Assembly: GCF_026586675.1 (NCBI RefSeq)
Contig: NZ_JAODIX010000050.1
Span: 1 to 35,917, forward strand
From: Halorubrum yunnanense
GTDB lineage: Archaea; Halobacteriota; Halobacteria; Halobacteriales; Haloferacaceae
Length of the DNA stretch: 35,917 bases
Direction: 5' to 3'
Shown here: positions 1 through 35,917 of the stretch, in pieces
How positions within the stretch are numbered: the first letter of the stretch is position 1
Layout: every line of letters begins with the position of its first letter
Made by a program: the position numbers and the translations under genes
The notes under the pieces: model-generated
Told to the model about the DNA's origin: nothing
What the model saw: the letters and a program-made list of their open reading frames with translations, nothing else
Database searches by the model: none

Positions 1-148
1 CCGAGATAACGAGATGATTCCACGGGCTCACACCGTGCCGGCAGTTGAATCATCGGGGTAAAGACATACCAAGATCTTTTGTGTGGATACTCGGACTGAG
101 ACGTTTGCGCTCGTTGCGCTTGCTCCTCGGGGCCAGTTTCGAAGCGGA

Positions 149-307
149 CTATTTACTGAGAGATAGCGAGCCAATTGCTGAGAACCCTGTGAGCGAATCA
201 GCGACGACCGCGACGGTCCAGTCGGCAAGTCCGATCATGAACCTGGCGACCGTAGTCCGCTCATCGGGATCAATGCCACCCTGACGACTACCATGAGCGG
301 TAGTCTA
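149..307 (-). pseudogene. Possible C-terminal remnant of an unidentified protein
   Basis: An open stretch of about 52 codons on the minus strand ends at a TAG and reads like haloarchaeal coding sequence (for example RTTVARFMIGLADW, then a hydrophobic run ending SLSLSK). It is closed upstream by an in-frame TAG near 305 and has no convincing start. I do not recognise the parent family. The rest of the first 400 bases holds nothing else I can support as a gene. Confidence is low because short open frames are common in this GC-rich DNA. Confidence 0.2.
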
Positions 308-358
308 GTGAGAAGCAACTCGCCAAGCGCGGGTCTAACGAGTCCTTGACAACTTCTC

Positions 359-372
359 CGCGCTGAAGCGCG
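359..372. repeat. Short perfect hairpin, possible IS200/IS605-type end
   Basis: CGCGC, a TGAA loop and GCGCG form a perfect 5-bp stem, followed by AGGCTTCC. Similar subterminal hairpins occur at the ends of IS200/IS605/IS1341-type elements in haloarchaea. No TnpA or TnpB gene is present here, so this would be a relic end. The link is inference from resemblance only. Confidence 0.25.
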
Positions 373-405
373 AGGCTTCCTCTTCGATTCTCGGTGAAAA
401 CTGGG

Positions 406-810
406 CTAGCTTTCGGCAGCGGGAGCAAAATCCTCGGACTGACTGTACTTTGTTTCGAACTCTTGAATGAGTTGACCCATTTTTGCGTACCAGTCGTTCA
501 ACATTCGCTGCATCTCCCCCGAAATCTTCTCAGGATCGGTTGGCTGGTAGACGTGGTAGTAGCCACCCTGGTCGTAGTTGATCTGCTCTTCGCTGATGAG
601 GCCTGCCTGAAGGAGTCGCTGGATCGCGCGGTAGGCGGTCGAGCGCTCCCGGTCGACGGCCTCGCTGATCTCGTCGACTGTCAACGGCTCATCGCTCTCG
701 ACAAGCCTCTCAAAACAATGCCTGTCCAACGGCTTGAGACCGTGGAAACACTCCAGTAAGCCCTCACACTCTATGTCGCTCTGGAGCTGTTTGGCCAACG
801 AGTCTGGCAT
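406..810 (-). CDS. Winged-helix transcriptional regulator of the sulfur cluster
   Basis: A 134-residue cytoplasmic DNA-binding protein. Residues about 40-80 (EPLTVDEISEAVDRERSTAY then RAIQRLLQAGLISEE) form a TrmB/MarR-like winged helix with an arginine-rich recognition helix. The C-terminal third is predicted helical and probably dimerises. I chose the ATG at 810 rather than one further upstream because a TATA-like TTTTATTAA lies about 30 bp before it, as expected for a leaderless haloarchaeal gene, and the upstream extension is not protein-like. It lies downstream of tusA and dsrE on the same strand but has its own 126-bp leader region. Context suggests it controls the sulfur genes around it; the effector is unknown. 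Confidence 0.8.
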   Translation of the reverse strand: MPDSLAKQLQSDIECEGLLECFHGLKPLDRHCFERLVESDEPLTVDEISEAVDRERSTAYRAIQRLLQAGLISEEQINYDQGGYYHVYQPTDPEKISGEMQRMLNDWYAKMGQLIQEFETKYSQSEDFAPAAES

Positions 811-852
811 AGTATTACGAGTAAGTACGGCCCGTGTTAATAAAAGACTTGT

Positions 853-877
853 GTATACAACCCACAATACTGTATAC
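853..877. promoter_or_regulatory. Paired GTATAC operator candidate upstream of the regulator
   Basis: Two copies of the self-complementary hexamer GTATAC (853-858 and 872-877) are spaced 19 bp start to start. They sit just upstream of the TATA-like element (about 837-846) of the regulator gene. The spacing is near two helical turns, so a dimeric regulator could bind both on one DNA face. Autoregulation is inference. Confidence 0.4.
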
Positions 878-936
878 GAAGCCCCGAACGCGTCGGTTTC
901 GTCGATCACGAACCGCCAGGTAGACTGCGGCGGCGG

Positions 937-1524
937 TTAGACGAGGAGTTGGATGTCCGCCTCGGCCATGTCCTGAATGGCGGTCGCGGCGCCGACGCCG
1001 GTGGTGACGCCGTCGTAGAAGTCGTCCTCGTCGTAGTCCATCAGCTCGATGGTCATCTGACAGGCCTGGAACTCCACGCCCATCTCGAGGCTCGTCTCGA
1101 GGAGCTCCTCGACCGTGGCGGTGTCGTTGTCCGTGATCCGCTTTTCCATCATCTTCGTCGTCACGCGGTCCATGCCGGGAAGCGCGGCGACGGCGTTGGG
1201 GACGGGCATGTTGGGGTTCCCGACGGAGCTGAGCTGGAGGCTCTTCGACCGCTCCTCGTGGAGCATGTCGAGCCCCCAGAAGGTAGTGAAGACGGTCACC
1301 TCGTAGCCGAACGCGGCCGCGGTGCTGGCGAGGATGAGCGGCGGATACGCCATGTCCAGCGTCCCCTTCGTGGCGATGATGCTCATCTTCTTGCCGCCGT
1401 CCTCGGCGGTGGCCTCGGCGAGCGCGTCCTCGAGCTCGTCGACGCGCGCAGCCAGCTCCGCGCGCGAGGGCGCGCCCTCGGCCGGCCCGTTCTCAGCCGG
1501 CGCGTCGGGTGTGTCCGTGCTCAT
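937..1524 (-). CDS. DsrE/DsrF/DrsH-like family protein
   Basis: A 195-residue soluble protein. The first 45 residues are an acidic, alanine-rich, partly coiled-coil leader, followed by the DsrE fold starting at KKMSIIATKGTLDMAYPPLI. The conserved cysteine lies late in the domain (FQACQMTIELM), as in the peroxiredoxin-like DsrE branch. Proteins of this group carry or transfer sulfane sulfur together with TusA. The gene starts 2 bp after the tusA stop codon, so the two are almost certainly co-transcribed and probably work as partners in persulfide trafficking. The product name is secure at family level. The exact donor and acceptor cannot be read from sequence. Confidence 0.88.
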   Translation of the reverse strand: MSTDTPDAPAENGPAEGAPSRAELAARVDELEDALAEATAEDGGKKMSIIATKGTLDMAYPPLILASTAAAFGYEVTVFTTFWGLDMLHEERSKSLQLSSVGNPNMPVPNAVAALPGMDRVTTKMMEKRITDNDTATVEELLETSLEMGVEFQACQMTIELMDYDEDDFYDGVTTGVGAATAIQDMAEADIQLLV

Positions 1525-1526
1525 CG

Positions 1527-1772
1527 TTACTCCGTCTTGCGGACGTAGTGGTTGTATACGTCGTCGCCCTCCGTCTGGTCGACGAGCTCAACGCCCTCGG
1601 TGCCGTCGGCCCAGCCGTCGATGTCGCTCATGCTACCGGGGTCCGTCGCCACCACCTCGAGGACCTCGCCCGCGGCGAGGTCGTCGATGGCAGACTTCGT
1701 CTTCACCACTGGCATGGGACACGATGCGCCCTTCACGTCGAGCGTCTCCGCGATGTCGAATTCGGCACTCAT
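1527..1772 (-). CDS. tusA: TusA/SirA-family sulfurtransferase
   Basis: An 81-residue small sulfur carrier with the diagnostic motif LDVKGASCPMPVVKTK. The cysteine in Cys-Pro-x-Pro carries the persulfide. The length matches the family when the ATG at 1772 is used; an upstream in-frame ATG would add 13 basic, non-conserved residues. It is the first gene of a minus-strand operon with the DsrE-like gene, facing the rhodanese/MBL gene across about 250 bp that must contain both promoters. Its likely role is handing sulfane sulfur between the DsrE-like protein, the rhodanese domain and downstream acceptors. Confidence 0.9.
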   Translation of the reverse strand: MSAEFDIAETLDVKGASCPMPVVKTKSAIDDLAAGEVLEVVATDPGSMSDIDGWADGTEGVELVDQTEGDDVYNHYVRKTE

Positions 1773-2019
1773 TGTGTATCTGCTCCGATGTCTGTATTGG
1801 AGATATCGCACAATATTCTCTGGTGAAGTAAAACTGTGTCGGTTCTTGGGAATACTGCTAACTATTGTATAAAGTAAAACCGGTTTAGACGGTTTATGAA
1901 ACCACTAGGAGCAGAATCGCTCGTGTACACGCGAATCCTGCGGGCGATAGTATTGTTTAAAATTGGAAATACTATGGCAATCCTTTTGTGCGTCGGTCCG
2001 ATAGAAACGACCGCGAAAC
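1773..2019. promoter_or_regulatory. Divergent promoter region between tusA and the rhodanese/MBL gene
   Basis: This 247-bp AT-rich gap separates oppositely transcribed sulfur genes and must hold both promoters. TATA-like candidates include GTATAAAG near 1867-1874 and TTTAAAATT near 1957-1965. No clear operator palindrome was found. A shared control region is inferred from the layout. Confidence 0.4.
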
Positions 2020-3213
2020 ATGAACGCCGATGACTTTCCGACTCCGGATGTCGATGTCGACTCCGTCGACCCGGAATCGCTCAAAGACCGAATCGACGCC
2101 GGCGAGGACGTCACGATCCTCGACACGCGCATGACATCCGACTACGAGGAGTGGCGCGTCGACGGCGAGAACGTCACGTCGATCAACGTGCCGTACTTCG
2201 AGTTCCTCGAAGACGACATCGATGACGACGTCATCGACCGGATCCCCGACAACCGCGAGGTGACCGTCCTTTGTGCAAAGGGCGGCGCCAGCGAGTACGT
2301 CGCGGGCACGCTCGCGGAGCGCGGCTACGACGTCGACCACCTCGAAGACGGGATGAACGGCTGGGCGAGCATCTACGAGGCCGTCGAGGTCGACCGCTAC
2401 GACGGCGCCGGCACGCTCCTCCAGTACCAGCGCCCCTCGTCGGGCTGTCTCGGCTACCTCCTCTACGACGACGGCGAGGCCGCGATCATTGACCCGCTCC
2501 GGGCGTTCACCGACCGCTACCTCGACGACGCCGACGACCTCGGCGTCGACCTGACGTACGCCATCGACACGCACGTCCACGCCGACCACATCTCGGGCGT
2601 GCGCGACCTCAACGCCGAGGGCGTGGAGGGCGTCATCCCCGACGCCGCCGTCGACCGCGGCGTCACCTACGCCGACGAGCTGACCACGGCCGAGGACGGC
2701 GACGCCTTCGAAGTCGGCGACGCGGCGATCGAGACCGTCCACACGCCCGGCCACACGACCGGGATGACCTCCTACCTCGTCGACGAGAGCCTCCTCGCGA
2801 CCGGCGACGGGCTGTTCATCGAGAGCGTCGCCCGTCCCGACCTCGAAGAGGGCGACGACGGCGCCCCCGACGCCGCGCGCATGCTGTACGAGTCGCTTCA
2901 GGAGCGTGTGCTGACGCTGCCCGACGACACCCTGATCGGCGGCGCGCACTTCAGCGACGCGGCCGTCCCGGCCGACGACGGCACCTACACGGCGCCGATC
3001 GGCGAGCTCGTCGAGGAGATGGACGCGCTCACCATGGAGGAGGACGACTTCGTCGAGCTGATCCTCTCGGACATGCCGCCGCGCCCGGCCAACTACGAGG
3101 AGATCATCGCGACGAATCTCGGTCAGAACGTCGTCGACGACGACGAGGCGTTCACCCTCGAGCTCGGCCCGAACAACTGCGCGGCCAGTCAGGACTCGCT
3201 CGCGGGTGACTGA
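2020..3213 (+). CDS. Rhodanese / metallo-beta-lactamase fusion protein (persulfide dioxygenase-like)
   Basis: A 397-residue two-domain enzyme. Residues about 10-120 form a rhodanese domain with a catalytic loop at Cys85 (CAKGGAS). Residues about 130-350 form a metallo-beta-lactamase fold with the metal motif HVHADH near 185-190, a second histidine at HTPGHTTG and a late GGAHFSD histidine. This resembles ETHE1-type persulfide dioxygenases and related glyoxalase-II-like hydrolases, but with the rhodanese domain first. A plausible job is receiving sulfane sulfur on the rhodanese cysteine and oxidising or hydrolysing it at the metal site. It is highly acidic and cytoplasmic. It leads the plus-strand operon; the transporter gene follows 8 bp later. 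Confidence 0.9.
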   Translation: MNADDFPTPDVDVDSVDPESLKDRIDAGEDVTILDTRMTSDYEEWRVDGENVTSINVPYFEFLEDDIDDDVIDRIPDNREVTVLCAKGGASEYVAGTLAERGYDVDHLEDGMNGWASIYEAVEVDRYDGAGTLLQYQRPSSGCLGYLLYDDGEAAIIDPLRAFTDRYLDDADDLGVDLTYAIDTHVHADHISGVRDLNAEGVEGVIPDAAVDRGVTYADELTTAEDGDAFEVGDAAIETVHTPGHTTGMTSYLVDESLLATGDGLFIESVARPDLEEGDDGAPDAARMLYESLQERVLTLPDDTLIGGAHFSDAAVPADDGTYTAPIGELVEEMDALTMEEDDFVELILSDMPPRPANYEEIIATNLGQNVVDDDEAFTLELGPNNCAASQDSLAGD

Positions 3214-3221
3214 CGACGCCG

Positions 3222-3779
3222 ATGGTTGCTGACCCAGTACTGCTTCAGGCGGTCGCCGAGCTGTTCCCCAACGGGATCAGCCGGTACGCCGTCGGCGGGC
3301 TGCTCGTCGGGCTCGGGACCGTCGTGATCTACGTCGGCACGGGCATCCCGGCGGGAGCGAGCACGTTCCTGGAGTCGACGCTGTCGTACGTCTCCGACCA
3401 GTCGCGATTCCAGCGGTACGTCGGCTCGCGGGACTGGCGGGTCGTGTTCACGGCCGGCATCATCCTGGGCGCACTGGCGTTCGCCGCGACGGTCCAGTCG
3501 GGCGTCGTCACGACCTCGCTGTACGAGCCCGGAACGACCGGTCAGCTCTACGAAGTCGCCGGCGTGACGCTGTGGACGACGGACGTCCAGCCGTGGCGGC
3601 TGTTCCTCGGCGGGATCCTGGTCGGCATCGGGACCCGCGTCGGGAAGGGGTGTACGTCCGGACACGGCGTCTGCGGCGTCGGCTCGGCGTCGAAGACGTC
3701 GCTGGCCGGCGTCGCGACGTTCCTGACCGTAGCGATCGGGACCGCACAGGTCGTCGCCGCGTTGGGGGTGAGCCCGTAG
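3222..3779 (+). CDS. YeeE/YedE-family transporter subunit, first half
   Basis: A 185-residue membrane protein with about five hydrophobic segments and the family signature GKGCTSGHGVCGVG near residue 145. The cysteines of that motif are thought to pass thiosulfate through the membrane by transient S-S/S-H interactions in YeeE. It is half the length of a full YeeE. The next gene encodes a protein with the matching second motif, so the two probably assemble into one transporter. The genes are separated by only the stop codon and start codon. Function in sulfur compound uptake is inferred from family and operon. Confidence 0.88.
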   Translation: MVADPVLLQAVAELFPNGISRYAVGGLLVGLGTVVIYVGTGIPAGASTFLESTLSYVSDQSRFQRYVGSRDWRVVFTAGIILGALAFAATVQSGVVTTSLYEPGTTGQLYEVAGVTLWTTDVQPWRLFLGGILVGIGTRVGKGCTSGHGVCGVGSASKTSLAGVATFLTVAIGTAQVVAALGVSP

Positions 3780-4238
3780 ATGGCTGACCGACATCCCTTT
3801 TTCAAGCCGCTGGTGTTCGTCGGCGGGCTGATCTTCGGGTTCGGGCTCGGGTTCAGCCACATGGCGCGGCCGGAGGTCGTGGTGAACTTCCTCCTGTTCG
3901 AGGACCTCGGCCTCCCGTTCGTGATGTTCGGGGCCGCGATCGTCTCCGGCGTCGCGTTCGCGCTGCTGCCGCGGATCCGTGACACCGCGCCCCTCACGGG
4001 GAGCCCGTACGAGCGCCGGCTGAAACCGTTCGACCGGAACGTCCTCGTCGGCGGCGCGGTGTTCGGCGTCGGCTGGGGGCTCTCGGGGATCTGCCCGGGC
4101 GCCGCGTACGCCAGCCTCGGGGTCGGCAACGTCACGATCCTGTGGGCGCTCGGCGGCATGTTCCTCGGCGCGTACGCGCAGGGGTACTGGCGGAGCCGCA
4201 GTCGAGCCCCCGAGGCCGCCGCGGCGGGCGCGGACTGA
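3780..4238 (+). CDS. YeeE/YedE-family transporter subunit, second half (DUF6691-type)
   Basis: A 152-residue membrane protein with about four transmembrane segments and the motif GLSGICPGAAYASLG near residue 100. This mirrors the cysteine-containing pore motif of YeeE/YedE proteins. The ATG directly follows the stop codon of the first-half gene. Split pairs like this are common in haloarchaea and bacteria and sit with rhodanese/MBL genes, as here. The C-terminus is a short charged tail. Partnering with the preceding gene product is strongly suggested by the arrangement but is not proven by sequence. Confidence 0.85.
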   Translation: MADRHPFFKPLVFVGGLIFGFGLGFSHMARPEVVVNFLLFEDLGLPFVMFGAAIVSGVAFALLPRIRDTAPLTGSPYERRLKPFDRNVLVGGAVFGVGWGLSGICPGAAYASLGVGNVTILWALGGMFLGAYAQGYWRSRSRAPEAAAAGAD

Positions 4239-4250
4239 GGCCCCGACGCG

Positions 4251-5415
4251 ATGGACCCCGCTCTCGTCGCCCTCTTCGTCGGCGCGGCGCTCGCCAGCCT
4301 GTTCATGACGTGGGTGATCGGCGCCGGGTTGAGCGGCGCGACTCCGTTCACCCCGGCCGTCGGCGCGAACGCGGTCGCGACGATGCGGGCCGCGCTGCTC
4401 GTCGGCGTCTTTGGCTTCGCCGGCGCTGTCACGCAGGGCGGCAACGTCTCAGAGGCCGTCGGGAGCGGCCTCGCCGGCGGGATCAGCCTGCTCACCGGCG
4501 TCATCCTCGTGCTCGTGTTGGGCGCCGGGCCGATGGCGGTCGGCATCGTCACCGGGGTCCCGTTCGCGACCGCGTTCACTGTGACCGGCGCGGTGATCGG
4601 CGTCAGGCTCGCGCTCGGCGGGACGCCGGTCTGGGCGAAGTACGTAGAGATCAGCGCCGTCTGGCTGTTGGTGCCGTTCGTCGGCGGCATCGCGTTCGGA
4701 ATCGCCTCGGTCTTCCCGCGGCCCGGGGTCGCCGAGCGGTACAGCGTCCCGGTCCTTGTCGGGCTCGTCGGCGCCGTCCTCGTGAACGTCCGGTTCAGCT
4801 TCCTCGGCGACGGGCCCGCGCCAGGGACCCTCCGCGGGCTCGGACAGCGGAGCCTCTCGATCGAGAGGCTCGCGTCGGCGGTCCACGATCACCGGCCTCG
4901 CGGCGCTGGCCGTCGCGACCGTCGTCTGGTGGGACATGAGGCGTGACGAGTCCGGCAGCCTACGGCGTGTGCTGCTCTCGGGTCGCTCGTCGCGTTCCTC
5001 GCGGGCGGGAGTCAGGTCGCGCTCGCGGTCAGCCCGCTGCTCCCGCTGCTTGACGGGGTAGGGATGATGTCGACGACCCCGTCTTCGTCGGCGGGGGTTT
5101 GAGATGCTCGTCGGCTCGTGGACCGACGCGGCCCGGATGATCAAGTCGCTCTCGCAGGACTACTCGTCGCTCGGGCCGCAGCGCTCGATCTCGGCACTCG
5201 TCCCGTCGTTTCTGATCGCGCAACTGACGGTGCTGCTCGGCGTGCCGGTTTCGTTCAACGAGATTGTCGTGAGCGCGATCATCGGGAGCGGCGCCGCCGT
5301 CGGCGGTCGGGAGGCCGTGGACGCGGAAAAGATCCTCACAACGGTGGGGGCGTGGGCGGGCTCGTTCGCATTCTCATTCGCGCTCGCGTACGCGACTGCC
5401 ACGGTCGAGTTATAA
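4251..5415 (+). pseudogene. Broken inorganic phosphate transporter (PiT family)
   Basis: The first segment (4251 to about 4880) reads as a PiT permease with a start-region motif GANAVATMRAALLVG, then GGNVSEAVGSG and FTVTGAVIG. Homology continues in other frames: ITGLAALAVATVVWWDMRRD from about 4885, SLVAFLAGGSQVALAV from about 4983, VFVGGG near 5081, and the C-terminal part from 5104 (DAARMIKSLSQDYSSLGP and SFNEIVVSAIIGSGAAVGG). Frames change 0, 1, 0, 2, 1, so at least four indels are clustered in about 230 bp. A complete PiT protein of this type would be near 390 residues. Unless the assembly is faulty here, the gene is dead. Confidence 0.85.
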
Positions 5416-5441
5416 ACATCGCACGCTGCGGCGTCGACTTT

Positions 5442-6246
5442 TTAAACAGTCCGGGGCGGCGGCACGAGGAAGACGTTGCCCGTCGCGCGCGCAACGATCT
5501 CCTCCGAGACGCTGCCCAGCAGGAGCCGCCGGATTCGGCTCCGACCCTTCGACCCGACGAGGACCGTCGACGGGGTTGCCTCGGCCTCGACGGCGAGGAT
5601 CTCCTCGGCGGGGTCGCCGCGGCGGAGTTCGGTCCGCGTCTCGATTCCCCAGCCTTCCAGCGTGCTCGCCCGCTCGGCCAACCGCCCCGCCGGGCCGACG
5701 CCGTCGTCGGCCCCCACGTCTTTCGGCGATCGGACGTGGACGAGCGTCGCCTCCTCGGTCGCGTGACGGAGGTAGCAAAAGGCTTCGAACGCGCGGGCGG
5801 CGTGCTCGGAGAAGTCGGTCGCGAAGAGGACGCTCCGGGAGAGGTGCTCGCGACGGACCGTCGGGTCGTTGACCGCCCGCTCGACGCGGTTGACTAAAAG
5901 CGGGACGACGGTGGTCCGGGCGAGGTTACGCGTGGTCGAGCCGACGACCCGGTTCTCCAGCGGACTCTGTCCCGCGAACGACGTGCGTCTCGACGGCGAA
6001 CCCCGCGGCCTCGATCACCGCACGGTACCTGTCGAGCCCCCGTCGGCGGCGCTCCTCGAAGTCGACGCCGGGCATCCCGGGGTGGACGTTCGCCGAGACG
6101 ACCGTGACGAGGTGGATCGTCCGAACGCCGATGCGGCCTAGACAGTCCAGACACGTCTCGTTCTCGATGGCCGCCTCGCTGGCGGCCAACAGGTCGTTCG
6201 CGCACAGGGCCCGCATGTCGACGCCTTGGGCGGGCGGCGACAACAC
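5442..6246 (-). pseudogene. Tandem universal stress protein gene broken by internal deletion
   Basis: The C-terminal half is a UspA-type domain with NDPTVRREHLSRSVLFATDF, then the nucleotide-binding signature GSKGRSRIRRLLLGSVSEEI. The N-terminal half has RIGVRTIHLVTVVSANVHPG and stops after THVVRGT. Immediately afterwards a different frame resumes with GQSPLENRVVGSTTRNLART. The expected stretch of about 30 residues between them, including the ADLTVVGSRG-type strand, is missing. The junction lies near 5965-5980 and a CGCGGG-like sequence could have served as microhomology. The start is uncertain (6246 or 6216). UspA proteins commonly accompany transporters in haloarchaea. Confidence 0.75.
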
Positions 6247-6487
6247 GGTTGCGCTCGGCCCGAAAGGCGTGCGGCCGAAGACGTGCGGCGACCGCAGCGC
6301 AGACGACGCGCGGGGCCCACCGGATGCGGAAACCTCTCCGTAAGTTATCGATACTCCGACCGGGGTTACCGGAATATAGTATTGTACGATCAGCCCAAAA
6401 CCGTTATAGGCACGAAGCAGGTAGGAGAGGGTGAAGAGAAATGTGCCAGAATCGAATTTCCGCGTTCGGAAGTCGGAGGATGAGTCA

Positions 6488-6652
6488 ATGGCTGGACTAG
6501 AGATACCCAGCTGGGACCCGGAGACCGCCCTGCTTATCGGCGCGATCCTCCTCGAAGCGTTCGTGCTGTACGTGGGCTACGGTGGCCTCGAACGGCTCGT
6601 CGGGCCGTACCTAATGGACCTCATCGTCGGGGGTAACGCGAGTGCTCGGTAG
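6488..6652 (+). CDS. Small single-span membrane protein (DUF7512-like)
   Basis: A 54-residue protein with one clear transmembrane helix (ALLIGAILLEAFVLYVGYGG) and a short C-terminal amphipathic part. I prefer the ATG at 6488 because an upstream in-frame ATG at 6431 adds 19 unrelated charged residues. The gene overlaps the following TauE/SafE gene by 11 bp, indicating translational coupling. Small proteins of this type occur next to TauE/SafE permeases in other haloarchaea, as far as I recall under DUF7512. A role as accessory subunit of the exporter is inferred. Confidence 0.7.
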   Translation: MAGLEIPSWDPETALLIGAILLEAFVLYVGYGGLERLVGPYLMDLIVGGNASAR

Positions 6653-7700
6653 CCTTCTCAGCGGGCCCGGCTTCCTAGGGACGAGCCCCGAGATGCTCGC
6701 CCTGTTCGCCGGGTTCGGCCTCGTCGTCGGGGTCCTGTTCGGGTTCTTCGGCATGGGCGGGTCGTTCCTCGTCACCCCCGCACTGCTAATGCTCGACTAC
6801 CCGGCGCCCGTCGCGGTCGGCAGCGGGATGGCGTTCGTCTTCGGGACGGCCGTCATCGCGACGCTGAAACACCACGACCTCGGGCAGGTGGACTACAAGC
6901 TCGGCGTGATCATGATCACCGGGACGACCATCGGCATTGAGGCCGGGCGCGCCAGCGTCTACTATCTCGAATCGATGGGGCTCGCCGGCGGCGTCATCAG
7001 CGTCGCCTACGTCGTCCTGCTCGGCGGCGTCGGCGCGATGGTCACCCGCGACGCCCTGAAGGGCGACGGCGGGGGCGGCGTTGACCACGAGGCGACCGAC
7101 AAGGACCTCGACGAGTACGAGATCCCCGAGATCGCGAAGAAGATCCAGCAGACGGTCCGGATCCCGCCGATGGTGACGCTCCGCGGCGACGTCCGCGTCT
7201 CCGCGTGGGTCATCACGGCCGTCGCCTTCGCGACCGGCGTCCTGTCCGGGTTCCTCGGCGTCGGCGGCGGCTTCATCCGGATGCCCGCGATGATCTACGC
7301 GATCGGCGTCCCGGTGCCCGTCGCGGTCGGGACGGACCTCTTCGAGATCGTCTTCTCCGGCGGGCTCGGGAGCTACCTCTACGGACAGGGCGGCGGCGTG
7401 AACCTCGGTATCGTCGCCCCGCTGCTGTTCGGGAGCGCGCTCGGCGCGCGCGTCGGCTCCGCGGCGACCGCCGTCGTCGACGCCGACGAGATCAGGGTGT
7501 ACTTCGGCGGAATGCTGCTGGTCGGCTCCGTCGCCGTGGGTATCGGCGAGGTTGGCTCGTACCTCGGCAACGCGACGCTCGAGCTGCTCGGACTGGTGCT
7601 CGTCATCGGCGCGGCGGTCGTCGTCGCGGCCGCGGTCCTCTACACGACGGTCACGTCGCTCCGCGTGACGCGGCAACAGCAGACGTCGACCGCCGACTGA
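6642..7700 (+). CDS. TauE/SafE-family sulfite/organosulfur exporter
   Basis: A 352-residue permease with about eight or nine hydrophobic segments and the twin TauE signatures: FGFFGMGGSFLVTPALLML near residue 30 and GFLGVGGGFIRMPAMIYAIG near residue 205. A charged cytoplasmic loop (about 145-180) separates the halves. The start is GTG at 6642, overlapping the upstream small membrane gene. TauE/SafE proteins export sulfite or sulfonates. In this cluster the likely cargo is an oxidised product of persulfide metabolism made by the rhodanese/MBL enzyme, but the substrate cannot be fixed from sequence. Confidence 0.9.
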   Translation: MLGSLLSGPGFLGTSPEMLALFAGFGLVVGVLFGFFGMGGSFLVTPALLMLDYPAPVAVGSGMAFVFGTAVIATLKHHDLGQVDYKLGVIMITGTTIGIEAGRASVYYLESMGLAGGVISVAYVVLLGGVGAMVTRDALKGDGGGGVDHEATDKDLDEYEIPEIAKKIQQTVRIPPMVTLRGDVRVSAWVITAVAFATGVLSGFLGVGGGFIRMPAMIYAIGVPVPVAVGTDLFEIVFSGGLGSYLYGQGGGVNLGIVAPLLFGSALGARVGSAATAVVDADEIRVYFGGMLLVGSVAVGIGEVGSYLGNATLELLGLVLVIGAAVVVAAAVLYTTVTSLRVTRQQQTSTAD

Positions 7701-7823
7701 ACCGGGTTTCGCCGTCGGTCCCGCAACCCCGATCTTGTACATTTGCTTCAGAACGGCTGACGAGCGAAAGCGATCGGTCCGTCGTGCGCCGACGCGGTCG
7801 GCGCGCCGAGTCTCTCCCGCCTC

Positions 7824-7949
7824 TCACAGCCGCTCTTGGCCGCCCTCCTGTGCGAGGAGGACGACCATCGAGAGCCGGGAGATGAAGATGAGCGTCGGCA
7901 TCACGGCATACTGGTAGAGCGCGTCGTCACTGCTCTGATGGCATGAAAG
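7824..7949 (-). pseudogene. C-terminal remnant of a membrane protein
   Basis: About 42 codons end at a TGA and read ALYQYAVMPTLIFISRLSMV then VLLAQEGGQERL, with one hydrophobic helix. No start codon is available upstream, so the gene has lost its 5' part. I do not recognise the family. The rest of 7701-8310 shows no other supportable gene. The minus-strand open frame at 8061-8255 lacks family features. Confidence 0.35.
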
Positions 7950-8310
7950 CCTGCTAAGTCCCTAGAGTGTGTAAAGAGGCTCTGGGGCGGTTAAAGGCCG
8001 ATGACTCAACAGCGTCTTCGAACGAATGGCTCTGATTGGCCTACTGGCAAGGACGCACTATCATGGGAGGTCGCCCGAGTAGGCGTGGCTCCCTTCATAT
8101 ACTTCCCACTCCAGAGGAATCATATCTCGGTCGCGAGTGACAACACTGTCGCGTCGGCGGCAGCGCGCCGCCGACAGCGACGGTCCATCTCGAAGATCAC
8201 ACTCACCAGCGCTCCGAGGACACTCCACGGTCAGTTCAATCTGACTTACTGCCATCAGATGAGATTACGCGCCTGTCGATGTGATCGACTGATCCTATAT
8301 CCATCTTCAA

Positions 8311-8448
8311 TTAATACCCACATCTGAGTTGTGTAGCGGTGGTGAGTGTCGCTCGTAAGATCAGCCGTTCCTTGTGGATCTTCTGGGCGCCTTCGATCAG
8401 CCGATCAAGAAGTGGCAGCGGTGAGTAGCTGACATAGTCACTATTCAC
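8311..8448 (-). CDS. Small ORF coupled to the PIN toxin gene
   Basis: A 45-residue frame starts with GTG that overlaps the PIN stop codon by 4 bp (GTGA), the same kind of overlap as between the antitoxin and toxin genes. The protein reads NSDYVSYSPLPLLDRLIEGA then QKIHKERLILRATLTT, with a balanced composition and an amphipathic helix, so it looks coding. I do not recognise it. It could be a third component of the toxin-antitoxin operon, or a fragment of a longer gene captured by recombination. Confidence 0.4.
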   Translation of the reverse strand: MNSDYVSYSPLPLLDRLIEGAQKIHKERLILRATLTTATQLRCGY

Positions 8449-8857
8449 GACACGTCGAGTCGATCATAGAATGTCCTCGGTTCGACGATATCGATCCCAC
8501 GGAACGAGTCGAGGCCGAGCAGATGTCCGTCGCCGGAGACAACGTAGTCGACGCCACCGGCGACGGCCGCTTCGAGGAATTTGTCGTCGTCGGGGTCCGC
8601 TCGACTGCCGTAATATCCTCTTGGGGATCGACAAACTCTGAATAGTATCGGATCAGTTCGACTTCTTGTTGTACCTCGTGTTCGCTCATCTGAAAGCGCT
8701 CCGGATACTTGAGCAGCGTTTCACGGAACTCGGTGAGCGTTTCCACCGAAACGACGACCTGGTACTCGCGTTCGAACCCCTTGACCAGCAGTTTGTGTGG
8801 CACGCCCGTTGCGATAACACCCGAGATGAGAACGTTCGTATCCAACACCGCCCTCAT
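8445..8857 (-). pseudogene. PIN-domain toxin with a frameshift
   Basis: The first about 82 residues are a PIN-domain ribonuclease (MRAVLDTNVLISGVIATG, with the first catalytic Asp; later ETLTEFRETLLKYPE). Around 8608-8612 the frame is lost. In the next frame homology resumes at once with DPDDDKFLEAAVAGGVDYVV then SGDGHLLGLDSFRGIDIV, which carry the remaining acidic residues. One missing base restores a normal protein of about 137 residues. The ATG overlaps the antitoxin stop by 4 bp. PIN toxins cleave RNA. This copy should be inactive unless the frameshift is a sequencing error. Confidence 0.8.
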
Positions 8858-9117
8858 TCGTCGCTGCTTCGCGCCTCGTGGACGAGTCGAGTGACCTCAT
8901 CAAGAGACATGTCGCTCGCGTCTGCTCGATTCTCGACACGCCGTTGAAACTCTTCGATCGACGGGAGGTCGACTTTCTTCAACACGAGACCGTACTCCGT
9001 CGGGACAACCATGAGCTTCGTTCCCTGTTCGAGTCCGAATTGATCTCTGAGTTTACTCGGGATTGTGATCTGTCCCTTCGAGGTTACCGTGGTTACTTCA
9101 GGTTGGTCGGAAGCCAT
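8854..9117 (-). CDS. AbrB-family antitoxin
   Basis: An 87-residue protein with the SpoVT/AbrB swapped-hairpin motif TVTSKGQITIPSKLRDQFGL at residues about 10-29, followed by GTKLMVVPTEYGLVLKKV. The C-terminal half (about 45-87) is helical and acidic and would wrap the PIN toxin. I use the ATG at 9117 (MASDQPEV) because the upstream in-frame ATG adds 15 non-conserved residues. Such antitoxins bind their own promoter with the toxin. The partner toxin downstream is frameshifted, so this gene may now be an orphan antitoxin or serve as a regulator only. Confidence 0.85.
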   Translation of the reverse strand: MASDQPEVTTVTSKGQITIPSKLRDQFGLEQGTKLMVVPTEYGLVLKKVDLPSIEEFQRRVENRADASDMSLDEVTRLVHEARSSDE

Positions 9118-9341
9118 CGTCTGTAAGAATTCCTTACTCAAGAGGTTGAATCTACCGGTCAATTCGCAGGCTCGTTCTCACGGCTGGTTCACGGTATCCT
9201 ACTCGGAATTAATAGAGTCGAGTCGCTGTATCCAATCTCTATATTCAGCAGTCAGTAGCAGCCTATATCACATATCGAATAGTTGTTTCGCTAGGTTGGA
9301 CAAGAGCCATCTACAAATTGGCCTACGATTAGGCCTATAGA

Positions 9342-10031
9342 TCAGTATAGAGAACGCGACTGAACCGTCGGCTCGAAAACCGGATCCGCACCCGGGTCGG
9401 ACTCGACATCGCCCGTGACATACGAGATCTTCTTCCGCTCTCGCTCGGCAGCTGCCGGACTCATTTCTCCGAGGTAGTGGTTCCGGAACGTCTCCCAGTC
9501 CTCCCACCCACTGAAACTCATTACCACGGCGGGGAGGACGCCGCAGTCCCACAAGAGATGCCCGCCCCACGTCCGCCGGAGGTCGTGGACGTCGAGGTAG
9601 GTCCATCCCTCGTCACTGGTTGCCGCGTAGCGTCGCTCGCCAGCTCGCTTCACCCAGCGATAGATCGAGTTCGGCTCAACGCCAACGACTGGCTCGTCGG
9701 GATCGCACTCGTACGAGAGTGTTCGAACGGAACTGGCGAGTTCTTTCGGGATCGGCGTCTCCCGATATTTCCCGCGCTTCGCGTAGTCGTTCCACACGCC
9801 GAGGAAGCCGTCGGGGGCGTGCGTAAAGTCGTTGCTGGTGACGCTGGCGATCTCTTCGCGACGGATCCCGGCCTGAACGCCAAGTCGGAACGCGATCTCC
9901 TGCTCGGGAGACTTCGCCTCGTCGATGAGCGCTGCGACCTCATCGTTCTCGTCACTCTGGCTGGGCCAGACCCGCTTCCCGTCTCGTTTGCGGTAGTCGT
10001 CGAGTCGTATAGTAGGCTTAGCAAGTAGAAG
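9342..10031 (-). pseudogene. Tyrosine recombinase/integrase catalytic domain without N-terminus
   Basis: An open frame of about 229 codons carries the integrase active-site set: Arg in LGVQAGIRREEIASV, a Lys near YRETPIPKEL, His-x-x-Arg in YLDVHDLRRTWGGHLL, and the late FSGWEDWETF...HYLGE region with the tyrosine nucleophile. Before it, RLDDYRKRDGKRVWPS is in frame, but two TAG codons close the frame at about 10032 and no ATG/GTG/TTG start exists in the first 70 codons. The SAM-like N-terminal domain is missing. The first ATG (9797) would lose the first catalytic Arg. It is probably a 5'-truncated integrase next to a partition operon, marking an old integration boundary. Confidence 0.7.
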
Positions 10032-10212
10032 CTACTAAAAAACGTGTAGAATAGATGCCTGAGGGGCAGTTTGAGAGTTAGATCGGACTAATCGGTAGGC
10101 GAATACCGGAGAATAACACGTTATCGTCGCGATCGACGTCGCGTGAGTTAGTCATACACTAATGTCAGTCGCTATTCAAGTGAAAGTTTCTGTGGTCTGA
10201 TCGTCTGACGTG

Positions 10213-10219
10213 CTTTTAT
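10213..10219 (+). promoter_or_regulatory. TATA-like box of the parA operon
   Basis: TTTTATC lies about 30 bp before the ATG at 10249, the distance expected for a leaderless haloarchaeal transcript. The 180 bp upstream contain short inverted repeats such as CGGTA/TACCG near 10092-10107. They could include a partition site, but none is convincing. Confidence 0.4.
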
Positions 10220-10248
10220 CTTTGCGTGCTTTGAACGCAACTCGTTCC

Positions 10249-11025
10249 ATGAAGTCATTCGCTGTCGCGAATCAGAAAGGGGGTGTCGCCAAGACGACCA
10301 ACACGATCAACCTCGCCGGCGCGCTCGCCGACCGAGGGCACGACGTGCTCGCCGTCGACGCTGACCCGCAAGGGTATCTGACCAACACGCTCGGCTTCCG
10401 CGATGCGTACGCCGCGGACCCGCCGTCGCTGTACTCGCTGTTCAACAGCCCACACGAGCACGACGCCGACGAGGTCATCCTCGAACATGCGGAGTTCGAC
10501 GTGCTCCCCTCGAACGTGGACATGTTCAAACTGGAGCAGAATCTCATCGCGAGCGGTCGCCGGCCACGCCAGCGCCTCGAGGACGTCTTCGACGATCTCG
10601 GTGGCTACGACTACGTCTTCGTCGACGCCCCGCCGTCTCTCGGGCCGATCAACGACAACGTCCTCCTCGCGTGCCGAAACCTGCTCATCCCGGTGGAGGC
10701 TGCGGAGTCGTCGATGCTCGCGCTCGAACACCTCCTCAACCAGATCGAGTCGCTCGAACGCGACTACGACGTCCAACTGCGAGAGCAGGCTGTGCTCATC
10801 TCGAACGTGAACTACCCGCTCGACAACGAGCAGCGGGAGGCGATCGACTGGTTCGGCGAGACGTTCGAGGGGCGGTGCCCCGTGTTCGAGATTCGGAAGC
10901 GCGCCGCGATCAAGCGCACCCTGAACAACGGCGGGTCACTGTTCAGTGATGACGCCGAGGAGTGTGACATGCGGGCTGTGTACGAGGACGTCGCCGCGAC
11001 GCTCGTGGAGGTCGCCGATGACTGA
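10249..11025 (+). CDS. parA: ParA-family partition ATPase
   Basis: A 258-residue deviant Walker ATPase. Walker A is at residues 9-16 (KGGVAKTT) with the signature lysine. Walker A' (VDADPQGYLTNTLG) follows near residue 38, and the motif DYVFVDAPPSLGPINDN gives Walker B. ParA drives plasmid or replicon segregation by ATP-dependent DNA binding. The start at 10249 places the conserved KSFAVANQKGG at the N-terminus and fits the TATA box. The 3' end overlaps the next gene by 8 bp, typical of a par operon. Its presence argues that the window belongs to a plasmid or plasmid-derived region. Confidence 0.9.
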   Translation: MKSFAVANQKGGVAKTTNTINLAGALADRGHDVLAVDADPQGYLTNTLGFRDAYAADPPSLYSLFNSPHEHDADEVILEHAEFDVLPSNVDMFKLEQNLIASGRRPRQRLEDVFDDLGGYDYVFVDAPPSLGPINDNVLLACRNLLIPVEAAESSMLALEHLLNQIESLERDYDVQLREQAVLISNVNYPLDNEQREAIDWFGETFEGRCPVFEIRKRAAIKRTLNNGGSLFSDDAEECDMRAVYEDVAATLVEVADD

Positions 11026-11467
11026 CGACGACCAGAAGAGCGACCTCTCCGAGCGGTTCCGCGGTCGGTTCGACGACCCGACTGACGACCAAGAGGAAGA
11101 TGAGCTCGACGAGACGGGAGAGCGAGATGAAACTCACGCCACGCAGTCAGAGCAGTCCGAGCGTTCCATTCCCGAAAAGACTTCAAAGAACGCAAAGAAC
11201 GAGATGAACGCCATGCGAGTAAAGAACGTCAAGGAGTCATGGAGCGCAACCAGCGTCTACCTCCCAGAGTTCCTCGACCGACAGCTCACAACCACGTACA
11301 AGCACGCCGATCTCGAGTTCGAGGAGGAGTTCGGGCGGTCGCTACAGAAGACACGCTACTACTACCCGCTGCTCGTCGAGCTGGGAATGGAACGCATTGA
11401 AGAGATGGAGGCCCATGAACTCCAAGAACGCATTGAAGACTTGGAAGCCGATGCGGGTGAGGAGTAG
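11018..11467 (+). CDS. Partner of ParA, probable centromere-binding protein
   Basis: A 149-residue protein overlapping the parA stop by 8 bp. The first about 70 residues are acidic and disordered (DQEEDELDETGERDE). The region ESWSATSVYLPEFLDRQLTT then FEEEFGRSLQKTRYYYPLLV looks like a small DNA-binding or dimerisation domain, and the C-terminus is a coiled coil (ERIEEMEAHELQERIEDLE). It has no recognisable ParB nuclease-like domain. In many archaeal and plasmid par operons a small, unrelated DNA-binding protein follows ParA and binds the centromere. That role is inferred from position. Confidence 0.65.
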   Translation: MTDDDQKSDLSERFRGRFDDPTDDQEEDELDETGERDETHATQSEQSERSIPEKTSKNAKNEMNAMRVKNVKESWSATSVYLPEFLDRQLTTTYKHADLEFEEEFGRSLQKTRYYYPLLVELGMERIEEMEAHELQERIEDLEADAGEE

Positions 11468-11670
11468 CATCCTTTCCTCAGCCTGTTGAGATGCGCTTAG
11501 TCGGCATCTAACTCACACAAGAGACGCTTCTCCACCGTCTGCCTGTTAGAACCATAACTTCGGAGGATGGATCTCATGCGTGCCTTTGTTTTCTCACAAA
11601 AGATCTGATTGAAACCCTGCTAAATCAATAACGATCTGTCATTCGAGTACCGCTCCAGCAGGTCCTTGAT

Positions 11671-12105
11671 TCACCGTGAACTGTTCGCGTGAACTTCGTC
11701 AAACAAGTCTGTGACCCGCTGTTCGATATTGTTTCGAATCACACGGACCTGATCGAGATCTTGGCCATCAGGATCTGTTAGCGCCCAGTCGCGAACATCT
11801 ATCTCTTCAGCATCGAGTTCGAGTGTCGAACAGCCCATTGTGGCGACGACGTCACATGATTCGAGCTCAGTCGTTGAGACTTCTCGGGGGACTCGATCCG
11901 AGAGATCGATCTCGTGGTCTTGCATGACCGTCACGACTTCGTCGTGGACGCTGTCGGCGGGGTGAGTACCACCGGTAATGATCTCAACACTGTCTTCGAG
12001 TCCACGACGGTCACGCTCGCGTTCGGCAAACGCTGTCGCCATCTGACTGCGACCAGCATTCTGTACACAAACGAATCCTAGAGTAACCGGCAAATCATCA
12101 CTCAT
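11671..12105 (-). CDS. Low-molecular-weight phosphatase/arsenate reductase-like protein (paralogue 1)
   Basis: A 144-residue protein of the LMW tyrosine phosphatase fold. The P-loop GFVCVQNAGRSQMATAFAE has the Cys-x5-Arg-Ser active site at about residues 13-20. An aspartate-containing loop follows later (RDWALTDPDGQ). Compared with thioredoxin-coupled ArsC enzymes it has one cysteine in TMGCSTLELDAEE, and the second redox cysteine expected a few residues later is absent. Arsenate reduction would then need another thiol partner, or it may act as a phosphatase. I use the ATG at 12105; one codon pair upstream is an alternative. It is divergent from a close paralogue. Confidence 0.8.
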   Translation of the reverse strand: MSDDLPVTLGFVCVQNAGRSQMATAFAERERDRRGLEDSVEIITGGTHPADSVHDEVVTVMQDHEIDLSDRVPREVSTTELESCDVVATMGCSTLELDAEEIDVRDWALTDPDGQDLDQVRVIRNNIEQRVTDLFDEVHANSSR

Positions 12106-12177
12106 AAACACCAGAATAGATGCTGTCGACTCGAGATCTTATATGTGATGTATGTACGTCTCAATAGGTCGACACGG

Positions 12178-12198
12178 GTCTGAGAGTACTTCTCAGAC
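12178..12198. promoter_or_regulatory. Inverted repeat between the two arsenate reductase genes
   Basis: GTCTGAGA and TCTCAGAC form a perfect 8-bp inverted repeat with a GTACT spacer. It lies between divergent TATA-like elements (about 12137-12146 for the minus gene and CTATAC near 12231 for the plus gene). It is a good operator candidate for one of the ArsR-family regulators encoded further along. Binding is inference. Confidence 0.45.
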
Positions 12199-12261
12199 AG
12201 CCCATCAAGAGCCGTTGTACCTGAAGTAACAGCTATACCGATCCCTCTCGCTTGTGGAGGT

Positions 12262-12717
12262 GTGACTGAATCCGATGAGCGGACGGACCACCAGATCGCG
12301 TTCGTTTGTGTCCAAAACGCAGGACGGAGCCAAATGGCGGCGGCGTTCGCTGAGCGCGAGCGTGACCGTCGCAGTGTGGGCGATCAAATTACGATCGTTA
12401 CCGGTGGCACACAGCCCGCAGATCACGTCCACGAGATTGTCGTCGAAGCAATGAGAGAGCGAGACATCGATCTCAGCGACCGAACGCCGCGAGAGGTGAC
12501 GCCAGACGAGCTACAGGCGGTCGATCTCGTCGTCACGATGGGGTGTTCCGCATCGGACGTGTGCCCGGCGACGTGGAACGGCGAGAATCGCGATTGGGGG
12601 CTCGACGATCCCCACGAGCGTCCGATCGAGCAGGTTCGTGAGATTCGTGACGAGATCGAAGAACGTATTGTCTCGCTGTTCGACGAACTCCTGTCGCAAA
12701 CTCCGTCCGCGGAGTGA
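12262..12717 (+). CDS. arsC: Arsenate reductase, thiol-dependent LMW phosphatase type (paralogue 2)
   Basis: A 151-residue protein closely related to the divergent neighbour. It has the active-site loop FVCVQNAGRSQMAAAFAE near residue 16. Unlike its neighbour it has two cysteines in MGCSASDVCPATW, matching the redox relay of thioredoxin-coupled ArsC enzymes. WGLDDPHERPIEQVREI follows as in that family. It should reduce arsenate to arsenite for export by Acr3. The start is GTG at 12262. GGAGG lies just before it, although a TATA-like CTATAC about 31 bp upstream also allows leaderless initiation. This is the better arsenate reductase candidate of the pair. Confidence 0.88.
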   Translation: MTESDERTDHQIAFVCVQNAGRSQMAAAFAERERDRRSVGDQITIVTGGTQPADHVHEIVVEAMRERDIDLSDRTPREVTPDELQAVDLVVTMGCSASDVCPATWNGENRDWGLDDPHERPIEQVREIRDEIEERIVSLFDELLSQTPSAE

Positions 12718-12760
12718 CGATTGGCAGGGTCGTCAGCCGGAACGGCCCCTATGACCTCCG

Positions 12761-12985
12761 CTAACAGCAGCCGTCGTCGTCGGCGCCGCAGACGCTCCCG
12801 TAGTCGACACCGGTCTCGTCGCCGATCGCCTCGTTACACTGCATTACCATGGTGGTGAACGCGTAATCCGAGGAGGACTCTTTCGCCGCCGCGAGCTCCT
12901 CGCCGAGCGCCTCGGCGGCCGTGACGACCTCTTCGTCCGTCACTTCGGACTCGCTGACGTCCTGACCGGAAGCGCTCAACAGCAC
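12761..12985 (-). CDS. hcsS: Small halo-CC-star type protein (HcsS-like)
   Basis: A 74-residue acidic protein that ends in Gly-Cys-Cys directly before the stop. Further cysteines are in VMQCNEAIGD and GSVCGADDDGCC. A helical part (VVTAAEALGEELAAAKESS) precedes them. It starts with GTG and overlaps the end of the larger Cys-Cys gene by 10 bp. I recall a haloarchaeal pair of families named for this C-terminal Cys-Cys-stop (HcsS and HcsL), and this fits the small one. It is the last gene of the arsD-arsA operon. A role in binding or delivering arsenite to ArsA is a reasonable inference. Confidence 0.7.
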   Translation of the reverse strand: MLLSASGQDVSESEVTDEEVVTAAEALGEELAAAKESSSDYAFTTMVMQCNEAIGDETGVDYGSVCGADDDGCC

Positions 12986-13392
12986 CCACCTCCGGTGGAT
13001 CGCGCGAACTCCTCGCCGATCTCGTCGCTGATGGTGTCGTTCGTCCGCTGAAGCAGTTCTATCAGATCGGCCTGTGCGGCCTGCTGACGCTGGATCGTCT
13101 CGTTGTTCGACATCTCGGTCTGGAGTTGCTTCAGCTCGGCCATCACCGACTCGTCGAAGCCACCACGCTGCATCTGTTGTTGCTTTCGCTGGTACTCGCG
13201 AAGCAGCGCCATCGCGTCGTCATCGTTCTGTAACGCCTCGTCAGCCTCGACGAACTGTTGGTACGTCTCCGACTCGCCGAGAGCGTCGAGGAACTCGCGG
13301 AGCGCCGCCTCGACGTTGGCTTCTACGTCTTCCTCATTGGACATGCCAACGCTGTCCTCGGCCGCACCTTCCACGTCCTGTGCGTCGCTCAC
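12976..13392 (-). CDS. hcsL: YlbF-like halo-CC-star protein (HcsL-like)
   Basis: A 138-residue protein. Residues about 28-120 are a helical YlbF/YmcA-type domain (FLDALGESETYQQFVEADEA, then a long Gln-rich helix). The chain ends GGGCC directly before the stop, the Cys-Cys terminus shared with the next gene. The ATG overlaps the arsA stop by 4 bp, so translation is coupled to the pump ATPase. YlbF proteins of bacteria form complexes with iron-sulfur or RNase partners. Here the terminal thiol pair suggests metalloid handling. The function is inferred only. Confidence 0.72.
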   Translation of the reverse strand: MSDAQDVEGAAEDSVGMSNEEDVEANVEAALREFLDALGESETYQQFVEADEALQNDDDAMALLREYQRKQQQMQRGGFDESVMAELKQLQTEMSNNETIQRQQAAQADLIELLQRTNDTISDEIGEEFARSTGGGCC

Positions 13393-15329
13393 GAGGGCGT
13401 CACCTCCGGTGCGTCCTCTTCGACCACGTCTGCGAGTCCAGTAATCTCCTCACCGAAGGCGCTGAGTTCTTCGAGCCCGATTGGTTCATCCTGCCGGAGC
13501 GGCGCCAACATCAACGGCGCGTCGAACCGGTCTCGAATCTCTTCGAGATACTGGGCCTGCTGGGCGCGCCGGTTCGCGAAGAAGGCGTTGTCGCCGTACT
13601 CCTCGGGGAGGAGGTAGTTGGCGACGACCAGCGAGGTCTCGATGCCGACCTGATCTTTGAGGTCGGCGGCAGCCCGGTACGCCTCCATCATCGGGGTGTA
13701 CTCGGGGTACATCACGAACGCGAAGGTGCTCCGTTCGGGGTCTTTCATCGTCTCGATGACAGCGTCGTACTGGTCGCCCTTTGCGGGGGCGGCGCCCTTC
13801 GTCAGCGAACCGAGGTCCATGAACCCCTTCCAGTCGGAGGGGAGTTCGAGCAGTCGGAGCGTGTGGCCCGTGGGGGCCGTATCGAAGACGACGACGTCGT
13901 AGCCGTCCTCGTCGAAGTAGCTCACGAACTTCTCTAAGGCGGCCATCTCCTCGGCACAGGGCGACTCCAGCTCCTCTTCGACGTTCGCGATCGCAGCGTC
14001 GACGTCGATCTGCGTGTCGTCTTTGTCCTCGTACATCTCGGTGACGTGGTCGAGGACCTGCTCGCGGTACTCCGCGAGCGCTTTTTCCTGGTCGATCCGC
14101 GCCGCGTCGAGGTTCTCCTGCCCGACCGAGGTGGGCTCGTGACCCACGGGCTCGCCGAAGATGTCCTCGAGATGCGCGGCCGGGTCGGTCGTGACCACGA
14201 GCGTCTCGTGGCCCGCCTCGGCGAGCTTCGTCGCCGCCGTCGAGGCGACTGTACTCTTGCCGACGCCGCCCTTGCCGGTGAAAAAGAGGTACTGCGTCTC
14301 CTCACCGGGCGTGAGCTGGTCGACGACCGCGTCGGCGTCCGCCATCGAATCGAAGTCGGCTGCGCCGTCAGCATCGACATCAGTCGCGGTCCCGACGTCG
14401 ACGGTCGCTTCCCTGCCGTCGTAGAGGGCGCCACCCACGTCGGCAAGCAGGTCGAGGCCGGCGATCTCGCCCGGCTGGAGCGGGTACGTCGCCGTCGCGT
14501 CGGCGTCGAACTCCTCCCGGGCGCGCTCGATGACAGCCTGCTCGTCAGCACGCTTCCCATCGAAGAAGGGATCCTCACACACCGACTCGGGGAGGTAGCC
14601 GTTGAGGATCAACAGCTGTGACTCGATCCCGAGCTCACCGAGGTCGCTCGCGCTGCGTTCGATCTCGTCGATCGAGGAGTCCTCCGGCTTGCCGACGAAG
14701 GCGAAGGAAGTGCGCTCGTCGTCCTGGAGCGTGTCGATGGCACGTTCGTAGTCCTGTTTTTTGTCCTCCATCGAGGCCGCCGGCCCGATACAGGTCGAGC
14801 CGCCCTTCTCCAGTTCGGCGTTCCAGTCGGAGGGGAGCTCCATGAGCCGGATGGTGTGGCCCGTCGGCGCCGTGTCGAAGACTACGACGTCGTACTCCGG
14901 GCTGTCCATGAAGTCGACGAAGTTGTCGAAGGCGGCGATCTCCTCGACGCAGGGACTGTTGAGCTGCTCTTCGACCGTCTGGATCTCCTCCTCACCGAGC
15001 AGTTCGCGCATCGGCTCGATCGTCTCTTGGCGGTACTCCTCGGCGGCGGTGTCCGGGTCGATCTCGATTGCCGAGAGGTTCTCGATCCCGTCGATTGCGG
15101 TGACCTCGTGGCCGATCGACTGCCCGAAGATGTCCGAGAGGTTCGGGGCAGGGTCGGTGGTCACCAAGAGCGTCTCGTAGTCGTTGTCGGCGAGCCACGT
15201 CGCGGTCGCACAGCTCACCGTGCTCTTGCCGACGCCGCCCTTCCCGCTGAAGAAGACGAACTCGGTGTCGTCGCCGCTCGGTTCGACTACCTCACGCGCG
15301 CTGGTCGTTGTTGACTGTGATTGTGCCAT
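13389..15329 (-). CDS. arsA: ArsA arsenite-stimulated pump ATPase, tandem form
   Basis: A 646-residue fused two-domain ATPase. Each half has a deviant Walker A (FFSGKGGVGKSTVSCATAT near residue 27; FFTGKGGVGKSTVASTAAT near 350) and the signature DTAPTGHT (VVFDTAPTGHTIRLMELPSD and its repeat). Metalloid-binding cysteines occur at LNSPCVEEIA and GGSTCIGPA in the first half and ELESPCAEEMA in the second, as in bacterial ArsA. A linker of about 30 alternating Asp/Ala residues joins the halves. ArsA powers arsenite efflux with a membrane partner; no ArsB is seen here, so Acr3 may serve. It lies 3 bp after arsD. Confidence 0.95.
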   Translation of the reverse strand: MAQSQSTTTSAREVVEPSGDDTEFVFFSGKGGVGKSTVSCATATWLADNDYETLLVTTDPAPNLSDIFGQSIGHEVTAIDGIENLSAIEIDPDTAAEEYRQETIEPMRELLGEEEIQTVEEQLNSPCVEEIAAFDNFVDFMDSPEYDVVVFDTAPTGHTIRLMELPSDWNAELEKGGSTCIGPAASMEDKKQDYERAIDTLQDDERTSFAFVGKPEDSSIDEIERSASDLGELGIESQLLILNGYLPESVCEDPFFDGKRADEQAVIERAREEFDADATATYPLQPGEIAGLDLLADVGGALYDGREATVDVGTATDVDADGAADFDSMADADAVVDQLTPGEETQYLFFTGKGGVGKSTVASTAATKLAEAGHETLVVTTDPAAHLEDIFGEPVGHEPTSVGQENLDAARIDQEKALAEYREQVLDHVTEMYEDKDDTQIDVDAAIANVEEELESPCAEEMAALEKFVSYFDEDGYDVVVFDTAPTGHTLRLLELPSDWKGFMDLGSLTKGAAPAKGDQYDAVIETMKDPERSTFAFVMYPEYTPMMEAYRAAADLKDQVGIETSLVVANYLLPEEYGDNAFFANRRAQQAQYLEEIRDRFDAPLMLAPLRQDEPIGLEELSAFGEEITGLADVVEEDAPEVTPS

Positions 15330-15332
15330 TCG

Positions 15333-15662
15333 TTAGGCCTCCTGCGGCGTTGGGCTCTCGTCGATAGCCGCGGTCAGTTCGTCGTACGAGAGGTACTCGC
15401 CCTCGGCAACAATCTCGTCGTCGACAACCGTGATCGGGAGGATCGACGGGCCGTCCTCCTGGACGCGGTCGTAGATCCGCTGCGTTTCGAGGAACTGGTC
15501 GATGTTGTGCTGCATGTTCGCCCGGTTGACTTCGAGCTCGTCGAACGCGTCTTCGAGCTGGTCGAGCGCCGCGCTGACCTCGACGAGCTCGTCGTCGGGG
15601 TCGGGACCGCAGACGCCGGGGGAGCAACACATCGCTTCTTCGTACAGGGTGAGTTCGGTCAT
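15333..15662 (-). CDS. arsD: ArsD arsenite metallochaperone
   Basis: A 109-residue protein with the CCSPGVCG motif at residues about 12-19, matching the Cys12-Cys13-Cys18 arsenite site of ArsD. DQFLETQRIYDRVQEDG and LPITVVDDEIVAEGEYLSYD follow, as in the thioredoxin-like ArsD fold. I use the ATG at 15662 because family members start a few residues before the cysteine pair. The ATG at 15704 adds 14 residues. ArsD passes arsenite to ArsA, and the gene order arsD-arsA supports this. A TATA-like CTTATAATT is near 15763-15770 on this strand. Confidence 0.92.
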   Translation of the reverse strand: MTELTLYEEAMCCSPGVCGPDPDDELVEVSAALDQLEDAFDELEVNRANMQHNIDQFLETQRIYDRVQEDGPSILPITVVDDEIVAEGEYLSYDELTAAIDESPTPQEA

Positions 15663-15837
15663 GAGTGGGTCGGATCGCGGTCGTACGTCTGATGTATCGT
15701 TCACAGCAGGACACGTTGGTTTGTCCTCGCTGTAGTCGATTCATTTGAACAAACTCTCATACAATTATAAGCCCTTCGGTCGGCTATCCCCACATCGGTC
15801 GCATAGTCATTTCATCTTGAACGACCGAGAGTCCCGA

Positions 15838-16090
15838 TCACCCGATGAATCCGTTGGTGGCCCACGATCCTGGGTCGTCGACACACGTCGTGGTTCGACA
15901 CTTCGACGCCGGGGCACTCACGAGGACGAGCGCACTTTCGACATCACCGCTCTGGATCTGTCGCGTCGCAGTCGGCAGAATCCAAACCGCGTCGCCAGCT
16001 TCGATTTCGACGGATTCTTCGTCGATAACGACGGTGGCTTCACCCTCCAAGAGGACGTATCTCTCATGCGAGACAATATTTGAAGTGTTA
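15838..16090 (-). pseudogene. Cupin-domain protein remnant
   Basis: The frame contains a clear cupin core: RYVLLEGEATVVIDEESVEI then EAGDAVWILPTATRQIQSGD and ALVLVSAP. The part before VSHERYVLLEGE is unrelated AT-rich sequence that also serves as the promoter region of the opposite arsR gene. The expected metal-binding His-x-His of cupin motif 1 is lost. The gene therefore looks 5'-truncated, with an invasion or deletion boundary near 16080-16090. The parent was probably a small single-domain cupin. Confidence 0.6.
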
Positions 16091-16138
16091 CTATATTGTT
16101 TTTGCTGTCCAGCTACCAGTTGAGACGGCGCTCCGCAA

Positions 16139-16146
16139 CGTTTAAT
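16139..16146 (+). promoter_or_regulatory. TATA-like box of the first arsR gene
   Basis: GTTTAATC lies about 30 bp upstream of the ATG at 16170, giving a leaderless transcript. No symmetric operator is obvious close by. Confidence 0.45.
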
Positions 16147-16169
16147 CCCGGCTTGGTTCAATTGTTTGT

Positions 16170-16565
16170 ATGTCATCTACCGAGCGTTTACAGCGGTACG
16201 TCGCTGATGAGTGCGGCTCCTGTACAGACGAGGACCTCGCCGACCGGTTAGCGGAGCTAGAAGAACTGAACGAGACCGTTGGCGGGTCCGACCTGGAGAC
16301 CGACATCGAGATGCTGTCGGCGCTCGGCAACGAGACGCGATACAAGATCGTCCGGATGCTTCACGCAGCTGATGACGAGGAGCTATGCGTGTGTGAGCTC
16401 TCGCCGCTCTTGGACGTGAGCGACAGCGCGATCAGCCACGCCCTCTCGCAGCTCACTGACGCCGGCCTCGTCACGCGCCGGAAGGAAGGGAAGTGGCGGA
16501 TGTATCGCGCTACGCCGCGTGCGAACGCGGTTCTTGTTGCGCTCGACGGGTCGCGGTCGTTATAA
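16170..16565 (+). CDS. arsR: ArsR/SmtB-family repressor (first copy)
   Basis: A 131-residue winged-helix protein. The metalloid site ELCVCELSPLL sits at the start of the DNA-recognition region, as in classical ArsR, followed by VSDSAISHALSQLTDAGLVT and the wing RRKEGKWRMYRAT. An N-terminal extension with DECGSCTDEDLADRL adds two more cysteines. It would release DNA on binding arsenite. It faces away from the arsDA operon across the cupin remnant and converges with the ArsP-like operon. It could control either. The target is unproven. Confidence 0.9.
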   Translation: MSSTERLQRYVADECGSCTDEDLADRLAELEELNETVGGSDLETDIEMLSALGNETRYKIVRMLHAADDEELCVCELSPLLDVSDSAISHALSQLTDAGLVTRRKEGKWRMYRATPRANAVLVALDGSRSL

Positions 16566-16577
16566 ATTGGCCTCGGC

Positions 16578-17567
16578 TCAGAGGAGGCCGGCGAAGACGG
16601 TGTTGAACAGCACGCCGACAGTGATCCCGATCGTCACGACCGTCGTCGCGTAGATCGCGAGCAGGCGGCGTTCGAACAGCTTATTTAGGAGGATCAGGTT
16701 CGGGATGCTGATCCCCGCCCCGCCGATGACGAACGCGATCACCGTTCCGATGGGGATCCCCGCCTCAGTGAGCGAGTGCGCGATCGGCAGCATCCCGCTG
16801 ATGCTCACGTAGATCGGTGCGCCGGCGAGCGCGGCGACCGGCGTCGCGAGCGGGTTCCCCGGACCAGCAATCTGCTGGAGGAACTCCGCCGGCACGGCGC
16901 CGTGGATCAGCGCGCCGATCGCGATCCCGACCGCGATGTACGGGAGCGTGTCGCGGAAGAAGGAGAGTGCGCCCTTGCCGGCTGCAGTCACGCGTTCCCT
17001 GTGGGTTCGGTTCGCCGCTGTCGCGCCGCACTCGCTACAGCCGCCGGCGTCAGCTGTAGTCGAAGCGGATGTACCGCCATCAGTCGCGATCTCGCGGCCG
17101 CCCGCAGTGATCCGGACGTCTTTGATATAGCCGTCAAGATCGAGCGTGCCGATGATGAGTCCCGCGACGATCGCCGCGAGCAGCGCAGTTGTCACGTATG
17201 CGACGGTCACGCCGGTTCCGAACAGCCCGAATAGCAGGAACACGGCGATCCAGTTAACGATCGGTGACGCTAGCAGGAACGAGAAGGCCATACCCGTCGG
17301 CGCGCCGGCACCTAACAGGCCAGCCAAGACGGGGACGGTCGAGCACGAGCAGAACGGTGTCACCGCGCCAAGCCCTGCCGCGAGAACATTTCCGCTCCCG
17401 TGATCGCGTGCCCGCAGCATCTCCTCAACGCGCTCTGGCGGGAGGTATTCTTGTGCGAGCCCCACGAGGAACGAGGCGCCGATGAACAGCGGCGTGAGGA
17501 CCATCGCGAGGTGAAGAAAGTAGTCCCACGAGTCGAGCAGCGCCGCTTCGGTCCCCGGCGGGATCAT
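16578..17567 (-). CDS. ArsP-like permease (DUF318/UPF0718 family)
   Basis: A 329-residue membrane protein with about eight transmembrane segments. The family motif AVTPFCSCSTVPVLAGLLGA with GMAFSFLLASPIVNW is at residues about 68-110. A cytoplasmic loop carries GGCSECGATAA, a possible metal-binding pair. The second half repeats the fold (PYIAVGIAIGALIHGAVPAE; GMLPIAHSLTEAGIPIGTVI). Relatives export trivalent organoarsenicals, or in other branches copper/zinc or thiol-linked compounds. The gene overlaps its own ArsR regulator by 4 bp, which supports a metalloid role. Confidence 0.85.
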   Translation of the reverse strand: MIPPGTEAALLDSWDYFLHLAMVLTPLFIGASFLVGLAQEYLPPERVEEMLRARDHGSGNVLAAGLGAVTPFCSCSTVPVLAGLLGAGAPTGMAFSFLLASPIVNWIAVFLLFGLFGTGVTVAYVTTALLAAIVAGLIIGTLDLDGYIKDVRITAGGREIATDGGTSASTTADAGGCSECGATAANRTHRERVTAAGKGALSFFRDTLPYIAVGIAIGALIHGAVPAEFLQQIAGPGNPLATPVAALAGAPIYVSISGMLPIAHSLTEAGIPIGTVIAFVIGGAGISIPNLILLNKLFERRLLAIYATTVVTIGITVGVLFNTVFAGLL

Positions 17568-17962
17568 CGGTCCTCACCTAACGCCGCGGCCAGATCGAGC
17601 AGCTGGAGGCTCGCCGTGTCCGCGATCCGGTAGTACGTCCACTTCCCCTCCTTGCGCGTGGCGACGATGCCAGCGTCGCGAAGTTTCCGCAAGTGCGACG
17701 CGACCGTCGACTGGGGAGCATCGAGGACGGTCTCCAACTCGCAGGCGCAAAGTTCTCCATCCCGCAGCGCGTGAACAACTGCGAGTCGCTTCTCGTTGGC
17801 CAGCGCCTTGAACGACGACAGTTCCGCCTCGACGACTGCGTCGTCCGCGCGTCGAGTCTCCGGGAACGGCCCGTCACAGCAGACACCATCCTCCATCCGT
17901 CGGAGCGTCCCGCTCGCGGATTCGGAGCCCGCTTGAGCCGCCGCGTTCGGTTCGTTCGACAT
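17564..17962 (-). CDS. arsR: ArsR/SmtB-family repressor (second copy, with permease)
   Basis: A 132-residue winged-helix regulator. The HTH region contains DGELCACELETVLDAPQSTV followed by ASHLRKLRDAGIVATRKEGK, with the ArsR Cys-x-Cys on the recognition side. The N-terminus adds a Cys-Cys pair in MEDGVCCDGPFP. It lies between the small Cys-Cys protein gene (6 bp upstream) and the permease (4-bp overlap), so it is a self-controlled operon. The predicted operator is the palindrome just before the first gene of the operon. The inducer is probably a trivalent arsenical or related thiophile. Confidence 0.9.
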   Translation of the reverse strand: MSNEPNAAAQAGSESASGTLRRMEDGVCCDGPFPETRRADDAVVEAELSSFKALANEKRLAVVHALRDGELCACELETVLDAPQSTVASHLRKLRDAGIVATRKEGKWTYYRIADTASLQLLDLAAALGEDR

Positions 17963-17968
17963 CGTCGA

Positions 17969-18106
17969 TCAGTCCTCCGTACGGTCGGCGCGCTCGTCCG
18001 GCGCGTCCGCCTCGTTTTCGTCCGAGTCCACCTCCTCGATTTGCATGTCACAGCAGCTCTCGTCGTCGTTCGACTCGCCACCGAGCAGTCGGTCGAGTAT
18101 CGACAT
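17969..18106 (-). CDS. 45-residue Cys-Cys protein leading the permease operon
   Basis: A short ORF starting MSILDRLLGGESNDDESCCD and ending with an acidic tail (DAPDERADRTED). The N-terminus is a short amphipathic helix that could touch the membrane, followed by a Cys-Cys-Asp and a negative tail. It starts 2 bp from a perfect palindrome and ends 6 bp before the arsR gene, so it is the first gene of a three-gene operon. No family is recognised with certainty. A metallochaperone or thiol ligand for the permease is an inference from the Cys-Cys and the context. Confidence 0.65.
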   Translation of the reverse strand: MSILDRLLGGESNDDESCCDMQIEEVDSDENEADAPDERADRTED

Positions 18107-18108
18107 AC

Positions 18109-18118
18109 ATATCGATAT
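18109..18118. promoter_or_regulatory. Palindromic operator candidate of the permease operon
   Basis: ATATCGATAT is a perfect 10-bp palindrome whose edge is 2 bp upstream of the first ATG of the operon. If the transcript is leaderless, a bound ArsR would cover the transcription start. The adjacent TTATA on the minus strand is too close to be a normal TATA box, which favours an operator role. Confidence 0.45.
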
Positions 18119-18362
18119 AATCCGATTTGACTTAACTCATTTGGTCAGGTGTTCAGCTGACTCGAGAGAGCACTCGACCCGGATTTATGTTCAGATGTGT
18201 TTGTTCGACGCAGTTCTTCCACCGAACTATCTACATACGAGATAGTGTGGTAAACCGGATTATTCATGGGTTCTACCGTGCTTGACCAGTATTAATCTAT
18301 GACAGATTATATTGATACCGAGTAGATTACCTCGGTCTCAACACAGTAGAACCGAAAGGCCC

Positions 18363-18374
18363 TTTAATATATGA
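18363..18374 (+). promoter_or_regulatory. TATA box motif shared by both Rid genes (first copy)
   Basis: TTTAATATATGA begins 28 bp before the ATG at 18391. The same 12-mer begins 30 bp before the second Rid gene. This implies leaderless transcription and a common origin of the two promoters. Confidence 0.6.
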
Positions 18375-18390
18375 GGAAATACTAAATTGT

Positions 18391-18843
18391 ATGTCGCAGC
18401 AGATAGCGGCTCAAGACGATCGGACGGACCGTGAAAACGAAATATCGATTAACGAGTCGCTGAGCGAGGAGAGCAAACGTCAGCGCGACAGTATCGACAA
18501 CGTCGGCGCATTCGGCATGCGAACCGGTGAGTCGGATCTGATCTTCTTCCAAGGTATTCTCCCGGAGATCAACGGGGCAATAAGGGGATCAGAGCCGGTT
18601 AACGAGCAGATCGAGATGTGCTTGGATCGTCTCGAACTAATGTTAGAGAACCGTAACGCGTCGCTCTCGGACGTCATGAAGGTCGAGATTCAGCTCGCAG
18701 ACGCAGACGCAGCGGAGACCGTGGATAGCGAGTACAAGTCGCGATTTGATGAGGTGGTGTTTCCGCCACGGAGCGTCGTCGGTGTCTGCTCGTTGCCTGG
18801 CGGTGCGGACGTCCAGCTCGACGTGATTGCCGCCGAAGAGTAA
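18391..18843 (+). CDS. Rid-family (YjgF/UK114) protein, paralogue 1
   Basis: A 150-residue protein. After a charged N-terminal extension of about 35 residues comes a Rid fold: LIFFQGILPEING, then MLENRNASLSDVMKVEIQLA and [20 protein letters not shown]. The carboxylate-binding arginine (PPRS) is present. The glutamate of imine-hydrolysing RidA is replaced by Asp (VQLDVIA), and the usual Ser-Gly is Gln-Gly. A cysteine sits six residues after the arginine. It therefore belongs to a non-RidA branch whose reaction is unknown. A truncated arsR follows about 100 bp later, and a paralogue precedes acr3. Confidence 0.82.
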   Translation: MSQQIAAQDDRTDRENEISINESLSEESKRQRDSIDNVGAFGMRTGESDLIFFQGILPEINGAIRGSEPVNEQIEMCLDRLELMLENRNASLSDVMKVEIQLADADAAETVDSEYKSRFDEVVFPPRSVVGVCSLPGGADVQLDVIAAEE

Positions 18844-18946
18844 CCGTAGCTGTCCGTGTAGTTCGATAATAGTGGCATTTCGCTCGCCTTTTGCCGTCTT
18901 GAAGGCCGACAGAACAATTATTCCGGTCGCAGCGAATACGTCAGTT

Positions 18947-19136
18947 ATGCCCGACTCTTCTTCAGACCCGATTGCTGGGACAGATTTCGACAAACTGATC
19001 GACGACGCGACGACGACTGTCGACGTCAAAGCGCTGTCGGCGTTCGGATACGAGACGCGATATCGACTTGTCCGCCTGTTGGTCGAAGCGGACGGCGCGG
19101 TCAGATTCGACGAGATTACGCCCTACGTGTCAACGC
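18947..19136 (+). pseudogene. ArsR-like regulator truncated at an IS1595-type element
   Basis: The first about 62 residues read MPDSSSDPIAGTDFDKLIDD then VDVKALSAFGYETRYRLVRL and VRFDEITPYVS, an ArsR/HTH N-terminal half. The recognition helix and wing are missing because the terminal inverted repeat of the IS begins at 19134. The 3' half is not found on the other side of the element. A TATA-like AATTATTC about 30 bp upstream suggests it was once leaderless. It may have controlled the neighbouring Rid gene. Confidence 0.7.
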
Positions 19137-20077
19137 TCATCCCGAGACATTGTAACATAGAAGTTTCTCGAACCAGCTGTCCGGTTCGTTGAGTTTTAGT
19201 TCAAGGAAATTGAGATATCGTTGGAGATGATGTTTTGAGACACCTCTGAACTTCGCCAGCCACTGCCGAAGGAAGCTGTGGCGGTTCTCACAGGTGTTCG
19301 TGTGGGCATCGCCGATGACGTAGGTATCGGAGTGGGTGACGGCCAGATGGCCGTCCACCCCCTCCTTCTCCTCGATCTCGTCGTAGATTGTGTAATCATC
19401 GGTACAGAGGATGACGCTTCCATCACTGTATTCAGCGATGTCTTCGTCGGCGTCTTGGAGATCCTTACAGACGAGAAACAGAACTCGTCCGTCATCCCGA
19501 CGGACGAGTGTCAACACCGGTGGTTTGTCTGATTCGAATCGTCCTCGTCCCTTTTTTTGAGTCCGCGCTCGCGCGGACTCTGACCCTCGTCTTCGATCCC
19601 TTTCTCACCAGCTGTCACGTAGATTTCGTCAGCTTCACAGACATCGTACAGCTCAAATTCATCGATCTCCCCGCTCACATCCTGGACTTTGTGAACGAAG
19701 TTGAGAACAGCTTCGTAGTCTCGGCCAAGGTCACGAGCGATCTGAGCGGTCGGCTCAGATCGCATCTCCTTGACGATGTAGAACATCTCTTCCAGTTTGA
19801 AGCGATGTTGGCCGAAGATCGTGTTTGTGAGGTCGTTAAAATACGTCTCACACTCCTTACACCAGTACTGCTGGGCGTCTTTTCCGGTTGTTCCGCGCTT
19901 GACAACGTCGTCACTCTCGCAATGGACACACGTCACCGTCTCGCCGAAGCGGGCGAGACGGAGACGTTCGAAGCACCGTTCACGTGGTGGAAGGAACACT
20001 TGCGCAGACTTCTCGTCCATCTTGGAAGGCACTTGGAGAGCGAGAAAAATTGATGTTACGGCTTATCGGGATGAGCG
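19134..20077. mobile_element. IS1595-type insertion sequence with 25-bp terminal inverted repeats
   Basis: The ends match as inverted repeats. The left end (19134-19158) starts CGCTCATCCCGA and finishes GTAACAT. The right end (20053-20077) is its complement with 20 of 25 positions identical. The 944-bp element contains one transposase gene in two frames. The flanking 8 bp (CGTGTCAA and ATAGATGA) do not match, so there is no target duplication. The arsR gene cut on the left has no remainder on the right, which points to deletion after insertion or recombination between copies. Confidence 0.85.
19137..20032 (-). pseudogene. IS1595-family (ISXO2-like) transposase in two frames
   Basis: The N-terminal part has a zinc ribbon (TVTCVHCESDDVVKRG with YWCKECETYF), then IARDLGRDYEAVLNFVHKVQ and the catalytic start DVCEADEIYVTAGEKG. 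The frame continues to about 19545 in one register. After a run of seven A residues the remainder (RFESDKPPVLTLVRRDDG, CTDDYTIYDE, HTNTCENRHSFLRQWL) is in the -1 register. All catalytic parts survive across the two frames. The break could be a real frameshift mutation, or slippage at the A7 run that makes a fused product. The stop codon lies inside the terminal inverted repeat. Confidence 0.82.
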
Positions 20078-20085
20078 ATAGATGA

Positions 20086-20101
20086 ATAGATATAAATCTA
20101 T
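20086..20101. promoter_or_regulatory. Palindromic TATA/operator region of the aquaporin gene
   Basis: ATAGAT and ATCTAT form an inverted repeat around ATAA, overlapping the TATA-like TATAAAT about 24 bp before the ATG. An ArsR-type dimer could bind here and block transcription. The IS right end is only 8 bp away. Confidence 0.45.
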
Positions 20102-20113
20102 TGGAGTATCAGA

Positions 20114-20881
20114 ATGCATCCATACATTGCCGAGGTCATCGGAACAGCGATCCTCATTATATTCGGTGGTGGTGTCGTCGCCAACGTCGTTCTCAACGAG
20201 ACGAAAGGGAACGGCGGCGGCTGGATCGTCATCACGTGGGGATGGGCTATCGGAGTGTTCATGGGCGTGTTCACCATCAGTCAGGTCAGCGGGGGACACA
20301 TCAACCCCGCCGTGACGGTCGGCCTCGCTGCCGCCGGGCTGTTCGATTGGGCGCAGGTTCCGGCGTACGTCGCCGCACAGACGGTCGGCGGATTCCTGGG
20401 TGGCGTAGTGGTGTGGCTGGCGTACAAAGACCACTTCGCCGCGACCGAAGACGAGGACGTGAAGCTGGCCATCTTCTCGACCAGTCCTGAGATCCGGAAC
20501 TACTCGACCAACCTGATGACCGAGATCATCGGGACGTTCGTCTTGGTGTTTGGCGTCCTTTACCTGAACTCCGCTGGATTCTTCGACGCTCAGTCGGGTG
20601 AGGTGCTTCAGTCGATTACCATCGACGGCCAAGCGGTCGGTTTCGGTCTCGGGGCGCTGTCGGCGCTTCCGATTGCGCTCGTCGTGCTCGGTATCGGACT
20701 CTCGTTAGGTGGCCCCACTGGATACGCGATCAACCCCGCACGCGACCTCGGACCGCGCATCGCCCACGCAATTCTCCCGTTTTCGCACAAGGGACCGTCG
20801 GACTGGGCGTACTCCTGGGTGCCCATCGTGGGACCGATCCTCGGGGCGCTTCTCGCGGCCGGACTGTACCGTCTGCTGTGA
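20114..20881 (+). CDS. MIP-family aquaglyceroporin
   Basis: A 255-residue channel with six membrane segments and the two NPA boxes: GGHINPAVTVG (Asn64) and GYAINPARDLGPR (about Asn207). The Asp after the second NPA (NPARD) is the mark of glycerol facilitators rather than strict water channels. Such pores also pass uncharged arsenite. In an arsenic island this matches the use of AqpS-like channels to let internally produced arsenite leave by its gradient. It has its own promoter next to the IS end and lies between two Rid genes. Glycerol transport remains possible. Confidence 0.88.
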   Translation: MHPYIAEVIGTAILIIFGGGVVANVVLNETKGNGGGWIVITWGWAIGVFMGVFTISQVSGGHINPAVTVGLAAAGLFDWAQVPAYVAAQTVGGFLGGVVVWLAYKDHFAATEDEDVKLAIFSTSPEIRNYSTNLMTEIIGTFVLVFGVLYLNSAGFFDAQSGEVLQSITIDGQAVGFGLGALSALPIALVVLGIGLSLGGPTGYAINPARDLGPRIAHAILPFSHKGPSDWAYSWVPIVGPILGALLAAGLYRLL

Positions 20882-20967
20882 TGTCATCGGGGTACCACGA
20901 GTCTGGACCCTCTACTCCGCGCCCCGAAGCCGGACTCCGATCCCAGTTTCCGACTTGCTCCAAAGGG

Positions 20968-20979
20968 TTTTAATATATG
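20968..20979 (+). promoter_or_regulatory. TATA box motif shared by both Rid genes (second copy)
   Basis: TTTAATATATGA begins 30 bp before the ATG at 20998, an exact repeat of the motif ahead of the first Rid gene. It supports the ATG at 20998 over an earlier in-frame ATG at 20977, which would lie inside this box. Confidence 0.6.
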
Positions 20980-20997
20980 AACAACTGTTCATCTATT

Positions 20998-21453
20998 ATG
21001 GGCCAGCAGACAACCGAGGTCGAACCGGAATCGGAGCAGCGTACCGAGATGGATATCGATCCCACACTAAGCAAAGAGAGCAAGCGTCAGCGCGAAGGGA
21101 CGGGCAACATCGGTGCATTCGGAAAGCGAACGGGCTCGTCCGACCTACGTTTTTTCGAGGGAATACTCCCTGAGATCGACGGAGAAATATTAAGTGATCA
21201 CTCAATCGAAGAGCAGTTCTCGACCGCGCTCGACAATCTTGAAGCCGCACTCGCCGACAACCGAAACGCGACGTTCGGCGACGTGATGAAGCTCGAAATC
21301 CAGCTCACGGATCCGAGCGCCGCGGAGGCGATCGACCACGTGTACGAGTCCCGGTTCGACGACGTCGAACTTCCCCCGCGGACCGTTGTCGGCGTCTGTT
21401 CGCTCCCGGGCGGTGCGGACGTCCAACTCGACGTGATCGCGGCCGAAGAGTAA
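20998..21453 (+). CDS. Rid-family (YjgF/UK114) protein, paralogue 2
   Basis: A 151-residue close paralogue of the protein at 18391. It shares [52 protein letters not shown] and [20 protein letters not shown]. The same substitutions relative to RidA are present (Asp instead of the catalytic Glu; Cys six residues after Arg). It lies 97 bp upstream of acr3 on the same strand and is likely co-transcribed with it. Conservation of the odd active-site residues in both copies suggests selection for a function linked to this island. Confidence 0.82.
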
Positions 21454-21550
21454 CGACCGCTGCCGACACACCCATTATGAACACTCATCTGAACACACAC
21501 CGGTATCGCTCTCCGTCCGACTCACCCAACACGACGGGGGTGATGGCGTC

Positions 21551-22729
21551 GTGAGCGACGCCGCTCACGAGCACGGGCCGAACTGCGACTGCGAGGCCTG
21601 CGGGGACCCGAGATCGATGGACTTCCTCGATAAGTACCTCACCGTCTGGATCTTCGGCGCGATGGCGATCGGGATCAGCCTCGGCTACGTTGCGCCGTCG
21701 GTGACCGGTCCGATTCAGGACCTCCATCTCGTGGAGATCGGCCTCGTGTTAATGATGTATCCGCCGCTCGCGAAGGTCAACTACGGCCAACTCCCCGCCG
21801 TCTTCAAGAACGTGAAAGTACTCGGGCTGAGCCTCATCCAGAACTGGCTCATCGGCCCCACACTGATGTTCGGGTTGGCGGTCATCTTCTTCAGCGGTCT
21901 CGTTCCTGGACTGCCTGCCCGACCTGAGTTCTTCCTCGGGCTGGTGTTCATCGGGATGGCCCGCTGTATCGCGATGGTGCTGGTCTGGAACGAGCTCGCC
22001 GAGGGTTCGAACGAGTACGCCGCGGGGCTCGTCGCGTTCAATAGCGTCTTCCAGATCGTTACGTACGGCGTGTACATCTGGTTCTTCGCTCTATTTCTCC
22101 CCCCGATTCTGGGCATGGAATCGCTCGTTGCCGGCATTTCCGCATTCAATATTACACCGATACAGGTTTTCGAGGCGATCGCGATCTTCCTCGGGATCCC
22201 CTTCGCCGCCGGCATCCTCTCCCGATTCGTCGGCACGCGGGCGAAAGGTGTTGAATGGTACGAGGAGACGTTTGAACCCACGATCAGCCCGCTCACGCTG
22301 ATCGCGCTGCTCTTTACAGTGATCGTGATGTTCGCGATGCAGGGTGAGCGCATCGTCGCGCAGCCAAGTGACGTCCTACTCATCGCGGTGCCGCTGACGA
22401 TCTATTTCGTTGTGATGTTCTTCGTCAGCTTCGGCATGGGCCGTGGTATCGGTGCCGACTACTCGACGACGACTGCGATCGGCTTCACCGCCGCCTCAAA
22501 CAACTTCGAGCTCGCGATCGCCGTCGCCGTCGCGGTGTTCGGTGTCGGCTCCGGGGTCGCGTTTGCCACCGTTATCGGTCCGCTTATCGAGGTGCCGGTG
22601 CTGCTCGCCTTGGTGAAAGTCGCGTTGTACCTCCAAGACCGGTACGACTGGCGGGGATACACGACCGGGCGGCTAGACGAGACGACTACGACCGAAGATG
22701 GATCCTCAAGCTCCACGGCTGATGACTGA
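21551..22729 (+). CDS. acr3: Acr3-family arsenite efflux transporter
   Basis: A 392-residue permease with ten predicted transmembrane segments. Family motifs are [15 protein letters not shown] near residue 68, the conserved cysteine in [18 protein letters not shown] (about residue 140), and [17 protein letters not shown] near residue 315. The N-terminus has a His/Cys cluster ([14 protein letters not shown]) that may bind arsenite or metal before transport. The start is GTG at 21551. It is the main arsenite exporter of the island and could also be driven by ArsA. A Rid gene precedes it in the same direction. Confidence 0.95.
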
Positions 22730-22838
22730 TACTTAACCAGCTATTCGCCACACGCTTACAATCCATTTGACGATGAAGAGAATATGTTTGTAGTCATGCC
22801 GGTGTGGTAACTTTGCTATCGACCTCACCATTTTCTAA

Positions 22839-24464
22839 ATGAGTGGTTCCGGCAGTCCTCCTTCCAAAGATGAACCCCGTATGCAGTCTCTGTGCGAAGC
22901 GTACCAGCTCGGTATCACCATCCGGGACAAACTCAAAGAAGCCGATCTCGTCACCGTGTTCGAGGATTTCGATCACGCGATAGACGCGATCGAAGACGGG
23001 TATCCAGCATGGCATCCCGCGCCACTCTCGTTTCGCGCGATGGTGCTCTCGTTCGTGTTCATGGAGATAACGGGTGACTCATACGCTAACTTCACTCGAC
23101 GACTCACCCGACAACCGGAAGTAGCGACTATCCTCGGCTTCAGCCGAGTGCCCGACGAATCGGCGTTCTCGCGGGCATGGCGGAACCGATTCGACGACGC
23201 GATCCACGAATACGTCCACGCTGCCGCCCACTTCGTTGTCAAAGAGGTCCACGATCGTAACATCTCAGCGCCCGAGGTTCGGCCAAAGGCAGAGATCGTC
23301 GAGGATACTGAGGAAGCCGCAGACTCAGTAGAAGACGAATCCTTCTCACAGGAGAAGATCATCCAGACGACGCGCCTCGCGCGTGATCACGCCTACGGAC
23401 ACTTCGACTCTGATCGGGCAGCGAACGCCTCATACGAGGACACGCAATTTTTCGAGTTACAGACGTTCATGGGGATGGTTCGGTGTGGAACCGCGCAGGG
23501 AGCGACTCGCTTCCAGCACCGGCGTGGCAAGGACTACGGACCCCACGGCGATACGCACCTCCGCGCTGTCAAACAGTTCGATCCTGACGAGCTCGTCGAC
23601 GGCTTCAATGAGACGACAGAGCAGCTCCTCTCCGTGATCGCCTCAGAAGCATCCTTTCGGAGGCCAGTTACTGCCGCGATCGATATCACGACCATTCCCT
23701 ACTACGGGGATGTCGAAGAGATGCCGATGGTCAGCGGGACCAAGGAAAGAGACGGTCGAGCGTTCAAATTCGCGACGCTCTCGATCATCGGGCAGAACAT
23801 CCCGCTGATTTTGGCTGTCGAGCCGGTTCGAGAGAGCTCTGAATGGGATGAGAACCCTTCGAATCAGATCCATCGTACTGTGCGACGGCTCGTTCGACAA
23901 GCGAAAGAGCACGTTCCAATCGAGACAGTGCTGTGTGATCGAGAGTTTGACTCGATACAAGTGTTTCAGACGCTCTCAAACCTTGATGTGAACTACCTCA
24001 TTCCGAAGCGAGTCTCCAGCTCCGAACAGGATGTACTCGAACAAATGGAGGAAGACGACCAAGAGGTGGCTGTTGAGTCGGCTTCTATCCATGTGAAATC
24101 TGGATCGCATCCAATGCGGCTCTTGTACGTGCCGTCGACGAGTGGGGAGGGGACAGCCGTCTTCGCGACGAATCTCCGAGTGGGATCCGATGAGGCCGAG
24201 GCGTTCTGTAAACGGTATAGTCGCCGGTGGCAGATCGAGAGCGAGTACAAATCGATCAAGGGCGACTTTCTCGCCAAGACCTCCTCGAAAGACTACCGCG
24301 TTCGATTGTTCTACTTCGTGTTCGCGGTCCTCTTGTACAATATCTGGCGGCTCACCGACTTCCTGCTGAAAGCGGACGTTGACGGCGAGATGGACTACGC
24401 ACCTGTGATTACTGCGGGTGAGTGTGTTGAGCTCGTTGCCTCAGCATTGATTCCACACGACTAA
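22839..24464 (+). CDS. IS4-superfamily DDE transposase, intact
   Basis: A 541-residue transposase. The catalytic Asp is in TAAIDITTIPYYGD, the second Asp in VLCDREFDSIQ, and the Glu in the exact YREK signature of the IS4 superfamily (Y-x2-R-x3-E-x6-K in YSRRWQIESEYKSIK near residue 461). The N-terminal 200 residues include a helical DNA-binding region and an acidic insert (EDTEEAADSVEDE). It is longer than typical haloarchaeal IS4-type transposases (about 390-450). I could not find clear terminal inverted repeats within 110 bp of either side, so I do not mark element ends. It directly follows acr3. Confidence 0.85.
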   Translation: MSGSGSPPSKDEPRMQSLCEAYQLGITIRDKLKEADLVTVFEDFDHAIDAIEDGYPAWHPAPLSFRAMVLSFVFMEITGDSYANFTRRLTRQPEVATILGFSRVPDESAFSRAWRNRFDDAIHEYVHAAAHFVVKEVHDRNISAPEVRPKAEIVEDTEEAADSVEDESFSQEKIIQTTRLARDHAYGHFDSDRAANASYEDTQFFELQTFMGMVRCGTAQGATRFQHRRGKDYGPHGDTHLRAVKQFDPDELVDGFNETTEQLLSVIASEASFRRPVTAAIDITTIPYYGDVEEMPMVSGTKERDGRAFKFATLSIIGQNIPLILAVEPVRESSEWDENPSNQIHRTVRRLVRQAKEHVPIETVLCDREFDSIQVFQTLSNLDVNYLIPKRVSSSEQDVLEQMEEDDQEVAVESASIHVKSGSHPMRLLYVPSTSGEGTAVFATNLRVGSDEAEAFCKRYSRRWQIESEYKSIKGDFLAKTSSKDYRVRLFYFVFAVLLYNIWRLTDFLLKADVDGEMDYAPVITAGECVELVASALIPHD

Positions 24465-24994
24465 CCCGCTAAGATCTCGCTGAGTCTGCCGTTCGGGAGT
24501 GGCAACTCTATTCAGGAGCGCTAAAATCCATACAATTTCGTACGCTTGTCCGGTAGTTCAACTCAGAGATTCAAAAACGGTCCTTGAGTGGTGAGAATAA
24601 CCATGAATAGATGGCGATTTAACTCAAAACTAGCTCATCCTCCGAGACTGTGGTTAGAACGCAACCGAGGATTCCGTATCGCGATATACACTATACAAAC
24701 AGACGAAACGCGGTGTCTACCCGAAACACCCCACTATCGAAGTGTATCTCACGGGCTTTTACCCCTGCTTCGAGGCGGGAGGATCGACCTGCTCGCGGGT
24801 GTGAGAGCGGCGGACACCGGGTTTCCGGTGAGTGTATGTACAGATTTCGAGATTAACCAGACTATCTCGAACACTGACCCCATCATCCTCACCGTCCTGC
24901 GGTTTCAGTCTTAACCAACAGCCGGCAGTTCTACCACCGGTTGTTGGTTAAGACTGAGCAGAGCGGCATTCCCGGACCACACGGATCGGTGTGT
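24465..24994. other. Non-coding stretch after the transposase
   Basis: No supportable gene is seen; the plus-strand open frame at 24588-24914 lacks family features and has poor composition. It contains a small hairpin (CACCGG/CCGGTG near 24818-24833) and the strong inverted repeat described separately. It may include the unrecognised right end of the transposon. Confidence 0.4.
24906..24956. repeat. Strong 20-bp inverted repeat
   Basis: CAGTCTTAACCAACAGCCGG (24906-24925) and its complement (24937-24956) match at 19 of 20 positions with an 11-nt loop. It lies 38 bp before the small zinc-ribbon gene. It could be a transcription attenuator or terminator hairpin, a recombination site, or a relic transposon end. 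The symmetry is far beyond chance; the role is unknown. Confidence 0.75.
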
Positions 24995-25156
24995 ATGGGC
25001 GAGATCTTCCGTGTCAACTGCCCGGGCTGTGGACAAGAGAAGGGCCCGATCACGACGCACCCCGGCACCGTCGGCATCCACTGCTCGTGCGGGATCACCG
25101 CAACTGTCGACATCGGCGCGCAAGAAATCGATGAATGGTGGGAGCGGGAAGACTGA
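24995..25156 (+). CDS. Small zinc-ribbon protein
   Basis: A 53-residue protein with two cysteine knuckles, VNCPGCGQEKGP and GIHCSCGITATVD, spaced as in rubredoxin-like zinc ribbons, and an acidic end EIDEWWERED. It is cytoplasmic and could bind nucleic acid or a protein partner. The ATG at 24995 was chosen because the in-frame upstream codons fall in the inverted repeat. Small zinc fingers like this are frequent in haloarchaea and mostly uncharacterised. Confidence 0.6.
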   Translation: MGEIFRVNCPGCGQEKGPITTHPGTVGIHCSCGITATVDIGAQEIDEWWERED

Positions 25157-25208
25157 CCTACCGCAGGTCGACACCCACGTTTATTCTTCACGCCGGGCAG
25201 AATATGGT

Positions 25209-25373
25209 ATGAGCCGTGAAGCCCCGGCCGACGCTGACAAGGTCTCGGACGAGGAGCTCACCGAGCTGCTTGCCGATGCTGAGGGGACGACGCCCGAGGA
25301 GATTGAGCACGGCGCTTTCGAACTCGAGATCGCACCGCCTGAAGGAGCTACCATCGTCGACGTCGACGAGTAA
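25209..25373 (+). CDS. Small acidic protein of unknown function
   Basis: A 54-residue protein (MSREAPADADKVSDEELTEL then LADAEGTTPEEIEHGAFELE) with very high Asp/Glu content and a helix followed by a short strand. A TATA-like TTTATTC lies about 30 bp before the ATG, consistent with a leaderless gene. No domain is recognised. Codon use is typical of the genome, so it is probably real. Confidence 0.5.
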   Translation: MSREAPADADKVSDEELTELLADAEGTTPEEIEHGAFELEIAPPEGATIVDVDE

Positions 25374-25923
25374 CACTGCTATTTCGAGGTTTCTTCAGTA
25401 TCACTGAGCAATGGCTATAGCTGGATCCATCGAGTGGCGGTTCTATCCTCAGAAACAACCCAGATCGGCCAGATATTGGCCACCGTTGACAGTCGCCCCA
25501 CAGGAAAGGAAATTCACTGGGGAGAATAAAGACGGCATTCACGCCGCTTGATCCTCTAGTTGAGAGCTTAGAGTCTGCGACTCAAACTCACCTTTCCGTT
25601 TATACACCGTCTCAGCCGCCATTTTCGGCCGATAAAGTGTTAGATGCTCAATATTCAAAGCCGAGTAAACACGTACGTCTCCTCGAGATACTGTTCAACC
25701 ACTTTTTTGACACCGCTCCTGCCGTTCCCACGAAGCATCCAGTTGTAACCTCACAGAGCGGGAAGTTCTCACTCTCACTTGCTTGCGGCCTTTCCTGTGG
25801 TTCGTAGCTGCCGCCATTTGACTCCGGTAAATGAGTGGCCTATCCTGTCTAGCGCGATTATCCCTGTTGCGGGATGTGTAACACGGCCTCCAGCTATTTA
25901 CCAGAGAGAAAACGACTTCCGAT
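25374..25923. other. Intergenic stretch without a supportable gene
   Basis: About 550 bp of lower-GC sequence. Open frames on both strands are short or of poor composition. A minus-strand tail of 24 codons (AAETVYKRKGEFESQTLSSQ) may be a scrap of an old gene. I see no RNA gene or repeat. Confidence 0.4.
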
Positions 25924-26832
25924 ATGGAACGCAAAGCGCTCGCAGCGCTCTGCCTACTGGCGCTGGTGGCGCTCGCAGGCTGCTCAGCAACGGGATCGGT
26001 GTCGATGGAGACCGCGGACGACGCGGAGATAGCAGAAGCCGCCAGCCGGCCGGCTGTCGTGGACAGTCCGGCTCCCGACGAACGGAGGGTGGTCCGGGAG
26101 GCGATCGAAAATGGCTCGGGGACAGCCACAGCTACCGGTCCGCCGGTCAAACGGGGACTGCCGCTCGCATATGGGGACCGCTACTACGAGATCGACTGGA
26201 ACGTCACCGGCACCGGGCCCGGGACCGCGTTCGCCGTCGGCGTCGATCTCAACGGGACGGCGCCAGCCGACGAGACAGTTGACTTCAATGAGCTCTCCGA
26301 GCGTGACCGCCAGCTACTGGGTAATCTACTCACAGCTATGAGCGAGCGCGAGTCCCGACTCAGGCCCGGCCCCGAAATCGCCATTCCCGAGGAGTACACG
26401 ATGGCGGAAACCAACGAGAGCGTGTTGTTGTCTGGTGAGTACAGCGCCGTTCGGCACAACGGCACCGTCTACCCCTTCGTGCTGGAGGAACGTAGAGAGG
26501 TGACGTTGACCCGGTACCGTTACACCGTCAGCGGGGTCGCCGACAGCACTAGCGCGTACGCGCAGCAACTTCGCGATGAGCACCTATTCAGGCTGTCAGG
26601 GCTCTCGGAAGCCGAGCGGTCGGTGGTGAACGAGGCGATCGACGGCGTCTATTACGCCGAGGACACCGACGACGAGTCATTCCGGTCGCTAATGGACCAA
26701 TTCTCGGCGGAGTCGGCGATTGAGGCTGACAGCTACGATGGCACCTGGCTGGTGCGCTACGATGGGGAGGTGTACACCGCGGACCTTTCGTACGGGGGGT
26801 TTAACCAGAGCGAGCGGCCCGTTACCGGGTGA
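25924..26832 (+). CDS. Lipoprotein of unknown function
   Basis: A 302-residue secreted lipoprotein. The N-terminus is a signal peptide with a hydrophobic run (LAALCLLALVALAGCS) and a lipobox ending at Cys20, so the mature protein is probably lipid-anchored outside the membrane. The mature part has several NGT/NVT-type glycosylation sequons (NGSG, NVTG, NGTA, NGTV), common in haloarchaeal surface proteins. Two similar segments with the pattern YDG-x-W-VRYDGEVYTADLSY and AVRHNGTVYPFVLEE suggest an internal repeat. No enzymatic motif is visible. It stands alone between non-coding stretches. Confidence 0.75.
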   Translation: MERKALAALCLLALVALAGCSATGSVSMETADDAEIAEAASRPAVVDSPAPDERRVVREAIENGSGTATATGPPVKRGLPLAYGDRYYEIDWNVTGTGPGTAFAVGVDLNGTAPADETVDFNELSERDRQLLGNLLTAMSERESRLRPGPEIAIPEEYTMAETNESVLLSGEYSAVRHNGTVYPFVLEERREVTLTRYRYTVSGVADSTSAYAQQLRDEHLFRLSGLSEAERSVVNEAIDGVYYAEDTDDESFRSLMDQFSAESAIEADSYDGTWLVRYDGEVYTADLSYGGFNQSERPVTG

Positions 26833-27202
26833 TAACGGCTCCGCCTGCTCAGGGTGCCCACTACTCGGACGGTGCGCGACATCAAGGTCCCAGCGGACGC
26901 TTTTCGCGACCTACATTTACCTCGCCGGCCTCACCGTTGTCCATGATTGAGTAATACCCGTCGCAGGACGTATTGCTCTCGGTCAAGTTGTCACAGGATA
27001 TCTCACGGTCGGCCAGCACCGTCTCAAAGCATTCGAAGTGATCGTGGGCGACCGTGAGCTATCTCTTGAGGTTCTGCGCTGCCGTGAGTCTCAGTCTCGC
27101 TCTTGTGTAGAGCTGCGGAAAGACGATTTTACATTTTGTACACCTGCCGCCGTCCAGCGATCTGAGTCCTAGTTGGCGTAGTTAATTCGCTGTGGGTACA
27201 AC
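26833..27202. other. Intergenic stretch with a possible coding scrap
   Basis: On the minus strand 26882-27058 reads like a protein tail (TVAHDHFECFETVLADREIS, then SCDGYYSIMDNGEAG) but is closed by an in-frame TAG, with similar sequence beyond it. It may be a remnant of an unknown gene. Nothing else is supportable here. Confidence 0.25.
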
Positions 27203-27385
27203 TCAACGGTCCCTTTCCGTGTTTCTACGTAGAAGCGCCGGATCTCGCTCAAGCGCAGCCGTTGACACAGTCCCAACTACGTCGGCAATACTTCCAGAGT
27301 CGTACTAGGTCATCATGGCGATCAGTTGCTCAAACACTTCCTCAGAAACGGTGAGACTGGTGTATCTGTCCGACGGCGTTACCAA
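27203..27385 (-). pseudogene. Remnant of a small antitoxin-like protein with an in-frame stop
   Basis: The frame reads DRYTSLTVSEEVFEQLIAMM, then a TAG at 27305-27307, then YDSGSIADVVGTVSTAALER and DPALLRRN. This resembles the small VapB/CopG-like regulators of haloarchaea (a short strand followed by helices). A single change at the TAG would restore the frame. No clear start codon remains except a TTG. The rest of 27386-27679 is AT-rich and holds only the promoter region of the next gene. Confidence 0.4.
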
Positions 27386-27679
27386 ATTGCGGCAAATACG
27401 GATCAGCCTACGGTACGATGTTGACCTCAACTAGGGTTAAATCTCGGAAGTACGATTAGCCAATACAACGTGCTCCGTCGAAAAGTGGCGGTCAGTCTCT
27501 TACGTCCCATGTCCTAGTTCACACTCTCATAATATAGCGGCTTTCTATCGGATCAACACAGCAGATTATCGGTGTTTCTAGGTCTTCTATCCCGTTTCTA
27601 ACAATGTGTTATATGACATTACGAGACCACAATATCTAACATCTAATTAGTCATTAGTCCACGACATGGTGGTACTCAG

Positions 27680-28315
27680 ATGGATTTGAACAAGACTGAC
27701 CAGCTGATTTTAGCAAAGCTCAGAGAGGGGCGATGTACCCCCCGATATTTAGCCGATGAACTCAACCGAAACCAGTCATACGTGAGTCAACGACTACGAC
27801 ATCTTCAGAATGAAGGACACGTTGATCGTGTACATCGAGGGTTGTACCGCAGTGCTGCCGTTGACTCATCTCATGTTTCAGCTGAAGATCTGGTTGAATC
27901 GTATGAGCCAGCGGAATTAGTGTCCTCAGTTACCAACTGTAGTCAGCACGATGCTACTACTAATGAAGTGTTCCCAAAGCCGTCATCACTCTCGATCGAA
28001 TTCGGTACCGATGATGTCTCGACCGTAGTTTCACGTGTCTGTCAATCTGGAACGAGCGAAGAGCAACAAGTCTTGGAGTCCATCTTTCGCGATATCTTAT
28101 GGACACTCATTCAGGATGGCCAGATAACGGATCAAGAACTGCGCGCAGAAGTAAACCGCCTAACTGATATTGATGTCGTCGAATTTCGTGATATTCACCA
28201 ATATGAGACTGAGATCACGAACCAACTTTCAAGCCATCCTCAGATTTCTTTGAAACGTAACTCACTGTCGCAGGAGATAATCTATACTGGCGAATCACCG
28301 ATCCTCCGTTTATAA
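27680..28315 (+). CDS. Winged-helix DNA-binding protein, low GC
   Basis: A 211-residue protein. Residues 1-60 are a winged helix (LILAKLREGRCTPRYLADEL, NRNQSYVSQRLRHLQNEGHV). The C-terminal 120 residues are helical (EEQQVLESIFRDILWTLIQD) with no recognised effector domain. GC content and codon use are lower than in the flanking sulfur and arsenic genes, which suggests origin from a virus or another mobile element. It stands alone with AT-rich flanks. Confidence 0.7.
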   Translation: MDLNKTDQLILAKLREGRCTPRYLADELNRNQSYVSQRLRHLQNEGHVDRVHRGLYRSAAVDSSHVSAEDLVESYEPAELVSSVTNCSQHDATTNEVFPKPSSLSIEFGTDDVSTVVSRVCQSGTSEEQQVLESIFRDILWTLIQDGQITDQELRAEVNRLTDIDVVEFRDIHQYETEITNQLSSHPQISLKRNSLSQEIIYTGESPILRL

Positions 28316-28607
28316 TATCAGTTCACGTTCAGAATGAGCGTGACCGTGGTTACATTCAAATCGCAAGGGGGTTGTTTGACCAGTGTCAGAACTTTAGTAT
28401 TGTTGTCTAATGAACTCAACTGAGGGGAATCACATATCTAAAGGGGTGATCGAAATTAAGAAAACACACCATATTAATCCAGATTAATAACACATATGGC
28501 AGCAAACAGTCCAATTTTGATAGATAATTTAGAATACCCATCAATCCATTGGAATATGTGGAAAATATTATAATAATCCGGTTCTAACTTCTGGTCAAGG
28601 CGATAAC
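28316..28607. other. AT-rich intergenic region before the first HNH gene
   Basis: About 290 bp, markedly AT-rich compared with the rest of the window, with runs such as AATATTATAATAATCC. No ORF is supportable. A TATA-like element near 28567-28577 could serve the gene at 28608. An AT-rich DNA-unwinding segment is also possible. Confidence 0.4.
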
Positions 28608-29123
28608 ATGGAACCAGATGATCCACGACAACAGACCCTCCAGATGGATCGTGATACCTATGTTTGGGATACGGCTGAACACCTAGAAAAAATGTATTGG
28701 GACGACGAAATGACGCTTGAGGATATCGCGGAGAAGGCCGAGGTATCTATAACAACGGTCCATCGGCGAATGAAAAACCGCAAAGTCCCAACACGGGGAC
28801 CTGGACCATGGACCACTCACAGTACCTTCCGAACAAACACCGGTGGCAACGAGGAAGCTTCCGGATCACACGAATCAGTCGACATCCATCGGCTGGTAAT
28901 GATCGCTGAGTATGGGACAAAAGCTGTGTGTAACCGTGATGTTCATCATAGTACGAAGATCCCATTCGATAATCGCCCGAACAACCTCGAGTTGCTGTCG
29001 CATAGTGAACACACGACTCTCCATAACCGGTTGAAAAACCACCCTGAGGACCAAGCGACATTATTCAAGTTTGCATCTAATGGTGAAAATAAACCCAATT
29101 ATCTACAGCCACTAAACAAGTGA
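28608..29123 (+). CDS. HTH-HNH endonuclease-like protein
   Basis: A 171-residue protein. Residues about 35-65 form a helix-turn-helix (EMTLEDIAEKAEVSITTVHR RMKNR). The C-terminal part is HNH-like: DIHRLVMIAEYGTKAVCNRD, VHHSTKIPFDNRPNNLELLS, then HSEHTTLHNRL. The central His-His, Asn-x2 and final His match viral and homing HNH nucleases that carry a DNA-binding HTH. It is less GC-rich than the chromosomal-type genes. It sits upstream of the first copy of the repeat module, as another HNH gene sits upstream of the second copy. Confidence 0.75.
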   Translation: MEPDDPRQQTLQMDRDTYVWDTAEHLEKMYWDDEMTLEDIAEKAEVSITTVHRRMKNRKVPTRGPGPWTTHSTFRTNTGGNEEASGSHESVDIHRLVMIAEYGTKAVCNRDVHHSTKIPFDNRPNNLELLSHSEHTTLHNRLKNHPEDQATLFKFASNGENKPNYLQPLNK

Positions 29124-29194
29124 ACCACCCTAGCCACGGTGGCCCATGGTTTCCCGTAGATTAGTCGAGCACACTTGCCTATCATTAATCATAG

Positions 29195-29545
29195 CTTCGA
29201 GTCCCGACAGTCGTCAAGCGGTATCCTGAGAATGGCAAAGCGGTCATCGTCGCATGTTACAAGAACGCCAACGAGATCATCCTCGTCCCCCTTGAACAGC
29301 GGTTCGACCGGGCAGATGTCTACGGCTACAAACCTGGTGGGACGATCACAGGGCGGACCTTCGTCAAAGAGTACGGAATCGAGCATGACGAAACGGTTCG
29401 CTACCATCCGGAGTGGGATGACGACATCGGCGGCGAGCATGTTGATGGAGGCTTCCGAGTCGACCTTGATCAGGACGGCGAGGTCGTCAATACAGATGCG
29501 TCTGAAGCCGACAGCACCACCGACGGGTCTGAAGCTGCCGACTAG
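29195..29545 (+). pseudogene. 5'-truncated member of a duplicated small protein family (copy A)
   Basis: An open frame of 116 codons without a start codon, opening right after an in-frame TAG. It reads NGKAVIVACYKNANEIILVP, FDRADVYGYKPGGTITGRTF, VKEYGIEHDETVRYHPEWDD and ends in a Ser/Asp/Thr-rich tail. It aligns throughout with copy B near 34,900 (shared FxKE, TVRYxPEW, IGG, DLDxDGEV). About 25 residues at the N-terminus of copy B are missing here. I do not recognise the family; the alternating strands suggest a small beta-rich domain. It precedes tandem repeats and iterons, as copy B does. Confidence 0.6.
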
Positions 29546-30002
29546 CAGCTCCCGCACGACCATCGGGAGCCGGCCGTAGTCACAGCGTCGCCGCCCCCGA
29601 CCCTCCATTTGTTTCTCGCGAGAGCCCAACCTCTCGGAGACGCTAGCGGTGACGATCCCCAACTGATCACTGCCTGACGCAAGACAACCGACAGGCTCGC
29701 CCCACGCCGACCCACTCCTGAATACCCCCCCAGCCCCAACGATCTCCCACACGACTCCTAACCCACGCCTGTCTCACTCTCGACGCAAAACTATCGGATG
29801 GTTCTCTTCAGGCTCACTATCCACTGGCCGTTGAGGTACAAGAAGCGTGTCCTATACTCGCTCATCACCATCGAATCCCTCAAACTCGGAATCGCACTTC
29901 CGAGAGCGATATTATCGAGTTGCTGTTTCGACCCAGCGGGATGCGATCAGTTTCTGCTACCGATTTTCCCGCTTCAGCGATTCCTAACGCGGAAATGGAA
30001 AA
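29546..30002. other. C-rich non-coding stretch before the tandem repeats
   Basis: About 450 bp with C-runs on the plus strand and no supportable gene on either strand. Apparent open frames on the minus strand are shadows of the skewed composition. A degenerate first repeat unit may start near 29960. Confidence 0.4.
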
Positions 30003-30150
30003 CGACCCCCCGACTGTCGACGCAAAAATGACTCACAAATGGAGCGCGACCCCCCGACTGTCGAAACAAAAATGGCTCACGAATGGACCGCGACCCCCCG
30101 ACCCTCAATACAAGGCTAACACACGAGTAGAACGCAACCCCTCGACGAAG
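30003..30150. repeat. 44-bp tandem repeats
   Basis: CGACCCCCCGACTGTCGA-type units start at 30003, 30047 and 30091, with an exact 44-bp period. A fourth, worn unit starts near 30135 (CAACCCCTCGAC), and a vestige may precede at about 29959. Each unit also contains AAAATGRCTCACRAATGG. The GACTGTCGA core has partial dyad symmetry, as in protein-binding iterons. Its position is between copy A of the small protein family and the 12-bp iteron array. Confidence 0.85.
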
Positions 30151-30342
30151 TATTCTCAGCAAGCCACACCAATACTGACTCTCTAGCTCTCAGCTATCGA
30201 AGACCAACTTGTGCCAGCGCCCTCACACCCCACACCTCCCAAGTCAGCCTCACTCCTTTCGCGATAGCTACCGGCTCGATCACCCCACTACTCAGTGCTT
30301 CCTACCACATTTAGTATGATTTTCACAGCCCATCCGACCCTG

Positions 30343-30820
30343 TAAATACCAGACAGCACCGGGATTACGGTTGTCCGTATATAGTCTCGTAAATACCAGA
30401 CGCCACCGGTATTCGGCGGGTGCGTATTAATTAGCAAGTCCCGATCGCACGACCACCTGGCATTTGCCTATTTACCAGACGGCGGCATGATATGGCCTTC
30501 TCGTATATAGTCCCGTAAATACCAGACAGCACCGGTATTGCGGGGGTGTGTATTAACTCTCAGAACACGAGGTGCGACACGCGAACCACCAGCATAAATA
30601 CCAGACGGTGGCGTGATACGGCCGTCTCGTATATAGTCTCGTAAATACCAGACGGCACGGGGATTGCGGCATTCTGTATATAGCTAGTGATCTTGATTCA
30701 AATTCTCCAGTAATACCAGACGGCGTGGCGATTGACACCTCCTCTATTAATTTATGTATTATATCTATCTATTTCTGTAAATACCAGACGGCGGCGGGAT
30801 TACGGGGGTTCGTATATAGA
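30343..30820. repeat. Iteron array in a 126-bp higher-order repeat
   Basis: Eight copies of TAAATACCAGAC (two with small changes) start at 30343, 30390, 30469, 30516, 30595, 30642, 30711 and 30778. Spacing alternates 47, 79, 47, 79, 47, then 69 and 67, so pairs of iterons recur every 126 bp. Most are followed by GGCRSCGGKATT-like sequence and then CGTATATAG. All are in one orientation. This is typical of replication-initiator or copy-control binding arrays. The TATATA elements could also be promoters. No CDS is present. No Rep gene is seen in the window. Confidence 0.9.
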
Positions 30821-31059
30821 ATAGCACCCGCAAAATCGAGCGTCGTTGTTCAGCCATAAGCAGAGATAGCTTTAGAGGTCCTATAAAGCAATCTCCTACC
30901 CCCGTCGCAGTTCAGCCGAATTCACACAATTATCAGGGCAGATGAAGTTCAGTAGATAGTCGCGTAGCGAACGAGTCAGGGCGGAGCCGAGAAACGGACG
31001 CGGGAAAGAGGGGGAGACGGAGAGCGGACGAGGGGGAGACTATCAAGGATATGATAGTG

Positions 31060-31970
31060 GATGGAACCCTGCGTGAGCGGCGCAGAGAGACGGGGGCACG
31101 AGGCGATGAAGAGGGGCCGACGACAGGGGAGCAACAACCAACGGCGGGGCGACGGAACACCACCAGCATCGACGACAACACGAAACACCCGACCACCCGG
31201 AACGACGGACGAACCCAACCGGGATGACCGACGATCGGCACAACGAGAAAGCGAACCCGACGCTCGACGACGGACCACCAGCTGATCGATAGTACCCCAG
31301 AGGCGATCCGCGACACTACCAACAAGACCACTCCGACGGCGACAACTCGATGAGCGACGATAAGCGAGGACGGACCAGCAGGGACACCGACCAGCGACGA
31401 CCGGCGGAGACAACCCGACGGCCTGGAAGCGACACAACGACTTCGAACCACGACCACCATCGAGACCGGACCAGCAAGCGAGCGACGACGAGGGGGACCA
31501 CCGAGACGACACGACACCCGACGACGAACAGCGGCGGCGGGGCGACAACAGGAGAGAAGGGCCAGATCACGATGCGAGAGTGCGGGGTGGGGGGCGCGGT
31601 CGACGACGTCGAGAATCGCGGTTGCGATGTGAGCGGTGAGGGGTAGGTGTGCGGGGGACGCGATCGTGACTGTACCGAGCGGACAGCAACGGTGGGTGGT
31701 GGGGGCGACGACGACACCGAGACAGCGACACTACGGGGGCGACGAGGCGACGGGACCAGCAAGGACAACGACGACGTCGGCGGCGACCGAACAGCGAGAG
31801 CGAAGCGACGGTGGGGGTGGGGCGGCGACGACGAAGACCGCGATCCGAAACCGCCGCAGCGAGGGACAGCTATCGACGACCGTTCAGCAGGGGGACAGCG
31901 ATCGGCAGGGGGGCGAGAGAGGCGAGGGGTAGTGGGGGAGAAAGAAGAAGTGGAAGGCAAAGATTGATCC
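31060..31970. other. T-depleted non-coding tract
   Basis: The plus strand is almost without T: 19 of 480 bases between 31081 and 31560 (4%). The asymmetry continues more weakly to about 31970, apart from a T-containing island near 31570-31680. It is dominated by GACGA, CGACC and GGGG-type words. Because all stop codons on both strands need a T on this strand, all six frames stay open for long distances. None of the resulting proteins has credible composition (the plus frames lack hydrophobic residues; the minus frames are Ser/Arg/Val/Pro). It lies between the iterons and a ribbon-helix-helix gene. Confidence 0.8.
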
Positions 31971-32174
31971 CCCCGGATTGCCGTCGGCGGGTCGTTCAGG
32001 ACGGAGCCGATGTGGATGCTCAGGGCGGGGCCAGATGGCGGCGCGGGGGCGGGGAGTAGCCGGGGTCGGCAGAGGCTGAAAGTCCCAAGGAGTAGGCGCG
32101 AGCGAATCCCGGTTGATGTCCCAGAAAGACTCGCCCGGAAGGGGACTTACTACGTGGGAGCAAATCGAGTCGGT

Positions 32175-32585
32175 ATGGGAGACCAAATTAGCGCGATGGT
32201 AGATGAGGATCTGAACAGCATTCTCGAAGCGATGGCAAAGCACCATGACATCCCGAAGAGCAGAGTGATCGAGCTGCTCCTCCGAGAGGGGGTCCACGCA
32301 CGCGAGATGCGGTACCGCTACGAACAGATGGACGCAAAGCTCGATCACCTCATCGACAGCCTCAATGTGGGGTCGAGCGCAACGGACGCAGTCGAGGACC
32401 GATTCGAAACAGTCAGCGAACGGTCGTTGCCCGCCGGCGTCGCTGGTGTGGAGTTAGCCGACAGCCCACTACCGTACTTCCACAGCGCCGGGAGCTATCC
32501 AGATCGATCGGACGAGGAGGCAGCTGTCCGGGACCAGGTGTTCGACGAACGGGATGCGGTCGGGGCAGGGGATGACGACGACTGA
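32175..32585 (+). CDS. Ribbon-helix-helix-like DNA-binding protein
   Basis: A 136-residue protein. Residues 3-40 (QISAMVDEDLNSILEAMAKH then HDIPKSRVIELLLREGVHAR) fit a CopG/Arc-type ribbon-helix-helix with a short strand and two helices. A coiled coil follows (MRYRYEQMDAKLDHLIDSL), then an acidic, disordered tail ending in DDDD. I chose the ATG at 32175; the open frame extends upstream only because the T-poor tract lacks stop codons. Directly downstream of the iteron and T-poor region, it could be the copy-number or origin-binding regulator. That role is inferred. Confidence 0.7.
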   Translation: MGDQISAMVDEDLNSILEAMAKHHDIPKSRVIELLLREGVHAREMRYRYEQMDAKLDHLIDSLNVGSSATDAVEDRFETVSERSLPAGVAGVELADSPLPYFHSAGSYPDRSDEEAAVRDQVFDERDAVGAGDDDD

Positions 32586-32598
32586 TCGAGAGGGGGCG

Positions 32599-33015
32599 AT
32601 GAGCGATACAACAAGAACGAGTACTTCACACTGAAGCAGCTCGGCACCCCCACCATCTGATGGTGATCGGGAAGCCGAACACCTACACCACAGACGAGAG
32701 CGAGACGAACGTTTCAGTCGATCCCGAGGCACTCATCATCGTCGGCGAACCGACTCGAGAGAGGTGGGAGGCAGAAATGGCCGAGTTCACCCTCGACCAG
32801 ATCGAAGCGTACGAGGACGGCACTGCGCCCCACTTCGACGAGACCAACACCACTACGAGTACAACATCGGCGAGCTTCGAGAATACGACGGAACCGTCGT
32901 CGACGGGCTGACCGAAACCGACGCCGAAGCTGCTACCCCAGACCCCGGCAGTCCAGACGACGAATCGCCGACTCCCGAGAGGGACTGTCTCCCGGTAGCT
33001 GTGACTTCTCTGTAG
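32599..33015 (+). pseudogene. Frameshifted gene of an unknown plasmid protein
   Basis: Three coding-like pieces lie in successive frames. The first is YNKNEYFTLKQLGTPTI (to about 32657). The second is MVIGKPNTYTTDESETNVSV then LIIVGEPTRERWEAEMAEFT and LDQIEAYEDGTAPHFDET (32660 to about 32850). The third is HHYEYNIGELREYDGTVVDG and a Pro/Asp-rich tail ending at 33015. Together they would make a protein of about 135 residues. At least two indels are needed. I do not recognise the family. It follows the ribbon-helix-helix gene by 13 bp and may once have been its operon partner. Confidence 0.6.
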
Positions 33016-33027
33016 TGCGCTACAAGA

Positions 33028-33192
33028 ATGTTAGCTAGCGTGTATCGCGTCTGGTGGGCGGTGATCGGTCTGTGGAGTCTGTTTTTATTTCTCGATTTGG
33101 GTGAGGTGAACAGTCAAAAGGGAAGCACCGCACGGGAGAGAGCTCCCACAGAGCCGTCTCGATTTTCAACCAGTTTGCCGCTCGCGTCATAG
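33028..33192 (+). CDS. Possible small membrane protein
   Basis: A 54-residue frame starts MLASVYRVWWAVIGLWSLFL, a good single transmembrane helix, followed by a polar, Ser/Arg-rich tail (NSQKGSTARERAPTEPSR). The region is otherwise non-coding between a pseudogene and the HNH gene. There is no family evidence, so it could be chance. The Trp-rich hydrophobic helix is the only argument. Confidence 0.25.
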   Translation: MLASVYRVWWAVIGLWSLFLFLDLGEVNSQKGSTARERAPTEPSRFSTSLPLAS

Positions 33193-33258
33193 TGTGGACA
33201 CACACTGCCGGCAGGGTCCAGACGACCAGCCACGCGAGCGGCCATTCAACATCAACTA

Positions 33259-33789
33259 ATGCGACCAGAACATCTTGAACAATCAGTCTTCGACCGTTGG
33301 GGCCAGCAATGCGTGGTCTGCGGTCGAACCGTAGAAGAGTGGCTTGAAACTAACTCCGGAGCGCGCAACCAGGACAAACTCTCTTTTCACCACGTCAACG
33401 GCGACGATACGGATCAGCGTGTCGAGAACGTGATCCCGCTGTGTCAGAGCTGTCACGTCCACATCCACAAGGTGGACGAGCCACCCTACCGGATATGGCA
33501 TCGACAGCTCCCGATCGAACACCGTCATGCATGGAACGAGTACCACCACGAATACTACGAGGGGCCACGCCTGACTCGTGAAGAAGCTGTGAACCAGTTC
33601 GGCGACGATGGGGGCGTCCCAGTGAGTGTAAAGTATCTCGTTCATGAACGCGAGGGCTTCGACCCTGATGAGTTTGAAGCACCTGATATCGACTTGCTTC
33701 CCGACGATCATGCTGACGATGATTGTGACGAGTCCGACCAAGACGACGATGGCGGCGACTGTAACGACGACGGCACCGCCACGTCGTAG
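33259..33789 (+). CDS. HNH endonuclease (zinc-ribbon type)
   Basis: A 176-residue nuclease. A first knuckle is at CVVCGRTVEEW (residues 18-28), the HNH core at LSFHHVNGDDTDQRVENVIP, and a second knuckle at LCQSCHVHIHKVD. The His-His, central Asn and final His of the beta-beta-alpha-metal fold are present. The C-terminal 40 residues are extremely acidic (DDHADDDCDESDQDDDGGD). HNH proteins of this size act as free-standing homing-type or phage nucleases and can travel with RNA elements. About 110 bp after the stop begins a structured RNA candidate. Confidence 0.82.
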   Translation: MRPEHLEQSVFDRWGQQCVVCGRTVEEWLETNSGARNQDKLSFHHVNGDDTDQRVENVIPLCQSCHVHIHKVDEPPYRIWHRQLPIEHRHAWNEYHHEYYEGPRLTREEAVNQFGDDGGVPVSVKYLVHEREGFDPDEFEAPDIDLLPDDHADDDCDESDQDDDGGDCNDDGTATS

Positions 33790-33900
33790 CGGCTGATCTT
33801 AGCGGTTATTTTTCACGGTAAAGGGTCTCTGCGCCCACTAGAGTCGACTTTTAGAAAAGTGTTAAACTTCTTATACGGATAGGGATAACCTCAAACTAAG

Positions 33901-34175
33901 TATGCCCTGGTAGCGTGGAGAAACCACCTGTCGCATGCGGCAGGTAGAGGTGAGTCAAGGGTTACAACCCATGTAGGTCGCCTAACAAGCGATCAGGCCG
34001 GCGCCGTGGTTTGGGATCCCAGTTTCGGCTGGGAGTGGCGGTCCTGAGCTATGGTCGGCTGCCAAAGGAATCTGGAGTACATGGTTCACTCGGAGCCACC
34101 GACTGCGAGGCTCCGAGGCGGATATCGATGGGGAAACCCCGTTGATAGTGAGCAACACTGTAGCTACCCCCCCTC
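33901..34175 (+). ncRNA. Candidate 260-nt structured RNA downstream of the HNH gene
   Basis: A long-range helix GGTAGC (33909-33914) with GCTACC (34163-34168) encloses a chain of local hairpins: GTGG/CCAC at 33915-33927; 33927-33944; GGG/CCC at 33959-33970; GGTCGC/GCGATC at 33976-33994 with a G-U pair; CCCAG/CTGGG at 34018-34033 with a UUCG-type loop; GGCGGT/GCTGCC at 34037-34063 with two G-U pairs; a 7-bp CGGAGCC/GGCTCCG at 34091-34115; and a 10-bp stem at 34124-34146 with two G-U wobbles. Some neighbouring helices overlap by a base and may be alternatives. The G-U pairs favour a plus-strand RNA. TTATAC near 33870 can serve as TATA box. No ORF is present. I do not recognise an Rfam class. 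Confidence 0.6.
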
Positions 34176-34424
34176 CCCCAGCCGATAGGCTATCGATTGC
34201 GCTTCACTGCTCCCTCTGGCTACGGGGGCAGCCCCACCGGGATTACAGGTCCTGTGTTGAGATTTACTAGTTCGCAAGAATGGTGAGCACGCTCTCGTTC
34301 AGATCTGTTCAGTAGTCACAGTTGACGAGTGGACAACTGGTGGGCCGTAGTCGGTTGAAGAGAGAAGAAGTTGGAGACTGCTTGAGTGGGTCGCTGCGAG
34401 ACGAGTCGTTTGTAGCTCCCGAGT
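34176..34424. other. Non-coding stretch between the RNA and the G-quadruplex
   Basis: About 250 bp with short palindromes (CGATAGGCTATCG near 34182-34195; ACAGGTCCTGT near 34245-34255) and complementary C5/G5 runs that could extend the RNA structure. No gene is supported. Confidence 0.35.
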
Positions 34425-34442
34425 GGGGTGGGGTGGGGTGGG
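34425..34442 (+). other. Perfect G-quadruplex motif
   Basis: Three GGGGT units followed by GGG give four G-tracts with single-T loops, the most stable type of intramolecular quadruplex. It lies in non-coding DNA on the plus strand, between the RNA candidate and a small zinc protein gene. Potassium-rich haloarchaeal cytoplasm would favour folding. Confidence 0.7.
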
Positions 34443-34598
34443 AAGAACATGGGTGAGTTGGCCACAGCCCAGCACATGATGGTGCTGACGTGGTCGCCCA
34501 CCGTTCCCGCCTCAATCACATGAACGGACGTTACAACCTACTGTTGTCTCGTCGTTTCGACGTTCAACCACCTCGCGCTGGCTCCCAGGGAGGCAGCG

Positions 34599-34838
34599 AT
34601 GACTAGTCCTCGCCGGCGCACACGGGAACGGACAGCTCGCGAAGCACTCGAGATGCATCTCGCACAAGCGATCACGCGATGTGAGTCGACCGTTGTGCGT
34701 GCGCACCTCGAGGCAGCCCGCGAGCAGTGTCAACGCCTGCCGCTGACACCGATTGTTGAGTGTCCTGTCTGCGGAGCGGCCGGCCTGCCAGAACGGATCG
34801 CTGAACACGATTGTCCTGTGGACACCCGGGACCACTGA
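34599..34838 (+). CDS. Small zinc-finger protein
   Basis: A 79-residue protein. The N-terminal half is basic and helical (MTSPRRRTRERTAREALEMH, with LAQAITRCESTVVRAHLEAA). The C-terminal part is a CCHC-like finger, VECPVCGAAGLPERIAEHDC. Such a basic helix plus one zinc finger suggests nucleic-acid binding. Copies of this kind occur on haloarchaeal plasmids, as far as I recall without assigned function. It directly precedes copy B of the duplicated small protein family. Confidence 0.65.
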   Translation: MTSPRRRTRERTAREALEMHLAQAITRCESTVVRAHLEAAREQCQRLPLTPIVECPVCGAAGLPERIAEHDCPVDTRDH

Positions 34839-34881
34839 ATTCCTCATCTTGTCCCTCCCGTATCTATAGAACGATCGGTGA

Positions 34882-35322
34882 CAAGCAGCAACGAGTATCT
34901 CAGTTAAATTCCCTACCTCCGACGGCTTCGATGTCTTCCACGGACGCGAGTTCATCACGATCCGGGAAGACGGCCAGCTCGCACCGAACTCCACGGTTGT
35001 CGACCAATACCTCGAAGACACCGAAGCGGTGATTCTCGCGTACAACGAGGACAGCAACGAGGTCGCACTCATCCCGCTATCAACAGATTACGATCGGGGT
35101 GATGTCTACTCGCTCAAACGCAGCGATGGAAGTACGGTAATCGCCGCAACAGAATTCTTCAAAGAACACGATCTCTCCGTGGATCAAACTGTTCGGTATT
35201 CACCGGAATGGAACGAGAACATCGGCGGCAGTAACGTCCCTGGTGGGTTGGTTATCGACCTCGATGAAGACGGAGAGGTCTACGCGGCTGCCTCACCGTT
35301 GGGGTCTACTGAAGAGACCTAA
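34882..35322 (+). pseudogene. Duplicated small protein family, copy B, without a normal start codon
   Basis: An open frame of 146 codons. It reads SVKFPTSDGFDVFHGREFIT, IREDGQLAPNSTVVDQYLED, ILAYNEDSNEVALIPLSTDY, then EFFKEHDLSVDQTVRYSPEW and LVIDLDEDGEVYAAASP. It is longer at the N-terminus than copy A near 29,200 and matches it throughout the rest. No ATG/GTG/TTG occurs before the GTG at 35029, which would cut off a conserved third of the protein. The ATC at 34897, just before SVKFP, is where an ATG would be expected. So the start may be mutated, or initiation is non-canonical. Function unknown. Confidence 0.55.
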
Positions 35323-35534
35323 CACTCGGCTCCACACCAGATTAGGCTCCCCCACAAACACGATAGACTACTGGACTATCTCTGTCCATAGACAGTCGAC
35401 GTGCGCTCCAAGACCAGCTTTTCTTTTTGCGTCCTCGTCCCATTCTCAGAGCGACCCAACATCAGCCATCGTAACACAGGCCAGTCCTCTCACACTCCTC
35501 TGCGGATACTTAGTCTGGAAGACGAACCACCAGT
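35323..35534. other. Non-coding stretch before the second tandem repeats
   Basis: About 210 bp, C- and A-rich, with no supportable ORF. Its position mirrors 29546-30002 in the first module, although the sequence is not clearly similar. Confidence 0.35.
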
Positions 35535-35630
35535 ACATCAGCGTTGAACTTGAGACGAACCAGCGACACATCAGCGTTGAATTGGGGACAAACTGAAGAC
35601 ACATCAGCGTTGAACTGGAGACGAATTAGC
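35535..35630. repeat. 33-bp tandem repeats
   Basis: Three units begin ACATCAGCGTTGA at 35535, 35568 and 35601, with an exact 33-bp period. Each continues with a variable CTKGRGACRAAY-type part. They occupy the same place in the second module (between the small protein frame and the iteron) that 44-bp units occupy in the first, but the unit sequence differs. Confidence 0.85.
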
Positions 35631-35760
35631 ATCAAATCCCCGTCCTAACAGCCCCAAACCAAGACTTTCAAAGAGCAAAATGCGGATCGCTGTTCGGCGA
35701 GAAACCCGCTTCCAGCAAGCACAGCCCTTGCCCATTATTGCTACCACCACCAAACGTTCT

Positions 35761-35845
35761 ATCATATCTAGTATGGTTCTAACGGCATACTCACCCTACT
35801 AAATACAAGACGGCGCTTGATCTGGGCGGGTTCGTACATACGATC
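35761..35845. repeat. Single iteron of the second module
   Basis: TAAATACAAGAC (35800-35811) matches the iteron of the large array at 11 of 12 positions and is followed by GGCGC and CGTACATACGA in the usual order. The 40 bp before it (CTATCATATCTAGTATGGTT and onward) also align with the sequence before the first iteron at 30303-30342. Only one copy lies before the window ends, so the array may be degenerate here or continue beyond. Confidence 0.7.
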
Positions 35846-35917
35846 GTACGCTCTTGTGTAGCACATTGTTGATTTCAGAGAGTAGCTTTGACAGCGTGTT
35901 TGAGCGCTTCTCGTCCG

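Follow-up and report, generated by a model that had tools for sequence, protein, structure and literature searches.

The window, by which we mean the whole stretch of 35,917 nucleotides of Halorubrum yunnanense DNA analysed here, contains a small HNH endonuclease gene, a conserved structured RNA of about 275 nt, denoted RNA-1 (positions 33898-34172, plus strand), and a small zinc-finger gene, together with the flanking elements listed below.

33259..33789, plus strand: small HNH endonuclease ORF, 176 aa, with an intact HNH motif and an acidic tail (Pfam HNH, 18.9 bits, below the cut-off of 21.4; phrog_24252, E 3e-57)
33871..33875, plus strand: TTATA, TATA-like box of RNA-1, located 27 nt 5' of the conserved start
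33898..34172, plus strand: RNA-1 core, nine helices (fold z-score, homologue alignment and covariation)
34180..34226, plus strand: 3' flank of RNA-1, a small hairpin AGCC-GATA-GGCT and then a conserved box CTGGCTACGGG at 34216-34226 (homologue comparison)
34409..34414, plus strand: second TATA-like box, TTTGTA, before the zinc-finger ORF (TTTGTA or TTTTTAT conserved across loci)
34415..34511, plus strand: RNA-2, structured leader of the zinc-finger gene (compensatory changes at 6 of 14 predicted pairs)
34599..34838, plus strand: C2HC zinc-finger ORF, 79 aa, CPVCG-x2-GLPERI-x2-H-x-C (homologue alignment; 12 of 13 RNA-1 loci)

An earlier note, made from the letters of the window, had placed a candidate structured RNA at 33901-34175 and described it as a plus-strand RNA with no ORF, in which a 6-bp long-range helix encloses about eight local stems, one of them with a UUCG-type loop, and which is preceded by a TATA-like element. 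This description holds. Conservation among the homologues sets in sharply at 33897/33898 and ends near 34172, so that the conserved core differs from the proposed limits by a few bases. The long-range helix (GGTAGC at 33909-33914 with GCTACC at 34163-34168) is present and encloses about eight helices, including the UUCG-loop stem, in which the loop is closed by U-G; TTATA lies 27 nt 5' of the RNA start, and no single frame is open across all homologues. The plus strand has a predicted folding energy of -124.2 kcal/mol, compared to an average of -102.2 for shuffled sequences (z -4.24), and none of 200 dinucleotide shuffles folds as low. For the minus strand, z is 0.09, which is the background level and indicates that the plus-strand assignment is right.

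Searches of plasmids and genomes identified RNA-1 homologues at 13 haloarchaeal loci, mostly on megaplasmids. These are the window, Halorubrum sp. BOL3-1 p163, a plasmid of H. ezzemoulense Fb21, a contig of H. ezzemoulense DSM 17463, Haloarcula sinaiiensis pHsi204, H. halodurans, H. amylolyticum, Haloplanus ruber, Halobacterium salinarum R1 pHS2, Natrinema zhouii, Natrialba SSL1, and two further genomes (G346 and G241). The distribution is rare and sporadic, with the covariance model detecting RNA-1 in 7 of the 392 genomes sampled in the order. No homologue was found among phage records; one pattern match in a viral contig was rejected, given that the covariance model does not recognize it as RNA-1. 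In the literature searched, a scope that leaves out most subscription journals, we found no description of RNA-1. A search of Rfam 15, one of the checks suggested in the earlier note, yielded no match at the gathering score for the window and four homologous loci, and at E up to 10 gave only two chance-level matches, neither of them relevant.

The RNA-1 of H. amylolyticum is split over two contigs, and the broken ends share the inverted sequence GAGCCTGTCATAGA / TCTATGACAGGCTC and the repeat GTTGTAA; this pattern resembles that left by an insertion sequence that duplicated its target. When the window (33898-34010) is compared with Fb21, RNA-1 shows no difference over its first ~90 bases, and the flank upstream of it is nearly identical; the remaining RNA-1 sequence groups otherwise, the window with BOL3-1 and Fb21 with DSM 17463, an apparent recombination mosaic within RNA-1. 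The pHS2 plasmid, on which RNA-1 is located at 83.2-83.4 kb on the minus strand, carries a second, partial cassette that consists of the 3' third of RNA-1 (157467-157560) followed by an RNA-2 element (157721-157843).

The predicted structure of RNA-1 consists of the long-range helices P1, P3 and P4, the hairpins P2 and P5-P8, and a short helix inside P1.

33909..33914, plus strand: P1 5' arm GGUAGC, partner 34163-34168 (100% paired in 12 sequences; double changes at 2 pairs)
33924..33947, plus strand: P2 hairpin (double changes at 3 pairs)
33961..33968, plus strand: P3 5' arm, partner 34148-34156 (97.6% of cells paired, zero double changes; the support is pairing only)
33969..33975, plus strand: P4 5' arm, partner 34078-34084 (one pair double-changed, in 3 sequences)
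33976..33994, plus strand: P5 hairpin (double changes at 2 pairs)
33996..34060, plus strand: P6, long variable hairpin with the UUCG loop (double changes at 6 pairs)
34085..34122, plus strand: P7 hairpin (double changes at 5 pairs)
34123..34147, plus strand: P8 hairpin (double changes at 5 pairs)
34163..34168, plus strand: P1 3' arm GCUACC (covariation alignment)

In the alignment of 12 sequences, with 75 pairs, 24 pairs have changed on both sides and 95.7% of the cells are paired, the latter figure being favoured by the prediction of the structure from the same alignment. Controls gave far fewer double-changed pairs, 8.9 for shuffles and 2-8 for slid partners. We further compared these counts with a tree-aware null, in which the paired columns, each keeping its site rate, evolve unconstrained along the inferred tree under a simple substitution model of our own making. 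This null yielded 8.7 +/- 2.6 double-changed pairs, with a maximum of 16 in 300 runs, and predicted 21% broken or unpaired cells, compared to 4.3% observed. Thus, the covariation among homologues that the earlier note had named as a check is present, and compensatory changes exceed the phylogenetic null, as they do in a structured noncoding RNA. Double changes are seen in the long-range helices P1 and P4 and in the hairpins P2 and P5-P8, and none were found in this alignment in P3 or in the short helix inside P1. The P6 hairpin forms in all homologues even where its sequence diverges, weakly so in N. zhouii.

The promoter-like box is conserved in position: TTATA, TTTAT or TTACA occurs at -27 to -30 from the RNA-1 5' end at all 13 loci, several of which are close relatives. 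By this sequence evidence, RNA-1 appears to have a promoter of its own. Covariation and the position-conserved box together provide good support for a discrete plus-strand structured RNA gene, and RNA-1 is almost certainly a conserved structured RNA gene. On the 3' side, a T-rich stretch follows the small hairpin in several homologues, and a conserved CTGGCTACGG box, CTGGC(T/G)ACG, is present in most; the hairpin and the box possibly represent a terminator or the true 3' end.

The constant partner of RNA-1 is the downstream C2HC zinc-finger ORF, which does not figure in the earlier note. This ORF is located about 280-430 nt downstream of RNA-1, in the same orientation, at 12 of the 13 loci; the exception is N. 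zhouii, where transposase-like sequence follows RNA-1 in place of the zinc-finger gene. The distances among the RNA-1 sequences and among the zinc-finger sequences are correlated (Mantel r 0.80; 0 of 5000 permutations), as expected for a unit that is inherited together. As a rule, conservation is higher in RNA-1 than in the coding DNA of the zinc finger, the two being about equally conserved in the most divergent pairs, and in most pairs RNA-1 is clearly more conserved than the 130 nt upstream of it. RNA-1 is confined to the neighbourhood of close relatives of one zinc-finger clade. The predicted zinc-finger protein comprises two helices followed by the C2HC finger (mean pLDDT 79), and a fold search with this model detected no significant structural match. 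The RNA-2 leader is also found 5' of some zinc-finger genes without an RNA-1, an argument for RNA-1 being transcribed separately. Complementarity between RNA-1 and RNA-2 was considered and rejected because the pairs from the same species were no better than cross-species pairs. BOL3-1 p163 has another copy of the zinc-finger gene, at 37.6 kb of the plasmid, that is not accompanied by RNA-1.

The link to the HNH gene, which the earlier note had proposed as a possible new RNA-protein pairing, stands in part. The HNH gene is directly upstream at 6 of the 13 loci, but the pairing is not obligatory: the gene is displaced or decayed at 2 loci and was not found at 4, with 1 locus uncheckable, and the same HNH family occurs without RNA-1 in N. 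magadii pNMAG03 and BOL3-1 p117. The HNH stop codon is 109 nt from RNA-1 in the window, BOL3-1, DSM 17463, H. amylolyticum and Fb21, where the gene is split by IS701; in H. sinaiiensis, the gene ends 437 nt before RNA-1. Haloplanus ruber has an intact HNH copy 2.7 kb away and a decayed fragment near RNA-1, and in pHS2 an HNH homologue is located 8 kb from RNA-1 on the opposite strand. The search did not find the gene in the roughly 10 kb upstream of RNA-1 in G346, G241 or Natrialba SSL1 or, in N. zhouii, within 5 kb; the H. halodurans contig starts 222 nt upstream of RNA-1, so that the presence of HNH cannot be judged there. The absence of the HNH gene near RNA-1 at several loci weakens the case for involvement of the nuclease there.

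The view that the small HNH protein is not an IscB proved correct. It scores 20.4 bits against guided_IscB, compared to a cut-off of 175, and matches in the HNH part only; no RuvC-like domain was detected, with Pfam giving HNH only. The predicted model of this protein was of too poor quality for use. The window encodes a second HNH protein (HNH_3) at 28608-29123, with helix-turn-helix matches, a close homologue of which is found in G346, 4.2 kb from RNA-1. In BOL3-1 p163, another copy of the HNH gene, with 52% identity, is located some 2 kb downstream of RNA-1.

The zinc-finger family is widespread, being represented in 96 of the 392 genomes and on 36 plasmids, and many of its members lack RNA-1, which implies that the protein does not need the RNA. 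Among 44 genes located upstream of such RNA-1-less homologues, there are matches to HNH_repeat in 19 cases, to LAGLIDADG_1 in 5 and to Cas12f1-like/TnpB in 4, in a raw, uncontrolled count that includes close relatives; for scale only, the feature lists of pHS2 contain few nucleases. In Halobaculum magnesiiphilum, a protein annotated as an HNH endonuclease (WP_222609109.1) ends in the zinc finger at its C-terminus, and the reading frame also contains HNH_repeat matches. Given that the family is found next to or fused with homing-type nucleases, an indirect nuclease link of RNA-1 survives. Hypothetical proteins of about 385 aa and about 73 aa follow WP_222609109.1, at positions that match in Halorientalis litorea.

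Bacteria are the main source of the large structured RNAs known on mobile DNA. Like RNA-1, ROOL, GOLLD, OLE and the Lactobacillus salivarius lncRNA are structured RNAs of plasmids or other mobile DNA, with a sporadic distribution and mostly open function; unlike them, RNA-1 is archaeal, is about 275 nt long, has no covariance-model match and is linked to a zinc-finger gene. We rejected membership in ROOL, GOLLD or OLE, which are reported to form homo-oligomeric complexes (PMC12286853), because there is no Rfam match. The HEARO RNA, or IscB omega RNA, shares with RNA-1 the position next to an HNH gene. Here, in contrast, the HNH protein is small and has no detected RuvC-like domain, the RNA is downstream of HNH, and HNH is not obligatory; this family was rejected as well, as there is no Rfam match, no IscB partner with RuvC and HNH, and no nuclease linked throughout. 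TnpB genes, which are accompanied by an omega RNA, sometimes precede zinc-finger genes related to the neighbour of RNA-1, but no TnpB gene was seen beside RNA-1 itself, which has its own promoter-like box and overlaps no nuclease gene. Group I and group II introns were rejected in the absence of their conserved catalytic core in the Rfam search. By these tests, RNA-1 falls outside HEARO/IscB, the ornate bacterial families and the known introns. Small zinc-finger proteins of haloarchaea carry a CPXCG motif (PMC11241148); the neighbour of RNA-1 differs in having one CPxCG combined with H-x-C (C2HC), a two-helix N-terminus and a structured RNA upstream.

The explanation that we favour, with a probability of about 0.5, is that RNA-1 is an ornate noncoding RNA of haloarchaeal plasmids, discrete and transcribed independently, and that it would act in trans, folded and bound by the zinc-finger protein. 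Together with this protein and, at many loci, the HNH homing-type nuclease, RNA-1 would form a small selfish or plasmid-borne module, in which its role could be control, recruitment or target-site handling, as opposed to that of a base-pairing guide. Judging from the sequence, independent transcription and action in trans are probable. Binding of RNA-1 by the zinc-finger protein is a tentative proposal that falls a little short of even odds, and we are less sure still that RNA-1 serves the nuclease module.

Alternatively, RNA-1 might be involved in plasmid maintenance or copying and be unrelated to the nuclease, with the zinc-finger and HNH genes as mere neighbours on a shared backbone. Most copies are indeed carried by plasmids, and for one of them there is an orc1/cdc6 gene at a distance of 4.5 kb; deletion of the abundant lncRNA of the L. 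salivarius megaplasmid lowers the plasmid/chromosome ratio (PMC5643018), an analogy that could extend to RNA-1. However, an RNA found in 7 of 392 genomes, on otherwise dissimilar plasmids, does not belong to a general replication system, and the gene to which it is linked encodes a zinc finger, not a replication protein, so we consider this alternative unlikely. Somewhat more doubtful is a cis-acting role, whereby RNA-1 would be the 5' untranslated region of the zinc-finger mRNA and would control it, for example, by binding the protein itself. The position of RNA-1 5' of the gene, in the same orientation, and the correlated distances would fit, whereas the gap between the two holds another conserved TATA-like box and RNA-2, a structured leader in its own right that some zinc-finger genes keep without RNA-1, and N. 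zhouii has RNA-1 without the gene.

A guide or scaffold RNA of the small HNH nuclease, similar to HEARO/IscB, would account for the HNH genes directly upstream and is brought to mind by the TnpB genes that precede some distant zinc-finger homologues. We nevertheless regard it as highly improbable: the nuclease and the RNA each occur without the other, the protein has neither a detected RuvC-like domain nor an appreciable IscB score, Rfam shows no HEARO match, and a transcript that starts from the conserved 5' end would leave no room for a 5' guide. The ornate fold, the long-range helices and the adjacent homing-type nuclease could also suggest an undescribed or degenerate self-splicing or self-cleaving RNA. 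To this we assign the smallest chance of all, because Rfam gives no group I, group II or known ribozyme match, and RNA-1 interrupts no recognizable gene and has its own promoter-like box.

RNA-1 is a compact RNA, well supported by covariation, that occurs in a laboratory species, Halobacterium salinarum R1, and has a concrete candidate protein partner, which makes its function directly testable; no comparable haloarchaeal RNA family is described in the sources searched. If true, a link between a structured RNA and zinc fingers of a family found in the company of HNH, LAGLIDADG and TnpB nucleases would add a new theme to the biology of homing. A bolder version of the favoured explanation, which we consider improbable, is an archaeal mobile ribonucleoprotein of a new kind, in which a structured RNA and a zinc-finger adaptor would work with homing nucleases that can be exchanged for one another, here HNH, and the RNA would recognize or position the target.

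Upstream of distant zinc-finger homologues, peaks of the fold score were seen, but the covariance model finds no diverged RNA-1 there. At five of the distant zinc-finger loci, a different hairpin-rich stretch, with z down to -4, is located ~300-420 nt upstream of the ORF, before another small ORF, and is possibly a separate structured leader.
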